Shown: positions 1-64,000 of the stretch, one piece after another | Layout of the letters: every line of letters starts with the position of its first letter | Position numbering within the stretch: the first letter of the stretch is position 1 | Assembly: GCA_021794075.1 (NCBI GenBank) | Contig: JAJYRM010000001.1 | Location: 42,861 to 106,860 of the forward strand | DNA: 64,000 nucleotides | Direction of reading: 5' to 3' | Source of the DNA: Bacteroidota bacterium | Lineage (GTDB): Bacteria > Bacteroidota > Ignavibacteria > Kryptoniales > JAKASW01 | Translations under genes and position numbers: made by a program | Notes under the pieces: model-generated | Databases searched by the model: none | What the model saw: only the letters and a program-made list of their open reading frames with translations | What the model was told of the DNA's origin: nothing

Positions 1-60
1 CACAACGACAAGTCAAAAGGCCCGGTAAGGCATCGATAAGACTGGCAGTAGTGACGCTTT

Positions 61-97
61 AGGCCCCGTTACTGACGGGGCCTATTTGGTTTTGGTT
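61..97 (+). terminator. Rho-independent-type terminator of an upstream plus-strand gene
   Basis: A perfect 9-bp inverted repeat, aggccccgt/acggggcct, with a 5-nt loop is followed by a T-rich tract (atttggttttgg). It sits about 20 bases after an in-frame TAA at 37-39, so the first bases of the window may be the end of a plus-strand gene. Too little is visible to identify that gene. The hairpin isolates the two-component operon that starts at 141. Confidence 0.65.
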
Positions 98-140
98 GTG
101 CGGAAAACATGGATTAAAATATTACTAAATTACAGGGCGA

Positions 141-812
141 ATGAGAATCCTCCTTGTAGAAGACGAAAAGAAAGTCGCACGCTTCCTTAAACTCGGCCTG
201 GAGGCCGAGAACCACGAAGTTGTGAATGCCTATGACGGTGAAGCCGCCGAAAGGATGGCTTTGTCCGAAGATTACGGCGTGATAGTGCTAGATATCATGC
301 TTCCTAAGAAAAACGGTATCGAAGTTCTCAGATCAATAAGGGGAAGTGGGAAGAAGACGCCGGTCTTAATTCTTACCGCAAAAGGGAGTCTAGAAGACAA
401 AGTCGAGGGACTCGACGAAGGCGCTGACGATTACCTCGTCAAACCGTTCGCGTTCGCCGAGTTCATCGCGCGCGTCCGTTCGCTCGGAAGAAGAAGTGGC
501 GGCGACAAATCTACCGTGCTGAAAGTGGCCGACCTCGAACTCGATCCGATCACTCGAAAGGCGAAGCGGAGCGGCAAGGAGATCGAACTCACAAATCGCG
601 AGTACGCGCTCCTCGAGTATTTTGTCCGCAACGTGAACAGAGTCTTGACGCGGACAGTCATATCGGAACACATTTGGGAATACAATTTCGACACGGGCAC
701 CAATATCGTAGAAGTTTATGTCAACAAACTCAGGAACAAGATAGATTCAGGCTTCGACGTGAAGCTTATTCACACTGTACGCGGCGCAGGCTACATGATG
801 AAGACAGAGTGA
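141..812 (+). CDS. OmpR/PhoB-family response regulator
   Basis: A 223-residue DNA-binding response regulator. The receiver domain (about 1-115) has the acidic pocket (EDE at 7-9), the phosphoacceptor D51 in VIVLD, a conserved T79 and K101 in LVKPF. The C-terminal half (about 125-220) is a winged-helix Trans_reg_C domain with the usual ELTNREYALLEY and RGAGYMM segments. Its stop overlaps the start of the sensor kinase gene by one base (TGATG), so the two are translationally coupled and form a cognate pair. The family typically controls membrane, metal or envelope stress genes; the target here cannot be told from sequence. The start is the first ATG of the frame, and no strong Shine-Dalgarno sequence is visible. 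Confidence 0.93.
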   Translation: MRILLVEDEKKVARFLKLGLEAENHEVVNAYDGEAAERMALSEDYGVIVLDIMLPKKNGIEVLRSIRGSGKKTPVLILTAKGSLEDKVEGLDEGADDYLVKPFAFAEFIARVRSLGRRSGGDKSTVLKVADLELDPITRKAKRSGKEIELTNREYALLEYFVRNVNRVLTRTVISEHIWEYNFDTGTNIVEVYVNKLRNKIDSGFDVKLIHTVRGAGYMMKTE

Positions 813-2293
813 TGCTGAACTCCATCCGTCTGAGACTTACAATATGGTATTCTCTCATACTTCTTGCCGCTCTGGGCGTTTTCGGGATCGCCTCTTATGT
901 CTACACTGGCGAGATGCTTTCACAAAACCTGACGTTGTCACTGGAAAACGAGACGGAATGGCTGAAGGACATTCTCGAAGGAAGGCTCGGCATCGAACGC
1001 GGAAAGAGCCGAAACCCACGCAGCCAGCTTTTGCCTCCTCCGTCGGCGCAACGCGACACCGTCACTGAAAGTGAGGGGAGAAACGAGTCGGAAGAAGATT
1101 ACACGATCTGGAACAAGATTTACGAGCACTCTCTCTTAAATTCTAAGAAGCAGTTCGTTGATGTCAGAGACAAACGCGGAAGGGTTTTTTACAAATCTTT
1201 CAACCTCGGCGAGGACACTCTCCCTTCACCTCCCGGCCTGAGAGAGTATGTTGTGAAAGTCATAAACACCACACTCGGGTCGGAAAGGATCCGCCTGGCG
1301 GCCATGAACACAAAATTTTACGAGATCCGTGTCGCTTACCCTGTTGAAGAGATTAACGACGTTCTGCGGAGTCTTTTCTCCATATTCATTATACTAATTC
1401 CGATTGTCCTCGCGATTTCCGTTTTCGGCGGCTACTTCCTCGCTAAACAGTCACTAAGGCCGGTCGAAGAGATAACGCGCACCGCCAGAAAAATAACGGC
1501 GACGAGCCTCCGGGAAAGAATCCATGTCAAAAATCCGAACGACGAGATTGGGAGACTCACTGAAACGCTGAACAATATGATAGGAAGACTTGAAGCTTCG
1601 TTCGAGCAGGTGCAGCAGTTTTCGCTGGATGCTTCGCACGAGCTGCGGACTCCACTCACAATCATGCGCGGCGAGATAGAACTCGCGCTTCGGGGAAACA
1701 ACAGAGGAACCTCATACAAAAAAACGCTTGTCAGTCTACTCGAAGAAGTACTCAGGATGACGAGCATAATAGAAGGGCTTATCCTTCTCGCAAAGGCCGA
1801 CAGCGGGAACGCGAAACTCGAAAAGAAACCCACACACCTCAACGCTTTGGTAAGCGAGATCAGAGAAGACGCGGAAATCCTGGCTGAGCAGAAGAAAATA
1901 TCAGTGTCGATCTCACGCCTCGACGAAGCGACTGTACTCGGCGATGCGGTGAGGCTCCGCCAACTCATGCTAAACCTCATCGATAACGCCATCAAGTACA
2001 CTCCCCAAGACGGGAAGATTACTCTGTCACTCGCGCTGGCACACGGGAAGGCTCGCTTCACCGTTGAGGATACCGGAATCGGCATACCCGATAGCGAGCT
2101 CAAAAAGATATTCGACAGGTTCTACAGGGTCGACAAAAGCAGAAGCAGGCTTCCGGACGGATTAGGACTCGGATTGTCTATATCGAGGTGGATCGCCGAA
2201 GCGCATGGCGGAAGCCTAATCGCTGAAAGTAAAGTTGGATCGGGAAGCAAGTTTACCATCATTCTACCTGCACTGGTCGACGTTCAAGCTTGA
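812..2293 (+). CDS. Membrane sensor histidine kinase (CusS/heavy-metal-sensor type)
   Basis: A 493-residue sensor kinase, partner of the preceding regulator. The ORF track starts it at 674 inside that regulator. The ATG at 812 (GTG at 809 is an alternative) gives the expected N terminus, a membrane helix at about 10-30. A periplasmic loop of about 155 residues follows, then a second helix at about 187-211, a HAMP linker, the dimerisation/phosphoacceptor box with H276 in DASHELRTPL, and a HATPase_c domain with N box (NLIDNAIKYT), G1 (DTGIGIP) and G2 (GLGLGLSI) motifs. The architecture matches the CusS-like group, but the periplasmic domain gives no ligand clue. Confidence 0.92.
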   Translation: MLNSIRLRLTIWYSLILLAALGVFGIASYVYTGEMLSQNLTLSLENETEWLKDILEGRLGIERGKSRNPRSQLLPPPSAQRDTVTESEGRNESEEDYTIWNKIYEHSLLNSKKQFVDVRDKRGRVFYKSFNLGEDTLPSPPGLREYVVKVINTTLGSERIRLAAMNTKFYEIRVAYPVEEINDVLRSLFSIFIILIPIVLAISVFGGYFLAKQSLRPVEEITRTARKITATSLRERIHVKNPNDEIGRLTETLNNMIGRLEASFEQVQQFSLDASHELRTPLTIMRGEIELALRGNNRGTSYKKTLVSLLEEVLRMTSIIEGLILLAKADSGNAKLEKKPTHLNALVSEIREDAEILAEQKKISVSISRLDEATVLGDAVRLRQLMLNLIDNAIKYTPQDGKITLSLALAHGKARFTVEDTGIGIPDSELKKIFDRFYRVDKSRSRLPDGLGLGLSISRWIAEAHGGSLIAESKVGSGSKFTIILPALVDVQA

Positions 2294-2488
2294 TGGAAAG
2301 ATTGAGACAAGACTCCCATCTCCAAAGACTCGCCGTCAAGTTACCGGCTTCCCTCCACCATGTTTTTAAGAAGCGTCGAGCTCAAATTTTACGGAAAGCA
2401 CTTTACTGGCATCCATTCCACCCAGACGGCTCTAGGATCCAGCCACTAGTCAAAACACCCCTTTGAATGCCTGTGGCCATTTGAGACG

Positions 2489-2512
2489 GGCCGCCGGTCA
2501 AAACCGGCGGCC
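2489..2512. terminator. Strong hairpin between convergent genes
   Basis: A perfect 10-bp inverted repeat, ggccgccggt/accggcggcc, with a 4-nt loop (caaa). It lies 14 bases beyond the stop of the minus-strand aspartase gene and 196 bases after the plus-strand kinase gene. There is no T-run on either side, so intrinsic termination is uncertain. It may instead stabilise the 3' end of the aspartase transcript. The rest of the 2294-2525 spacer holds nothing recognisable. Confidence 0.4.
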
Positions 2513-2525
2513 ATCACTACTTTGA

Positions 2526-3917
2526 TCAGTGTCTGCCCACTTCTGTGAGCTTGTGCGCATCGAGTATATCATCAAGGAGTCTCTTATCGACGATATTCTT
2601 CTCGAGAAGGACTTCGCGTACGGTCTTGTCGTTTTTCACCGCTTCTTTAACGACTTCCGCAGCCTTCAGGTAACCTATATGCGGGGTTAATGCCGTAACG
2701 ATGCTGACGCTCTTCTCCGCGAACTCTCTGCACACTTCCTCGTCCGCTTCGATGCCGTCCACGCACTTTACGCGAAGCACGTGAAGGGCATTCCTGTATA
2801 TCTCGAGCGCAAAAGTAATGTTGAAGCCGATCACCGGCATCATAACGTTCAACTCAAGCTGGCCGGCCTGCGTCGCGTAAGCTACTGTCGTGTCGAGACC
2901 TATGACCTGAAAAGAGACCATGTTGACCATCTCCAGTATGCTCGGGTTCACTTTGCCGGGCATGATCGAGGAACCAGGCTGCACCGCAGGAAGCTTGATC
3001 TCGGCAAGGCCGGTCCTTGGACCGCTGCTCAAGAGGCGCAAGTCGTTAGCAATCCTTGTGATATCGAGCGCCAGGTTGCGCAGCGCCCCGCTCATTGAAG
3101 CCGCGCCCGCCATACTCTGCATCGCTTCGAAATAGTTCTTCGCCTGCTTGAAGGGGATACCGGTCAGCTCTTCGAGCTGCTTAGGCATCATCTCGCGGTA
3201 CTTCGGATCGGCGTTCACACCGGTGCCCACTGCCGTCCCGCCAATGCCGAGATGCGTCAGATCTTCCCGGATTTGCTTAATCCTGTCGATGTGGCCGTGC
3301 ACGCACGCCGCATAGCCTGAAAATTCCTGACCGAGTCGTATCGGCGTCGCGTCCTGGAGATGCGTCCTTCCCGATTTGATAACGTGGTCGAACTCCTTCG
3401 CCTTTTTAGAGAACGATTTTTCAAGTTCGGCGAGCACGGGCAGGAATTTATCGACGAGCAGAATCGACGACACGCGGATCACGGTTGGTATCAGATCGTT
3501 CGTCGACTGTGCCATATTGACGTCGTCGTTCGGGTTGATGACGGAATAGTCGCCACGCTTGCCGCCCAGGATTTCGATCGCACGGTTTGCGAGGACTTCA
3601 TTCGCATTCATGTTGTGCGAAGTGCCGGCTCCAGCCTGGAAGACATCGACCACGAACTGTTCGGCAAATTTCCCGCCCAGCACCTCGTCGCATGCCTTGA
3701 CGATTGCATCTGTCTTCTTTTTGTCGAGCAGTTTCAGTTTGTTATTGACAAGCGCGGCAGCCTTCTTAACAAGAACCGTAGCCTTCACCCAATCCGGGTG
3801 AGGCTTGAGTCCGCTGATTGGAAAGTTTTCGACTGCCCTCTGAACCTGGACGCCGTAATAGGCATCCACCGGAACCTTCAATTCGCCAAGTGAGTCTTTT
3901 TCAATTCGGTAATCCAT
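2526..3917 (-). CDS. aspA: Aspartate ammonia-lyase (aspartase)
   Basis: A 463-residue member of the fumarase/aspartase superfamily, which deaminates L-aspartate to fumarate. Visible signatures are SGRTHLQDATP, QSTNDLIPT and the catalytic-loop signature GSSIMPGKVNP. The segment FQAGAGTSHNMNANEV is more aspartase-like than the SGTSSNMN form of class II fumarase, so aspartase is preferred, but a fumarase role is not excluded. The ORF track begins 18 residues earlier. I chose the ATG at 3917 because it gives the family N terminus (MDYRIEKDSLG) and follows an AAAGGGA Shine-Dalgarno sequence. The gene is monocistronic by spacing. Confidence 0.88.
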   Translation of the reverse strand: MDYRIEKDSLGELKVPVDAYYGVQVQRAVENFPISGLKPHPDWVKATVLVKKAAALVNNKLKLLDKKKTDAIVKACDEVLGGKFAEQFVVDVFQAGAGTSHNMNANEVLANRAIEILGGKRGDYSVINPNDDVNMAQSTNDLIPTVIRVSSILLVDKFLPVLAELEKSFSKKAKEFDHVIKSGRTHLQDATPIRLGQEFSGYAACVHGHIDRIKQIREDLTHLGIGGTAVGTGVNADPKYREMMPKQLEELTGIPFKQAKNYFEAMQSMAGAASMSGALRNLALDITRIANDLRLLSSGPRTGLAEIKLPAVQPGSSIMPGKVNPSILEMVNMVSFQVIGLDTTVAYATQAGQLELNVMMPVIGFNITFALEIYRNALHVLRVKCVDGIEADEEVCREFAEKSVSIVTALTPHIGYLKAAEVVKEAVKNDKTVREVLLEKNIVDKRLLDDILDAHKLTEVGRH

Positions 3918-4105
3918 TTTTTCCCTTTCGATTCTAACCTTGTTAAGGTTGGCTTTGATAAAACATTTCACTGAGTGGCACAGATACCGCGTCGAAATAT
4001 CTCCCGACAGAGATTATTAAGAATGCCGGTTCCGCGTCACGCGTCATGTTGAGAGCCCGTGTAATTCTCCTAAGCCCTGCTGCGGCGTTCATTCCAAAAA
4101 CCGCC

Positions 4106-4765
4106 TTAAACCGCCTTCTCCGCGTCTCCGAGCAATTTTCCGCTGACCACGTCGGCAGTGGTAACCACCCTCACACCGCGTTCAGTCCAGTTCTCGACTA
4201 ATTCACGCCCTTTGTCCTCATAGATAGCCTTCGCGGCGTCTGTCACGAGATAGATTTTGTACTTGCCGATGCGGAGGAATCCCTCGATCGCGTGCGCATC
4301 GCAGACATCCAGCGCAACTCCATAGACGACGATGTCCGTCGGATGAAGTATCTCAAGCACCGCGGGCACATTGGGATTCGAGAAGACGTCAAACTTTTGT
4401 TTACGAAATACTATTTCCCCGCCATGCTTTGAAATCTTTTTTTCGAGAAGCCTCCGCTCAAAGCTGATGCAATCTATCCAGAGTGGATCGATCGGGCTCG
4501 TCTCGGGAATCTTCTTCTGGCCGGGCGTGCCTTGCACACAGTGTAGCGGAAACGTCTCGTGGAAATCCGGATGATCAGATATTTCCTCGTCGGTCGAAAG
4601 GTGGTAGTCCACCGATCCGCAGATCTGAATGTCGTTTTCTCTTGCGTACTCGGTAAGCGCCTTTAGATTCTGCGCTATGCTCTCCGCTCCCTGCACATAC
4701 AGCTTTCCGTCGGGCATCATGAAATCGTACTGTGTATCAACGTCCCAAAAAATCAACTTCTGCAT
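4106..4765 (-). CDS. Nicotinamidase/isochorismatase-family cysteine hydrolase
   Basis: A 219-residue cysteine hydrolase, most likely a nicotinamidase that converts nicotinamide to nicotinate in NAD salvage. The catalytic Asp lies in DVDTQYDF near the N terminus. The metal-site pattern is DYHLS plus a downstream HETFPLHCVQGTPG, the last being characteristic of nicotinamidases. A central lysine lies in RKQKFD, and the nucleophilic Cys is in VALDVCDAHA. The start is an ATG with GGAG about 11 bases upstream. It is isolated from its neighbours, with a possible promoter of its own (next entry). Other isochorismatase-family amidohydrolases remain possible. Confidence 0.82.
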   Translation of the reverse strand: MQKLIFWDVDTQYDFMMPDGKLYVQGAESIAQNLKALTEYARENDIQICGSVDYHLSTDEEISDHPDFHETFPLHCVQGTPGQKKIPETSPIDPLWIDCISFERRLLEKKISKHGGEIVFRKQKFDVFSNPNVPAVLEILHPTDIVVYGVALDVCDAHAIEGFLRIGKYKIYLVTDAAKAIYEDKGRELVENWTERGVRVVTTADVVSGKLLGDAEKAV

Positions 4766-4823
4766 ATCTAGCTCCGCTGTAGTGCCCGGTTTTTCAAGAC
4801 TTTTTCCCTGATCATCGTGCTAC

Positions 4824-4858
4824 AATTTACACTCTATGTGCAAACCTTGTCAAGGTTT
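4824..4858 (-). promoter_or_regulatory. Candidate promoter overlapping a palindrome, upstream of the nicotinamidase-like gene
   Basis: Read on the minus strand, a TTGACA hexamer (4848-4853) is followed after 18 bases by TAAATT (4824-4829), about 60 bases before the ATG at 4765. The -35 hexamer is embedded in the perfect palindrome aaacctt-gtc-aaggttt (4842-4858), which could be an operator for a dimeric repressor. FCB-group promoters often differ from the sigma-70 consensus, so this is only a candidate. Confidence 0.3.
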
Positions 4859-5269
4859 GATACATTGACATGTTGCGTCTCCGTCTTGAGAGGCCGCCCC
4901 TACGGGCCTTCCTTTTTTTTCCCTTTTAATCTCTACAAACGAACCATCGTTAACGGCACTCATCGCGAACTCACGCTGTAACTGTGCCGGCAACAATCTG
5001 CCTCTAATCTAATCATCACCTAACAACGAGGAATCGAACCCAAAGCAGACTGTTCTTTGACTACCCTCATTAGGTATCGCTGTAGGCGCGAGCTGTTTGT
5101 AGATTGCACCATATAAGACACCTATAAGCTCCAGCTCCGGGAGAAACGGCCTGTTTTACAAAGATGTGTGTGTTTTGTATATGCCCCAGATTGCTTCGAT
5201 GCGCGGTGAAACCACTTGCATCAGGTATTCCCACGCGTTCGCTTCCTCAGCGGGGAAAAAAAAGCGGCT
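4859..5269. other. Intergenic region with one hairpin; no gene seen
   Basis: No supportable coding region. At 4891-4920, aggccgcccctacgggcct is followed by a T-rich tract, which looks like a plus-strand terminator although no plus-strand gene precedes it. Its reverse complement contains CCCGTAGGGGCG, the core of the hairpin repeat family described at 18710-18906, so it may be a stray copy of that repeat. The track ORFs at 5166 and 5216 run antisense into sufU and are shadows. Confidence 0.45.
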
Positions 5270-5704
5270 TCATTCCTTAATATCCCCCTTCGCGAACGCC
5301 TCTTCAAGCGTGTGCCAGCCGAGAGTCGCGCACTTCACCCTGACAGGGAACTTCGAAACACCCTGCATCGAAATCGCGTCGCCCATCTCCTCGCCGTAAT
5401 CCCCCTCGGTTCCCTTTACCATGTCGTAAAATCTTGACGCGAGCTTCTTCGCCTCTTCGATAGTCCTCCCTTTTACGAGGTCCGTCATTATCGAGGCTGA
5501 GGCCTGGCTAATCGAGCAACCCGCGCCGGAAAACTTCGTGTCGACGATGACGCCGTCCTTCACGAGGACGCTGACCTGAATATCGTCACCGCATGACTCG
5601 TTGTAACCGCGTGAACTATAAGTCGGGTTGGTTATAAGCCCGTGGTTGTGAGGATGTTGATAATGGTCGAGAATAATCTCCGTGAATAGATCATTTAAGG
5701 ACAT
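5270..5704 (-). CDS. sufU: SufU-type iron-sulfur cluster assembly protein
   Basis: A 144-residue SufU/IscU-fold protein. It shows the three conserved cysteines in NESCGDD, GAGCSISQAS and RVKCATLGW, with the insertion before the third Cys that distinguishes SufU from IscU. SufU proteins act as zinc-dependent sulfur acceptors or partners of SufS. The gene lies 21 bases downstream of sufS on the same strand, which fits a sufS-sufU operon. sufBCD are not in the window. The start is the ATG at 5704, with no strong Shine-Dalgarno sequence, so translation may depend on coupling to sufS. Confidence 0.93.
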   Translation of the reverse strand: MSLNDLFTEIILDHYQHPHNHGLITNPTYSSRGYNESCGDDIQVSVLVKDGVIVDTKFSGAGCSISQASASIMTDLVKGRTIEEAKKLASRFYDMVKGTEGDYGEEMGDAISMQGVSKFPVRVKCATLGWHTLEEAFAKGDIKE

Positions 5705-5725
5705 GCCGATTATCCATTCTTTGTT

Positions 5726-6988
5726 TTATCTGGCATCCCGAACTGTTTGTTCGGGAGCGGCTTTCTTCCTGGGTCTGAATATCGAGATTCCCTTCTCGAG
5801 CGCTGCGGCAAGCGCTTCAACATCGGACTTGTCGTTGTAAAGGTAAAAGCTTGCTCTTGCCGTCGATTGCACCTCCAGCTTCCTCATAAGCGGCTGCGCG
5901 CAATGATGGCCCGCTCGTATCGCGATCCCTTCTGAGTCAAGTATCGTTGATATGTCGTGCGGGTGTACGGCATCTACCGTGAACGAAATGACTCCGGTTC
6001 CAGTCGTGGTGGGTCTGAATATGCGTATGCCGTCGACCTCAGCGAGGCGCTTGGCGGCGTAGTCGCCGAGCTCGATCTCATGGTCCTCAACATTCTGCAT
6101 CCCGATCTTTTCGAGATAGCTGATAGCGGCTTTGAGTCCGACGGCGCCGGCGATATTCGGCGTGCCCGCTTCGAACTTGTACGGCGGCCTCGCGTAATTG
6201 GAAGTCGTCGGGAACACTTCATTTATCATCTCTCCTCCGCCGAGGAACGGCTCCATCTTCTCGAGAAGCTCGTACTTCGCGTAAAGCGCGCCGATACCGG
6301 TGGGGCCACACATCTTGTGCCCGCTGAGAACGTAAAAATCGCAGCCGATATCCCGGACGTCCACCGGCATGTGAGGAGCGCTCTGCGCCCCGTCCACCAT
6401 CGCCAGCGCGCCCGCTTCGTGCGCCATCCGGCAAATATCTTTCACCGGGTTGATTGTCCCGAGAACGTTCGAAACGTGCACAACCGACACCATCTTCGTC
6501 TTCGGACCGAGGTTGTCCTTCAAAGACTGGAGATCGAGCCGGTAGTCGGAACTCATTCTTATAAATTTTAATACCGCACCCGTATGCCGGGAAATGATGT
6601 GCCATGGAACAAGATTGCTATGATGTTCCATGTCGCTCAAGATCACCTCGTCCCCCTCATGGAGGTTATTCAAACCCCAGGCATAGGCAACCAGGTTCAG
6701 CGATTCGGTGGCATTTCTTGTGAAAACAATCGATTCCGGTTTCGCCGCGCCTATGAAGCTCGCGACTTTCGATCGGGCTTCCTCATACATATCTGTCGCA
6801 ATCTGACTGAGCTCGTAAGTTCCCCTGTGGACATTCGCGTTGTAATTCGCATAATAGTCGTCTAGCGACGTAATCACTTCCTGTGGCTTCTGAGTAGTCG
6901 CCGCGCTGTCGAGGTAGATAAGCGGCTTCCCCTTGGATTTCCAATTGCCGAAGATTGGGAAGTCTTTTTTCGTATCACGTTGGATCAT
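5726..6988 (-). CDS. sufS: SufS-type cysteine desulfurase
   Basis: A 420-residue PLP-dependent class V aminotransferase-fold enzyme that takes sulfur from cysteine for Fe-S cluster assembly. It has the N-terminal LDSAATTQKP motif, the PLP-binding lysine in LSGHKMCGPTG and the catalytic loop cysteine in RAGHHCAQPL, which is the group II (SufS) context. An AAGGA Shine-Dalgarno sequence precedes the ATG. It is followed directly by sufU. The C terminus carries a short Lys/Arg-rich tail beyond the usual family end (PRKKAAPEQ). Confidence 0.95.
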   Translation of the reverse strand: MIQRDTKKDFPIFGNWKSKGKPLIYLDSAATTQKPQEVITSLDDYYANYNANVHRGTYELSQIATDMYEEARSKVASFIGAAKPESIVFTRNATESLNLVAYAWGLNNLHEGDEVILSDMEHHSNLVPWHIISRHTGAVLKFIRMSSDYRLDLQSLKDNLGPKTKMVSVVHVSNVLGTINPVKDICRMAHEAGALAMVDGAQSAPHMPVDVRDIGCDFYVLSGHKMCGPTGIGALYAKYELLEKMEPFLGGGEMINEVFPTTSNYARPPYKFEAGTPNIAGAVGLKAAISYLEKIGMQNVEDHEIELGDYAAKRLAEVDGIRIFRPTTTGTGVISFTVDAVHPHDISTILDSEGIAIRAGHHCAQPLMRKLEVQSTARASFYLYNDKSDVEALAAALEKGISIFRPRKKAAPEQTVRDAR

Positions 6989-7551
6989 AAGCTAGTCCTT
7001 CTGTCAATGCATAATTCCCAACAAAATTTCCGCCTGAAATGTTGCCTTTTCCCGTTATAGAATTGGTGCCCGGATTCGCCGATAAGTTAGCAAGGGGAGG
7101 CTTGCAATTCAATGTTTACGGTTATTGGGAAGCCCGCCAGGCCCAGCCTCAGTTGATTAGGAAATGCGGTTCTACTCCGCAATCCGGCAGCAGCCTCATA
7201 ATTGAAACATATCTCGCGGTTCTTTGAATGACTACTGGTGGAGTGTATTCAAGCCCCGTTCGACACTTTTTTCAATTTAGAAAATATTTCGGGCGGTAAG
7301 CATGTTCCGTTTCTTTCTTCCCCCTCTAAGCTCCGAGCCGTTCCGCCGTTTGGAGAGAGTCGCGCTGTTGATGAGCTCAATCCGACCGAGTGCGATGTCG
7401 GGATCACGTAAGCGAAATCCTCATGACATTTAAGTCGAAAGATTCGCCAGATTTATACGCGAACATTCCCTCACCATCCCTTCGCCATCCCCTTTAGAAA
7501 GGGCCGGCAAACTAAACGCGGGAAGTTTCTGTTCTATCCGGTTTCTTTAAA
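6989..7551. other. Intergenic region, no gene recognised
   Basis: 563 bases between the start of sufS and the stop of secA, both on the minus strand. The only track ORF (7039..7227 plus) has no recognisable features or Shine-Dalgarno sequence. I see no clear terminator hairpin, repeat or RNA motif. The sufS promoter should lie near 7000-7100, but no consensus hexamers stand out. Confidence 0.5.
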
Positions 7552-10500
7552 TCACTTTCCGTGACAGTTCTTGTATTTCTTTCCGCTACCACATGGGCAC
7601 GGGTCATTGCGTCCCACTTTCTCCGCGACCCTGACCGGTTTTCGTTTAATCTGCCCCTCTGCACCCTGTGCGGCAGGCTCGCGATTCGCCTGCATTCCGA
7701 AACCAACGGCAGACTCATGCTGAAGCTGCATCTGTTCTCTTCTCGGGCGGGAGGCGCGACGCTGGGGTATCTCCTCTGGAACCGCCGGGAACGCCCTGTA
7801 AACGATCTGAAGCACTTCGCGGTTGATATCCTTCAGCATTTGGACGAACATGTCGAAAGCTTCGCGCTTGTATTCAACGACCGGGTCCTTCTGCCCGTAG
7901 GCGCGGAGATTTATTCCCTCCTTCAGGTCGTCCATCTCGCGGAGGTGTTCCTTCCACTTTTCATCGATCACTTGGAGCGTTGCCATGCGCTCGAGGCGGC
8001 TCATCATCTCAATACCGAGTTCCTTTTCCTTATTGTTATAGAACTCGACTGCCGCCTTTACAACCCTGTCGGACACTCCGTCCTTGCCAAAACGTCTGAA
8101 CTCGTCCGGCGTGAAGTTCACCTCGACAAGGAAAGTTCTCCGGAGATCGTCAATGAGCCCGGCGATGTCCCCGTCGTCATAGTATTTGTCGACCACTTCA
8201 TCGACAAGCTCACGCATCATGCCGAAGATATCATCTTTCAGCCGCTCGCCGACGAGGGCATGCCTTCTTCTGTCGTAGACAACCTCGCGCTGCTGATTCA
8301 TAACGTCGTCGTACTCAAGGAGTCGTTTCCTGATGGCGTAGTTGTTTTCCTCGACCTTTTTCTGCGCGCGCTCGACGCTCTTTGTTATCATCGGGTGCTC
8401 GATGACATCGCCTTCCTTCATTCCAAACCTGTCCATGACTCGAGCTATGCGGTCGCTTCCGAACAGCCTCATCAGGTCGTCTTCGAGTGAAAGATAGAAC
8501 CGTGACGATCCAGGGTCTCCCTGACGTCCGGCGCGGCCTCTTAACTGCCTGTCGATGCGTCTTGCCTCGTGACGCTCGGTGCCTATTATATGCAATCCGC
8601 CTTTCTCGACGACGCCCGGTCCGAGCTTTATGTCCGTTCCGCGGCCGGCCATGTTAGTTGCGATGGTAATTGCGCCGGGCATTCCGGCTCTCGACACTAT
8701 CTCAGCTTCGCGCTGGTGCTGCTTGGCATTCAAGACCTCATGAGCAACGCCGCGGCGTTTGAGCATCCTGCTTATGGTCTCGCTCACCTCGACGCTCGTT
8801 GTGCCGACGAGGACGGGCCGAGACTGCTTCTTCATCTCCTCGATCTCAGTTATCACGGCGTTGTATTTTTCGCGCTTCGTGCGATAGATGAAGTCATTCA
8901 TATCATCTCTCGCAAGCGATCTGTTCGTCGGAATGACGGTCACATCCAGCTTATAAATATCGAAAAACTCACCCGCTTCGGTTTCCGCGGTGCCGGTCAT
9001 CCCGGCGAGTTTCTTGTAAAGCCTGAAATAATTCTGAAGAGTTATCGTCGCGAGTGTCTGCGTGTCTCGCTCGACCTTGACGCTCTCCTTCGCCTCTATC
9101 GCCTGGTGAAGTCCTTCAGAGTATCTCCTTCCCTGCAAGATCCTGCCTGTGAACTCGTCGACGATAAGTACCTTGCCGTCCTGCACGACATACTCAACAT
9201 CTTTTTCGTAAAGGGTGTACGCGCGCAGGAGCTGGTTCACCGTATGAATACGATCGCTTCGCTCGGCATAGAGCGCGTAGAGCTCTTCCTTCTTCCGCTG
9301 CACCTGCGCCGCAGTGAGATCCTTATCGCCGTCAATAGCCGCGACTTCGTTGCCAATATCTGGCAGGACGAACATATCCTTGTCTGTCTGTGAAGACGCC
9401 AGATAATCGCGCCCTTTATCCGTCAGGTCGATAACATGCGTTTTTTCGTCGACGGCATAGTAAAGCTCGTCGTCAATTTCATGCATCCGTTGACCCTGAT
9501 CCTTGAGGTATTCAAGCTCCGTCGTCTGCATGAGCCGCTTGTTCGCGGGTTCATTTAAAATCTTCGCTAGTCGGTTGTTCTTTGGAAATCCCCGGTACCC
9601 TCTCAGCAGAAGGACACCAGCTTCTTTCTCATTTCCCTCGGACAAGAATTTTTCTATATCAGCCGCATATTTATTGACGAGCCTGATCTGCTCATTGACC
9701 AGCCGTTCCACCCGAGGCTTCATATCGTCGAACGAATGCTCGGTAGATCCGACAGGCCCGCTGATGATTAGCGGCGTCCTCGCTTCGTCGATAAGCACGG
9801 AGTCAACTTCGTCGACGATCGCGTAGTAGTGCTCGCGTTGAACGATATCCTCCGCTTCAACCCCCATGTTGTCGCGGAGATAATCAAATCCAAACTCGTT
9901 GTTCGTTCCGTAGGTGATGTCGCAGTTATACATCGCTCGGCGCTGCGTGGTATCCATATCGGATTGAATGCACCCTACGGTGAGTCCGAGGAACTCGAAT
10001 ACTTTCCCCATCCACTCGCTGTCACGTTTCGCCAGGTAGTCGTTTACTGTAACGAGGTGAGCGCCTCTCCCGGGAAGGGCGTTGAGATAAAGCGGCATCA
10101 CGGCGACGAGCGTCTTTCCTTCGCCCGTTGCCATCTCCGCGATCTTGCCCTCATGAAGAACGGCGGCTCCCATCAGCTGGACATCAAACGGGACCATGTC
10201 CCAGACAACTTTGTGCCCGGTGACGTCCCAACTTGTTCCCACAAGTCTTCGGCAAGCGTCCTTCACTACGGCGAAGGCCTCCGGCAGGATGTCATCGAGG
10301 ATATCCGCAATCATGTCATCGCGTTCCTGTTCAAGCTCATCGAGGTCCTTGTAAACGGCTTTTCTTTCCTCGCCCTCTACGTCCCCCTTGAGCTTCTCTT
10401 TAAGATCGGCGATTTCTCTCTCGATCTCAGCCGTCTCTTCCTTGATTCTATTCCGAAACGCCCCGGTCTTTGCCTTCAGCTCATCGTCAGAAATAGACTG

Positions 10501-10605
10501 AAGTTTTTCAAACTCTTCGTTGATTTCATCTACATACGGAAGGAGTTTCTTCGCATCCCGTTCGTGTTTTGAGCCAAAAATCTTGCCAAATGCGGATAAT
10601 GCCAT
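7552..10605 (-). CDS. secA: Preprotein translocase ATPase SecA
   Basis: The 1017-residue motor of the Sec pathway. Walker A is MATGEGKT at about 158-165. The DEAD-type segment is DEVDSVLIDEARTPL, and helicase domain 2 has GRGTDIKLGPGV and the RQLRGRAGRQGDPG motif. The C terminus ends in the zinc-binding SecB/phospholipid tail with CPCGSGKKYKNCHG. Compared with the compact proteobacterial form, an extra charged coiled segment of about 55 residues precedes Walker A (about 50-105), and a large insert lies in the preprotein cross-linking region. Both are familiar in SecA of the Bacteroidota/Chlorobiota. AGAGGA precedes the ATG. Confidence 0.98.
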   Translation of the reverse strand: MALSAFGKIFGSKHERDAKKLLPYVDEINEEFEKLQSISDDELKAKTGAFRNRIKEETAEIEREIADLKEKLKGDVEGEERKAVYKDLDELEQERDDMIADILDDILPEAFAVVKDACRRLVGTSWDVTGHKVVWDMVPFDVQLMGAAVLHEGKIAEMATGEGKTLVAVMPLYLNALPGRGAHLVTVNDYLAKRDSEWMGKVFEFLGLTVGCIQSDMDTTQRRAMYNCDITYGTNNEFGFDYLRDNMGVEAEDIVQREHYYAIVDEVDSVLIDEARTPLIISGPVGSTEHSFDDMKPRVERLVNEQIRLVNKYAADIEKFLSEGNEKEAGVLLLRGYRGFPKNNRLAKILNEPANKRLMQTTELEYLKDQGQRMHEIDDELYYAVDEKTHVIDLTDKGRDYLASSQTDKDMFVLPDIGNEVAAIDGDKDLTAAQVQRKKEELYALYAERSDRIHTVNQLLRAYTLYEKDVEYVVQDGKVLIVDEFTGRILQGRRYSEGLHQAIEAKESVKVERDTQTLATITLQNYFRLYKKLAGMTGTAETEAGEFFDIYKLDVTVIPTNRSLARDDMNDFIYRTKREKYNAVITEIEEMKKQSRPVLVGTTSVEVSETISRMLKRRGVAHEVLNAKQHQREAEIVSRAGMPGAITIATNMAGRGTDIKLGPGVVEKGGLHIIGTERHEARRIDRQLRGRAGRQGDPGSSRFYLSLEDDLMRLFGSDRIARVMDRFGMKEGDVIEHPMITKSVERAQKKVEENNYAIRKRLLEYDDVMNQQREVVYDRRRHALVGERLKDDIFGMMRELVDEVVDKYYDDGDIAGLIDDLRRTFLVEVNFTPDEFRRFGKDGVSDRVVKAAVEFYNNKEKELGIEMMSRLERMATLQVIDEKWKEHLREMDDLKEGINLRAYGQKDPVVEYKREAFDMFVQMLKDINREVLQIVYRAFPAVPEEIPQRRASRPRREQMQLQHESAVGFGMQANREPAAQGAEGQIKRKPVRVAEKVGRNDPCPCGSGKKYKNCHGK

Positions 10606-10864
10606 CTTTCCTCTTAAAATTTCTCAAAAAAATATAGCCAGACCGCCCCCCTTAATCAAGGTAACGGTCTTTTGACTTTAGAGCCGCTGGAATTACATTA
10701 TAGACGAGTCGAGTGCGATTTACTTGCCCCTACGCACCATGTATACCTACCAGTTCATCCCTACCTTTTGATTGTCGCCCGACGATGCCGGCGAGACTGA
10801 AGACTCCGTCCGGTAATGTTAACGAAAACAAGAGAAGAGTTTTCCAAATACAACGGAGGGCACG

Positions 10865-13837
10865 ATGCTCGATGGTGCTAATGTCGAGCAGCAAGAAGGC
10901 GCCGGTATCTCCCAGATAGCGGCAAACATCGTTTTCTTCTTCGGGGCCGCCATCACGCTTTCATGGATGATGGGGCTGCCGCTCTTATGGTCCGAATCAT
11001 GGCCCATCAGGTTGACGCGCCCAAACGCTGGACTCAGTTTCCTGATCGCCGGCCTCGCCCTCAGGCTGGTTCATGAAAACAGGATAACCGGAGAATGGAA
11101 ATTCCCCGAAATCAGGCTTGAGTTTACGGTGCGAAGGACCGTCCAGGTTCTCGGGGCGCTTCTCGCGATCATCGGGATCCTCACGATTGCCGAACATCTG
11201 TTCGGATTCAACTTGCGAATCGGAACTTTCATCATATTTCAGAGATGGTTTTTGGAAATCGACGACCTAAACGCGAGAATGAGTATCGTCACCGCCCTGC
11301 AGTTCTTTCTTGCCGGCATGATGTTCATGTTTCCAGACAAAGTGATCGGAAGGGTCGCATACCCGTCGGAACTACTCGCCGTGATGCTCCTGGGCCTCTC
11401 TCTCGATTCTTTCGTGGCGTTCCTGTACATGAGCGACAGAGTGGCTGACATCCGTTCGGACGCGCCGATCCCCATCGTATCCTCAATTATGTTCTTCGTT
11501 CTCTCGGTAGGATTTCTCGCATCGAGACAAAATCGCGGACTGGTCGCGCTTTGGTTGACAAAATATAACGGCAGCACAATTGTTCGGAAATGGCTTCCCA
11601 TCTTTACAGTCGCGATAATACTGACCGGCGCCGCCGTGGACATCTTGCAGGATTACAGGCTTCTCCAGTCGGGCGTCGCCCTTTCAATTTTCACCGTTGT
11701 CACGATTTCATTCACTGCCGTTGTAGTGATGTTCTCGGCGGTTTACCTAAACAATTTCGAAAGAGAACTTTTGCACACGAACAAGCTGTACGCGGTGCTC
11801 AGTCAGTCAAACGAAGCCATGGTCAGGACAAAGGACCGGGGTCTGCTCTTGAAATCCGTGTGCGAGACAATGACAATCTTTGGAGATTTTGCGGCATCAT
11901 GGATTTGCCTTGAAGATAACGGGATCGATGTTCCAGAAGTCTATACCAGTTTGAGGCAAGGTATTCCGCCGTTCAGGGAAGAAATCGGAAAGCTGCGAGA
12001 GCTCTTCGAGTCCGATCCAATCCGCCGGGTTTTGGAGGAAAGCGAATACGTTACCATCAGTGACACGCAGAGCGACAGCCTCCACTCTTCGATAGAAGGT
12101 TTGATGAATCAGGCCGGGCTCAAGTCCATGATGATACTCAAGTTGACTAACTTCGGGGAGACATCGGGACTGATGGGCGTGTGCTCTCAGGAAACCGACT
12201 ATTTCAAGGCAAAGGAAATAGATCTCATTCGCGAGGTCGCCATGAATCTTTCATTCGCGCTTGAAGGGCGACAACGCGAGGCGCAACGTCAAAGGGCCGA
12301 GGAGGCATTGAGAGACAGCGAAGAGCGGTTTCGCGAGACATTCGAAAAAGCGGCGGTCGGGATAGTACTTATGACCCCCAGCGGGATCATCATGCGCGCG
12401 AACCCGGGATTTTGCCAGATAACCGGGTGCGAGGAATCGGAACTGACAGGGACCTCCTTCCTGGAAATAACGCATGAAGAGGAACCCGGAAGAGACAGAA
12501 CTAACCTCGAGAGGATGCTGAAGGGCGAAATAGCGACATACTCAGCCGAGAAGCGGATCATGAGAAAAGAAGGAAAGTATATATGGGTAAATCTCTCTGC
12601 CGCACTCGTGCGCGGGAATGCCGGTGAGCCACTGAATGTCATTAGCATTATTCAGGATATATCCGAAAGGAAAGAAGCCGAAGAGTTACTGAGAAAGAGC
12701 AGGGCGCAATACCAAGAATTTTTCGAGGAAGATATTACGGCGGACTTCATTGCTACAGTCGAAGGGGAAATAACTTCTTGCAACCCCTCCTTTGCAAGAA
12801 TCTTCGGCTTTTCATCCGTCGAAGAAGCGATGCAGTCGGATGTTTTCGCACTCTATCAGAGCCCGGCGGAGCGCAAAGAATTCCTGCAGCTTCTGGAGGA
12901 GGCCAAGAAAGTGGAATATCACGAAATGACGATGAGAAAAAAGGACGGGTCGGAGATATACGTGATAAGGAGCACCTTCGGAATTTTCGACGGCCGAGGA
13001 AAACTCGTGCGGACAAAGAACTATCTCTTCGACGATACGCGAAGAAGAATTCTCGAGAGGCAAATTCTCCAGACCCAGAAGATGGAAAGTCTCGGCACTC
13101 TTGCGGGGGGAATCGCGCACGATTTCAATAACATTCTCACGATAATCATGGGACACGCCGGCCTCTTGAAGAAAAAGGAGTTTATGGACGACCGGGTCAA
13201 GCTTAGTCTGGAAGCCATCGATTTGGCGACCAGGCGTGGCGCCGGATTAATACGCCAACTCCTCACCTTTGCAAGAAGGGAAGAGCGCACGCTCGAAAAC
13301 ATTGACATCAATGAAATCGTTAGGGACCTCTATAAACTCCTCGGAGAGACTTTTCCACGCCTTGTGAATATGACTCTAAAACTCGACGACAGCCTTCCGC
13401 TGATTATCGGGGACCCGAACCAGATCCACCAGGCACTGCTCAATTTATGCGTGAACGCCAGGGATGCCATGCTCGACAAGAAGGACGGAAGAACGCCGGG
13501 AGGGACACTGAGTCTTTCTACAACGCTTGTCAAAGGAAAGGATGTACGTCCTGCGTTTCCGAAGGCGATTCGCGATGAATATGTAAGGATAACCGTCGAG
13601 GATACTGGCGCCGGCATGGACAACACCACTCAGGCTCATATCTTCGAGCCATTCTTTACTACCAAAGACTTTGGAAAAGGGACCGGACTGGGGCTTGCGA
13701 CAGTTTACGGCATCATCGATGGGCATGAGGGTTTCCTAGATGTCTCAAGCGAACAGGGCGTCGGCACGAGCTTCACCATTTATATCCCGGCCAAATCTTC
13801 AGAGCAGATAACCGAAGCTTCCGACAATAGTCAGTGA
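10865..13837 (+). CDS. Membrane histidine kinase with GAF and two PAS domains
   Basis: A 990-residue sensor kinase without a receiver domain. The first 300 residues hold about eight predicted membrane helices and are not a named sensor domain that I recognise. A GAF-like segment (about 320-470) follows, then two PAS domains (ERFRETFEKAAVGIV and RAQYQEFFEEDITAD), each with a PAC-like C-terminal piece. The phosphoacceptor is H752 in AGGIAHDFNNIL, the NtrB/PAS-kinase type, followed by a HATPase_c domain with DTGAGMD and GTGLGLATV. GGAGG lies about 8 bases before the ATG. No regulator gene is adjacent, so this is an orphan kinase. Confidence 0.9.
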   Translation: MLDGANVEQQEGAGISQIAANIVFFFGAAITLSWMMGLPLLWSESWPIRLTRPNAGLSFLIAGLALRLVHENRITGEWKFPEIRLEFTVRRTVQVLGALLAIIGILTIAEHLFGFNLRIGTFIIFQRWFLEIDDLNARMSIVTALQFFLAGMMFMFPDKVIGRVAYPSELLAVMLLGLSLDSFVAFLYMSDRVADIRSDAPIPIVSSIMFFVLSVGFLASRQNRGLVALWLTKYNGSTIVRKWLPIFTVAIILTGAAVDILQDYRLLQSGVALSIFTVVTISFTAVVVMFSAVYLNNFERELLHTNKLYAVLSQSNEAMVRTKDRGLLLKSVCETMTIFGDFAASWICLEDNGIDVPEVYTSLRQGIPPFREEIGKLRELFESDPIRRVLEESEYVTISDTQSDSLHSSIEGLMNQAGLKSMMILKLTNFGETSGLMGVCSQETDYFKAKEIDLIREVAMNLSFALEGRQREAQRQRAEEALRDSEERFRETFEKAAVGIVLMTPSGIIMRANPGFCQITGCEESELTGTSFLEITHEEEPGRDRTNLERMLKGEIATYSAEKRIMRKEGKYIWVNLSAALVRGNAGEPLNVISIIQDISERKEAEELLRKSRAQYQEFFEEDITADFIATVEGEITSCNPSFARIFGFSSVEEAMQSDVFALYQSPAERKEFLQLLEEAKKVEYHEMTMRKKDGSEIYVIRSTFGIFDGRGKLVRTKNYLFDDTRRRILERQILQTQKMESLGTLAGGIAHDFNNILTIIMGHAGLLKKKEFMDDRVKLSLEAIDLATRRGAGLIRQLLTFARREERTLENIDINEIVRDLYKLLGETFPRLVNMTLKLDDSLPLIIGDPNQIHQALLNLCVNARDAMLDKKDGRTPGGTLSLSTTLVKGKDVRPAFPKAIRDEYVRITVEDTGAGMDNTTQAHIFEPFFTTKDFGKGTGLGLATVYGIIDGHEGFLDVSSEQGVGTSFTIYIPAKSSEQITEASDNSQ

Positions 13838-13924
13838 CTGATAGTTAATTCATCCAACCGACCCATTGCTCGGTGGAGGCGCTGAAAAAGATGAGAGGGA
13901 TACTGATTCAGTAAAGTTATGAGA

Positions 13925-13970
13925 AACCGCGACTCGCCTTTTTGTTCAATAACGAAGGCGAATCGCGGTT
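13925..13970. terminator. Bidirectional terminator hairpin between convergent genes
   Basis: A 16-bp inverted repeat, aaccgcgactcgcctt/aaggcgaatcgcggtt, with one mismatch and a 14-nt loop. It lies between the end of the plus-strand kinase gene (13837) and the end of the minus-strand peptidase gene (13984). No long T-run follows on either strand, but position and stem length fit a shared terminator. Confidence 0.6.
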
Positions 13971-13983
13971 GTCAGAAGTCCGT

Positions 13984-15954
13984 CTACTTTCCTACCCAAA
14001 CATTGTTTGACGGATTTACATCAGGAAGGACTTTATTGGGATCAACTATTACCGAGTCGATTGGACTTGTCGAATCGTAATGTAATGTGTATATGCCGCT
14101 CGTTTCCCAGATCTCGACGGGAAGATTGATTCTGCCCACCTCTCCGTTCGACTGCTTCACCTCAACAGTTACCGGCATCACCATCTGATCCTTGTTCTGA
14201 AGCGTGATGAGCGAACCTTTTGACGGATTACCGTCGACATAACTAACGCTGTCCACAGCTTGATCGAGCTTATAGTTCTTGACGAACCATTCTTTCCAGA
14301 ACCAGTTGAGATTTTCTCCAGAGGCATCGTTCATCGTTCTAAAGAAATCTTCCGGAGACGGATGTTTATAAGCCCACCGACGTATGTATGTTCGGAAGGC
14401 GTAGTCGAATCGCTTATGGCCCAGCACGTATTCGCGAAGCATATACAGACCGAGTGCGGTCTTGTAATACTCGAGCGTATGAAGATAGCGCCCGGGGATC
14501 GCGTCGGCGTACGATATTATTGGCTGTGACTTCGGGTTCAGGAGGTAGGGGACGATATCGCGAGCTGGATTCTTTGCCTCAGGATCGAATTCACCGTCGC
14601 GTTTCGGCGCGTACTCGCCGTGGTTGAACTGGTCCGAAGCATATATGTCTATGAACGTGTTAAATCCTTCGTCCATCCACGCATTCTGACGTTCGTTCGA
14701 GCCAACTATCATCGGAAACCAGTTGTGTCCCAGCTCGTGCGCCGTCACTGCCCAGAGCGTCTTCCCCGTCATTCCCCACCAACAGAAAACGATGCCGGGA
14801 TATTCCATCCCTCCAACAGGTCCGGCGACGTTTATCGCGGCCGGATATGGATAGACATACCAGTCTTTTGAGAAAATTTCTATGCTCGCCTTGGTATACT
14901 CGGTGGACCTTCCCCATGCCGAATCGGACGCGCTCTCGATCGGGTACACGGATTCGGCGAGAGATTTCTTCCCGCCCGGCAAATTGATCCTTGCCGCGTC
15001 CCAAATGTACGCGCGCGAACACGCCCACACGGCATCACGCGCATGATCCATTCTGAAGTGCCACGTCAGCATTCCCTTTTCCGTCGGACGCGTCTCCGGT
15101 TTACCGATCTCTTCCGGAGAAACAATGTAGACTCTCTTATCGCTCTTCCGCGCCTCATCGATTCTCCTCCGTTCCTTCGCAGTGAGGACACTTTGAGGAT
15201 TTAGCAGAACTCCCGACCCGACCACGATTTGGTCCGCCGGAACGGTCACGCTGTAATCGAAGTTACCGTATTCGCAGTAAAACTCGCCGTCTCCCAGGAA
15301 AGGAAGGCTGTTCCAGCCATTCAGGTCATCGAACACTTCCATTCGCGGGTACCACTGGGCGATCTCATAAATCGTCCCGTTCTTCGAGCGCATCCATCCT
15401 GTCCTGCCATATCCAGCCGGCGGCACGACGAAAGAGTATCTGATTATGATTCCGAGCTTGCCGCCCCTGGCGGGTATCGGACGCTCGAGCCTGATCTGCA
15501 TGCGTGTGTCGTTGACAAGATAGTCCGCACGCGAAGTCTTCCCGTTCTGAATGATCTTGACGGATGAGATGCTGTCGCCCCCGTAGAAAGTCCGCGGAGC
15601 GTTGCCGCTTACAAGGACTCCGCGCGATCCTTTGGCAAGCTGGTTCTGCTCGACCTGGAGCCAAACATAGTGGAGCTCGTTCGGACTGTTGTTGGTATAA
15701 GTTATCTTGACTGTTCCCGTGATCGTCTTGGTGGTAGTGTCAAGAGCCGCCGCGATTTCGTAATCGGCGCGGTTCTGCCAGTAGCCAGGTCCTGGGGCGC
15801 CGTTAGCGCTCCGGTAAATCGAGCTTCCGTTTGCGTCGAAGTTTGGATCGAACACCTTATGCGGGTCGTACCCACCGCTGGCTTGCGAGAAGGCTTTCGA
15901 GACCGGGACGACGAGGCAGAAAATGAGGAACAGTACCGTAAAGTTTTGTTTCAT
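13984..15954 (-). CDS. Secreted M1-family metallopeptidase
   Basis: A 656-residue gluzincin aminopeptidase-like protein. It shows the M1 zinc motif HELGHNW with the third ligand in WMDEGFN, and a GGMEYPG substrate-binding loop in place of the classic GAMEN. The N terminus is a Sec signal peptide (basic start, [16 protein letters not shown]), so it acts in the periplasm or outside the cell. The ORF track uses a GTG nine codons upstream. The ATG at 15954 is preferred because AAAGG lies 9 bases before it and the signal peptide then has normal length. The substrate is unknown. The gene appears monocistronic. Confidence 0.88.
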
Positions 15955-16221
15955 TTGGGATGCCTTTAAGATGTTTTTCACATTTCAAAAAAAAGAAACG
16001 CTTATCAAGCAACTTTATTTTAGGGGCACGTAAGTCTATTTATGAACTCAATCTCGATGGAGCGAGACAATTTGTTTTCAAAAATATACCTTCGGAGGAA
16101 GCGAAAGGCAAAAACACGCGGAACATTTCCATTTTCGGCTAAGACAACCTTGAGTCTTGAAACATGCCACGGCAGGCTTGGATTCGTTATTAACCGGTAC
16201 TAAATTCAGCGGACAACGACC

Positions 16222-18663
16222 ATGAAACGATCAGCCATATTTCTCGCGGCGGCAGCAATCGCCGGTATTGTTCTCTTCATTGCTTTAATCCCAAGGTATT
16301 CAATCCTTTATTCGATAGACAGCAGACTGGACCGCGGCCAGGCCATCAGCTACTCGAAAAAGATAGCGGAGAGGGTCGGAGTGAAACTCCCTTCGAACCT
16401 GATGCAGAACACGACTTTCTCGGCTGAAGGTGTCTCGCTCGCGTATTCGAGGTCGAAGGTGGGTACGTATCGTACGAATGAGGCGGTAAGGTCCGATTCG
16501 CTTCCTCTCAATTACTGGGATGTGCTGTGGTTCGACCCCGCGAAGCAATCGGTAAACGGGACGATGTTTGAAGCGGAGATCTCAGCCGGAGGAAAACTGA
16601 CGGAATACAGGCGCTTCGTCCCGGACACCGCTTCAGGCATCGTTCTCCAAGGAAACGTTGCTCTGGCAAACTTCAGCAAATTCTGGAAAGACCACGATCT
16701 TTCACGGCTGACCGGGGTGTCTCTTTCAAGACTGAAGCTGAGCGCGTCCGAGCCGGTCGTCCTGGAACACAGGCAGGACTGGTCGCTGACGTTTTCAAAC
16801 GACAGCACCGCGATACCGGGCTTGAAAGAGGAGTTGAAAGCGAGGCTCGATGGGAACGAAGTTACGAGCCTGGACATCAGGTACCGCCCTCCGGAACAGT
16901 TCAGGATCGACTACGCCGCGAAGTCTTATCCTTATGTCTTCCTGACGTTCATATCATGGATCGCGATGTTCCTGTTCTTTGCGGTGGGGCTTGTTATCTT
17001 CCTTAAGAGGTACAATGAAGGTGAAGCGGGCATAGGATCGTCACTCTTCGTAAGCATCGCCTTCTACGTTACTTCAGCCATCGCAATGGCACTTTCCTTC
17101 CCGTCCCTTGGGAAAGGCCTGGGGATCGGTACGATGAATATCTTTTACTTGACGCTTATCGTTTCAGGCATCATCTTCCTCCTCTGGCTTCCGCTGGTTT
17201 CAATACTCACATTTTCGTCATGGGGTGTGGGAGAATCGTCCGCTCGTGCGATATGGCCTGAGAAGCTTCACTCGTTCGACGCCGCGTCCCACTTCAAGAT
17301 CTTCAACGAAAAGCTTGGCGGATCGGTATTGCGCGGTTACGCCTATGGCGGGATGTTTCTCGGCCTGTACGCCCTCCTGCATCCGCTCCTTCGCTTACAT
17401 GAATATCCTGGCGAGTTCATGGGTGGCGGTACGCCGCTGGATTCATTCGTTCCTTCGGTGAAGGTGCTCGCAGATGCTTTCGCGATGGCGCTCTTCAGCG
17501 AGACATTCTCGAGATTGGGAATACTCTCATTCTTTGGGCGAAAGAAATTAGGCAAAGGGATCGCCGCCTCTTTGATACTCTTCTTTCCCGTGCTTTTCTA
17601 TCCGATGCCGTTCGGTGAATATGGTGTTATCGCGGAGATATTGTTCTGCATAGCACTCTCCGCAGCATTCATATGGCTCTTCCTGAAATATGACTTCATA
17701 ACGGTTTTGGTTGCCGGTACGATCTTCTGTTCCGCCCAGGGGCTGATACCCATATTCTCGTCTTCAAACGCTTACTTCCAGACGAACTCCCTAATCGCGA
17801 TCGTATTGTTCGTACTGCCGGTTCTCATATCGTTAGTCGCCTTGTGGCGAAAGCAGGCTTTCGAGCTGACGGTGGACTTGATGCCTGCGCACATCCGCCG
17901 GATCAGCGAACGAGAGCGTATGGCGAAGGAGCTGGAGATCGCGAAGAACGTACAGAACAACCTCCTTCCTAGAACAACGCCGTCTGTTCCACGGCTGGAG
18001 TTCGGCGGGATGTGCATTCCAGCGCTAGAAGTCGGCGGCGACTATTACGACTTCGTGCAGATGCACGGAGGTCTCATCGGAACCGCAATCGCGGACGTGT
18101 CAGGGAAAGGATTGCCCGCTGCGATATACATGACACTTACGAAAGGCGCCTTGCTCGCGTCAGCTGAAGATCAGCCATCACCAAGAAGGGTACTTAACAA
18201 GATCAACCAGATAGTGTACCATTCCATTTCCCGAGGCACCTTCATAAGCATGATCTACGCGGTCATTGACCCCAGGACACATAAGGTGAAATTTTCCCGC
18301 GCAGGACACAATCCGCTCGCCTTGTTCTCATCGAATTCGACTTCTGCGAAACTCTTCACGCCAAACGGCCTGGCCCTCGGACTTGACGACGGAGAGAAGT
18401 TCGACTCGACGCTCGAAGAAATGGAGATAGCCTTGATGCCTGGCGACGCGCTGGTATTCTACACCGACGGTTTCACAGAGGCTATGGATTCCGAATCCAA
18501 CGAGTTCGGCGAAGAGAGGCTTGTCCAGCTTATCGAATCGGCACGCCATCTCCCGGTAAAAGAGATGATCGCGAAGATAGATTCCGGCGTCAGGAAGTTT
18601 GTCGGCGGCGCACCCCAGCACGACGACATGACCATGGTGGTGATCAAAGTAAAAGCGGAATAA
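16222..18663 (+). CDS. Membrane-anchored SpoIIE/RsbU-type protein phosphatase
   Basis: 813 residues. The C-terminal 240 residues are a PP2C-like SpoIIE domain (EVGGDYYDF, IADVSGKGLPAA, AGHNPL, FYTDGFTEA, QHDDMTMVV) of the kind that dephosphorylates anti-sigma-antagonist proteins. A helical linker (ERMAKELEIAKNVQNNLLP) joins it to the membrane part. The N terminus has one helix, an extracytoplasmic region of about 210 residues with no recognised domain, and then about ten membrane helices. Part of the membrane region (SETFSRLGIL and following helices) resembles a degenerate CPBP/Abi intramembrane protease fold, which is a weak observation. No anti-sigma or antagonist gene is adjacent. Confidence 0.85.
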   Translation: MKRSAIFLAAAAIAGIVLFIALIPRYSILYSIDSRLDRGQAISYSKKIAERVGVKLPSNLMQNTTFSAEGVSLAYSRSKVGTYRTNEAVRSDSLPLNYWDVLWFDPAKQSVNGTMFEAEISAGGKLTEYRRFVPDTASGIVLQGNVALANFSKFWKDHDLSRLTGVSLSRLKLSASEPVVLEHRQDWSLTFSNDSTAIPGLKEELKARLDGNEVTSLDIRYRPPEQFRIDYAAKSYPYVFLTFISWIAMFLFFAVGLVIFLKRYNEGEAGIGSSLFVSIAFYVTSAIAMALSFPSLGKGLGIGTMNIFYLTLIVSGIIFLLWLPLVSILTFSSWGVGESSARAIWPEKLHSFDAASHFKIFNEKLGGSVLRGYAYGGMFLGLYALLHPLLRLHEYPGEFMGGGTPLDSFVPSVKVLADAFAMALFSETFSRLGILSFFGRKKLGKGIAASLILFFPVLFYPMPFGEYGVIAEILFCIALSAAFIWLFLKYDFITVLVAGTIFCSAQGLIPIFSSSNAYFQTNSLIAIVLFVLPVLISLVALWRKQAFELTVDLMPAHIRRISERERMAKELEIAKNVQNNLLPRTTPSVPRLEFGGMCIPALEVGGDYYDFVQMHGGLIGTAIADVSGKGLPAAIYMTLTKGALLASAEDQPSPRRVLNKINQIVYHSISRGTFISMIYAVIDPRTHKVKFSRAGHNPLALFSSNSTSAKLFTPNGLALGLDDGEKFDSTLEEMEIALMPGDALVFYTDGFTEAMDSESNEFGEERLVQLIESARHLPVKEMIAKIDSGVRKFVGGAPQHDDMTMVVIKVKAE

Positions 18664-18709
18664 TGGGATAGTACTGACTTGGCGATGCGTGAGGCTGGAA
18701 AATCTCAAG

Positions 18710-18906
18710 CAGCCCCGTATGGGCGAAATGATTATAAAATAATATCCGTCCGCAATACTAAACCACGAAGGGGTGACATAGTCACAGGATGTGGGTGATG
18801 GAACAGTGGAACAATGCAATAGAGGAAAGTTGGATAAATGGATTTGCGGAATTTGAAACGCAGATGGTGCCATTAAGCCGCGTAGCGGCGACATGTTTGC
18901 AGAAAG
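18710..18906. repeat. Three diverged copies of a hairpin-containing interspersed repeat
   Basis: The 18664-18991 spacer has no gene but holds three related units: agccccgtatgggcgaaatg (18711), aaccacgaaggggtgacat (18760) and aagccgcgtagcggcgacatg (18875). They share the pattern AGCC-CGTAGGGGCGACATG followed by an A/T-rich piece. The third contains a perfect GCCGC-GTA-GCGGC stem. Read on the minus strand they create peptide-like fragments such as MSPLRGL and ISPIRG, which is why the track shows a long ORF at 18328..18915. That ORF is an artefact of the repeats running into the phosphatase gene. I recall similar unnamed repeats from other FCB-group genomes, which I cannot verify here. Confidence 0.6.
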
Positions 18907-18991
18907 ACACACCACTCAGTACGTTGAGCCTCTTTGGGGGCAACTCGTTTTCAGAAGAGCGAACTGCGACTCACCTTCATGGAAGAGAATC

Positions 18992-19801
18992 TCAGGAGAT
19001 GAGTCGTAGCTTCTCGAGCAACGCCGCATGCAAGTACGGATTCGCCGCCAGCGCGGTCTTGGCGTAAACCGTCGCGTTCCCTTCGAAGTCCGTGAAGATC
19101 CCACCAGCCTCTTCGATGATCGGCTTTATCGCCGCGACATCCCACGGGCTCACTATCGGATCGAGCATAGCTTCGGCCTCCCCTTCGGCTACAAAGGTAT
19201 ATCCGAAGCAGTCACCGAAACCTCGATCATGGTACGACAGATTCGTGATGTCAAGGAAGCCCTTTTCGTACTTCGTCCCGAGGAAGTATTTCAAGCCTCC
19301 ATACACGATGGACGATTTCTCGAGTTCCTTCAGCTTACTTACCCTGATCCTTTTACCGTTGCAGAAGGCTCCGTGTTTTCTGGAAGCGTAGTAAGTCTTT
19401 TTCAAAGCGGGCAGCGACATGATGCCGGCAATAATTTCACCTTCGTGTTCCAGGCCACACAGCGTACCCCAGTAAGGTATGCCGCGCGTGAAGTTCCTGG
19501 TGCCGTCGATCGGATCTATGATCCACCGGTACTCATGCCCTTCTGAATTATCGCCGAACTCTTCACCGAAAAATCCGTGCTCGGGAAATTTCTTCGAAAG
19601 CTCTCCGATGAGAAATTTCTCGCATGACTTGTCCGCGATCGTAACCGGACTCTTGTCCGATTTGTAGTCGACGCGGAATTTTGAGCGGAAGTATTTGAGC
19701 GTGATACGCTCGGAGGCCTTGACAACCTTCAGAGCATATTCAAGTTCTTTCTGATGTGATTTCAATGTGACGTTTAAAGCCGGTTCCCTTTTTAACACCA
19801 A
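18992..19801 (-). CDS. Inositol-monophosphatase-family phosphatase, HisN-like
   Basis: A 269-residue Mg-dependent sugar-phosphatase-fold enzyme. It has the metal-site motifs GEEFG and DPIDGTRNFTRG, then SPWDVAA near the C terminus. The wording around the active site (DPIDGT-NF-RGIPYWGTLCGLEH) is that of histidinol-phosphate phosphatase HisN rather than SuhB, but no other his gene is nearby, so substrate assignment is inference. No ATG is available near the family N terminus. The frame opens with TTG (or GTG one codon on), with GGGAG about 11 bases upstream. It is the last gene of a four-gene minus-strand cluster, 18 bases after the small basic protein gene. Confidence 0.82.
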   Translation of the reverse strand: MVLKREPALNVTLKSHQKELEYALKVVKASERITLKYFRSKFRVDYKSDKSPVTIADKSCEKFLIGELSKKFPEHGFFGEEFGDNSEGHEYRWIIDPIDGTRNFTRGIPYWGTLCGLEHEGEIIAGIMSLPALKKTYYASRKHGAFCNGKRIRVSKLKELEKSSIVYGGLKYFLGTKYEKGFLDITNLSYHDRGFGDCFGYTFVAEGEAEAMLDPIVSPWDVAAIKPIIEEAGGIFTDFEGNATVYAKTALAANPYLHAALLEKLRLIS

Positions 19802-19819
19802 CCGGCTTTAGTCTCCCAT

Positions 19820-19936
19820 TTATGCCTGTGTCGCTTTAGCTTTGGCAGCGGCTGCGCGGCGTGCCCGGGTTTTGGCCTTCAGCTTCTTTACTTTTTGGTG
19901 ATGCTTCTTTTTGGCAACTTTTGTCTTCTTGTTCAT
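19820..19936 (-). CDS. 38-residue Lys/Ala-rich basic protein (not in ORF track)
   Basis: A short frame below the track's length cut-off encodes 38 residues with 13 Lys, 3 Arg, 10 Ala and no acidic residue. It starts MNKKTKVAKKK and ends in an Ala/Lys/Arg-rich stretch. A strong Shine-Dalgarno sequence (AAGGAG) sits 6-7 bases before the ATG. The gene lies between two same-strand genes with gaps of 39 and 18 bases. Composition resembles small basic ribosome-associated or nucleoid proteins (bTHX-like or histone-H1-tail-like), but I do not recognise a family. The Shine-Dalgarno sequence and placement make it likely to be translated; its function is unknown. Confidence 0.7.
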   Translation of the reverse strand: MNKKTKVAKKKHHQKVKKLKAKTRARRAAAAKAKATQA

Positions 19937-19975
19937 CTCTACTCCTTGTTCGTTTTTTGTTTGTTGAAAAATCTC

Positions 19976-20188
19976 TTACGGCTCGCTGCACGAATGGAAG
20001 AAGCCGCACTTCGGGCAAACGTATCTGCAGCGAAATGTCTCCAGCCTCGTTCCGCAATTATCGCAGTAGTTCCAGTACTCGTTATCTGAGACTTCATTTG
20101 ATGGCGCACTTAAACCAGGCTGGACCATTTGCCGCTCCGCCTCATTCTCATTTGGCGCAGGTTCGCTTTTTGTTTCGTGATTTGGCAT
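19976..20188 (-). CDS. Small zinc-ribbon protein
   Basis: A 70-residue protein with a variable, hydrophilic N-terminal half (MPNHETKSEP...) and a cysteine-rich C-terminal end: CDNCGTRLETFRC followed by CPKCGFFHSCSE. This is a rubredoxin-like or zinc-ribbon double CxxC knuckle with two further cysteines. The track starts it at 20251 within the upstream gene. The ATG at 20188, 11 bases after that gene's stop, is more likely and implies coupled translation. Such short ribbon proteins are widespread and of unknown role. Confidence 0.65.
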   Translation of the reverse strand: MPNHETKSEPAPNENEAERQMVQPGLSAPSNEVSDNEYWNYCDNCGTRLETFRCRYVCPKCGFFHSCSEP

Positions 20189-20199
20189 TCGGACACTGC

Positions 20200-21300
20200 T
20201 CAAAGTTTCGCAGGATTTATCGCCACGTATTTTATGTGCTCTCTGTTCCAAGTGTATGTAATTCTCACGAGACCGTTCGAGGACTGGATGACCGCCGGAT
20301 ACGCGTACCCGGAAGGCAACGGCTTGTCCTCAAGCGTGAGAACGTTCGTCCACTTTACTCCGTCTTTTGAAATCGCAACGTTCAAAGGACAGCGACAGCT
20401 CTCGATGGGTCTCCCGGGTATGATTCCGGAATCGTTGTAGACGAGGAGCTGCATCCCGTCCCGCAGTGTTACCGCGTCTATGCCCGAGTTCGGGTTCGGA
20501 AGGCCGGTCGATTTTAGTGGTGACCACGAATTACCTACGTCACTGGACCAGGTCTCTGCTATGACTCCCTCTTGCGTTCTGCACAGCGCTTCAAGCTGTC
20601 CTTGAGGATAGGAAAGAATGGTCGGCTGTATGGCATGGAACTCGCCTCCGCCATCGACGGGACCTACAATCTTCCAGCTCCTGCCTTCATTGCTCGTCAA
20701 ATCAAAATATACTCTCCACCCGCCTGCCTCTTCGCTGGATCCACATAACCATGTCCCATCCGGGAGTAATACGGGTTTATCCTTGATCGGGCCCAGGACA
20801 CCGTTTGGGAGACGCTCGGGGTTCTTCCAGGTCAATCCACCGTCAAAAGACTTCATCATCATTCCCCACCACGTGCTCGGGCTCGGCCCGACCTTGTAGA
20901 AGAGAACAAGCAGCCCTTTTCTCGGCGCGAAGAGCACCGGGTTCCAAGTAGGATATCTCTTGCCGTCGGATTGACGTCCAGTAGCGACTTCCTTCGCGGG
21001 GAGCCACTTACCGTCCTTCATTAGCGCAAACCATATCCCGACATTCGAATTCCCTTCGCGAGTTCCTCCGAACCACGCGGCAGCCAGATGTCCCGGCGAC
21101 ACTTCAACGATAGTGGACGCGTGACACTGAGGATATGGCGCGCCAGGGTTTACCATGCAAGAATCGACAATCGCATTCCCATGGTGTCTCTCCGCAAATG
21201 CGTTCATGCTGCAACCAACAACTGCCAGTGCAAAGACAAGAAATACGAGCTTCGAGGGAAATAGTTTGACGACTGAACCGGATGGATTTCGAAATTTCAT
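20200..21300 (-). CDS. BNR-repeat sialidase-like lipoprotein
   Basis: A 366-residue six-bladed beta-propeller protein of the sialidase-like family. Asp boxes of the S-x-D-x-G-x-T/S-W type are visible (SFDGGLTW, SNEGRSW, SSDVGNSW and a degenerate SKDGVKW). The C terminus reads TYTWNREHIKYVAI, typical of the BNR_2 subgroup often annotated as exo-alpha-sialidase. The N terminus carries a lipoprotein signal peptide with lipobox VVGC, so it should be anchored to the cell envelope. Whether it cleaves sialic acid or another glycan cannot be told. It is the first gene of the cluster leading to the zinc ribbon, the basic peptide and the HisN-like phosphatase. Confidence 0.82.
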   Translation of the reverse strand: MKFRNPSGSVVKLFPSKLVFLVFALAVVGCSMNAFAERHHGNAIVDSCMVNPGAPYPQCHASTIVEVSPGHLAAAWFGGTREGNSNVGIWFALMKDGKWLPAKEVATGRQSDGKRYPTWNPVLFAPRKGLLVLFYKVGPSPSTWWGMMMKSFDGGLTWKNPERLPNGVLGPIKDKPVLLPDGTWLCGSSEEAGGWRVYFDLTSNEGRSWKIVGPVDGGGEFHAIQPTILSYPQGQLEALCRTQEGVIAETWSSDVGNSWSPLKSTGLPNPNSGIDAVTLRDGMQLLVYNDSGIIPGRPIESCRCPLNVAISKDGVKWTNVLTLEDKPLPSGYAYPAVIQSSNGLVRITYTWNREHIKYVAINPAKL

Positions 21301-21368
21301 GCGTTACAATCTTAACAAAAGTCGGACGAAAATCCAATTGCTATAGTTCGCGGGCCCCAAAAGGGTTA

Positions 21369-21402
21369 CAAAAAAAAACGCCCGGCGAAACCGTCGGGCG
21401 TT
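21369..21402 (-). terminator. Rho-independent terminator of clpC
   Basis: On the minus strand, CGCCCG-ACGGTTTCGC-CGGGCG forms a stem with two extra inner pairs and is followed by a run of nine T. It begins 24 bases after the clpC stop codon, which is a textbook intrinsic terminator. Confidence 0.88.
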
Positions 21403-21425
21403 CATATTCAATCACAATCAATATT

Positions 21426-23942
<2,517 letters not shown>

Positions 23943-24271
23943 TTCGTACCTAGTATTTTTTTCCTGTGCTTAATCCAACACTTAAGAGGCTGAGCAAGTT
24001 TCAGGCTTCAGTCTCAGAACCAGATCAACTTCAACGTCAATTTATAATGACATCCCGCGATTATCAACCGGAAGCGGAAGTCTCGGGCCAAGGCCTCTGA
24101 CAATAATTTCGGAAATCGTGGTTGAAAATCAAGTCAGCTTTAACTTTGATTGCGCCGCATCAAATCAAGACTACATCTAAATTTCTGCTAATTCTCATGA
24201 TTACTTTGAAAAATGGGGGCCGCCGGTTAAATTTACTCGCTTTCCTTCTATCAATTGACAGTGGGCTGACT
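23943..24271. other. Divergent intergenic region between clpC and the phosphate-transport pair
   Basis: 329 bases between divergently transcribed clpC and the DUF47 gene. The track begins the DUF47 ORF at 24122, but the extra 50 residues are not family-like, so most of this region is non-coding and must carry both promoters. No Pho-box-like direct repeat, hairpin or recognisable RNA element stands out. Confidence 0.5.
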
Positions 24272-24916
24272 GTGAAAATCGACAGAATGATTCAAGTGCT
24301 CCTCCCGCATGACGAGAAGTTCTATTCTTTGTTTGAGGAGATGACCAAACTTCTGCTTAAAGCTTCGGTGGCGCTTAAGAAGATCCCCGACTCGGATGTC
24401 GCTCGAACCAAGAGCATCGCGGATGAAATCGAGAACCTGGAGCATCAGGCGGACGAAGTGACGCACCGAATTTTCGCCGAGCTCAACGCGACGTTTGTAA
24501 CGCCCTTCGACAGAGAAGACATCCACCAGCTCGCCTCCTCACTCGATGATATCATGGACTACATTAACGGTACCTCTTCGCGTTTCGTTTTGTACAACGT
24601 GAAGAACGCCACCCAGTACATGCGCAGACTGATGGAGATTATCGAGCTGCAGGTAGAGATGGTCGGCAAAGGGGTTACTTATCTGAGGGACTTCAAGAAT
24701 ACTCGCATGCTCCAGGATGTGCTGAAAAAGGTAAACGAGTATGAGAATGATGCCGATACGGTGTTCACTCTCGCCATAGCGGATCTGTTTGAGAACGAGA
24801 AGAATGCCGTGGAATTGATAAAGCTGAAGGAGATATATATAGGATTGGAAACGGCGACAGATCGCTGCGAAGACGTCGCTAACGTCCTCGAATCGATACT
24901 GATCAAACACGCCTGA
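24272..24916 (+). CDS. DUF47/PhoU-like regulator of the Pit transporter
   Basis: A 214-residue helical protein of the DUF47 (PhoU-like) family, which is commonly encoded next to Pit phosphate transporters and thought to modulate them. Family features are the start VKIDRMIQVLLPHDEKFYSLFEE, acidic metal-binding helices (EIENLEHQADEVTHRIF and NEYENDADTVF) and TPFDREDIHQLASSLDDIMDYI. The track uses an ATG 50 codons upstream. I chose the GTG at 24272 because it gives the family-typical N terminus and length. The Pit gene starts 15 bases after its stop. Confidence 0.85.
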   Translation: MKIDRMIQVLLPHDEKFYSLFEEMTKLLLKASVALKKIPDSDVARTKSIADEIENLEHQADEVTHRIFAELNATFVTPFDREDIHQLASSLDDIMDYINGTSSRFVLYNVKNATQYMRRLMEIIELQVEMVGKGVTYLRDFKNTRMLQDVLKKVNEYENDADTVFTLAIADLFENEKNAVELIKLKEIYIGLETATDRCEDVANVLESILIKHA

Positions 24917-24931
24917 TCCCGCTTCGTAGCG

Positions 24932-25921
24932 ATGCTCACTCTCGTAATCGTCATAATCGCAGTCGCGCTCGTCTTTGATTTCCTGAACGGATTTCACGAT
25001 TCAGCGAACTCAATCGCTACAGTCGTATCGACTCGCGTCCTGACCCCGAGAAAAGCCGTGGCATGGGCGGCGTTCTTCAATTTCATCGCGGCATTCTTTT
25101 TCGGGCTTAGAGTGGCCGACACGCTCGGCAAAGGGCTGGTCGAACTGAGTGCGGTCAACGAATACGTTATTATGAGCGGCCTCATCGGGGCGATTGCCTG
25201 GGATTTGATAACATGGTACTACGGCCTTCCTACTAGCTCGTCACACGCGTTAATGGGCGGTTATGCCGGAGCCGCCATCGCGAAAGCTGGATTCTCCGCG
25301 ATTCTGTACAGCGGCTGGACAGGGACTCTGGTCTTCATAGTTGTCGCGCCGGTAATGGGACTCGTAGTGGCATTCTTATTAATGACTGCTGTCATGTGGA
25401 TCTTTCACAAAAGATCGTCGACAAAAGTCAACGGAGCCTTCCGAAAGCTCCAGCTTGTTTCCGCCGCTTTCCTGAGCCTCGGACATGGCACAAACGACGC
25501 TCAAAAAACCATGGGGGTTATAACGGGACTTCTCGTTACGGCCGGTTTATTGAAGTCTTTCGTCGTGCCTTTCTGGGTCATTGTAATGTGCAACTTCACC
25601 ATCGCCATGGGGACTCTTTTCGGCGGATGGAGAATCGTGAAGACTATGGGTCAGAAGATTACGCGCCTTCGGCCGGTGGATGGCTTCTGCGCAGAAACGG
25701 CGGGTGGCATTACGCTTCTCGTCGCAACTTTTTTGGGCATACCGGTCAGCACTACTCACACGATCAACGGCGGTATAATGGGTGTCGGCGCGACGAAGCG
25801 TCTTTCCGCTGTACGATGGGGAGTGGCCGGAAACATCGTTATGGCGTGGGTGCTGACGATCCCGATGGCGGCTCTGATCGGGGCGGGAGCCTACAGGATA
25901 TTGGAGATGTTCATCAGGTAA
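24932..25921 (+). CDS. pit: Pit-family inorganic phosphate transporter
   Basis: A 329-residue PiT permease with about ten membrane helices. Both family signatures are present: FLNGFHDSANSIATVVSTR near the N terminus and LSLGHGTNDAQKTMGVI in the middle, along with PTSSSHALMGG and PVSTTHTINGG. It imports phosphate (as metal-phosphate) driven by ion symport. It forms an operon with the preceding DUF47 gene. The stop is only 8 bases from the convergent stop of polA. Confidence 0.95.
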   Translation: MLTLVIVIIAVALVFDFLNGFHDSANSIATVVSTRVLTPRKAVAWAAFFNFIAAFFFGLRVADTLGKGLVELSAVNEYVIMSGLIGAIAWDLITWYYGLPTSSSHALMGGYAGAAIAKAGFSAILYSGWTGTLVFIVVAPVMGLVVAFLLMTAVMWIFHKRSSTKVNGAFRKLQLVSAAFLSLGHGTNDAQKTMGVITGLLVTAGLLKSFVVPFWVIVMCNFTIAMGTLFGGWRIVKTMGQKITRLRPVDGFCAETAGGITLLVATFLGIPVSTTHTINGGIMGVGATKRLSAVRWGVAGNIVMAWVLTIPMAALIGAGAYRILEMFIR

Positions 25922-25929
25922 ATTCTAAA

Positions 25930-28722
25930 TCAGTGTGCATCGAGCCAGTTTGGCCCGGTGCCGACTTCGACTTCTACAGGAACACTCAGCTTCAAAGCGT
26001 TTGTCATCCCGTCGCGAACGAGAGACTCGAGTTTCTTCAACTCATCTTTCGGGGCTTCGAAGACGAGCTCATCGTGCACCTGGAGTATCATCCTCGATCT
26101 CATCCCCTGCTTCTCCATCTCGCGGAAGATGCCGACCATCGCGAGCTTGATCATGTCCGCGGCCGTCCCTTGTATCGGCATGTTGATCGCCTGGCGTTCT
26201 TCGGCCATCCGGACCGCAGAGTTCTTGCTGTTGATGTTCGCCAGATAACGACGCCTGCCGAGTAGCGTCTCGACAAAGCCGTGCTTGCGGGCAAAGTCAA
26301 GCGTCCCGTCTATATATTCACGGACCCTCGGGAATCTCTGAAAGTACGTGTCGATGACCTCCTTCGCCTCGGTCTGCGAAATACCGAGCCGGAGCTTGAG
26401 TCCGTATGGTCCGATGCCGTATAGCAGGCCGAAGTTAACCTCCTTCGCCTTCCGGCGCATGTCTGAAGTAACCTTGTCCGGCGCCACGCCGAACACCTTC
26501 GACGCTGTTGTGCGGTGTATATCCTCGTGTTTCTGAAATGCCTCGATCATCCCTTCGTCTTTGCAGATGTGTGCCATCACGCGAAGTTCAATCTGAGAAT
26601 AATCGGCGGACATCATCACCCATCCCTTTTCGCCGGGGACAAAAGCCTTGCGAATTTCCTTCCCCATCTCGCCTCGTATCGGGATATTCTGGAGATTAGG
26701 ATCGGACGAGCTGAGCCTCCCGGTTGCGGCAACGGTTTGGTTGAACGAAGTGTGAACGCGGCCGGTGCGAGGATTGATCAGTGTGGGTAGCGCGTCAACA
26801 TACGTCGACTTGAGCTTCGTAAGCTTTCTATATGACAAAATGTTGTCAGCTATCGGGTGCTGCGCGCTCAACTCTTCAAGCACGAAAACGTCGGTCGAAA
26901 ACCCCGTCTTGGTCTTCTTTCCTGAAGGGAGTTTCATCTTATTGAACAGAATATCCCCAAGCTGCTTCGGAGAGTTTATGTTGAACTCCTCGCCTGCCTG
27001 CTTATAAATGTCGAGGGCAAGGTTCTCGATCATCCGCTCGAGTTCCTTCGAGATTTGTCCGAGTATTTCAGTATCTATCTTAACACCGGTCTTCTCTATT
27101 TCGGCGAGAACTTCTACGAGCGGAAATTCCATTCCCTCGCAAAGTCCGAGGAGATTCATTTTCTCTAGTTTCTTATGAAGCGCGTCGGTCAGCTGAAGCG
27201 CTATGTCCGCGTCCTCGCCCGAGTATTCCGCTACGACTTCCGGCGATACCTCGCGCATGTTCTTCTGATTCTTCCCCTTGCCGATGAGATCCTCTATCGG
27301 GACCGGCTCGTATTTGAGATACTCTTTCGCGAGAGCGTCGAGATTGTGCTGGCCATCCGGGTTGACAACGTACGCCGCGACCATCGAATCGAATTCCACG
27401 CCGCGTGTCCGGATCCCGTAGTTCGACAGGACGAGCATGTCGTACTTGAGGTTCTGGCCTACCTTTTTGATTTTGGATGACTCGAAAATCGGCTTCAATA
27501 TCTTCACGGCATCCTTTATGGCAACACCGCGTCCCCTTTCCTCACTCGCAAAAAGATCTTCCTTGTCGGACGCGATGTTTACATAATATGCCTCGTGAGG
27601 TTTCACGGACAGCGCGATACCCACCAGTCTCGCGTTTAGCGCATCTACGCTGGTCGTCTCAGTGTCCATCGAGACAACTTCCGCCTTCTTCAATTTCTCC
27701 GCGACCTTCCCGAGTTCTTCGGCGTCTGTTATGAGCTTATATGAATGTCTAACCGTCGAAATGGTATTGTAGTCGCCTTCCGGGGTCTCCGCTTCTTCGG
27801 TTTCCACTGGGGTTTCTTCGCGCTTGTCCGCGGCTGGCGAGAAGACAAGCTGCTGGGCCCTGCTCAGAAGCGACCTGAATTCAAGCTCATTAAACAGCTT
27901 CACGATAGCAGGCTGGTCTGGATTTTTCTCCTTCAGTGAATGAAAGTCGACGCCGAGAGGAACGTCAGTGTTTATAGTTACGAGCCACTTGGATAAGAGA
28001 GCCATATCCTTTCCAGTCTTGAGTTTTTCCTTCAGGGCGGGTTTGTCCACCTTGTCGGCGCTCGCCAGGACCTTCTCGAGGGTTCCGTACTTCTGTATTA
28101 AAGGTATTGCCGTCTTTTCTCCGATTCCCTTTATGCCTGGCACATTGTCTACCGCGTCGCCTGTCAGCGCGAGCACGTCTATGACCTGCTCCGGCTTGAC
28201 TCCGAATTTCTTCTCAACTCCCTTCTCGTCGACGATCTCAACGTCGGTTCCGCTCTTTCCGGGCTTGTACATTTTGATTCTCGGCGTGATTAGTTGCATG
28301 AAATCCTTATCGCCGGTAACCATGAAGACGTCTATGTTTTCCTTCGCCGCGAGACGTGCGAGTGTGCCTATGACATCGTCTGCCTCGTATCCGGGCCTTT
28401 CGACCGTCGGCACACCGAACGCGTTCAGCATCTTCTTTATGTTGCCTAGTTGTGCGATCATCTCCTCGGGCATCTTCTCGCGAGTCGCCTTGTACTCCGG
28501 ATATTTTTCGTGACGGAACGTAGGCTCTCCCGTGTCAAACACTCCTACGAGGTAATCCGGCTTCTCATCAGCTAGTATCTTCATGAGATAGTTGGCAAAT
28601 CCAAACACCGCGCTGGTATTTTGTCCTTTTGAATTGATGAGCGGGCGGCTGATCATGCTGAAATAAGCACGGTACGCAAGTGCCGTTCCGTCAAGTATGA
28701 AAAATCTCTTTGCGGGCAACAT
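25930..28722 (-). CDS. polA: DNA polymerase I
   Basis: A 930-residue replication and repair polymerase with all three domains. The 5'-3' exonuclease (about 1-290) has GDKDFMQL and a helix-hairpin-helix (VPGIKGIGEKTA). The 3'-5' proofreading exonuclease retains all three motifs (MDTETTS, NLKYDMLV, YSGEDADIA), unlike the degenerate versions in some bacteria. The family A polymerase domain has MSADYSQIELR, RRKAKEVNFGLLYGI and LQVHDELVFE. AGGAG lies about 3-4 bases before the ATG. It is transcribed alone. Confidence 0.98.
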   Translation of the reverse strand: MLPAKRFFILDGTALAYRAYFSMISRPLINSKGQNTSAVFGFANYLMKILADEKPDYLVGVFDTGEPTFRHEKYPEYKATREKMPEEMIAQLGNIKKMLNAFGVPTVERPGYEADDVIGTLARLAAKENIDVFMVTGDKDFMQLITPRIKMYKPGKSGTDVEIVDEKGVEKKFGVKPEQVIDVLALTGDAVDNVPGIKGIGEKTAIPLIQKYGTLEKVLASADKVDKPALKEKLKTGKDMALLSKWLVTINTDVPLGVDFHSLKEKNPDQPAIVKLFNELEFRSLLSRAQQLVFSPAADKREETPVETEEAETPEGDYNTISTVRHSYKLITDAEELGKVAEKLKKAEVVSMDTETTSVDALNARLVGIALSVKPHEAYYVNIASDKEDLFASEERGRGVAIKDAVKILKPIFESSKIKKVGQNLKYDMLVLSNYGIRTRGVEFDSMVAAYVVNPDGQHNLDALAKEYLKYEPVPIEDLIGKGKNQKNMREVSPEVVAEYSGEDADIALQLTDALHKKLEKMNLLGLCEGMEFPLVEVLAEIEKTGVKIDTEILGQISKELERMIENLALDIYKQAGEEFNINSPKQLGDILFNKMKLPSGKKTKTGFSTDVFVLEELSAQHPIADNILSYRKLTKLKSTYVDALPTLINPRTGRVHTSFNQTVAATGRLSSSDPNLQNIPIRGEMGKEIRKAFVPGEKGWVMMSADYSQIELRVMAHICKDEGMIEAFQKHEDIHRTTASKVFGVAPDKVTSDMRRKAKEVNFGLLYGIGPYGLKLRLGISQTEAKEVIDTYFQRFPRVREYIDGTLDFARKHGFVETLLGRRRYLANINSKNSAVRMAEERQAINMPIQGTAADMIKLAMVGIFREMEKQGMRSRMILQVHDELVFEAPKDELKKLESLVRDGMTNALKLSVPVEVEVGTGPNWLDAH

Positions 28723-28848
28723 CGACTCCTGTTTGACATAATTTAGAAAGTTTGAGAATTAGATGGAATGCGGGCGATGCCAATTCAACTTCTCTTGGGA
28801 AACTCACCCGGGATGGCGAGCTTCACATGACAAAGCACCTCTCCCAAG

Positions 28849-28876
28849 TTTGTACTTCATGTACCACTAATATAAT
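28849..28876 (+). promoter_or_regulatory. Candidate promoter for the Yip1-like gene pair
   Basis: A perfect TATAAT (28871-28876) lies about 20 bases before the ATG at 28897, with TTGTAC (28850-28855, 15-base spacing) or TTTGTA (28849-28854, 16-base spacing) upstream. The spacing is slightly short and the FCB group often uses other consensus sequences, so this is tentative. Confidence 0.35.
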
Positions 28877-28896
28877 TTTAGCAAAAAGGAGGTAGT

Positions 28897-29658
28897 ATGT
28901 CGGAACAGCCAGTTAACATCGAGCAGCCACCCGAAGAGACGATGTCCTTCACCGACAAAGCGGCGGGGATTTTCTACGAGCCGACCAACGTCTTCGAATC
29001 CATTAAAAAGTCAGGGGTTAAAGCGGCAGATTGGTTCGTGCCGGTTTTGCTGCTCGCTGTGCTTGCGAGCGTATCGATCTATGTGCGTTTCAGCACGCCT
29101 GAATTGAAATACCAGAGCATGCAGATCGCTGAGCAAAGCATCGACAAGATGGTTGCGAATGGTAAGATGACCTCCGACCAGGCGCAATTGGCAAAACAAA
29201 GGATCGAAAGCGGATCGACCGGGTTCGAATGGATCGGGGTTGCGGGAGCCTTGGTCGCGACTTTTATTTTCTTTTTTATCCTATCAGCAGTCTGGTTCCT
29301 TGTCGGAAAATTCGCTCTGAAGAGTGAAATCACTTACTCGCAGACGATGGGAATAGTCGGGCTAAGCAATTGGATAGGCATAGTAGGAATGATCATCGGA
29401 ATTGCCCTGTCCGTCGTGCTCGCGCGGCTTGACGGTGGGCTCAACCTTGGCATGCTCACAAGCATGAACGCGCAGAGTAAAAGCTACCTGCTGATGGCAA
29501 GAGTCGACCTCTTCACGCTTTGGACCCTGTTCGCCGTGTCCGTTGGCCTTGCAACGTTTGCGGGAAAGAAAGTCATCCAGTCAGCCGCGTGGGTATATGG
29601 TATCTGGATAGTCTTCACTCTGGCAAGCGTCTTCTTGTTCACCGGCAGATTTGCCTGA
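28897..29658 (+). CDS. Yip1-family membrane protein
   Basis: 253 residues with a cytoplasmic N terminus and about five membrane helices in the last 200, the layout of bacterial Yip1/DUF1282 proteins. Recognisable pieces are FTDKAAGIFYEPTNVFESI (the family's N-terminal amphipathic motif) and the repeated GLSNWIGIVGMIIGI region. It is clearly paralogous to the next gene (shared MSEQ start, KAAG-FY-P--VF-SI, RLDGG--LGML). A near-perfect Shine-Dalgarno sequence (AAGGAGG) precedes the ATG. The function of bacterial Yip1 proteins is unknown. Confidence 0.78.
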   Translation: MSEQPVNIEQPPEETMSFTDKAAGIFYEPTNVFESIKKSGVKAADWFVPVLLLAVLASVSIYVRFSTPELKYQSMQIAEQSIDKMVANGKMTSDQAQLAKQRIESGSTGFEWIGVAGALVATFIFFFILSAVWFLVGKFALKSEITYSQTMGIVGLSNWIGIVGMIIGIALSVVLARLDGGLNLGMLTSMNAQSKSYLLMARVDLFTLWTLFAVSVGLATFAGKKVIQSAAWVYGIWIVFTLASVFLFTGRFA

Positions 29659-29736
29659 ACAGGCGCGCGGAGCCGATGACGTTAAATTACATCACCAAGG
29701 TTGAACGATCTTCACGAAACCAGGAGAGGATGAACT

Positions 29737-30510
29737 ATGTCGGAACAAGATGATTCTGTCGAGCGCCCGGCCCAGAAACCGATTTCTCAGTTCGAAAAAG
29801 CAGCGGGAACTTTCTATAAGCCGTCTCGGGTATTTAATTCCATTACTACGGCCGGCGTGAAATTTCTCGATTGGTTTGCGCCCCTCGTTCTGGTACTCCT
29901 GGTGGCGGGAGTTTCTTCCTACGTCCAATTGAACACTCCCACCCTGCGTGCGCAAATTGTTCAGCAACGTGAGGATGCCATCGAGAAGGCGGAATCAAAA
30001 GGAGAAATCACCACACAGCAGGCGGATGAAGAAAGGCAAATGATCGCGGACAACCTTACCAGCGCCTCGGCATTTGCGGTGGTTCTCAGAATTATGACCG
30101 TGACGGTTGTCCTCCTGATCGAATTCTTTCTCATGTCGCTTGTCTGGTTTCTCGTCGGGAGATTCGCGCTCAACTCAGACTTTGACTATGCCAAGGGTCT
30201 TGCCTTGACCGGAATGTCATATTGGATCACAGGCGTTGGCCTCATTTTCGCAATCGTGATCGCCGTACTTTCGTCGAGACTCGACGGGGGAGCGCACCTT
30301 GGAATGCTCATCCCCATGAACAGCAAAAACCTGGCCTACTCAATCCTTTCCAGGCTCAATCTCTTCACGATCTGGAGCCTGATTGTAATTTCGATCGGCA
30401 TCGGCACACTCTCGGGAAAGAAGAAACTGACAGCCGCTTTCTGGGTATTCGGGATTTGGTTTGTCTGGGAAGCCGTCAGCATATTTTTCGAACATGCGAT
30501 CTTTAGCTAA
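29737..30510 (+). CDS. Yip1-family membrane protein, tandem paralogue
   Basis: 257 residues, the second copy of a tandem pair. It shares with its neighbour FEKAAGTFYKPSRVFNSI, a helical hairpin of about 40 charged residues after the first membrane helix, FLVGRFALNSDFDYAKG and SRLDGGAHLGMLIPMN. Divergence is substantial, so the duplication is not recent. AGGAGAGG precedes the ATG. The 78-base gap suggests co-transcription. Confidence 0.78.
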   Translation: MSEQDDSVERPAQKPISQFEKAAGTFYKPSRVFNSITTAGVKFLDWFAPLVLVLLVAGVSSYVQLNTPTLRAQIVQQREDAIEKAESKGEITTQQADEERQMIADNLTSASAFAVVLRIMTVTVVLLIEFFLMSLVWFLVGRFALNSDFDYAKGLALTGMSYWITGVGLIFAIVIAVLSSRLDGGAHLGMLIPMNSKNLAYSILSRLNLFTIWSLIVISIGIGTLSGKKKLTAAFWVFGIWFVWEAVSIFFEHAIFS

Positions 30511-30534
30511 CGAGACCAGGATAGAATTTCTTGA

Positions 30535-30560
30535 GGGCACGGGTTGGTCCCCGGCGCCCC
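30535..30560. terminator. Hairpin between convergent genes
   Basis: gggcacggg/ccccggcgccc can form a GC-rich stem with a small internal loop and a ttggt apex, between the Yip1-like gene (plus) and the oxidoreductase gene (minus). No T-run is present. It is a plausible but weak terminator. Confidence 0.35.
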
Positions 30561-30573
30561 TATAGTGGAAACG

Positions 30574-31752
30574 TTAGTCGGTTATCAGCCCTTTCAGGGA
30601 GGATGATGTATATTTCTTCTTAGAGGTGATCACCTTTCTGGCGTCATCTACCTTTCCCCACGTGTTCCAGAGAATCACTCCGGTAACGTGGCTCTCTTTC
30701 AGGTAATAGACAACTCCCTTTCGGTATCCATCCACCCAATCTTCGACCACTTCGCCGCTCGGATCAAACTCGCCGACCGCCTCATATCCGAGATCAAACA
30801 GATCCGAATAGAAAAAAGGTAGATGGTCATACGGCTCAGGGGTTCCCGACATGTTCTTGCCGGCCAGCTTCCCCATGGTGTTCGCGTTGTCTTCATGCTC
30901 CACCCGCATCCTTATATCCAGGCTCCGATTGTAGAAGTTCGCGACGTCGCCGGCGGCGTAGATAGAGTGATCCGTCGTTCTGAGAAACGCGTCAACAATT
31001 ATCCCGTTGTCGACGGCAAGGCCCGACGCTTTCGCCAGAACGTCGTTCGGCGTTATGCCGAGCCCAGCGACAACTGCGTCGGCAGTGAACTTCTCTCCGC
31101 TCTTTGTCTCGATCGTGTAGCCGGAATCGGATTTCCCGACCGATAGTACATGCTCGCCAGGCTGGACCTTAATTCCTTTCTCCGAAAAATAATTGAGGAG
31201 AAAAGCCGAAAGGCCTTTGGGATAGACTCTCGTCCCGATTCCGTTCTCAGGAATGATCAACGTAACGTTCTTACCGCTCATGGCCAGAGCAGCCGCGATC
31301 TCGGAGCCAATGAATCCGCCTCCGATCACCGCGAAGTTTGACACGCTGTCGGCAAGTACGCGGAGTTTCCTGTAATCATCCACCGTACGATAATAAATCA
31401 CTCCTTCCCCTCCGGTAGGAAAACGACGCGGCGTCCCACCGGTTGCGAGGAGAAGCTTCTCATACGAATATGATTTCCCGTCTCCCGCCGTGACGGATTT
31501 GCCGGTACGGTCGATTGATTTCATCCTGGTACCGGAAAAGAAATCGACTTTCTGCTTCTCGGTATTTCTCCAAATACTATCAAGCTGCTCGCCCTTCCAC
31601 AACCCTTTTGAAAGCGGCGGACGATTGTACGGCATATCTTTCTCTTCGCTGAAAACGGCGATCGATCCGCTCCCATCATTTTCTCTAATACCATTCACGG
31701 CGGAGTCCGCTGCCATTCCTCCACCAACGATGACATACTTGAAGTCGCTCAT
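30574..31752 (-). CDS. FAD-dependent NAD(P)H oxidoreductase (ferredoxin reductase/AIF type)
   Basis: A 392-residue pyridine nucleotide-disulfide oxidoreductase-fold flavoprotein. The FAD-binding Rossmann motif is VIVGGGMAADSAVNGI at the N terminus, the NAD(P) motif is AVIGGGFIGSEIAAAL near 145-160, and the second FAD contact is IYAAGDVANFYN. There is no CxxC redox-active disulfide. NRPPLSKG near residue 45 places it with putidaredoxin/rubredoxin reductases. The C-terminal domain (FFYSDLFDLGYEAVGE) resembles the AIF/ferredoxin-reductase C-terminal domain. The electron acceptor is unknown. AGGGAG precedes the ATG. Confidence 0.85.
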   Translation of the reverse strand: MSDFKYVIVGGGMAADSAVNGIRENDGSGSIAVFSEEKDMPYNRPPLSKGLWKGEQLDSIWRNTEKQKVDFFSGTRMKSIDRTGKSVTAGDGKSYSYEKLLLATGGTPRRFPTGGEGVIYYRTVDDYRKLRVLADSVSNFAVIGGGFIGSEIAAALAMSGKNVTLIIPENGIGTRVYPKGLSAFLLNYFSEKGIKVQPGEHVLSVGKSDSGYTIETKSGEKFTADAVVAGLGITPNDVLAKASGLAVDNGIIVDAFLRTTDHSIYAAGDVANFYNRSLDIRMRVEHEDNANTMGKLAGKNMSGTPEPYDHLPFFYSDLFDLGYEAVGEFDPSGEVVEDWVDGYRKGVVYYLKESHVTGVILWNTWGKVDDARKVITSKKKYTSSSLKGLITD

Positions 31753-31907
31753 CTTTCTCCCTGATTATTGTTTCCGTTAAATGAGTCAACATATTATAAC
31801 AACTTAAGTTCCGTAGAGGCAAATCGGAGAGTGCCAATTGCAATTTTCTGCGGCAGGCGGTAAACTAACAAGCAATCCCGGCGAAATGACGCTTGGGGGG
31901 AGTCGTT

Positions 31908-32810
31908 ATGAAAACAGAGTTTTTGGAAAAAGCCAATCGCATAGCCACTGACAACATTTCTAGCGCGCAGCAGGTATTGAAAGATACGCTGGATCTGCTG
32001 TTGGACTTCTGTGAAAAGTACTCGCAAGAAAAGGGATTCATTCCTGAGCTTAAGTCGATCTCCAGCACGCTCTCCAACGCGCAAGCTCAGATGGCGGCGC
32101 TCTCCAACATTTCGAGGCTGATCGTCGCGTCTTCGATCAAGCTCTCAGCGGACGGCGTTCATAGATACATAAAGAGCCTGCGCGCAAAAGTCGGAGAGTC
32201 GTCTTCAAGAGCGGCGAGCGAGGCCGCCGGTCTTGTCGCCGACGGCAGGACATACGCCACGCTCAGTCAAAGTGAGTTTGTGATCAAGACCTTCGAGACC
32301 GCTGCCGCTTCCGGAAAGTACGCCGTGGTTTACGTCATGGAGTCGCGCCCCCTTTTCGAGGGAAGGCAGACGGCGCGCGCGCTTAAATCTATGGGGCATC
32401 GCCCCGTCCTCGTATCTGATGCCGCCATTGGATTCTTCGTCGATTCAATAGATGCTGCGTTCGTCGGGGCCGACGCGATACTATCGGACGGGACCGTCGT
32501 GAACAAAGTGGGCTCGTTCGCTCTGGCGGCGGCCTGTTCCGTGGCCGGCAAGGATTTCCACGCGATAACCAGCGTTCTAAAATATGATCCCGATAAGAAG
32601 GCGATCGGATTTCTCAACAAGGAAGAGAGCCCGCACGAAATTTTCCCGAATCCCGAATTCGAAGTGAAGAACATTTACTTCGACATGGTCAATCCCCGGC
32701 TTGTCACATCGGTCGTGACGGAGGCTGGCATCATGAAACCGGCCGCGGGAATTGACAAGGGTGCGTTCCAAAAAAAACTCGACGAGGCCATGAAAGAGTT
32801 GTATGGCTGA
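31908..32810 (+). CDS. eIF2B/ribose-1,5-bisphosphate-isomerase-fold protein
   Basis: 300 residues of the IF-2B superfamily (eIF2B alpha/beta/delta, MtnA, archaeal R15P isomerase). A helical N-terminal domain is followed by a Rossmann-like domain with VVYVMESRPLFEGR and GADAILSDGTVVNKVGS. D189 in GADA matches the isomerases' catalytic Asp, but the position of their catalytic Cys (THCNS-type) reads TLSQS, with Ser at about 120. It may therefore not be a standard isomerase. The track start is a TTG. The ATG at 31908 with GGGGGGAG upstream is preferred. It overlaps the ECF S-component gene by 8 bases, so it heads that operon. Its role is unknown; sugar-phosphate or nucleotide sensing is conceivable. 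Confidence 0.75.
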   Translation: MKTEFLEKANRIATDNISSAQQVLKDTLDLLLDFCEKYSQEKGFIPELKSISSTLSNAQAQMAALSNISRLIVASSIKLSADGVHRYIKSLRAKVGESSSRAASEAAGLVADGRTYATLSQSEFVIKTFETAAASGKYAVVYVMESRPLFEGRQTARALKSMGHRPVLVSDAAIGFFVDSIDAAFVGADAILSDGTVVNKVGSFALAAACSVAGKDFHAITSVLKYDPDKKAIGFLNKEESPHEIFPNPEFEVKNIYFDMVNPRLVTSVVTEAGIMKPAAGIDKGAFQKKLDEAMKELYG

Positions 32811-33396
32811 AGCTTCTTCCTGGTTCGAGAAAGAGGTTAACGCGACCACTATACCGCTCATAGCATTCGGCGCGGCACTGAACATTGTGGTGGGACAGGC
32901 GGTACAGCTTATCAAACTTCCGCTTTATCTCGACTCCATCGGCACCATTCTCATTGCGTGCGTTGTAGGCCCGCTGGCCGGAATGCTCACAGGCGCGTTC
33001 GCGAATCTAACGCTCGGGCTATTCTTCAATTACGCCTTCATCTTCTTCATACCGGTTACGCTTGTAATAGGCGCCTTCAGCGGATTCGCCGCGAGGATCG
33101 GCGTTTTCCGAAGGTGGTACACAGCCATTCCGACGGGCTTATTACAAGGAGTATTGTCGGCAATCGCTTCGGCGCCAATCGCCGCTTTCATGTTCGGCGG
33201 GGTAACTATGGGTGGCACCGACTTCCTGGTTCTTTATTTCAGGGCGATCGGAAAGTCGATCATCCAAAGCGCGTTTCTTCAAGGGCTTGCCGCCGACCCG
33301 GTCGACAAGGCGGTAAGTTATCTGATCGTTTATTTCCTACTTACAAGAATTCCACGTTCAATTCTCATCCGGCTTCCGGGCTATGCCAACACCTGA
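32803..33396 (+). CDS. ECF transporter substrate-binding (S) component
   Basis: A 197-residue integral membrane protein with about six helices, of the ECF S-component type. It has small-residue-rich helices, a conserved-looking first cytoplasmic-side segment (LPLYLDSIGTILIACVVGPLAGMLTGAFANLT) and a short polar C terminus. It overlaps the upstream eIF2B-like gene by 8 bases and the downstream EcfT gene by 14. The presence of dedicated T, A and A' genes makes this a group I ECF system with a single substrate. The substrate is not evident: no riboswitch is visible upstream, and the sequence is not one of the S families I can name. Confidence 0.8.
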   Translation: MAEASSWFEKEVNATTIPLIAFGAALNIVVGQAVQLIKLPLYLDSIGTILIACVVGPLAGMLTGAFANLTLGLFFNYAFIFFIPVTLVIGAFSGFAARIGVFRRWYTAIPTGLLQGVLSAIASAPIAAFMFGGVTMGGTDFLVLYFRAIGKSIIQSAFLQGLAADPVDKAVSYLIVYFLLTRIPRSILIRLPGYANT

Positions 33397-34138
33397 AGCC
33401 CCACGGAGAGTTTATAACCCTCTCAATCACTACGTCGCACTCACGATCGTATTGGCCGCTTTCGCATTCAAATTGGAGTGGCAGCTTGTCGTTCTCGCAG
33501 CGCTGGTGTCTGTTACCCTCTTTTCTCCTGAAAGGAAAAAGATTTATCGGGGCTTTTTAAAATTCGTTCTCCCGCTGATACTAATCGGATTCCTGATAAA
33601 CGGAATCTTCTTCACCGGTAATGTCGCCTTCTCTATTGGTCCTGTGAAGTTCAGGGACCAGGGGCTTCTCTTTGCGTCCGTTGTAGCAACGAGGCTGGCA
33701 CTTATCGTAATCGCGATCAGTTACTACTTTTCTCGTGTCAAACCCGAGACAATTTCCGAATATCTCGCTTCAAGAGGCGCCGACAGACGGTTCATTTACA
33801 TTTACCTCCTGTCGGTTGCGATGGTTCACCTCATGCGTGACAAGCTGCAAAAGATTTACACGGCACAATCGGCCCGCGGGCTCGACACCACGAAAAACGT
33901 TTTCGCGAGAGCGAAATACCTCCTCCCGATGCTCGTGCCCCTTTCTTATTCGTACATCGCCGAGAGTCTCGACCGCGGCCTCGCGCTTCGTGCCGCGAAT
34001 TTCTCTGACAAAAAATCGCCCGCGACACCCATCGTCGTACCACTTGTAGAAATAATAGTGAACCGCAAAGGCCTTTTTATTGGGCGGCTTGTCTTGCTGG
34101 CTGGGGTAGCTGTCACGATCGCCAGGTTCGTAAAATGA
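33383..34138 (+). CDS. ecfT: ECF transporter transmembrane component EcfT
   Basis: 251 residues with about five membrane helices and a cytoplasmic coupling region carrying the AQSARGLD motif (the A-R-G signature that docks into the ATPases) and a second ESLDRGLALRA motif. It transmits ATP-driven movement to the S component. It overlaps the S gene by 14 bases and the first ATPase gene by 4 (ATGA), implying tightly coupled synthesis. Confidence 0.9.
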   Translation: MPTPEAPRRVYNPLNHYVALTIVLAAFAFKLEWQLVVLAALVSVTLFSPERKKIYRGFLKFVLPLILIGFLINGIFFTGNVAFSIGPVKFRDQGLLFASVVATRLALIVIAISYYFSRVKPETISEYLASRGADRRFIYIYLLSVAMVHLMRDKLQKIYTAQSARGLDTTKNVFARAKYLLPMLVPLSYSYIAESLDRGLALRAANFSDKKSPATPIVVPLVEIIVNRKGLFIGRLVLLAGVAVTIARFVK

Positions 34139-34965
34139 AAATTGTTTCGCTGACGGAATTCTCGCTTTCATACACGAAGGATTCGCCTCCAGCGCTGAAC
34201 GGAATCAACTTCGACCTAAATTCAAGGGAGAGCGTGGTTGTCAGCGGTCTCAGCGGTTCTGGAAAATCCACACTTTGCCTCGCCATCGCTGGATTAACAG
34301 AGACTTTCCCCGCGATGACTTTCAAAGGAGTGATAAGGAGGAGCGATGGCGCAAACGGAGAGAGGGCAAGAGTCGGCATCGTCCTCCAGAATTTCTATTC
34401 TCAGATAACTTACCTCCGCTCAACCGTGATGGAGGAAATCGCATTCTCCTGCGAGAACCTCGGTCTGCCGCGCCAGGAAACCGTGCGTCGGGTATCCGAA
34501 GCAATCGACATGGTCAGAATCGGCCACCTCGCTGACAGAAGCCCTCTAGAGCTTTCCGGAGGAGAAAAACAAAAGGTTGTTCTTGCTGCCGCAATAGCGG
34601 GCAAACCGGACCTTCTCGTTCTCGATGAGCCACTCAGCCAGCTTGACCCGGAGTCCACCGCTTACCTCGGAGGTGTGCTGACAGAGTTGAAGCGAGAAAT
34701 GGCGTTGCTGATCGCTGAGAACGATCCATACTTCATTTTGAAAGTTGCAGACAGATTGGTAGTGCTCTCCGAAGGAAAGATAGTTGCCGATGGTCCGCCG
34801 GAGGAGGCGATCACCCGGTCGAGCGTAGCTTATCTCGATCTCCCGGCCTGGACGATGTGCGTCGCCAAAGCGGATGAAGAAGGAATCACACGTGAGAACC
34901 GGCAAGCGCCGCCATACGAATTGAATTACCGAAAAGCGATTTCTGCTTTGAAAGGACCGAATTGA
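34135..34965 (+). CDS. ecfA: ECF transporter ATPase (first subunit)
   Basis: A 276-residue ABC ATPase with Walker A GLSGSGKST, a Q-loop in GIVLQNFYSQIT, the canonical signature LSGGEKQKV, Walker B LLVLDEPLSQLD and an H-loop region where the usual His is replaced (LLIAENDPYFI). ATP binding should occur, but the altered H-loop is notable because that His normally supports hydrolysis. A C-terminal extension follows the nucleotide-binding domain. It overlaps EcfT by 4 bases and the second ATPase by 4. Confidence 0.88.
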   Translation: MKIVSLTEFSLSYTKDSPPALNGINFDLNSRESVVVSGLSGSGKSTLCLAIAGLTETFPAMTFKGVIRRSDGANGERARVGIVLQNFYSQITYLRSTVMEEIAFSCENLGLPRQETVRRVSEAIDMVRIGHLADRSPLELSGGEKQKVVLAAAIAGKPDLLVLDEPLSQLDPESTAYLGGVLTELKREMALLIAENDPYFILKVADRLVVLSEGKIVADGPPEEAITRSSVAYLDLPAWTMCVAKADEEGITRENRQAPPYELNYRKAISALKGPN

Positions 34966-35807
34966 AAGTCCGCTTTGAAAATGTATCGTTTACCTACGAC
35001 ACCAGAACCGCGCTGAAGAACGTTTCGTGCGAGTTCGATTCGGGGAGAACTATTCTGGTCGTGGGACACAACGGATCTGGCAAAAGCACTTTCCTCAAAC
35101 TGATGAACGGCATTCTGAAGCCGACCGTGGGACGAATCACGCTCGGAGAGACAATTACAGACGGCAAGCGAACCAGCGAGCTGGCGAGACTTTGCGCACT
35201 GAGCTTTCAAAATCCCGACGACCAGCTTTTCGCTCAGACGGTGAAAAAGGAACTTAGATTCGGCATAGATAACATCGGGAGGGGCGACGGACTCTTCGAC
35301 TCCATCGTGGATACCCTTCACCTTGCCGAGCATCTGAAATCAAATCCCTACTCGTTAATGTACGCGCTTCGCAGACTTGTGACGATAGGTGGATCGGCGG
35401 CCATGGGGACTCCGATTCTGGCGCTCGATGAACCTACCGCTGGTTTATCGCTTCGCGAAAAGAAATATCTGGGGACTCTTCTTGCCTTCCTCAAGGCGAG
35501 AGGTACCACTGTCGTGATGGTCACGCATGATTTGAATTTTCTTCTCCCTTACGCTGACGACATGCTGCTGCTTTCACACGGCGAGGCGCAGTTCAGCGGC
35601 GAGAGGGATAGGCTGTTCGCCGGGAAGGACGCGAGAGACTTGATGAGACGAGCGGGGATCGGCTATCCGGCGTACGCCAGAATTTCCTCCGCTCTAGATC
35701 TGGAGCTGCCGGCCTTCAGCGCGGAAGAAATAGTGGAATGCTTGAAAAAAAAGAGAGCCGGTACCACCCGGCGCACAAACGGGCGGCACCAGCTCGAGGG
35801 GGCATAA
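34962..35807 (+). CDS. ECF transporter ATPase (second subunit, degenerate signature)
   Basis: A 281-residue ABC ATPase. Walker A is VGHNGSGKST, the Q-loop region SFQNPDDQLFAQTV, Walker B ILALDEPTAGL, and the H-loop is intact (VMVTHDLNFLL). The LSGGQ signature is missing: the equivalent stretch reads SLMYALRRLV, with both glycines gone. Combined with the first subunit, which has a good signature but no H-loop His, this suggests an asymmetric heterodimer with one competent composite ATP site. It starts with TTG inside a TTGA overlap with the first ATPase gene, and the C terminus is Arg/Lys-rich. Confidence 0.85.
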   Translation: MKVRFENVSFTYDTRTALKNVSCEFDSGRTILVVGHNGSGKSTFLKLMNGILKPTVGRITLGETITDGKRTSELARLCALSFQNPDDQLFAQTVKKELRFGIDNIGRGDGLFDSIVDTLHLAEHLKSNPYSLMYALRRLVTIGGSAAMGTPILALDEPTAGLSLREKKYLGTLLAFLKARGTTVVMVTHDLNFLLPYADDMLLLSHGEAQFSGERDRLFAGKDARDLMRRAGIGYPAYARISSALDLELPAFSAEEIVECLKKKRAGTTRRTNGRHQLEGA

Positions 35808-35831
35808 CTATACCATGTTTAATGCGGCCGC

Positions 35832-38507
35832 TCACACGCGACCGACATTATTCAGCTCCGCTATAAGTTCGCTCTTCGTGAAATTCCTTCTATCAATGAA
35901 ACTGAGTTTGCTCTCATAATCTTTCAGTAATTCTGAGACCAACCTAACGTTCTCTGGGCTAGTAAGAAGAAGCGTTTTCCCCGCGTCTCTTAAAGCACTC
36001 ACTACTTCAGCTGTGATGTTATCTGGCTTGGCATCGACAACCAGAACGCTATCACCATTGAGCTGACCTAGCGCGTTTTCAGCAGACTTCGGGCTTAACC
36101 TCGTTGTTCTAAACCCGACGCCGTCCATTATGGTAGTGAATAGACTGTACAGCTGTTCGTCTTCGGTTACAAAGTAAATTTCCTCTTCGGGGGACGAAAC
36201 GCTCCCATTCTTCTCCGGCGCATCGGAATGGGTCAAAACTGACTGCGGGAAGTAAACGACGATCGTTGTGCCCGCTCCGTAGACACTGTCGATCCATATA
36301 TTACCGCCATGGAGCTCAACCAACCTCTTGGTCAGTGCGAGTCCGAGACCACTTCCGGATCGGGCGTCTCCTAATTGCACGAAGGGTTTGAAGAGCTTAT
36401 CAAGATCTTCTTTCTTTATACCTGTTCCTTTATCTATCACGCGCAACTCGACCCCGCTGCCCGATTTTACCATTTCCAGGCGTACTGTGCTCCTGTCCGG
36501 GCTGTAATTTATGGCATTGTTCAGGAGGTTGTAGAGTATTTGCTTGAACTTCACAGTATCCGCGATCAGCACGTCGACACCATCTTCGAACATGGTATTA
36601 ACGGTGACGTGCTTACGATCGAGCAATGGGCGTAGTATGCGACTTACGCTTTCAACGACTTCTCGAACGGAAAACTCCTGCAGGTCAAGCTTCATTTTCC
36701 CGGTTTCAACTTTCGCCAGATCCAGGACGTCGTTAATGAGGCTAAGGAGATGCTTCCCGGCCGTTACGATGTTGCCGCTGAACTCGAGGAGAAGTTCTTT
36801 GTCGAGATCGTCGGTGTCCGTATGGATTATGTCGGCGAAACCTATTATTGAATTCAGCGGAGTACGGATCTCGTGGCTTACATTCGCGAGAAATTCCGAT
36901 TTGGATTTATTCGCCATATCCGCCCTCTTCACTTCTTCAATAAGATTTGCGGAGTTCGATTTCAGTGCGAGTATCTCGCTTTTAGTGACAAAGTAGGCTT
37001 CCAAGATTCTTGCGGCGGCAATTATCGCCTCGATTACCTCCGGACTTGGCTTTAGTGCTATGACCGCGCTGCTAATCCAGTCCCGCTCTCTCACCGGCGC
37101 CACAAGGTAACCCTGCGAATTCACGAAATCACGAGCCGCCAGATCGCCAAGGAGCACCTGCGGAACATTGATAATGAATCCCGCCTTCTCCTTCACTTCG
37201 AATTTGTTGGAGCCAGCGTCCAAGCTTACCAGCGCCACTCCGTCGGCTCGACTGAGGTCCATAATATCCTTTAAAAATCCTCTCATGTCATTTTGAACGA
37301 ACAGCCGCCGAGCCGATTCGAGAAGCTGCTTGTATGTCGAGAGGAGAAAATCCCTGTTTTCTACAGGCTCGAAAATCACCGCCTGCGAATCGTCGTTTGC
37401 TTTTATGATGGTCAGCCTCGCGCGCACCTTCAGCCCATCGCGTCTCATGTAATTGAACTCACCCTGAATTTTCGGCAGACCCGAGCTTAATTTACTCGTT
37501 TCATCCGGTCTGACTGCTGACGCCAGAATCTCAGCGACCTCATCGGATTGCGCGCTGCTCCCGTCAAGTCCGAATATCCGGTAAAAAGCGCTGTTGATCG
37601 AAGTGATCTTGTAATCGGGATTCTGGACTTTGCCGTCGGCAGCCAATACAACCATTCCAAGATTCAAACTCTCGAGAGCGTCCAGGACGAAAGAGTCAGT
37701 GGGACTAAACGTCTTGCGGATGCTGTCTTCCACCGAAGGAGAAAACACCGCGAACAAATTTTTGTCGACCCTCAGTATGGCGATTCTCCTGCCGAGAGTT
37801 TTGCTCGCAAAAACTTTTCGATCCTTTCCGCTCTTACTCAACTCCTCAACCATCTCGGCAAGTTCTGGTTCATTAGACCGGTGAAACGAAGTTATGAAAG
37901 CGTCGTTTTCGTGAACGATATTTCCTCTTCGGTCTATGAGGGCGTAAGGCGTCCCAAGGTCCTTCAAAGCAGACCTCACAACCTGCTCCATCTTATCGAG
38001 AAGCGACCTGGAGAGCTTCTCCCTGATAAGTTCCTGCATGTACCAGTACTCAGTCGGGGCAAGCTGTGCATCGCTCTTCAACTCTATCCTGCACGAGAAC
38101 TCCTGGTCATCCACGACGAAGATTATCATCTTACCGCTCTGGCCTGGAATTTCGCGCGATGAGATTTGCCTCTTGTCGATATGATTGAGTGCGCTGTCTA
38201 TCCTTTCGAGGACGCTCAAAGACTTCCTGTTCTCAGCCCCTTCAGAAATGAGAAACTCGCCGAACGCGCTGCCGCTGAAAGTCAGCCTGCTTTCTTTCGA
38301 GCCATACGCCCTCCCCAGCGCTGACAGGGCACCTCTCAGCACATCCTCAAGAGATGCGTTCTTCGGAATTTTGAGACCTGCGATGGTTTTTATTCTTCGT
38401 GCGGACTCAAGTTCGTTTTCCAGGTTCTTCTGTTTCTTCATGAACCCGTATACCACCATCAGCAGCAGCGACAAGACTGCCGCAATCACAAGTAAAGTTT
38501 CGCTCAT
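35832..38507 (-). CDS. Hybrid sensor histidine kinase with degenerate receiver
   Basis: 891 residues. One N-terminal membrane helix (about 3-22) is followed by a long cytoplasmic sensory region with two PAS-like segments (GTPYALIDRRGNIVHEND and NLGMVVLAADGKVQNPDY) and a GAF-like segment (about 415-520). The phosphoacceptor is H545 in LANVSHEIRTPLNS. A HATPase_c domain follows with NLLNNAINYS, DKGTGI and GSGLGLALT. The last 120 residues resemble a receiver (VLVVDAKPD) but lack the paired acidic residues and the conserved Lys, so phosphotransfer there is doubtful. GGAGG precedes the ATG. It lies downstream of the pseudo-receiver gene on the same strand. Confidence 0.85.
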   Translation of the reverse strand: MSETLLVIAAVLSLLLMVVYGFMKKQKNLENELESARRIKTIAGLKIPKNASLEDVLRGALSALGRAYGSKESRLTFSGSAFGEFLISEGAENRKSLSVLERIDSALNHIDKRQISSREIPGQSGKMIIFVVDDQEFSCRIELKSDAQLAPTEYWYMQELIREKLSRSLLDKMEQVVRSALKDLGTPYALIDRRGNIVHENDAFITSFHRSNEPELAEMVEELSKSGKDRKVFASKTLGRRIAILRVDKNLFAVFSPSVEDSIRKTFSPTDSFVLDALESLNLGMVVLAADGKVQNPDYKITSINSAFYRIFGLDGSSAQSDEVAEILASAVRPDETSKLSSGLPKIQGEFNYMRRDGLKVRARLTIIKANDDSQAVIFEPVENRDFLLSTYKQLLESARRLFVQNDMRGFLKDIMDLSRADGVALVSLDAGSNKFEVKEKAGFIINVPQVLLGDLAARDFVNSQGYLVAPVRERDWISSAVIALKPSPEVIEAIIAAARILEAYFVTKSEILALKSNSANLIEEVKRADMANKSKSEFLANVSHEIRTPLNSIIGFADIIHTDTDDLDKELLLEFSGNIVTAGKHLLSLINDVLDLAKVETGKMKLDLQEFSVREVVESVSRILRPLLDRKHVTVNTMFEDGVDVLIADTVKFKQILYNLLNNAINYSPDRSTVRLEMVKSGSGVELRVIDKGTGIKKEDLDKLFKPFVQLGDARSGSGLGLALTKRLVELHGGNIWIDSVYGAGTTIVVYFPQSVLTHSDAPEKNGSVSSPEEEIYFVTEDEQLYSLFTTIMDGVGFRTTRLSPKSAENALGQLNGDSVLVVDAKPDNITAEVVSALRDAGKTLLLTSPENVRLVSELLKDYESKLSFIDRRNFTKSELIAELNNVGRV

Positions 38508-38530
38508 TTAAATGCCTCCTCGAAAGTGCG

Positions 38531-38896
38531 TCAACTGGAGTATTCGAGCGCATCAACAATCCAGTTGATATAGTTCTTGCGAAGAAGCTTCTCGGCGGCC
38601 GATCTCACCCTGTCGGATTCCTCGGCGGTATTACCCTCTTCCACCGCGGCCTGAACGTATTCGGGCTCGACAAAAAGGATGGGCATCGAACTCTGCAGAG
38701 AATCAATCTTCGCATCGTCTGCATATTTGGAGTCGACAATAAATAGGTCCATTTTTCCGGAGATAGCACGTGCGTTCGCCTCTTCGGCAGTATCGACAAA
38801 CTCCAGTTCGTACTTGGGATGCGGAAACGCTTTAGCGACAAGCTTCAAGGCATCCGAATTCTCTATCAGCACAAGTGTTTTGCAGACTAACGACAT
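38531..38896 (-). CDS. Receiver-like (pseudo-response-regulator) protein
   Basis: A 121-residue single-domain protein that reads like a CheY-fold receiver: hydrophobic strand KTLVLIEN, helix, then DLFIVDSKYADD with D55 at the phosphoacceptor position. The N-terminal acidic pair is reduced to one Glu, and the conserved Thr and Lys are not in place, so it may act as a phosphorylation-independent adaptor. The track extends it 36 residues upstream into low-complexity Arg-rich sequence. The ATG at 38896, with AAAGGA upstream, gives a compact domain. It lies 23 bases upstream of the hybrid kinase gene, so the two are probably partners. Confidence 0.65.
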   Translation of the reverse strand: MSLVCKTLVLIENSDALKLVAKAFPHPKYELEFVDTAEEANARAISGKMDLFIVDSKYADDAKIDSLQSSMPILFVEPEYVQAAVEEGNTAEESDRVRSAAEKLLRKNYINWIVDALEYSS

Positions 38897-39079
38897 CTCT
38901 TTTTCCTTTCGCATTATGCAATGCAAAATCGTGCCATGATCTGGGGCCGCACGCCGACGGCGACGAGCGCCGTAACCGCCAGGAGAACAAGCAGTTATAC
39001 GCAAAGCCCAATTAGTCGGTTGAACTAGTAGCTGAAAATGGTGTAAAGATTACTTAAAGGTCGGAAATTTTAGCGGGTT

Positions 39080-40684
39080 TTAGGCGGGAATTCCTGGCTT
39101 AACATAGATTACCTCTTCTCTGTCAAGGAGGACAGCGCCCGGTTGCCCCTTGGCTTTCTTAACGAATTTCCTCATAGTATAAGCGACGGGAACAATCCCG
39201 CTTGTCCGCGCCTTGCTGTAGTGAGCCGCGATACTGGCCGCGAATTCCAGGACCTGCTTCTGAGGGTATTCCCTCGATCCATTTCTTATTATCACGTGCG
39301 AGCCAGACACACCGCGAGCATGAAGGAATACATCGTTCGGTTTCGCGAATCCGAAAGTAAGCTCGTCGTTATTCTTCGCGTCCTTCCCCACGTAAATTTT
39401 GTATCCGTTTGTTTCAAATTCTCTGAACGGGGTCCTCGCCTCCTCGCGCGCTTTCTCCCTTTTCGACATTAAGTTGATCGTCTCAAGGTCGGCGCTAGTC
39501 TCAACATTTCTTAGTTCAGCTTCAACTTTGGCGAGCTCCTTTTTCAACTCCTCTTTTCGCGCCGACGCCTGGCGATATGACTCGCGTGCTTTCTTCGCCT
39601 TCTCGTAGTAGACTTGCGAATTTTGGATTCCCGATAGACTAGGATCAAGCCTGATCGTCTCGCCGGTACTCACGTCAACGAAAGAGTCTGCACCCTTCTT
39701 AACTTCCGCCGAATGTGCCATTATAATATCGGCGAACATCCTGTATTTTGCCTCCCTGTTTCCCGAAATATCCGCATCAATCTTTCCGATCGTCTTGCGA
39801 ATCTCATCCTTGCGCCCCGACAGCCTAACCGTCAAACCATTCTTGAGTCTTACATCTCCTTCATGTCTTTCAGCATTGACCGAGTAGGCGGCGACACAAA
39901 GGTTGACCGAATCGTATCTCTCATCTCTAGATCGATTCAGGTGATGCAATTCGATGAGACTCATCGCCACAGGGTCGTCCCCGTTGTAGTATATCCTCGG
40001 AACCGGACGGGAGAGCTCATCGAGCATCTTTGTAACGGCGTCAAACAAACTCAAAGTCGTGTCATGACTGATTTCGGTCGCCTTAGACGCGGCGGTGTTC
40101 AGGAGTTCTTCTCCGCCAACCCTATAGAACGCCTCCTTGCCAAGTTCGCCGGAAATAGGCGGAATAAGTCTTGCCAGTTTCTGGAGAGGACTTCCGGTCG
40201 CGTTTTTGAAAGCTCGTCCAAATCCATCAGCGGTTCCATTCAAAATGGAATCACCTTGCGGACTCACCAATCGGGATTCTATTTTCCCTTTCTTGAGGAA
40301 GGCTTCTTCAAGTTCGCCCGCGGCATCGGCGAGATACACATTCGCGTGAGGACCGAACAGATTCACTATCAGCGACACATCCCCGCTCAATCCCAGCACG
40401 ATCGTTCTTTCGTTCTGCACAACTTCGATTTGGAGGACCGTGCGGCCGAGAACATCCCGGAGGACGTTAGCGCCGGTGTGACGCTTCGGAGCCTGCCTGA
40501 GGAAGATGAAATTCGCGCGCGGCCTGCAGGATATGACGAGTACCTTCAGCTGTTCTTCGTCTTTCTTCAAGATCAGTTCAAGCGTATTCTCGGCGCGAGT
40601 GTAGCTAGCGTCCACGACAGACGCTTCGACCTCCCCGCGGATTTCATCGACGAGCGACTTAAGAGTGAAATAGTTATTAACCAT
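39080..40684 (-). CDS. rqcH: NFACT-family protein RqcH (Rqc2 homologue)
   Basis: 534 residues with the NFACT-N/M/R layout of RqcH, which binds stalled 50S-peptidyl-tRNA complexes and adds alanine tails in ribosome quality control. It has the N-terminal NFACT-N segment (YFTLKSLVDEI and ISCRPRANFIFL), a central coiled coil (about 365-425, KKARESYRQASARKEELKKELAKVEAEL) and the NFACT-R core DVFLHARGVSGSHVII. It is often misannotated as fibronectin-binding protein. It is shorter than Bacillus RqcH (about 570 residues), mainly by loop trimming. No Shine-Dalgarno sequence is obvious. It lies upstream of the pseudo-receiver and kinase genes with a 183-base gap. Confidence 0.9.
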   Translation of the reverse strand: MVNNYFTLKSLVDEIRGEVEASVVDASYTRAENTLELILKKDEEQLKVLVISCRPRANFIFLRQAPKRHTGANVLRDVLGRTVLQIEVVQNERTIVLGLSGDVSLIVNLFGPHANVYLADAAGELEEAFLKKGKIESRLVSPQGDSILNGTADGFGRAFKNATGSPLQKLARLIPPISGELGKEAFYRVGGEELLNTAASKATEISHDTTLSLFDAVTKMLDELSRPVPRIYYNGDDPVAMSLIELHHLNRSRDERYDSVNLCVAAYSVNAERHEGDVRLKNGLTVRLSGRKDEIRKTIGKIDADISGNREAKYRMFADIIMAHSAEVKKGADSFVDVSTGETIRLDPSLSGIQNSQVYYEKAKKARESYRQASARKEELKKELAKVEAELRNVETSADLETINLMSKREKAREEARTPFREFETNGYKIYVGKDAKNNDELTFGFAKPNDVFLHARGVSGSHVIIRNGSREYPQKQVLEFAASIAAHYSKARTSGIVPVAYTMRKFVKKAKGQPGAVLLDREEVIYVKPGIPA

Positions 40685-40766
40685 AGGACGAAATCAAGTT
40701 AACGAAAGTGCGGCAGATTAGTGCGCCTCACTTCCAAAGTGATCCGCGGTTGCATAAATTTCATTG

Positions 40767-41150
40767 ATGAAGAATTATCCCGAACTGTATTTGACGATCT
40801 GGAAAGCGGTCAAAGGAGTGCGGAAGGGGCGCGTCGCAACCTACGGACAAATCGCGCAGATCTGTGAGCTGAGAGGTCACTCGAGGCTTGTCGGCTACGC
40901 GCTGCATAACCTCCCTCCGAACTCCGGCATACCATGGCACAGAATCGTAAATTCGAAAGGCATGATCTCGCTCAGGGCACGCACCAAAGGACATGAGCTG
41001 CAGAAAAAGCTCCTTGAGGCGGAAGGGGTGAAGTTTATCAACGATAAGATCGACCTTTTGAAGCACGGGGTAAACTCCGACGCGGGAACGATTCCCCGCA
41101 TACCGCAGGAAGCGAAGCGCGGGAGAAAAACGGGAGGTAAACGAAAATGA
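40767..41150 (+). CDS. Alkyltransferase-like protein (ATL)
   Basis: A 127-residue MGMT-like DNA-binding protein. It keeps the helix-turn-helix and O6-alkylguanine pocket (GRVATYGQIA, SRLVGYALHNLP), but the active-site PCHR is replaced by PWHR (IPWHRIV). It cannot accept alkyl groups and should be an ATL protein that flags alkylated guanines for nucleotide excision repair. The C-terminal 30 residues are a Lys/Arg/Gly-rich tail, perhaps aiding DNA binding. The track start is a TTG; the ATG one codon later is preferred. It forms a short plus-strand pair with the following deacylase gene. Confidence 0.88.
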   Translation: MKNYPELYLTIWKAVKGVRKGRVATYGQIAQICELRGHSRLVGYALHNLPPNSGIPWHRIVNSKGMISLRARTKGHELQKKLLEAEGVKFINDKIDLLKHGVNSDAGTIPRIPQEAKRGRKTGGKRK

Positions 41151-41219
41151 GACTGACGTCAGGACCTACGCCCAACCGCGTGCTGTACTCTTCGCGCATT
41201 GCGCATTGCGAGGCGTCGA

Positions 41220-41705
41220 ATGAGTGAGGACTATCCAATCACAACCGCTGTCCGCCAGCTAAGGGCGGCCGGCGTCAACTTCACTCCACGCCTTTACAAC
41301 TACGTCGAGCACGGCGGAACGAGAGTCTCCTCCGAATCGCTCGGCGTACCTGAGCACAGCGTCATCAAGACTATCGTACTGGAAACGGACCAGAAGCAGC
41401 CTTTATTGGTATTGATGCACGGCGACCTTGAGGTGTCGACGAAACAGCTCGCGAGGGCTATCGGCGTCAAGCACGTCGAGCTTTGCGCCGCGGACGTCGC
41501 CCAACGCCATACCGGCTACCAGTTCGGAGGGACCAGTCCGTTCGGAACACGGAAGAAACTTCCAGTTTACGCGGAGAAGACCATATTCGATTTGCCGATG
41601 ATATATATCAATGGCGGCAAGAGGGGGTTTCTCGTCGAGATAGATCCAAAGGAGTTGAAGAGGGTCGTCGGAGCGGAAGAGGTGGCGGTTGGAATAAAGG
41701 AATGA
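41220..41705 (+). CDS. ybaK: YbaK-type Cys-tRNA(Pro) deacylase
   Basis: 161 residues of the YbaK/ProX trans-editing family, which hydrolyses Cys-tRNA(Pro) misacylated by ProRS. Family features are the N-terminal AVRQLRAAGVNF, the catalytic Lys region VIKTIVLETD, GDLEVSTKQLARA, and the closing GGTSPFGTRKKLPVY and YINGGKRGFLVEI segments. The track starts seven codons earlier in a gcgcattgcgcattgcg repeat. The ATG at 41220, with GAGG about 8 bases upstream, fits the family length. Confidence 0.9.
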   Translation: MSEDYPITTAVRQLRAAGVNFTPRLYNYVEHGGTRVSSESLGVPEHSVIKTIVLETDQKQPLLVLMHGDLEVSTKQLARAIGVKHVELCAADVAQRHTGYQFGGTSPFGTRKKLPVYAEKTIFDLPMIYINGGKRGFLVEIDPKELKRVVGAEEVAVGIKE

Positions 41706-41952
41706 TGGATAAGAAATTTGTGAGTTGACATGAAAACTGGCAGGGCCGATTGTCGGTTTGAAATATTACGTCAAGTATCCATCTCGCACAGCGAGAACAT
41801 CAGACGATCCTTATTCCAGGTCAACATGCAAAATCATCTCTTATTCGTACGGAAACATTCTCAAGCGGAATGTCATGAGAACGATCAGGTACCGGAACTC
41901 ATGGGGATGATAAAGACAGCTGTGGAAAGTGCCACGGACTGGGCGGAACACT

Positions 41953-42690
41953 TCACGTCGCCTTGATATACGCGCTCTTTTGTTTCTGAGCAAATATGAT
42001 TTGAGTCCGCCCAAGATACAGCGCCGGCGAGTACATCTGGCGCAGTATATCCTTGTTCTTTTCCCTCTGACGTGGATCGCCTTCTTTCGCGAGCGACTTC
42101 CACGTCAGCAAGTAGGTAAACGGATAGAGCAACAATCCAACCAACGATGATTTCCTGATATGATCGGTGGAGATCTCCCTGATAAACAGACCATTGGTGT
42201 GCAAGATGTGTCGCAGCTGCCAGAAGGTCAAAGGATAAATGTGCTCTATTACCCAGTTCTTTTCAAACTCACTGCTGGGTCGCGCGGCAAGCGCATAGAA
42301 TCCAGTCATTATGAACCTGATGCGCGACGCGAAGTTTATTATGTTGGGAGTCGTGACGATGGCGTACGCATCGTCCTTGAGCACTCTATTCAACTCGGAG
42401 GCAAACATATACTGGTTCTCAAGATGCTCAATGCCCTCGACAGCAATAATCACGTCAAATGTCCCGGATTCAAACGGAAGAGGTTCGCTCAGATTGCCTC
42501 GATGGCACTTAACCTCCTTAACCTCGAATCTTTCCGGGTTAATATCGAGCGCCTCGACGTTAGTATAACCGCTTTCAATCAAGGCCCTTGTCAAACCGCC
42601 TTCTCCCGGCGCCAATTCCAGGATGTGGATATCCTTTTGCGGAAAGTGAGCATTGATGATGCCCATTACTTTACCTTCTATCCTGTTCAA
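41953..42690 (-). CDS. Class I SAM-dependent methyltransferase
   Basis: 245 residues. The Rossmann core shows motif I LELAPGEGGLT, an acidic residue at the end of strand 2 (VEALDIN), a post-I acidic NLSEPLPF segment and motif IV-like FDVIIAVEGIEHLEN, as in Methyltransf_11/23 enzymes. A hydrophobic C-terminal segment (SSLVGLLLYPFTYLLTW) suggests a membrane-associated substrate such as a lipid, quinone or cell-surface glycan; this is inference. The start is TTG with GGAGG 4 bases upstream, and an ATG eight codons later is the alternative. It is unlinked to its neighbours. Confidence 0.8.
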   Translation of the reverse strand: MNRIEGKVMGIINAHFPQKDIHILELAPGEGGLTRALIESGYTNVEALDINPERFEVKEVKCHRGNLSEPLPFESGTFDVIIAVEGIEHLENQYMFASELNRVLKDDAYAIVTTPNIINFASRIRFIMTGFYALAARPSSEFEKNWVIEHIYPLTFWQLRHILHTNGLFIREISTDHIRKSSLVGLLLYPFTYLLTWKSLAKEGDPRQREKNKDILRQMYSPALYLGRTQIIFAQKQKSAYIKAT

Positions 42691-43021
42691 TGGTCCTCCG
42701 AATTTACTCTAATCTAAACATTTAAGTGAAGCAGTTTACTTAACGCTTATGTCCGGTGAGATTTTCTTTAATGAATATACGATTGAGTGCGTAATAAAAA
42801 CAGACTCACATCGAAGCGGCGTGCCATGCTGGTTATCTCAATTCACCTGAGATCGTCACCATCGTGGTTCAAGCGGTGAATGCGACGACGAGAGAGAGGG
42901 AAAGGAAACGCGGTCCGGAGGAGGCCAGACCGCGTCTAGGAGGAGCAGTCCGTCTGAGCTTACAGATCAGACGGATCGATTCTCAGGGAGGAGGATCGAG
43001 CTCTTCAATATCAAATTCTAA
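42691..43021. terminator. Intergenic region with two hairpins ending the ccmF operon
   Basis: No gene is seen in this 331-base spacer. Two stem-loops follow the minus-strand 8-Cys gene. ccgtctga/tcagacgg (42950-42974) is a perfect 8-bp stem with a 9-nt loop. CGCGGTCTGG/CCGGACCGCG on the minus strand (42909-42934) is a 10-bp stem with one G-T pair and a CCTCCT loop, followed by TTTCCTTT. The second is a good candidate terminator for the ccmF/8-Cys transcript; the first may protect the 3' end. The purine-rich ggaggagg stretches between them are unexplained. Confidence 0.55.
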
Positions 43022-43351
43022 TCAGGGCGTGTCCTGCCTGAGAGCGGCGTTTGCAACTGTCTGGAAGAAAGTCTCCAGCGGACATCCGAACGTATCGCTC
43101 GTGTAGCAGTAACCTGTATCGCCCTTGAACTTACAGGTCGAACAAACTTCAGTTCTCAGAGAGACCATGTAATCATCTAGGCTTCCGCCATGGGCGGCCT
43201 CCAATGCCTTGGTCACCTGAGGGAGGTAGAGCTCTAGAACGCATTCCGCATCCGGCCCCGCGGTGCATTTGCCGTTTTCGTCGCTCTTCGAGCACTCTTT
43301 ACATACCTGGGACCGTATCCCGTCGATATACTGGAAATCAACTTTTGACAT
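43022..43351 (-). CDS. Protein with two identical-spacing four-cysteine repeats
   Basis: A 109-residue soluble protein. Two copies of C-x2-C-x8-C-x7-C, with exactly equal spacing, begin at CKEC (about residue 17) and CSTC (about 70), each followed by a hydrophobic/aromatic helix (VLELYL, PLETFF). Each repeat could bind one Fe-S cluster or one metal, or hold disulfides. No signal peptide is visible, so a cytoplasmic location is more likely. It starts with ATG 14 bases before the end of ccmF, so it is translationally coupled to that gene and may serve cytochrome c or heme/redox functions. I do not recognise a named family. Confidence 0.7.
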   Translation of the reverse strand: MSKVDFQYIDGIRSQVCKECSKSDENGKCTAGPDAECVLELYLPQVTKALEAAHGGSLDDYMVSLRTEVCSTCKFKGDTGYCYTSDTFGCPLETFFQTVANAALRQDTP

Positions 43352-45743
43352 TCTCCACCTCGGTCTTCTCAGCAGGATTCTTTGGATCCATATTCTCCTG
43401 CGGATTTACCACCGCGGCAACCGAAGGCACTGCTGCGGAGGAGCTACTGGTATTTTCGGACAGGTTGACGGGAGACAACTTCCTTGACGAGCTTTCCTCC
43501 GTGAAACGTCTGTACATCGAAATGATCAGCCCTATGAAGAGTAATACCGTACCAGCCCACAGGAAGTCGATGAGCGGCTTCCTGTCTATTTCTGCGGTTA
43601 AAACAGGTGTCACTGCTGCCTTTGCAGTTTCGCCCGAGTGAACAATCATTCTTACGCTTGGCGCGCTGCCCGCTCCGCCCATGCCGACATTCATGTCCAT
43701 GATGACCAGCATGTGACCGAACGCTTCGGCAGGCACGGCCTTTTGTTTTCCATTGACAAAATCGAGTTCCGGGACAATCCGGATAGTTTTCCCGCCGTTC
43801 GTCGCGTTCACGACGGCGCCGACGCCAAAGCTTCCGCCCGCCTCCATGGCCTGATGACTCGAAGAGTTCATCGAGAATCCGGTAAGGGTTAACTGTGTCC
43901 CGTCCGAGAGATTTGTCGGCTGACCCTTCACGAGTGTTACCACGTTAACGCCGCCGCCATTCGACATATCGGCGCCCATACCGTTGTCGATGCCCATCGG
44001 GCTGAGGTAGAAGTCGTAGCCGAAATAATGTTCAATATCCGGCTCGCGCATTGTGCCTTGATTATAGTCGCTGTAATACATTACCGGCTTCAGATTGGCG
44101 GAGGTGCTGCCGTTCTGAAGATGAACGCTGTAAATGCTCTTACCGTCGACGTTCTCGCTTCCGGTGAAAGTCAGTTCATGGCCGTAAACCTTCACGGGGT
44201 TTCCTTGCGGAAGCTGAACTACAGTCTTGGTTTCGAGCGCGGTTGAGGCAACTATACCGATAAACATCAGGGCCAAACCGGCATGCGCGATTGGGCCACC
44301 GATGTATTTCGGATTTCCCCTGATTATTCTCAGCGCCGCGGCAGAGTGGGCTACGAAGGCGAAAGCCGCCGCACCCATTATGAGTATAACCCATACGTCC
44401 TTGACGGACAGTAGGAGTGCCGCGAGCACCGTGAATAACGCTGCAGCAACAGGCAACGTTAGTCTGTTTCTGAAAACTTTTGGATCAGACTTGTCCCACC
44501 AAACAAGCTGAGCCACGCCTATCAAGGCGATAATAAGGAGCCCGAGCGGGAGGCTTGTCGTCACGTAGTATGAGGAGTCAACCGCTGTTGGTTTTCCCTG
44601 GAGCAGTCCAGTGATTATGGGAGAGGAGGTTCCAACGAGGACGAAAAGCGACAGCACAGAGAGGGAAGCTGCGCCTACGAACAACGCGTTCTCTCGCGAC
44701 AACAAATTGTGGCCGACCCCCACGCTCGGGATTGAAGATCTGTTTTTGAAGAACGGGACGAATCCAAGCAAAAGGTACGCCCCTATCATTATAAGAAGTA
44801 TTATGTACTCGCTCCTGCCGGGATCCACAAACGCGTGGACCGAAGTGTCTCCAAGTACGCCGCTGCGCGTAAGGAACGTGCTATAAAGCACCAGGAGAAA
44901 ACTTATGATTACCAGGACAAAACTCGTGCGGAGATACCCCTTCGTTCGTCTGGACACGATGAGTGTGTGCAGAGCTGCGGCAGCAAAGAGCCACGGTATT
45001 AGCGAGGAGTTCTCAACCGGGTCCCATCCCCAGAAGCCTCCCCAGCCCAGCGTGATATAGGCCCAGTAGCCGCCGATAATGATGCCCGCACCGAGCGTGA
45101 GGACATTTAGCACCAGCCACGGTTGAAGATATTCCGCCCACTTCACATAGTCTTTTCTGATAAGGCCCGCCACCGCGTAAGCGAAAGGGACTATGGCCGT
45201 GGCAAATCCCATGAAGAGTATCGGGGGATGAATTACTATCCAAAAATTCTGAAGCAGCGGGTTGAGCCCTCTACCATCCTGCGGCTGAGTCCCAACTGGT
45301 ACATTCGCAAACGACTGCCATACCTTCGCGAACGGGCTCTTGATGGTAATTATCGTTAGGACGAAGACCTCAAACAGTAGAAGAATCGGAATGACTATCG
45401 ACTCGTAGTCATGCTTCCTGGAGTATCTCACCAGGAAGATGCTGATGATCGCGGTATAGAAAACCCAAAGAAAGAAACTTCCCTCCTGCCCGGCGTAAGA
45501 GGTGGAAAGTAACAACGGGGTCGAAAGGTTGTTCGCGCTGTAGCTCCAGACGTAAGTATACTGGTATTGATGTGTAAGAATCAGATATAGAAAAAACGCG
45601 AATAGCGTGATTACCGAATAGATATTGACCAGAAGAAAAGATCTTGCCGGCCTGAGATAACTCTCCCTTTTGTTGGACAGAGCATAGTACACGATACTGG
45701 CCACTGCGGCGAGCAAAGGTACTAGCGTAAGATAACGTTCCAT
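43338..45743 (-). CDS. ccmF: Cytochrome c-type biogenesis protein CcmF
   Basis: An 801-residue heme lyase component of system I cytochrome c maturation, with about 14-15 membrane helices. The heme-handling WWD domain is WGGFWGWDPVENSSLIPW, and HPPILFMGF and the histidine-containing helices expected of CcmF are present. The C-terminal third includes an extracytoplasmic domain of about 180 residues with Gly/Met-rich loops (MGADMSNGGG, MNVGMGGAG), then a final membrane helix and a Pro/Glu-rich cytoplasmic tail. No other ccm genes are in the window. AGGAG lies about 10 bases before the ATG. Its only operon partner here is the 8-Cys protein. Confidence 0.93.
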   Translation of the reverse strand: MERYLTLVPLLAAVASIVYYALSNKRESYLRPARSFLLVNIYSVITLFAFFLYLILTHQYQYTYVWSYSANNLSTPLLLSTSYAGQEGSFFLWVFYTAIISIFLVRYSRKHDYESIVIPILLLFEVFVLTIITIKSPFAKVWQSFANVPVGTQPQDGRGLNPLLQNFWIVIHPPILFMGFATAIVPFAYAVAGLIRKDYVKWAEYLQPWLVLNVLTLGAGIIIGGYWAYITLGWGGFWGWDPVENSSLIPWLFAAAALHTLIVSRRTKGYLRTSFVLVIISFLLVLYSTFLTRSGVLGDTSVHAFVDPGRSEYIILLIMIGAYLLLGFVPFFKNRSSIPSVGVGHNLLSRENALFVGAASLSVLSLFVLVGTSSPIITGLLQGKPTAVDSSYYVTTSLPLGLLIIALIGVAQLVWWDKSDPKVFRNRLTLPVAAALFTVLAALLLSVKDVWVILIMGAAAFAFVAHSAAALRIIRGNPKYIGGPIAHAGLALMFIGIVASTALETKTVVQLPQGNPVKVYGHELTFTGSENVDGKSIYSVHLQNGSTSANLKPVMYYSDYNQGTMREPDIEHYFGYDFYLSPMGIDNGMGADMSNGGGVNVVTLVKGQPTNLSDGTQLTLTGFSMNSSSHQAMEAGGSFGVGAVVNATNGGKTIRIVPELDFVNGKQKAVPAEAFGHMLVIMDMNVGMGGAGSAPSVRMIVHSGETAKAAVTPVLTAEIDRKPLIDFLWAGTVLLFIGLIISMYRRFTEESSSRKLSPVNLSENTSSSSAAVPSVAAVVNPQENMDPKNPAEKTEVENVKS

Positions 45744-46000
45744 TAACTGCTGCTCCTATTTATATGTAAACTGCCTCATACTTCCTTTCTATTGTCAACG
45801 GCTGTGCCGGAAACCCCTCGCGCAAAAAGCTCAAAAGGAGCTTCAAAACAGGATGTTCTTGATGGCCCGGTGGCAATTAGGAACAAGACACCGGATAAAT
45901 TGCCACGAAAGATTGCGCCTCTGAGTTACAATCGGCCTCATTTTGAACGATCTCTTCTATTTTTCCGGCTTCAGGGTTATATTTTAAAAAAGGAAGGCCG

Positions 46001-46795
46001 CTGGAAACACTTAATGTTCTATTCGTAGGAGATATCGTCGGGAATCCCGGAATAGGGATGGTGACCAATTTCCTGAAAAGTTTCGTGGAAAAGCACAAGA
46101 TAGATTTTGTAATTGCGAACGGTGAGAATGCCGCCGACGGCAAAGGCATCACCGATAAGATAGCCCAAAATCTCTTCGGCAGTGGTGTCCATGTTATAAC
46201 GAGCGGCAACCACATCTGGGACAAGTTCCAGATACATGAATACATGATGCGCGAGAAGAACCTTCTCCGTCCCCTTAATTATCCCAAAGGCTCCTACGGA
46301 TCAGGATACGTCGTTTATGACCTCGGCCAAAAAGGGAAGGCTGGCGTACTCAATCTGCAGGGACGAACCTTTATGTACCCCATCGACGACCCTTTTCGGA
46401 CTGCCGACTGGGCAATCGAGAAGATGAAGGCGGAGACGAACATAATCATCGTCGACATGCATGCCGAAGCGACGGCTGAGAAAGTGGCGATGGGATGGCA
46501 CCTCGATGGGAAGGTATCTGCCGTCATTGGGACCCACTCACACATCCAGACAGCCGACGAACGAATCCTCCCGAATGGAACCGCCTACATAACCGATGTC
46601 GGCATGACAGGCCCTTACGATTCGGTCATAGGGATGAAGAAGGAAAACGCGCTCAAGAGATTCATCTACGCCACTCCTTCGCGATACGAGTCCGCCAACA
46701 ACGACGCGAGACTCGCCGCCTTAGTCCTCACCGTCGATAAGGAAACCGGCAAGGCCGCAAGCATAGAGAGAATATTTTATCCACCCTTTCAATGA
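46001..46795 (+). CDS. ymdB: YmdB-family metallophosphoesterase (probable CTG start)
   Basis: A 264-residue YmdB/DR1281-type dinuclear-metal phosphodiesterase (cyclic nucleotide or RNA-related in characterised members). Motifs are NGENAADGKG, TSGNHIWD, DMHAEATAEK and GTHSHIQTAD. The ATG at 46058 used by the track would delete the first strand and the invariant metal ligand in FVGDIVGNPG. That sequence is encoded in frame upstream. The open frame begins after a stop at 45944 and contains no ATG, GTG or TTG before that motif, but a CTG at 46001 follows AGGAAGG at ideal spacing. The protein then begins (M)ETLNVLFVGDIVG. A sequencing error is the alternative. Confidence 0.8.
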   Translation: METLNVLFVGDIVGNPGIGMVTNFLKSFVEKHKIDFVIANGENAADGKGITDKIAQNLFGSGVHVITSGNHIWDKFQIHEYMMREKNLLRPLNYPKGSYGSGYVVYDLGQKGKAGVLNLQGRTFMYPIDDPFRTADWAIEKMKAETNIIIVDMHAEATAEKVAMGWHLDGKVSAVIGTHSHIQTADERILPNGTAYITDVGMTGPYDSVIGMKKENALKRFIYATPSRYESANNDARLAALVLTVDKETGKAASIERIFYPPFQ

Positions 46796-47017
46796 AAAAT
46801 CTCAAGCTACAAATACCAAGTTCCAAACAAATTCAAACAACAAAATCTCAAACGGCCCTTAAGCTGCAGCAGATTTTTTCGATTTGCAGGACATTGGGGC
46901 CTGGAACTTGGCTTTTGTTTGTTATTTGTGAGTTGGAGGTTGGAGTTTAAACTCTGCTTGGAACTTGTAGGTTGGAATTTGGAATTTGGTCTTTCGTTTG
47001 AGTTTGGAGCTTAACAG
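46796..47017. repeat. Low-complexity imperfect palindrome R1 (ymdB-folD spacer)
   Basis: The left arm begins right after the ymdB stop (tgaaaaatctcaagc) and reads accaagttccaaacaaattc. The right arm reads ggaacttggcttttgtttg, then further degenerate ttggaattt/gtttggagctt words. The centre has nested complementary pieces (ggccc...ggggcc and ctgca...tgcag). The whole spacer could fold into a long imperfect hairpin. The right arm ends tttggagcttaacag just before the folD ATG, so it also provides folD's GGAG. Related to the repeats at 47894, 48275 and 55850. Confidence 0.75.
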
Positions 47018-48274
47018 ATGACGGGAATACTAATAGACGGCAAATCGGTTTCACAGGAGATCCGAGCCGAAGTAAAAGAGCTCACCGTGAAGCTGAATCA
47101 GGAAAGCGGCGTCACGCCCGGGCTCGCGTTCATACTTGTAGGTAACAATCCGGCGTCGGAGGTCTACGTCAGGAACAAGGCGAAGGCTTGCGAGTCGCTC
47201 GGCTTCTACCACGTCACCGAAAAGATGACGGAAGACGTTTCGCAGCAGAAGGTCATCGACAAGGTCGTGGAATTCAATAACGATGAGCGCGTACACGGCA
47301 TACTAGTACAGATGCCGCTTCCAAAGCATATCAACGAGTACGACGTCATCGAATCGATCGCTCCGTCAAAAGACGTCGACGCGCTTCACCCCTTCAACAT
47401 CGGACTTTACTCCGAGGCGAAGTCATGGAAGGAAATAATGGACAAGCGCCTTCTCCTTCCCTGCACGCCGTACGGGATGATGGTGCTCCTCGAGAAATAT
47501 GGAATCGCAGTCGAGGGAAAGAAGGCTGTTGTCGTCGGGAGGTCAAACCTAGGAGGCAAACCCACCGCCGCGCTTCTTCTCTCCAAGAACGCGACCGTGA
47601 CGATCGCGCACTCGCGCACCCAGGATTTGAAAGAGGTCTGTCGCGACGCGGACATACTTGTCGCGGTCATAGGCAAAGCGAACTTCATCGGGAAAGATTT
47701 TATAAAGCCGGGCGCTGCGGTGCTCGACGTCGGCATTAACCGAACCGACGCCGGACTCGTCGGCGACGTCGATTTCGAAGCGGCAAAGGATGTTGCAGGC
47801 TGGATCACCCCGGTGCCGGGCGGAGTCGGAGCGATGACAATTTCCATGCTGATGATGAACACTTATATGGCCGCTGCGAGAAACGACGGCGGGAAAAGCT
47901 CCAAACAAGTCCCAACAACAAGTAATCAAAAAGATAAACCCTTTGATCTGGGACAGCGTTCCTTACTGTATGCGCAGAATGTCATCAAATTCCTGAGTAC
48001 AATTCCCAAGACTCCCGCTAACGTAGAGAATTCGAAGCAGTTGATCAGATGCTCGGGAGCAGTCGGGGCAAATTATATTGAGGCCAACGATTCTCTTGGG
48101 AAGGAAGATTTTTTGATGAGATTGAGAATAGCAAGGAAAGAGGCAAAGGAGTCACGATACTGGCTGGATCTCCTTGAATGTCCGGACTCTCTAAACAATG
48201 AACGGACGAGCCTGGCAGATGAATCGACTGAATTACTAAAAATATTGTCTGCAATGATTCAGAAAGCGGAGTGA
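47018..48274 (+). CDS. folD: FolD fused to a four-helix-bundle (S23/IVS-type) protein
   Basis: 418 residues. Residues 1-290 are a complete bifunctional methylene-THF dehydrogenase/methenyl-THF cyclohydrolase: catalytic Lys in YVRNKAKACESLGF, PLPKHI, VVVGRSNLGGKPTAALL for NADP, and TPVPGGVGAMT near the usual end. A polar linker (about 291-307) follows, then a complete four-helix-bundle protein of the S23/TIGR02436 type (about 308-418) with KQLIRCSGAVGANYIEA, KEDFLMRLRIARKEAKESRYWL and an amphipathic last helix. S23 proteins are normally free-standing or encoded in 23S rRNA intervening sequences. The linker DNA is a left arm of the local repeat family, so the fusion arose by element insertion at the 3' end of folD. 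Confidence 0.9.
   Translation: MTGILIDGKSVSQEIRAEVKELTVKLNQESGVTPGLAFILVGNNPASEVYVRNKAKACESLGFYHVTEKMTEDVSQQKVIDKVVEFNNDERVHGILVQMPLPKHINEYDVIESIAPSKDVDALHPFNIGLYSEAKSWKEIMDKRLLLPCTPYGMMVLLEKYGIAVEGKKAVVVGRSNLGGKPTAALLLSKNATVTIAHSRTQDLKEVCRDADILVAVIGKANFIGKDFIKPGAAVLDVGINRTDAGLVGDVDFEAAKDVAGWITPVPGGVGAMTISMLMMNTYMAAARNDGGKSSKQVPTTSNQKDKPFDLGQRSLLYAQNVIKFLSTIPKTPANVENSKQLIRCSGAVGANYIEANDSLGKEDFLMRLRIARKEAKESRYWLDLLECPDSLNNERTSLADESTELLKILSAMIQKAE
47894..47922 (+). repeat. Left arm of the S23 cassette (R2), inside the FolD linker
   Basis: aaagctccaaacaagtcccaac lies in frame within the FolD-S23 linker. Its reverse complement aligns with cttgttagttggaacttggagcttg at 48351-48375 with two small indels and one or two mismatches. 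The two arms therefore bracket the S23 coding region as inverted repeats. It belongs to the same word family as the left arms at 46796 and 55850. Confidence 0.7.
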
Positions 48275-48407
48275 GCTTATAACTGGAATGGATCTGTCGT
48301 TTGAAAAAGAATTGGAGCTTTGCTGTTTGAAGTTATCTTCTTGTTTGGAACTTGTTAGTTGGAACTTGGAGCTTGCGGCTTGTCGGTTGGAGCTTGGAGC
48401 TTAGTAC
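48275..48407 (+). repeat. Right arm of the S23 cassette (R2)
   Basis: After the fusion stop codon the spacer is a string of degenerate ttggaacttgg/ttggagctt words. The best inverted match to the left arm is 48351-48375. It ends ttggagcttagtac directly before the TTG start of the sigma factor gene, supplying a GGAG at 8-base spacing, and holds an in-frame TAG two codons upstream of that TTG. Confidence 0.7.
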
Positions 48408-48977
48408 TTGGAAGATGATAGTAAACTAATAGAGGCCGCGAAAGCCGGCGACAAAATGGCCTTCGGCAAACTCGTGCGAAAATACGAGCAGCTTGTCTAC
48501 AGCTTCTCCTTCAAGATTTGCCGCGACAAGGAAAAAGCCGATGAGGTACTACAGGAGACTTTCATCAACGCGTACCGAGGACTGAAATCGTTTTCGGGCA
48601 ACTCGAAATTCTCGACCTGGTTATACAGGATAGTCACGAACAACTGCCTGATGATGCACCGGAAGAAATCGCACGAGCCGGTCGTGTCCCTGGAGGATTC
48701 AGACCTTTTCAAGGGAACCGACGAACTGCAGGTAGCCCACTGGGGAGAGACTCCGCACGACGCGGTTTTAAACAAGGAGCTAAAGGAAGTTTTGGACACG
48801 GCGATCCAGAAACTTCCGCTCGAATATCGCATCGTATTTGTGATGCGAGATGTGGAGGGACTCTCTACCGAAGAAGTTGGAAAATCGCTGAAATTATCGA
48901 TCCCGGCCGTGAAATCGAGACTCCACCGCGCGAGACTGTTTTTAAGAAACGAACTAAACGCGTACTTTACAAAATGA
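48408..48977 (+). CDS. ECF-type RNA polymerase sigma factor
   Basis: A 189-residue sigma-70-family ECF factor. Region 2 (about 18-85) contains YSFSFKICRDKEKADEVLQETFINAYRGL and STWLYRIVTNN. Region 4 (about 125-185) has LPLEYRIVFVMRDVEGLSTEEVGKSL and the recognition helix IPAVKSRLHRARLFLRNEL. The start is TTG: an in-frame TAG lies only two codons upstream and the next ATG would cut region 2. The GGAG serving it lies in the adjoining repeat arm. The downstream gene encodes a ZAS-type anti-sigma factor, so the pair is probably a regulated sigma/anti-sigma module controlling thiol-redox genes (inference from context). Confidence 0.9.
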   Translation: MEDDSKLIEAAKAGDKMAFGKLVRKYEQLVYSFSFKICRDKEKADEVLQETFINAYRGLKSFSGNSKFSTWLYRIVTNNCLMMHRKKSHEPVVSLEDSDLFKGTDELQVAHWGETPHDAVLNKELKEVLDTAIQKLPLEYRIVFVMRDVEGLSTEEVGKSLKLSIPAVKSRLHRARLFLRNELNAYFTK

Positions 48978-48984
48978 CGAGGAC

Positions 48985-49235
48985 AAGTTTGGATTTTCTG
49001 GTCGCCAGATATGAAACCCTAAACCCGAAACTCTAAGTTCGAAACAAATCCGAATGAAAAGAACTCAGAATAAAAAACAGGTGGTCGGGACAGTTCGGGC
49101 ATTTCCTCGTCAGCGGAAGGAAGAGATAAAATGTGCAACTATTTCTCTTCCGCTAAATAGTCCCGTGAAGCCGGATGGGAAATTAGAATTTAGGGTTTGT
49201 TTAGAGTTTAGTATTTAGAATTTAGGATTTATCAG
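48985..49235 (+). repeat. Nested palindromic element R3 (sigma/anti-sigma spacer)
   Basis: An extended nested hairpin. Outer degenerate arms are aaaccctaaacccgaaactctaag and gaatttagggtttgtttagagtttag. The middle pair is cgggac (49086-49091)/gtcccg (49160-49165). The inner stem is agcggaag (49112-49119)/cttccgct (49147-49154), with a further seven partly paired bases toward an 11-nt loop. No ORF is inside. It ends aatttaggatttatcag before the TTG of the anti-sigma gene, again with an AGGA at 8-base spacing. It is the largest ORF-less copy in the region. Confidence 0.7.
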
Positions 49236-49523
49236 TTGGTTGATCACAAGAAATATCTGCTGGAGATTTGCGAGAAGGTGGATCAGGATCTGGCTTCTCC
49301 GACCTGTAAGAAATTGCGGGAACACCTTCAGAAGTGTCCTGATTGCGCCGCCTACTATGATTCTCTGAAAAAGACGATTGTCCTGTATCGGGATTACGAT
49401 GTCGAGATGAAAGGATCGCGGGTTACTCAAATCCTCGCGCGGCTGGACCTCGACGAGCCTCTTCAAATCACACTCCCTCCGAAGGGGCACGGCGAGGATC
49501 GCGGCAAGAAGCACCCGCACTGA
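49236..49523 (+). CDS. ZAS-type zinc anti-sigma factor
   Basis: A 95-residue protein with the zinc-associated anti-sigma pattern: C12 upstream, then H30-x3-C34-x2-C37 (EHLQKCPDC), in a short helical domain (ICEKVDQDLASPTCKKLREHL). This is the RsrA-like arrangement, in which oxidation of the cysteines can release zinc and free the sigma factor. The C-terminal half is variable, with a His/Lys-rich end. There is no membrane helix, so it is cytoplasmic. The start is TTG with AGGA in the adjoining repeat. It follows the ECF sigma gene directly apart from the palindrome, and is followed by redox-type genes. Confidence 0.8.
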   Translation: MVDHKKYLLEICEKVDQDLASPTCKKLREHLQKCPDCAAYYDSLKKTIVLYRDYDVEMKGSRVTQILARLDLDEPLQITLPPKGHGEDRGKKHPH

Positions 49524-49595
49524 ATCTTCCTTTCGTAGGCGGCATCTTACATTTCGGAAACTGAATCTTACTGACAAACAAATCCGGAGAATACA

Positions 49596-49796
49596 ATGAA
49601 GAAGAACGTAGGAAGCGCTGACAAATGGATCCGCGTAATCGTCGGACTATTCCTGATTAGCTTGCAGTTCTGGGGCCCGAAGACAGCATGGGGCTGGATC
49701 GGACTAATCCCACTTGCGACGGCTGCTCTCAACTTCTGCCCCATCTGGGCAGCACTCAGAATTTCGACCCGGAAGAAAGAGCCGAACCAGGCATAA
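49596..49796 (+). CDS. DUF2892 (YgaP-type) small membrane protein
   Basis: 66 residues, two membrane helices. The N terminus KKNVGSADKWIRVIVGLFLI and the C-terminal LNFCPIWAALRIST are hallmarks of DUF2892, the membrane part found attached to rhodanese in YgaP or standing alone. The conserved Cys in NFCPIW may take part in persulfide or thiol chemistry. A CCGGAG Shine-Dalgarno sequence precedes the ATG. It lies in the sigma/anti-sigma/disulfide-oxidoreductase cluster, consistent with a thiol or sulfur role. Confidence 0.85.
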   Translation: MKKNVGSADKWIRVIVGLFLISLQFWGPKTAWGWIGLIPLATAALNFCPIWAALRISTRKKEPNQA

Positions 49797-49945
49797 GTCT
49801 GGAAACTTGACCAAATTCGAAATATGAAATTCTAAACTCTAAACAAGCTCTAAGCGCAAAACTCGAAACCCAAAGCTTGGTTTTCCGAATTTTAGATTTC
49901 GGTCATTGTTTAGAGTTTAGTGATTAGAACCTAGAGTTTACGCCA
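49797..49945 (+). repeat. Palindromic element R4 with a perfect 15-bp inverted repeat
   Basis: ctaaactctaaacaa (49832-49846) and ttgtttagagtttag (49906-49920) are exact reverse complements. Flanking A/T-rich words extend the pairing (ttcgaaatatgaaatt / gattagaacctagagttt). The centre contains aaacc-caaagctt-ggttt. No ORF is inside. Same word set as R3. It lies between the DUF2892 gene and the disulfide oxidoreductase gene. Confidence 0.8.
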
Positions 49946-49997
49946 ATTGCTATCCGATCGGATTGCGATTGGTCCCCCAAAAACAGGAGGCGGCGAT

Positions 49998-50663
49998 TTG
50001 TTTCTCGATCAGCAGGCGCAGAATGAAATAAAGACTCGGTTCGCCAACCTTGTGAACCCGGTCAGGGTAATCAACTTCACGCAGTCACTCGAATGCCAGT
50101 ACTGCAAGGAAACCCGCCAGATACTCGAAGAGCTTACAGCACTTTCCGATAAGTTGAAGCTGGAAGTTTACAACTTCATCGGGGACAAGGAAGTGGTGGA
50201 GACGTTCAAAATCGATAAGATCCCCGCGACCGTTATCGCCTCGGAGGATATCGATTACGGAATCAGGTATTACGGCATCCCTTCCGGCTATGAGTTCGCA
50301 TCACTCCTCGAGAGCATCGAAATGGTATCGAGCCAGAAGCATGAACTGGACGACGATGTCGCCGAGAAGATCAAAATGATAAGCGAGCCGGTGCACATAC
50401 AGGTGTTCGTCACTCCGACCTGCCCGTACTGTCCCCGCGCAGTCTACACCGGACACCAGTTCGCGTTTCTCAACCGGAACATCAAGGCGGACATGGTGGA
50501 GGCGACGGAGTTTCCTCACCTCGCGATGAAGTACAACGTCCGCGGAGTGCCGAGGGTCGTGATAAATGAGACGCACCACTTCGAGGGAGCACTGCCTGAG
50601 GATGCGTTTGCGGAGGAAATTATCGCGGCGTTGGCGGAGACTCGGGACAAGCCCGCAAACTGA
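49998..50663 (+). CDS. Glutaredoxin-like protein disulfide oxidoreductase (PDO type)
   Basis: 221 residues with two thioredoxin folds, as in archaeal/thermophile PDO and the N-terminal domain of AhpF. Each fold has its own CxxC: CQYC in the first (about 39-42) and CPYC in the second (about 140-143), with cis-Pro motifs IPATV and VPRVV. It should reduce or isomerise protein disulfides in the cytoplasm. The track starts it at 49947 in repeat-derived sequence. The TTG at 49998, 7 bases after a perfect AGGAGG, gives the family N terminus (M)FLDQQAQNEIKTRF. It is the last gene of the sigma/ZAS cluster, and its stop abuts the convergent DUF3857 gene. Confidence 0.88.
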   Translation: MFLDQQAQNEIKTRFANLVNPVRVINFTQSLECQYCKETRQILEELTALSDKLKLEVYNFIGDKEVVETFKIDKIPATVIASEDIDYGIRYYGIPSGYEFASLLESIEMVSSQKHELDDDVAEKIKMISEPVHIQVFVTPTCPYCPRAVYTGHQFAFLNRNIKADMVEATEFPHLAMKYNVRGVPRVVINETHHFEGALPEDAFAEEIIAALAETRDKPAN

Positions 50664-50664
50664 T

Positions 50665-52710
50665 TCACGGGCCGGAACGGTGAACTATCCGGACCTGCAT
50701 GCTTCGCTCCTTCGTCAAAAAGATACCTTCCGCAGACAATCGCCGCATCGACTTAACGAAGCCTTTCATCTGGCCGAAATATTTAGCGGCAATAACCTTG
50801 TGCACTATACTGAAGGACCTGCTCAACGTGAGAGGACCGCTCCCGTTTTCGAGGCAGCTCTCTGAATAGTAAAGCCCGTTCATAAGAAGCGTCGTATCGA
50901 CCGGTGCGGTCTCCACCGAGTATTCATGATAAGGGAAATCCACCTCGATAGTCTTCTGAACGGCCAGATGGTAATTGAACTCGACGGGATACCTGCGCTT
51001 GCTGGCGGAAAGCCAGCCCCATCCGAGAACCGGCTTCATCGGGTCGGGGTCGATTGAGATCGAGTCTCCGCTTGTCTCAATGGTATGAGGGACTTTCAGT
51101 TTAAATTTGAGAACCAATGGAACCGCAATGGAATCCAGATTGCTCGACGAAAGGAACGTCACTTCATCATTGCGATAATTGGGGGCGAGGAGCGATTTGC
51201 AGAAGGCAACCTGATCGTCATAGGTCATACCGCTTAGACGGGGACGCAGGCTTAAGGCCTGCTGGCCCATGAATCTCAACGTTACATCGTAATCGACCGC
51301 GTTTCCTCCACCGATCGAGACCCTTATATCCTGCTCTTCCAGGTTTGTCGTATACCCATCATTGCGAATCGGTTCGAGCAACGAGGGACCTTTGCCGTTG
51401 AGCACCAGCGCATAAGCGCCCTGATCTTCATAAGGCACTTCGCCCACCGGACAATATTTTACGGTGGGATCCAGCCAGTAGTCGCTTCCATTGCGGCATT
51501 TCACACGAACAACCATGCGATTGAATTCCCAGCATGGGAAAAAGAGGGCCAGTCCGCCCTTGTCCCTGGTACGGACCAGGGCCGGCTTTGCATCGATCTT
51601 CAGACATTTCAGCATGCTCACGAGTAGCATGGCCTTGTCCTTGCAATCTCCGTACCCCCTTTCAAGCACCTTCTGCGGCTTAACAGGCCTGAACTCTCTC
51701 CGGCCCCGTTCTGCCGCAACATAACGAAGCGATTGAACGAATGAGTAGACCGCTTGCAACGAGTCGATCTCCGTCCGGCAGCTTTTAGTGATCGCCCGCG
51801 CCTTTCTGCGGACAGCAACGGTGATGACGCGCTGTGGTTTGAAATAGTTCCCGTAATACCATCTGGCTATGGAGCCCCATGTTGTCCAATCTCTTAGAGT
51901 GAACCTGGCATACTTGATGTAATCGCTATGCGGCGGCATCATCGGTTCGGCCCCGAACGCAGGGATATTTTTCCTTTCCCACTGCATCGTTGCGGTTCCT
52001 CGTATTACCTTTGTGTGGATTGCGAGCATATCCTCACGGACTTCGGATTCGAATTGCGGTTCGCCGAGAGTGCAGTTGAAGCCTTGATATTTCCAGTTTA
52101 TTCCGTATCCACCGTTCCTGGCGGGAATAACAAGCATAATCGGGGCTGTAAGTCTGTATGTGTTTTCAAGAATCGGGATCTCTCTTTGGATCGCCCATAA
52201 ACCCTGCGTGACGACATACATGGAACGGATACGGTAATCGTATCCGACGATGCAATTCCTCTCGACCCCTTTGAATGTGAACTTCACTATTTCCTTATCG
52301 GAACTGAAACAGTCGCCTTCGTCATGACTGGGGATAGTTTTGAAGTCATCGGACTTCAGGGCTATAACCGATCCATTGGGTTCGATAGTCCAGGCCGAAA
52401 CCGACTCGAGTGTCTCGCCGCGATGAATCGTAAATTCAACCGAAGAGTAGTCGGCTACGTTCTTGAAGAGCTTTACGATCGTTGTGTCCATCCAGTCGGT
52501 GTCCAGGTAACCGAAATCGTCGGCAAAGACTTTCACATCGTGGACTTCCTTCAGCACAACCGCATCGTCATGGGGATATGCTCTCTGAGTAGGGAAGCTT
52601 CGGTTCCCCGAATTGATCTTCAGGTTGTCGAGACTTGCGAAGGAGCTGGAAGAGCAGGATCCGAGCAGAAGCGAGGGAATCAAGCCAAGTATTACCGCCA
52701 ATGTCTTCAT
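50665..52710 (-). CDS. DUF3857/transglutaminase-like lipoprotein
   Basis: 681 residues. A lipoprotein signal peptide with lipobox LGSC precedes a DUF3857 beta-rich domain (about 50-260), then a transglutaminase-core domain with the Cys motif YGDCKDKAMLL and the Asp segment YWLDPT. The usual FNH motif that supplies the catalytic His reads FNRMVV, so the Cys-His-Asp triad looks incomplete and the domain may be non-catalytic. A C-terminal beta-sandwich-like region follows. Such proteins are common, poorly understood envelope proteins in the Bacteroidota. It ends one base from the convergent PDO gene. Confidence 0.82.
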   Translation of the reverse strand: MKTLAVILGLIPSLLLGSCSSSSFASLDNLKINSGNRSFPTQRAYPHDDAVVLKEVHDVKVFADDFGYLDTDWMDTTIVKLFKNVADYSSVEFTIHRGETLESVSAWTIEPNGSVIALKSDDFKTIPSHDEGDCFSSDKEIVKFTFKGVERNCIVGYDYRIRSMYVVTQGLWAIQREIPILENTYRLTAPIMLVIPARNGGYGINWKYQGFNCTLGEPQFESEVREDMLAIHTKVIRGTATMQWERKNIPAFGAEPMMPPHSDYIKYARFTLRDWTTWGSIARWYYGNYFKPQRVITVAVRRKARAITKSCRTEIDSLQAVYSFVQSLRYVAAERGRREFRPVKPQKVLERGYGDCKDKAMLLVSMLKCLKIDAKPALVRTRDKGGLALFFPCWEFNRMVVRVKCRNGSDYWLDPTVKYCPVGEVPYEDQGAYALVLNGKGPSLLEPIRNDGYTTNLEEQDIRVSIGGGNAVDYDVTLRFMGQQALSLRPRLSGMTYDDQVAFCKSLLAPNYRNDEVTFLSSSNLDSIAVPLVLKFKLKVPHTIETSGDSISIDPDPMKPVLGWGWLSASKRRYPVEFNYHLAVQKTIEVDFPYHEYSVETAPVDTTLLMNGLYYSESCLENGSGPLTLSRSFSIVHKVIAAKYFGQMKGFVKSMRRLSAEGIFLTKERSMQVRIVHRSGP

Positions 52711-53110
52711 CGTCTAGATCTTACCTTTCGAGGTCTTTGCGGGGCAGTGGAATCAGGATCCATCCGCAACTTAGTACGCGTTCGAGGCGCACCGAATCGG
52801 TCTTTCCGGATCAAAATATCAGAAACAATTCCCCGTTTCAAGCTCGCTTCTACATTTCGCTGAAACTTCCGCTTAAGGAAATGGATTCCTACCGGACGGT
52901 AATTGCCTTGTATCCTCGCCGCTCCCGGCGTGACACGGGACGTGACAAACGAGACTCGCCATTTGGAGGGCGTACCTCCGGAAAATACGTATGCATATGG
53001 GAGGTCAGAGCCACTGATCGGGAGCCGGGTAACCTGATAAGCTGAGGTTGTAGACAGGAAACGTCACGCTTAACATATTCTTTGATCGTGTCTGTCACCT
53101 GGCCTGCAAC
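52711..53110. other. 400-base intergenic region with several small hairpins
   Basis: No supportable gene. The 52900-53100 part is rich in short self-complementary segments: ggagg-gcgta-cctcc (52965-52979), aacct-gataagctg-aggtt (53031-53049), cgccgctcccggcg and a purine-rich tatgggaggtcagagcc. It reads like structured RNA or a remnant of a mobile element rather than plain spacer. I could not match it to a named RNA family. The nearby minus-strand frame 52889..53098 has no homology that I recognise. Confidence 0.4.
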
Positions 53111-54043
53111 TCATTGCCCTGTCTCTGGCAGGATGGGAGCGGAAGTCTCCAGCACCTTCCTCAACGAAGAGATGCAATCCGACACGATGTTCAGAATCAT
53201 CTTTCCTCGCTTGATCATGGGGTTCCGGCTCTCCCATAGGACATCAGGGCCGGGATAACCTACTGCATTTGCTGGATCCGTCTCCTGCTGTCCACCGTGC
53301 AATACTATGGAGAGATTCAGAAGCGCGTAACCTGAAAAGTATAGATATGGAAAGGACGAAGATCCTCTCAACATCGCTTCGGCAGCTGGCCCCGAGGCCA
53401 GGAGCTTTTCAAATGTCCGTGTCAATTCCTCGATGGGTTTCCTGGACGATTTCCCGCAGCCTTCCAACATATCGTGCAAACACCACAGGAGTCCTTCAGC
53501 GAAAACTCTTTGCTTCAAAGCCGGGTTCTTCAGCTTCGACGGCACGAAGTTCCGGATGTCCTTGACGAGAGTATCAAGAGTCTTGAGGTCAAGTTTCCGG
53601 ATGCTGTACTTATGAAACAGCGGATGCCTGAAACTAAGCCTGTTGAGGACGGGATCGAATCGCGGCCGGGACGATTGCTGGTAGGCCAGGTTGCCAGTAT
53701 CTGATCTGTCCAGCTTAACGAGCTCCGGAAGAGACGCAAGGACGGGTGAAAGCGTGCCGAAATGCTGAGGGAATTGAAGAAAGATCCCGCGTCCCTTTCG
53801 CATGCAGGCATGGCACTTGAAATCTCCAGATAGAAGCGCATAGCCTTCCGCTGCCCTGTCTATCGTCTCCCGCATGTGAAACACCGCTTGTTTGTAGAAC
53901 CGCTCCCCCAAAAGAAGACGCGAAACCTGGAGACTCTCGGATGCTTCCCGCAAAAGCATTCGGGCCGTCGCATCCGCATCGCACACACTTGACCTCCCTC
54001 TTTCCTGAGAACAGACGCGACCACCGTCGTTGTGATTTGACAT
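53111..54043 (-). CDS. Uncharacterised protein with HEPN-like N-terminal region
   Basis: A 310-residue protein that I do not recognise. Residues about 25-70 (ARMLLREASESLQVSRLLLGERFYKQAVFHMRETIDRAAEGYAL) have the helix-turn-helix spacing and the aromatic/Glu pattern of HEPN domains, though not a clear R-x4-6-H RNase motif. A CHACMRKG segment follows. The rest is largely helical, with a moderately hydrophobic YLYFSGYALLNLSIVLHG near the C terminus. The track begins with TTG at 54133. I chose the ATG at 54043 because GAGG lies 8 bases before it. No operon partner is evident. Confidence 0.55.
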   Translation of the reverse strand: MSNHNDGGRVCSQERGRSSVCDADATARMLLREASESLQVSRLLLGERFYKQAVFHMRETIDRAAEGYALLSGDFKCHACMRKGRGIFLQFPQHFGTLSPVLASLPELVKLDRSDTGNLAYQQSSRPRFDPVLNRLSFRHPLFHKYSIRKLDLKTLDTLVKDIRNFVPSKLKNPALKQRVFAEGLLWCLHDMLEGCGKSSRKPIEELTRTFEKLLASGPAAEAMLRGSSSFPYLYFSGYALLNLSIVLHGGQQETDPANAVGYPGPDVLWESRNPMIKRGKMILNIVSDCISSLRKVLETSAPILPETGQ

Positions 54044-54213
54044 GCCCATTCCCTCACTGACTTCTGTTAATCCTAACCCGGACAAGGCCGAGCCCTTCGG
54101 CCATAATTTCGCCTTTTTCTTGAGACCAAACAAACTGATGGGCGCTTTACAACATGGATCTCCTCCGACTCATCCCTCAGTGCCTCACCATACACTTCGC
54201 TCCATGCCCGCTC

Positions 54214-54636
54214 TTATTCCCCGCACACGGTCACTATCACTTCTCTCTGTCTCGGCTTGATGTCGTTCTCGATCAGGAATATCTGCTGCCAGGTACCGAC
54301 CGCGAGCTTCCCTTCTCTTACCGGCAGCGTTATCGAAGGTCCCATCAGCGTCGCCTGAAGGTGCGAGTGCCCGTTGCCGTCGTGCCAGGTTTGCTCGTGA
54401 CCATACCCCCTGCTCGGAGGCATAAGTCTGTCCAGTAACTCAGGAAGGTCGCGCTTGAGACCCGGCTCGAACTCAATCGTGCTTATCGATGCCGTGCTCC
54501 CGACAACCGAGACGTTGACAATGCCGGCGGCGACGCCGGACTCTTTGACGACAGCCTGGACTTTATCGGTGAGATCGTGCATCTCGCCGTGAGTGCTTGT
54601 CGAGTTCCTGATTGAGTGTTGGAATATAATTCTCAA
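54214..54636 (-). CDS. yjbQ: YjbQ/UPF0047 family protein
   Basis: 140 residues of the UPF0047/YjbQ family, linked to a secondary thiamine-phosphate synthase activity in E. coli. Recognisable pieces are TDKVQAVVKESGVAAGIVNVSVVGSTASI, YGHEQTWHDGNGHSHLQATLMGPS (the conserved His cluster) and VGTWQQIFLIENDIKPRQREVIVTVCG at the end. The start is a TTG with weak Shine-Dalgarno context and no closer ATG at the family N terminus. It lies 48 bases after rfbC on the same strand, possibly co-transcribed. Confidence 0.85.
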   Translation of the reverse strand: MRIIFQHSIRNSTSTHGEMHDLTDKVQAVVKESGVAAGIVNVSVVGSTASISTIEFEPGLKRDLPELLDRLMPPSRGYGHEQTWHDGNGHSHLQATLMGPSITLPVREGKLAVGTWQQIFLIENDIKPRQREVIVTVCGE

Positions 54637-54684
54637 TGTCCGGCTTAAGATTCCAGTTCCAGGATCCGTTGACGAGAAAAATCC

Positions 54685-55236
54685 TCAGAAATATTCTTCT
54701 TCCTCATCGAATTTCGGAAGCGCTTTGTCCTTGCTGGAGAGGATGGGATTAGACACCTTCCAGTCGATGCCTAACTTCGGATCGCTGTACACGATTCCGC
54801 GTTCGTCCTCACGCGAATAGAGCTCGTCAACTTTGTAAAGCACTTCGGCCTCCTCGGACAGCGTCGAGAAGCCGTGCGCGAAACCCTTCGGTATATAAAG
54901 CATCTTCTTGTTTTGCTCCGATAGGACAATGCCGTACCACTTTCCGAACGTGTCGGACTTCGGCCTAAGGTCGACCGCGACATCGAACACCTCTCCGCGG
55001 ATACACCTCACGAGCTTCGACTGCTCGTGCGGGTCCTTTTGAAAATGAAGGCCGCGGATGACTCCCTTCGTCGACCGCGAGTGGTTGTCCTGAACGAACT
55101 CTTCCTTTATACCGGCTTTCTCAAACTCGTCGCCGCGATAAGATTCCATGAAGAAGCCACGCTCGTCTGTAAAAACGTACGGCGTCACAACTATCAGCCC
55201 TTCGGGGCTTTCGATCCTGGTAAATGTGAAGGTCAT
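54685..55236 (-). CDS. rfbC: dTDP-4-dehydrorhamnose 3,5-epimerase
   Basis: A 183-residue RmlC/RfbC cupin. The catalytic His lies in VIRGLHFQ; DVAVDLR, YIPKGFAHGFSTLSEEAEVLYK and the closing PIDW-like GIDWKV are family signatures. It makes dTDP-4-keto-L-rhamnose for surface polysaccharide. The other rml genes are not in the window. An acidic DEEEEYF tail is present. AGGAG precedes the ATG. It is the third gene of the minus-strand run valS-yajQ-rfbC-yjbQ. Confidence 0.95.
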   Translation of the reverse strand: MTFTFTRIESPEGLIVVTPYVFTDERGFFMESYRGDEFEKAGIKEEFVQDNHSRSTKGVIRGLHFQKDPHEQSKLVRCIRGEVFDVAVDLRPKSDTFGKWYGIVLSEQNKKMLYIPKGFAHGFSTLSEEAEVLYKVDELYSREDERGIVYSDPKLGIDWKVSNPILSSKDKALPKFDEEEEYF

Positions 55237-55357
55237 GATCTCCTAAAATTTTGGATTTCGAATTGCGGATTGGGATAATTAGAAAGAGTAAGGCGATTTC
55301 AGACCGCACTTGGAACAGATCAATTCGCAATCCGAAACCCGCAATTAGCAATACTCT
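55237..55357 (-). repeat. Palindromic element R5 (yajQ-rfbC spacer)
   Basis: On the minus strand, AATTGCGGGTTTCGGATTGCGAATTG at the yajQ end and CCCAATCCGCAATTCGAAATCC at the rfbC end form imperfect inverted arms. The word set (ttgcggattg) differs from the other copies, but the organisation is the same: degenerate arms filling a spacer between co-directional genes. A related gcgcattgcgcattgcg piece sits just upstream of ybaK. Confidence 0.6.
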
Positions 55358-55849
55358 TTAGTCTTTCATGTTTACAAATTGCAGCGGTATGCCGACGTTC
55401 TGCGTCCGCAGCATCTTGATCACTTCCTGCAGGTCGTCGATCTTCTTGCCGGTGACGCGAACCTGCTCGTCCTGTATGGCAGCCTGAACTTTCAGCTTCT
55501 GATCCTTTATAAGCTTAACGATCTTCTTCGCGGTCTCGGTGTCGATACCTTCTTTTATCTCGATCTCGCGCTTGACGTGTCCCTGCGAAGTCGGCTCGAC
55601 ACCCTTCGCCTTGAGAACCTTCGGATCGACTTTGCGCTTGATCATGTGAGTCATGAGCATGTCCATTACCGCGTCCATTCTCATCTCATGCTCCGCGACT
55701 ACGTGAATCTTCTTCTCCTTCTTGTCGAGCGTCACCTCTGCCGGAGAGCCGCGGAAATCGTATCGTGTGGCTATCTCTTTTTTGGTATTATTGATCGCAT
55801 TATCGACTTCCTGCAAGTCAACTTGATTTACTACATCGAATGATGGCAC
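55358..55849 (-). CDS. yajQ: YajQ-family nucleotide-binding protein
   Basis: 163 residues, exactly the family length. It starts (M)[38 protein letters not shown] and ends [17 protein letters not shown]. The two ferredoxin-like halves are visible. Family members bind nucleotides, tRNA or, in Xanthomonas, cyclic di-GMP. The track begins 14 codons earlier in repeat sequence. The GTG at 55849, preceded by AAAGGAGG, is the clear start. Confidence 0.93.
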
Positions 55850-56003
55850 AATTCCTCCTTTCAGTCGGAAATTCCAAACTTCAATCCTCAAGCTCCAAAC
55901 AGTGCTTAAGCTTCAACGAATAAATAAAAACACCTGTCCAATTTGTATCAATTCATTTTGTCAGTTCTTGTTTGGAACTTGGCAGTTGGTATTTTGAGCT
56001 TTT
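55850..56003 (-). repeat. Palindromic element R6 (valS-yajQ spacer)
   Basis: On the minus strand the left arm begins right after the valS stop (TGAAAAAGCTCAAAATACC) and continues GCCAAGTTCCAAACAAGAAC. The right arm reads CACTGTTTGGAGCTTGAGG then AAGTTTGGAATTTCC. The left arm closely matches R1, including its position immediately after a TGAAAAA stop context. No ORF is inside. The yajQ Shine-Dalgarno sequence follows just beyond the right arm. Confidence 0.75.
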
Positions 56004-58673
56004 TCATTTTATAGATCGATAATTCTCCTCGAGCTTCGACAGATTAAGTTTCATCGTCTCGAGTTTAGATTTTTCCTTTTCTATGACCTGGGCCGGGGCA
56101 CGCTGGATGAACTGCTCGTTTCCAAGTTTCGATTCGATGCCGGCGATGACTCCCTTCACACGGGTAATCTCCTTTTCAAGCCTGGTACGCTCCGCGTCGG
56201 CATTTATCAATCCTTCAAGCGACACGAATATCCCGGTGCCACGCACAACCGCACTAGCGGACATCTCCGGCTTGTGAAGATCGAAGCCTATGCTCATAGT
56301 ATCCACCTTGGCCAGCTTCCTTATGTACGCCTCATTGGTGGAGAGGACCTCGAGAGTGTCTTCATCCTTCGGCTTTATGACGATATTCACGGCGACGCTT
56401 GGCGGGACGTTCGCTTCCTTGCGCATTGCCCTGACCGACGTAACCACTTCCTGCACGAGGTCCATCTGGCGCTCGGCCTCCTCACTTATCAAGCGGGATT
56501 CCGATTCAGGAAAATCTGCGCTGATAATGCTGCCGGCCCGCATGGTGTCAACGAGACTGTACATCTCCTCCGTGATGAACGGCATGAAGGGGTGCAGCAT
56601 CTCAAGCGCCGTCTCGAATGTGGAGATGGCGTTCGACACTATGATGGCGCGCGTCATCTCGACGCTTTTGCCGGGAACCGCCTCCGGGAAAGTCAGGCGC
56701 TCCTTGACCATCTCGACGTACCAGTCGCAGTAGTCGTGCCAAACGAAGTCATATATGATTTTGGCGGCGTCGTTAATTCTGAAATTGGTCAGGGCAGAAT
56801 TCAAATCGCGGATGGTGTGATGCAGTCTGCTGACGATCCACTTATCGGCGAAGTCGAAGACCGAATCATCCGGCGCGGCATTGATCTGAAGCTTCTCGCG
56901 ATTCATCAGGAGAAACCGGCCTGCGTTCCAAATCTTGTTTGCGAAGTTTCTTCCCATCTCGCACTTGGAGCTTTCGAAAAGGACGTCCTGTCCGAGCGGG
57001 GCAAGATAAAGGATTGTGAATCTCAGCGCGTCGGCTCCGTACTCGGCGATGACATCGAGCGGATCGGGAGAATTGCCAAGCGACTTCGACATCTTCCTTC
57101 CCTGCATATCGCGGATGATGCTGGTGAAGTAGACATCCTTGAACGGCACATCACCCATGAACTCCAGTCCTGACATCACCATCCTTGCAACCCAGAAGAA
57201 AATTATGTCCGGTCCGGTCACCAGCGCGTCCGTCGGGTAGAAGTATTTTAGATCCGGCGTGTTCTCTGGCCAGCCGAATACCGAGAACGGCCAGAGCCAC
57301 GAAGAGAACCAGGTATCGAGAACGTCCTCATCCTGCCGGTATGACTTGCCGTCGCATTTCGCGCATGGACCTTGCGGCTCCTTGCTGCTTACCACATACT
57401 CGTTACAGCCTTTGCAGTACCACACGGGAATCCTGTGTCCCCACCAGAGCTGGCGGCTGATGCACCAGTCGCGTATGTTCTCCATCCAGTGTTCGTAAGT
57501 CTTTACCCAGCGGTCGGGATAGAACCGGATCTTTCCGTCGCGGACCGCTTTCAAGGCGGGATCGGCAAGCGGCTTCATCTTAACGAACCATTGGTCGGAG
57601 AGATAAGGCTCTATCACAGTGTGGCAGCGGTAGCATTCACCCACGCTCAGTTTATAATCGTCGATCTTCTCGATGTAGCCGAGCTCCTGGAGGTCGTCGA
57701 TTATCTGTTTCCTCGCCTTGAAGCGATCGAGGCCGCGGTATTTCTCTGGCGCATTCTCATTTACTTTCCCGGAAATATCGAGCACGATGATCTTCTCGAG
57801 GTCGTGCCTTTCGGCGACTCGAAAATCGTTGGGGTCGTGCGCCGGAGTTATTTTCACCGCGCCGGTGCCGAATTCCTTGTCCACATAATCGTCGGATATG
57901 ATCTTCATTTTCCTGCCGACAAGCGGGAGGACCAGATTCTTGCCCACCATCTGCTTGTATCTTTCGTCCGCTGGATTGACGGCGACAGCGACGTCGCCGA
58001 GCATCGTTTCCGGACGAGTCGTGGCGACGACAATGTGTCCGCTTCCATCCTCAAGCGGATAACGCAGATAGTAAAGCTTTCCGTTCTTCTCCTGGTACTC
58101 GACTTCATCGTCGCTGATCGCAGTATGGTCCTTCGGGCACCAGTTGACGATGTACTTTCCCCGGTAGATCAACCCTTTTTCGTAAAGGCGGACGAACACT
58201 TCCTGCACGGCATGAGAGAGCCCCTCGTCCATCGTAAATCTCTCCCGCTGCCAGTCGCAGGAGACGCCGAGTTTCTTGAGTTGTTTGATTATCGTCCTGC
58301 CGTATTCGTCCCTCCAATTCCAAACGCGCTCCACAAATTTCTCGCGGCCGAGCGAATGCCTGTCCTTTCCTTCCTTGGCGAGGCTTCTCTCGACGACGTT
58401 CTGAGTCGCGATGCCGGCATGGTCAGTTCCGGGAACCCAGCACGTTTCGTAGCCCTTCATCCTCTTCCATCTCACGAAGACATCCTGAATCGAATTGTTG
58501 AGGACGTGACCCATTGTTAGTATGCCTGTAATATTGGGCGGAGGAATGACCACCGTGTAAGGCTTTTTTTCCTTGTCGGGATGAGCTTCGAAGAGCTTGT
58601 TGTCAAGCCAGTACTTGTACCATTTCTCTTCGATCTCAGTAGGCGAATATGCTTTCGGGATTTCTCTAGTCAT
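56004..58673 (-). CDS. valS: Valyl-tRNA synthetase
   Basis: An 889-residue class Ia synthetase. The HIGH-type motif is GHVLN (PPPNITGILTMGHVLN) near residue 50, the editing domain (about 190-340) has TTRPETMLGDVAVAVNP, a zinc knuckle is CKGC/CAKC, and KMSKS is present as GRKMSKSLGNS. An anticodon-binding domain and the C-terminal coiled-coil arm (KEITRVKGVIAGIESKLGNEQFIQRAP) follow. It charges tRNA(Val). It is the first gene of a minus-strand run with yajQ, rfbC and yjbQ, separated by palindromic elements. Confidence 0.97.
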   Translation of the reverse strand: MTREIPKAYSPTEIEEKWYKYWLDNKLFEAHPDKEKKPYTVVIPPPNITGILTMGHVLNNSIQDVFVRWKRMKGYETCWVPGTDHAGIATQNVVERSLAKEGKDRHSLGREKFVERVWNWRDEYGRTIIKQLKKLGVSCDWQRERFTMDEGLSHAVQEVFVRLYEKGLIYRGKYIVNWCPKDHTAISDDEVEYQEKNGKLYYLRYPLEDGSGHIVVATTRPETMLGDVAVAVNPADERYKQMVGKNLVLPLVGRKMKIISDDYVDKEFGTGAVKITPAHDPNDFRVAERHDLEKIIVLDISGKVNENAPEKYRGLDRFKARKQIIDDLQELGYIEKIDDYKLSVGECYRCHTVIEPYLSDQWFVKMKPLADPALKAVRDGKIRFYPDRWVKTYEHWMENIRDWCISRQLWWGHRIPVWYCKGCNEYVVSSKEPQGPCAKCDGKSYRQDEDVLDTWFSSWLWPFSVFGWPENTPDLKYFYPTDALVTGPDIIFFWVARMVMSGLEFMGDVPFKDVYFTSIIRDMQGRKMSKSLGNSPDPLDVIAEYGADALRFTILYLAPLGQDVLFESSKCEMGRNFANKIWNAGRFLLMNREKLQINAAPDDSVFDFADKWIVSRLHHTIRDLNSALTNFRINDAAKIIYDFVWHDYCDWYVEMVKERLTFPEAVPGKSVEMTRAIIVSNAISTFETALEMLHPFMPFITEEMYSLVDTMRAGSIISADFPESESRLISEEAERQMDLVQEVVTSVRAMRKEANVPPSVAVNIVIKPKDEDTLEVLSTNEAYIRKLAKVDTMSIGFDLHKPEMSASAVVRGTGIFVSLEGLINADAERTRLEKEITRVKGVIAGIESKLGNEQFIQRAPAQVIEKEKSKLETMKLNLSKLEENYRSIK

Positions 58674-58821
58674 TGGATTGTTCTCTAAACTTGAAAAAGC
58701 GAATCTTTGGTTTCAGTTGTCGCTATTAATATATAAAACCTAAACGTCTCGGTGGCATCGCCGGGGCAAAATATTTGCGCGCGGCGCGAAAGTTCGACCA
58801 GTAAGTGCGCCTCGGGGCTGA

Positions 58822-59337
58822 TTATCTTTCGAGCGCGAGACCGAGCGCAGTGGTTACTTTCAGGAGGTCGTCGTTTGTCTTCCCGAGCCTTTCGCTCAGC
58901 ACCCACGATATATTCAAAAACGTCCTGTATCCTATCTCGTGGTCCGATTCGGCGAGCGTCACGAGATCCGCGAGCTCTATGACCGCGAACCTGCACGGCG
59001 ACACGCTTCGCACCGTAGCGCTCCTCATACTCTCCTTCTGGAAAAGCGACATCTCCCCGAAAAAAGGAAGGCTCTTGGAACTAAGCCTTATCAACGACTT
59101 GTCGCGGGGATCGATCGAAGCGGCGGACGACCGTAGGACGAGAGACTTCGATACTTCGACCTCGCCTTCCACAAGAATATAAAGACTTTCCCCACTTTCG
59201 CCCTCCTTCATGACGATGTGATTCGCCGGGAACTCCACGACTTTCACTATCGCCGAAATCTTCGCCAGTTTCTCCTCGGGCAGTCCGGCGAAGACGGCCG
59301 TTTTACCGAGATCAATATTAAGATGTCCGTTTTTCAT
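58822..59337 (-). CDS. Cyclic-nucleotide-binding-domain protein
   Basis: 171 residues, a single cNMP-binding (CAP_ED) domain: VVEFPANHIVMKEGESGESLYILVEGEVEV for the first strands and SLPFFGEMSLFQ for the phosphate-binding cassette (FGEMSL in place of the canonical FGE-A). The canonical Arg of the cassette appears as MRSATVRS. The remaining C-terminal segment is helical without a DNA-binding motif. It starts within the last bases of the potassium channel gene (ATGA overlap), which suggests that it is a separate gating or regulatory subunit for that channel. Confidence 0.82.
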   Translation of the reverse strand: MKNGHLNIDLGKTAVFAGLPEEKLAKISAIVKVVEFPANHIVMKEGESGESLYILVEGEVEVSKSLVLRSSAASIDPRDKSLIRLSSKSLPFFGEMSLFQKESMRSATVRSVSPCRFAVIELADLVTLAESDHEIGYRTFLNISWVLSERLGKTNDDLLKVTTALGLALER

Positions 59338-60470
59338 CCTACGACGATCGCATCTTCTTTTTCACGGACGACGTAATCGAGAGGAGGATTCAGGTTGAGG
59401 TGAACGCCACCTTTCTCCATCGTATCTATGCCGGCCGCCTTGAATTTTCTCTCTATGAAAGTGTCTATGGCGCTGTAATCGGAAGAAAGGATATCGGAGA
59501 GCTTCACGGCCTCCTCCTCCGTAACGAGGCCGATGGCTATGCAGTTGTGCCTGCTCTTGAAATATCCCTGGATGTCGGCAAACTTCTTCCCGACAAATTC
59601 CGATGGAACCTTTTCGCGTCTCAGCCTCGCGCCGTTTTCCGCGTTAAGCATCGTCGCGACCGCCTGCGCTATTCCCGGTGAAGTTATCTCCGAAGCGAGA
59701 AGGAAGCCCACGTGGTCATCGCTCACTATCACGTCGTCGACTCCGGCGCGTTTGAGATGAGTAATGTTTTCCCTGTCGATTATGTGAGCATAGACTTTTA
59801 TGTCGCGCTTGAGGGACTTCACCGTCAAAGCCGCGGGGAGTGTCTTGTCGTCGCGCGGGATTCCCGACTGAGAAGCGTCCGGAAGTATAACCGCTGCGCT
59901 CGCCTCCTTCACGTTCGCGCGTGAAAGAGTCGGCTCCTTTGTGTAATCGCCGTAGACATACTTGATATTGAGATTGGAATAGTCGGAAAGGATTTCATCC
60001 ATGCGTTCGGGCGGCATTTCGTTCACGAGCACCACTCCCGCCCGACGATCCTGAGGGATATTGTTCAGCGTCTCCAGAAGATTTTTTATCCTCTGGTTCC
60101 AGCCGCAAACTATCGTGTGCCCCTTCAGCTTAATCTGTCTCAAGCCGCGGTTCTCCATTATTCTTTGTTCCACAAAGATGGAAGATATTGTCGCCGTGAG
60201 AAGGGAGATCACCGATATGCCCGCCAGCATAATGAAGACTCCGGCAATTCTCCCGAGCGCGCTTTTCGGGACGATATCGCCGTATCCCACTGTCGTCATG
60301 GTCACAACCGTGTACCATGCCGCGTCCCAAAACGAGTTGATGTTGTCGTGATGCGCCTCCGTCGCATAAACCATAACGGCTCCGACGATAGCGACAGCCA
60401 CGATGGCCCCCAGTACGGGGAGAAGGCTTAATAGTAAACTGTTTCCTCGCAGCCACGACTTCTTCTTCAT
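59334..60470 (-). CDS. Two-TM potassium channel with RCK domain
   Basis: 378 residues. Two membrane helices flank a pore loop with the K+ selectivity filter TVGYGD (MTTVGYGDIVP). An RCK/TrkA-N Rossmann domain follows (GHTIVCGWNQRIKNLLETL, VYGDYTKEPTLSRANV), then a TrkA-C-like segment (VPSEFVGKKFADIQGYF). The organisation matches MthK-type channels. The track start is a TTG; the ATG one codon on shares a base with the stop of the peptidase gene (TGATG). Overlap with the downstream cyclic-nucleotide-binding gene points to joint function. Confidence 0.92.
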   Translation of the reverse strand: MKKKSWLRGNSLLLSLLPVLGAIVAVAIVGAVMVYATEAHHDNINSFWDAAWYTVVTMTTVGYGDIVPKSALGRIAGVFIMLAGISVISLLTATISSIFVEQRIMENRGLRQIKLKGHTIVCGWNQRIKNLLETLNNIPQDRRAGVVLVNEMPPERMDEILSDYSNLNIKYVYGDYTKEPTLSRANVKEASAAVILPDASQSGIPRDDKTLPAALTVKSLKRDIKVYAHIIDRENITHLKRAGVDDVIVSDDHVGFLLASEITSPGIAQAVATMLNAENGARLRREKVPSEFVGKKFADIQGYFKSRHNCIAIGLVTEEEAVKLSDILSSDYSAIDTFIERKFKAAGIDTMEKGGVHLNLNPPLDYVVREKEDAIVVG

Positions 60471-62167
60471 CAAAGACTGAAACGGGATTTAACCACTCTT
60501 CGGTTGCCCGCATTATCGCGAACTTCGACCTCGACATACTTCTCACGGCGAAGCAACGCGGCGTCGACATTGCAAATCGCCGCGCGCTTGTCAATGTCAT
60601 ATTCGCATAAGAATTTTTGTGTGCCAACCCTCAAGAGGATATCGTCAGTATCGACACGTGACATGTTGTCAAACACCCTAAAATATACGAAATACCGCTT
60701 AAAATCCGTGGGCGCGACCGATACGTAAAATGGATTCTTCCTTGAAACCATGATTCGACCGACCGACGGTGGCACGTCATCACGGATCGCAGCGAACTCC
60801 CCGGTTTCATAACCAATTCGCGCAGTCAGGACATCTCCGTCATTCATGCACGGTTCATGTATCCAGCCGTATCTTCCCCGCCGGAAGAGTTGAAGCTTAG
60901 GGTCATCAACCTTCCAGGTGAGCAGGACCCTTTTTCTCAACGGCATTCCATCAGATTTGATGTTGAAGGCATTGTCGGCTACCCGCTTCACTTCAAGATC
61001 GACATTCTCCACAAAAGCATTTTTTGGGAAATGAAGCGCGACTCCGGGCATCGGGCTGACATCCTTCTCTGCAAAATACGAGATCGTCGGAGGCGCCGGG
61101 GTTTCCTTCGGGCCGTTCAGTTGGAGGACGAACGCTCCGGTCACCGAAGAGCTGTCGCCGTTTTCATCCTTAACCGTGATCTTGTAATCGTGCTTCCCAT
61201 TCGGAAGGTCACCGTAAATCAAACCGCTGAGCGGCGATGATGGAGCGAACACCGTGAATGGAACGGCACGGTCCACGCAGAGTTTGTAATAAGTTTTGTA
61301 CCCGCGTGAAAGGCGGGTGTCGACGAGCGACCTGACGTCGAGATAATCGGATGCCTTGAACTCGGTGAGATTGACGGAGACGTAGTCTTTGCCGTCAATC
61401 TTCAGCTCAATATGTTTCGGCGGCCTCTTAAAGCGACCGCGGCCATACGAATCCGCCGCATGAATAATGAAGTAGAAGGGCTCGGTCATCCTGAAGGTCT
61501 GACGCGCGCGATAGAAGTTTCCCCTTCCTATTACGCCGCTGATGCGTACCCTCCCCGTTTCGAATCCTCTCACGGCGACGTTGAATATCCTCGGCCTCAT
61601 GGAACGCGTCACATCAAGCGACCTGAACACGAGCGGATCTATGAACGAATAATTGCTGTCGTGGACTTCGAAATGAAGATGCGGCCCCCCGTCCCCGGTA
61701 GCGCCCGTACGAGCGATCATCTCTCCTCGCTTTACCCTGATCGCGTCATGCCGCAGTCTCAGGTCGACGTCATACTTGCCTTCTATTCGCTGTTCAGAGT
61801 CGACAAGTCTTTCGATCTCTCCAGTGAATGCGGAAAGATGGGCGTAAAGTGTGAACGTGGAGTCGTCGTGTCTTAGGATTATCCTCTTTCCGTAACCGAA
61901 GGGCGACACGGAGACGCGGTAAACGTATCCGGACTTCGAGGCGTACACGGGGTAACCGATCTTTCCGTTGGTGGAAATGTCTATTCCGCCGTGAAAATGG
62001 GAGGAGCGGTAATCAGCAAAACCCGAGTTGATCATGTGGGAGGCGTTTGTGGGAAAAAGATAGGACGATGCTGAATTCTTCGCTTCGCCCGACGGCCTCT
62101 TGCAAACACCGGCAACAGTCAGGAACAAAAAGATGACGGGGGTGAATCGTAATGCGAGTCTCTTCAA
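60470..62167 (-). CDS. Secreted M23-family metallopeptidase
   Basis: 565 residues. An N-terminal signal sequence with a Cys (FLTVAGVCKRP, possibly a lipobox-like site) is followed directly by a LytM/M23 domain: HFHGGIDIS (H and D ligands) and GPHLHFEVHD (HxH ligand). The remaining 350 residues are beta-rich and resemble tandem Ig-like modules without a name that I can give. M23 enzymes cut peptidoglycan cross-links. The start is TTG in a TTGA overlap with the ParA-like gene; no ATG is nearby. It is the third gene of a five-gene operon. Confidence 0.85.
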   Translation of the reverse strand: MKRLALRFTPVIFLFLTVAGVCKRPSGEAKNSASSYLFPTNASHMINSGFADYRSSHFHGGIDISTNGKIGYPVYASKSGYVYRVSVSPFGYGKRIILRHDDSTFTLYAHLSAFTGEIERLVDSEQRIEGKYDVDLRLRHDAIRVKRGEMIARTGATGDGGPHLHFEVHDSNYSFIDPLVFRSLDVTRSMRPRIFNVAVRGFETGRVRISGVIGRGNFYRARQTFRMTEPFYFIIHAADSYGRGRFKRPPKHIELKIDGKDYVSVNLTEFKASDYLDVRSLVDTRLSRGYKTYYKLCVDRAVPFTVFAPSSPLSGLIYGDLPNGKHDYKITVKDENGDSSSVTGAFVLQLNGPKETPAPPTISYFAEKDVSPMPGVALHFPKNAFVENVDLEVKRVADNAFNIKSDGMPLRKRVLLTWKVDDPKLQLFRRGRYGWIHEPCMNDGDVLTARIGYETGEFAAIRDDVPPSVGRIMVSRKNPFYVSVAPTDFKRYFVYFRVFDNMSRVDTDDILLRVGTQKFLCEYDIDKRAAICNVDAALLRREKYVEVEVRDNAGNRRVVKSRFSL

Positions 62168-63033
62168 TTCGTTTCAGGTCCGGCGGAATTGCCGTCGTCG
62201 CCTTTATTTGAACCCGAGAATTCCCCGTAGGAATCTGAATTTTCCCGGACTGTGTCGCGTGACCTGTCCTTCGCGGCGTCCCTCGCGAGAATTTCTGTCG
62301 CAAGCTCGAAATAAGCCTGCGCCCCCTTTGAATTAATGTTATAAAGGAGAGCCGGCCGCCCGTAAAAAGCCGCCTCGGCGAGAGTGGAGTTCTTCGGGAT
62401 CACTATCTTGAAGAGGAACTTAGAGTACCTCGAACGCAGCTCACGGCCGGTGATCTCGGCGATCTTTGTGTTGGGTTCATGCATTGTCAGAAGAATTCCT
62501 TCGACGTAAATCTGCGGGTTTGCCACCTCGCGGATCCATTTGAGATATCGCATGAGTCTCATGACCGCGTCGAGCGAGAAATGACTTGCGCGCATCGGTA
62601 TGATGACGGAGTCGGAGGCACAAAGAGCGTTCGTTGTTATCCCACGAAGCGTCGGAGGGCAGTCGATGACCACATAGTCATACTGCTTCTCGATATCTCT
62701 CAGCGCAATCCGCATGACGGTGCGGTTCTCACTCAAACGTAGAAGCCTTTCTTCCATCTGCACGGTGGAAATATTCGATGGGACGAAGTCGAGGTAAGTG
62801 AGCTCGGTCTTATAAATGACGCGGTTCAACGAATGAGTATAATTGAAAACGTCGTATAGGCCGCTCTTCACCTGGTCCGCAGTATAGCCGAGGGAGATCC
62901 CGCTCGCGCCGAGTGTATCCGCATCTATCAGAAGAGTTTTCTTTTCGGTCGCCGCGAGGCTTGCGGCAAGGTTGACCGATGTCGTCGTCTTGCCTTCACC
63001 ACCTTTCGGAATCGCGACCGAAATGACGCGCAT
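62164..63033 (-). CDS. ParA/MinD-like ATPase
   Basis: A 289-residue deviant Walker A ATPase: IPKGGEGKTTTSVNLAASL (KGGxGKTT form with both lysines), Walker A' LLIDADTLGASG and Walker B YVVIDCPPTL. It is of the Soj/ParA type without an N-terminal DNA-binding domain. The last 35 residues are a hydrophilic, acidic, probably disordered tail. No ParB gene or recognisable parS site is in the window, so this is an orphan that may position a membrane or cell-wall complex. The track begins 103 codons upstream inside the FAH gene. The ATG at 63033, 2 bases after that gene's stop, is correct by family. Confidence 0.9.
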   Translation of the reverse strand: MRVISVAIPKGGEGKTTTSVNLAASLAATEKKTLLIDADTLGASGISLGYTADQVKSGLYDVFNYTHSLNRVIYKTELTYLDFVPSNISTVQMEERLLRLSENRTVMRIALRDIEKQYDYVVIDCPPTLRGITTNALCASDSVIIPMRASHFSLDAVMRLMRYLKWIREVANPQIYVEGILLTMHEPNTKIAEITGRELRSRYSKFLFKIVIPKNSTLAEAAFYGRPALLYNINSKGAQAYFELATEILARDAAKDRSRDTVRENSDSYGEFSGSNKGDDGNSAGPETN

Positions 63034-63035
63034 TC

Positions 63036-63689
63036 TCAGCCGATCTCGACGTCGATTGATGCGTGGCCGATGAGCTCGGCGTGAAGCTTGTCGCCCGGGA
63101 CAAGTTTCGCCACCCCTTCGGGTGTTCCGGTGAATATCAGGTCGCCGCGCTCCAGCGTGAACAATTGAGAAATGAAGGCGATTGTCTCTTCTATTTTGAA
63201 AATCGTGTTCTTGTAGCTCCCCTGCTGTCTCGGCTTGCCGTTGACCGTCAGGCTGAGTTCCAGGGAATTGAAATCCACACCGTCGACGGGAACCGCCTGC
63301 GATATGGGCGCGGAGCCGTCGAAGCCCTTGGAGATAAGCCACGGATTGCCAGCGTTTTTCAGCTCGGTCTGCAAATCGCGGAGAGTAAGGTCGAGGCCTA
63401 TTCCCATCGCGGTAATGTACGACCTCGCATCCTCCCCGGGGATGTTCTTCCCTTCTTTTCCGATCACGAAATAGATTTCCGTCTCGTGATGGAGGTCTTT
63501 CGTCATCGCAGGGTACTTCACTCGCGCGCCATTATGCACGATCGCGCTCGACGGTTTCATGAACACGACTGGCTTCTGCGGTACGTCGGCTTTCATCTCG
63601 GCTGCATGTTTGGCGTAATTCTTTCCCAGGCAAAAAATCTTCGGGACTATGACATCTTCGTTGGATTTGACTAAGTGGACTGTATTCAT
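63036..63689 (-). CDS. Fumarylacetoacetate hydrolase-family protein
   Basis: 217 residues of the short FAH family (FahD1/YcgM-like, acylpyruvase or oxaloacetate decarboxylase type). It shows KIFCLGKNYAKHAAEM near the N terminus and the metal ligands in HHETEIYFVIG and GLDLTLRDLQ, then the closing GDLIFTGTPEGVAKLVPGD. It is the first gene of the operon with the ParA, M23, channel and cyclic-nucleotide genes, which have no obvious metabolic link to it. No Shine-Dalgarno sequence is visible before the ATG. Confidence 0.92.
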   Translation of the reverse strand: MNTVHLVKSNEDVIVPKIFCLGKNYAKHAAEMKADVPQKPVVFMKPSSAIVHNGARVKYPAMTKDLHHETEIYFVIGKEGKNIPGEDARSYITAMGIGLDLTLRDLQTELKNAGNPWLISKGFDGSAPISQAVPVDGVDFNSLELSLTVNGKPRQQGSYKNTIFKIEETIAFISQLFTLERGDLIFTGTPEGVAKLVPGDKLHAELIGHASIDVEIG

Positions 63690-63916
63690 GGAATGAATAT
63701 AAAGGGAGGTTGAGTATTATTCAAGAAAACCGGGGGCTCCGACAAATTCATGGAGCCATCAGCAATCATTAAAATGAACGGCTCATAACGGCGCGAAATC
63801 ACGCATCATCAGGCCCTCTCCATCGGTAGTCAAGCAGTCCCTTGACTTGATACCACTTGACTCCAATGGATGACTCTTCAATATTCCAATTGTCCTTCGC
63901 CTAGTATCATTTGATA

Positions 63917-64000
63917 CTATTTAATCATCAACATTTTCTTTGTGATCACATGCTTTCCAGCTACGAGCCGGTAGAAGTACACTCCGCTCGCCAGGCGTGA
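63917..64000 (-). CDS. C terminus of a type IX secretion (T9SS) substrate, partial
   Basis: 27 codons and a TAG stop, cut by the window edge. The fragment reads SRLASGVYFYRL, a Gly-Lys turn, then a basic and hydrophobic end (TKKMLMIK). This is the typical type A T9SS sorting domain, which directs export across the outer membrane and cell-surface attachment. The protein upstream lies outside the window. It is the strongest taxonomic marker here. Confidence 0.85.
   Translation of the reverse strand, partial: SRLASGVYFYRLVAGKHVITKKMLMIK

Follow-up and report, generated by a model that had tools for sequence, protein, structure and literature searches.

The folD gene of the window (the whole stretch of DNA analysed here, 64,000 nt) continues in frame into an S23 four-helix-bundle domain, and according to our analysis the S23 part of this fusion very probably represents a copy, resident at folD, of a compact cassette (~470 nt) which is horizontally mobile and is exchanged as a unit. 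Such a cassette would consist of a left arm of five heptads that runs up to the S23 start codon, the S23 gene, and an inverted right arm of five heptads. It would have inserted at or beside the original folD stop codon, the left arm being read through in frame and the S23 start codon being lost, to give a FolD-linker-S23 protein. Two versions of the cassette, with C-letter or T-letter arms and each with its own S23 subfamily, would swap as units at the same site in different species.

The fusion frame at folD and its arms

A complete FolD (residues 1-290) followed without a stop by an S23 protein was the starting claim of the original prediction, and it is borne out by a single open frame at 47018-48274 (+), 418 aa, read as one protein; the fusion lies between folD and the sigma-factor gene, and no Rfam match was found in the window. 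Both FolD Pfam domains are present, THF_DHG_CYH at residues 6-121 (3e-41) and THF_DHG_CYH_C at 141-288 (3e-61), and the fold matches solved FolD structures with a TM of 0.9. The 23S_rRNA_IVP profile (PF05635) at 313-411 (6.8e-13) scores 49 bits, above its cut-off of 33.8, and TIGR02436 scores 68 bits on the S23 domain alone against a cut-off of 24. AlphaFold2 predicts the FolD fold, a linker at 291-307 with pLDDT <50 and four S23 helices at 311-417 with pLDDT 92-98; S23 was predicted as a monomer, and its nearest solved chain is 2rld, from an entry with 5 chains. The features of the fusion, and of four further elements of the window which have the same kind of ends and no S23 gene, are given below (in the heptad-arm scoring the shuffled expectation is 0.6 matches of at least 14 per window).

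47018..47887 (+): FolD domain, residues 1-290 (Pfam PF00763 and PF02882; FolD fold match, TM 0.9)
47888..47941 (+): linker, residues 291-308, disordered, holding the truncated left arm (pLDDT <50 for 291-307; alignment with five other fusions)
47896..47909 (+): left arm remnant, heptad AAGCTCC and core AAACAAG, in frame (repeat comparison)
47942..48274 (+): S23 / 23S_rRNA_IVP / TIGR02436 four-helix-bundle domain, residues 309-418, and stop (profiles, AlphaFold2, purifying selection)
48340..~48409 (-): right arm, heptads AAGCTCC AAGTTCC AACTAAC AAGTTCC AAACAAG and more heptads outward (score 17/18 at 48340-48374)
46797..47001: S23-less inverted heptad element upstream of folD, C type, the fusion cassette's letter; arms 46797-46831 (+) and 46914-46948 / 46953-46987 (-)
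49014..49230: S23-less inverted heptad element after the sigma-factor gene, mixed T/G type; arms 49014-49048 (+) and 49196-49230 (-), score 18 each
49813..49939: S23-less inverted heptad element, mostly T type; arms 49813-49847 (+) and 49905-49939 (-)
55869..56001: S23-less inverted heptad element, C type; arms 55869-55903 (+) and 55967-56001 (-)

The repeat arm noticed earlier in the linker, with its reverse complement after the stop, is real: the word AAGCTCCAAACAAG at 47896-47909 finds its complement at 48340-48353 in 13/14 nt, and the two words are the inner parts of longer heptad arrays. In the window the left arm is down to one heptad and the core, and in five sister species all five heptads lie within the frame; compared with these five other fusions the window linker lacks three heptads, that is 21 nt or 7 codons, so the frame is kept. 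From FolD codon 284 to residue 342, which lies inside S23, no ATG, GTG or TTG occurs in frame, and the same is true of G008, G010 and G003 from the FolD C-terminus to well inside S23, so that S23 helix 1, and with it the S23 protein at folD, would be produced solely within the fusion polypeptide, barring a rarer start codon. Between pairs of fused S23 domains synonymous change is near saturation against nonsynonymous change of 0.11-0.19 within a type, and by this measure the domain is kept as a protein under purifying selection. Frame errors are unlikely to lie behind the fusion, since it is open in six genomes with such near-saturated synonymous change.

Twelve congeneric folD loci were compared, and the fusion, intact in 6/12, wrecked in 2/12 and absent in 4/12, is not present in all relatives.

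folD-S23 intact: G000 (this genome), G002, G003, G006, G008, G010
folD-S23 wrecked or remnant: G009, G001
folD without S23: G004, G005, G007, G011

Unfused FolD has 290-295 codons and the cassette begins at that point, in agreement with the earlier suggestion that the 3' end of folD received a cassette bounded by inverted repeats, which is read in frame. In G004 and G011 (loci L046 and L047) there is no S23 cassette after folD, yet another degenerate inverted array (CCACAAAGGCGGGGAGGCACAG...) lies in that gap.

The fusion arms are of C type, by the letter of the heptad, in G000, G006 and G008 and of T type in G002, G003, G010 and the G009 remnant, and the S23-less element upstream of folD matches the letter of the fusion cassette in all of these genomes. 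In T-type fusions the final letter of heptad 2 is G in place of T, and an in-frame TAA is thereby lost. The last letter of the core at folD also tends to differ, AAACAAG in the C type and AAACAAA in the T type. All seven FolD-fused S23 domains form one clade in a same-class tree and their monophyly, unsupported in a wider tree, survives an AU test (p 0.287), so that from these trees one capture and two captures of the C- and T-type cassettes at folD cannot be told apart.

Dispersal of the cassette and its probable exchange at folD

When the fused S23 domain was scanned against 84,980 species genomes, 80 relatives were obtained from ~20 phyla, and both arms, anchored on AAACAA, are present in 68 of 79. 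Each end consists of five heptads, four of the form AARYNCK and one AAACAAA, and the ends lie ~470 nt apart. Past the fifth heptad the information content per position drops from ~1 to 0.1 bit, sequence homology ends at the outer heptad, and shuffled sequences seldom attain the cassette-arm score. From the core to the S23 HMM start there are 27 nt in most relatives, with an in-frame ATG 6 nt past the left core in 33 loci. The relatives lie between protein genes; the upstream gene is co-directional with S23 in 63/71 loci (background 74%), and its stop stands at a median of 74 nt before the S23 HMM start, which is consistent with a possible expression of S23 from the upstream transcript.

Cassettes L209, from a Chloroflexota/Chloroflexi MAG, and L264, from a Thermodesulfobacteriota MAG, are 87% identical over 470 nt with unrelated flanks, and the pairs L212/L216 (83%) and L217/L227 (81%) likewise have the cassette in common and nothing beyond it. 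On the S23 tree the phyla are mixed with one another, with 33 changes where 19 would be the minimum. The mobility which had been raised as a possibility is thus well supported: the sharp ends and cross-phylum occurrence show the bare cassette to be dispersed and, as judged from the shared cassettes with unrelated flanks and the intermixed phyla, horizontally mobile.

Inside the ~470 nt there is only S23, with no transposase, reverse transcriptase or recombinase ORF. Terminal inverted repeats with sharp ends, as in a DNA transposon or insertion sequence, are present; a target-site duplication was not found, direct flanking words measuring 2.23 nt against 2.04 nt for swapped flanks, and old copies could have lost it. 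Among the loci compared no movement of the cassette within one strain was observed. A viral or plasmid vector was considered and rejected, as the IMG/VR viral contig scan gave no confirmed relative and there is no PHROG match, and the 20 plasmid records with S23 relatives, mostly cyanobacterial, are all at most ~41% identical. Other S23 loci with long N-terminal frames contain no second Pfam domain, so among them no further host-gene fusion was found. The free-standing S23 closest in identity (60%) to the domain of the window, L188 from Ignavibacteriae fen_1299, is interrupted by a stop codon in helix 1 and looks like a decaying copy.

The case for exchange at folD itself comes from two contigs, G006:C59 and G002:C73, which are ~98-99% identical over the ymdB, folD, sigma and anti-sigma genes and have different cassettes at both intergenic sites, with S23 domains ~50% identical and both in frame. 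The divergence is pS 0.05 for FolD versus 0.85 for S23, and the S23-less neighbour element has switched letter together with the fusion cassette. At the level of assembled contigs, different cassettes are shown to occupy near-identical folD loci. The case relies on one 5,997-nt MAG contig, G006:C59 (locus L178), which, given its 6-kb size and the only 71-74% identity of G006 and G002 at another locus, may be misbinned or chimeric, perhaps coming from a relative of G002; the two-haplotype comparison stands even if the contig is misbinned, unless it is chimeric.

Mosaic recombination is common in bacteria, and the swap at folD could be plain homologous recombination at the flanking genes with the cassette as a passive cargo, a reading which concerns the swap only, is compatible with a mobile cassette, and which we consider rather unlikely but deserving of attention. 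The first exchange patch does reach ~200 nt into the 3' end of ymdB. However, three of the four patch edges are found ~50 nt or less from a cassette, the one in ymdB being the exception; the folD body between the two replaced patches is nearly identical and both patches change letter jointly. Recombination at flanking genes also leaves the bare cassettes in unrelated contexts across phyla unexplained.

Repeat words and the letter shared by two arms

Inverted arrays with a period of 7 surround S23 genes in general. Over 100 S23 loci of the same class, the upstream and downstream flanks of a locus match each other as inverted repeats with a median score of 21 against 13 for swapped flanks (p 9e-41); 66/100 loci lie above the 95th percentile of swapped flanks, and a score of at least 19 is reached by 66% of S23 loci against 6.7% of 345 control genes. 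Autocorrelation in S23 flanks has maxima at 7, 14 and 21 nt that genes lack, and the upstream arm is purine-rich in 55/66 loci. The window genome, a 4.53-Mb MAG 99.8% complete, has 11 S23 matches, and the flanks of S23 genes elsewhere in it also contain inverted repeats, so that the lack of such flanks, which would have spoken against the original prediction, is not observed; every S23 locus has its own repeat word. The arms of other S23 subfamilies in this genome, at L001, L002, L003, L004, L006 and L007, have a period of 7/8 too, but their words are quite unlike these (GGAACACGGAACA, AGTGACAAAGTAACAG, GGATTGATGG, GATTTCGGATTGCG). Beside membrane-fusion-protein and ABC transporter genes, S23 is found in L001, L025, L062 and L073 and, with differing repeat words, in L028, L035 and L020; this site, present in several congeners, is a candidate for another cassette exchange site. 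In L137 (G030:C1:20000-39999) several successive intergenic gaps contain inverted arrays of the degenerate word CGCAGATTTTCGCAGATTAATCG, and no S23 gene was noticed there.

At 56 non-redundant loci the letter at heptad position 7, which at a locus is G, T, C or A, agrees between the two arms of a locus at 0.741 against 0.311 in permuted arms (z 9.5), and positions 3, 4 and 5 are at permutation level (z 1.1, 1.3 and 0.4). A replicate on 29 independent Bacteroidota loci, 15 of them with both arms, gives z 5.3 for position 7 and 1.1, 0.6 and 0.6 for positions 3-5. Agreement at position 6 is weaker (z 3.1 in the 56 loci and 2.9 in the replicate) and probably comes from alternative phasing. On the S23 tree the letter changes 12 times versus 35 when shuffled (minimum 28), and as the letter tracks S23 phylogeny we infer that a factor, most simply S23, reads CKAA units. 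Associations of particular S23 residues with the letter (columns R/I, D/I and S/A) were rejected as phylogenetically confounded, with only 1-5 independent pairs.

Inverted repeats are known to homogenise, and the arms here are tandem and degenerate arrays whose letter is common to the S23-less neighbour too, so the arms could have become alike through slippage, template switching or gene conversion from one inverted tandem array to the other, without S23 recognising them. We regard this as improbable, since copying would equalise all seven positions and position 7 alone clearly agrees, left and right arms keep distinct consensus heptads at equal rank (AAtatCg is mainly on the right), and the letter follows S23 phylogeny. 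Mismatches of the G.U kind show no excess over A.C (204 vs 196; strict 69 vs 83) and the variable heptad positions are uncoordinated between arms, which argues against whole-arm conversion as well as against a maintained RNA stem.

The same two observations bear on the rival reading as an IVS-like RNA element, in which the arms would pair in the transcript, RNase III would cut the stem and the S23 piece would leave the folD mRNA. It shares the protein family with IVS ORFs and a similar size (the Coxiella 23S rRNA IVS, which holds an S23 ORF, has 428 nt and a 28-bp terminal stem, PMC4990558), and the consensus arms are roughly complementary. Beyond the symmetrical mismatches and the uncoordinated arms, just 14 nt of the left arm is left in the window, and the S23 frame is fused to FolD and under purifying selection, which makes this mechanism very doubtful. 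A conserved RNA stem at the cassette ends was rejected on the mismatch symmetry and the uncoordinated arms; the pattern suits a putative factor, perhaps S23, reading the CKAA units. What survives of the prediction is a cassette with inverted ends that captured a reading frame; the stem analogy does not, as the arms are not kept complementary, clearly agree in only one heptad letter, and stand between protein genes and not in rRNA. Insertion into a 23S rRNA helix and a maintained terminal stem, two features that define an IVS, both fail here, and we do not call the cassette an IVS. An ordinary old fusion, vertically inherited and surrounded by chance repeats, is hardly credible even though the FolD-fused S23 domains fall into well-supported groups and one clade of the same-class tree, given the absent and wrecked congeneric copies, the five-heptad left arm inside the frame of five other fusions and the two S23 types at 98-99% identical loci.

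Relation to known systems and meaning

In horizontal regulatory transfer, or regulatory switching, non-homologous intergenic segments are replaced between near-identical flanking genes; the segment here differs in being a defined cassette that includes part of a coding sequence. The S23-less inverted-repeat elements, 130-220 nt long, intergenic and multi-copy in the genus, resemble MITEs and RUP/BOX/ERIC-type repeats, but their ends are degenerate heptad arrays with a fixed letter varying by locus, their partner element carries S23 and not a transposase, and no target duplication was found. Intergenic 7-nt arrays are also known as the TAACTGA repeats of Beggiatoaceae (PMC4679880), where S23 is unmentioned and, unlike here, one fixed heptamer is repeated in direct orientation. 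The nearest kind of element is the 23S rRNA IVS of Coxiella and Leptospira (PMC4990558), with its S23-family ORF, ~430-470 nt and terminal inverted repeats of ~28-35 nt, for which a mobile-element or transposition origin was suggested by earlier authors cited there; our cassette, in contrast, lies between protein genes in many phyla with no rRNA target, has ends of five heptads with a shared letter and no maintained RNA stem, and can be read in one frame with an enzyme of the host. The accessory protein Avd of diversity-generating retroelements belongs to a homologous four-helix-bundle family (PMC10053308), and the relation proposed earlier holds for the protein family only: the cassette holds S23 alone, and no RVT_1 reverse transcriptase was found in the window genome (99.8% complete, 11 S23 places) or in G001, G005, G007, G008 and G010. 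Dependence on a reverse transcriptase was rejected on these six genomes. No description of the cassette, repeat words included, was found in the literature searched, preprints and most subscription journals being outside the search; the near relatives of the cassette between genes in ~20 phyla point to a widespread kind of mobile element undescribed in that literature.

It would be logical to suggest that S23 itself recognises the CKAA units and may help the cassette to move or to be maintained, and that the S23-less elements may be non-autonomous derivatives of the S23 cassette. An attractive, if hypothetical, arrangement is a pentameric S23 ring of the 2GSC/Avd type that would hold five units of 7 nt. 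We propose, tentatively and with slightly more doubt than conviction, that S23/TIGR02436 is the sole gene of widespread transposase-free mobile cassettes, whose S23 oligomer would recognise its own ends by a one-letter address (CKAA) on five 7-nt units per end; the letters would be compatibility groups, the S23-less elements would follow a letter-matched S23, and the FolD fusion would be a domesticated or hitch-hiking copy.

In environmental genomes many genes are annotated, with no further explanation, as "four helix bundle protein" (TIGR02436/PF05635), and the heptad ends offer these proteins a concrete candidate nucleic-acid partner and a testable one-letter specificity code. They also provide a setting for the long-standing suggestion that S23 acts as a mobility factor in rRNA IVS. 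The fusion, in its turn, shows how a putative mobile cassette can join an essential enzyme, folD, without breaking it.
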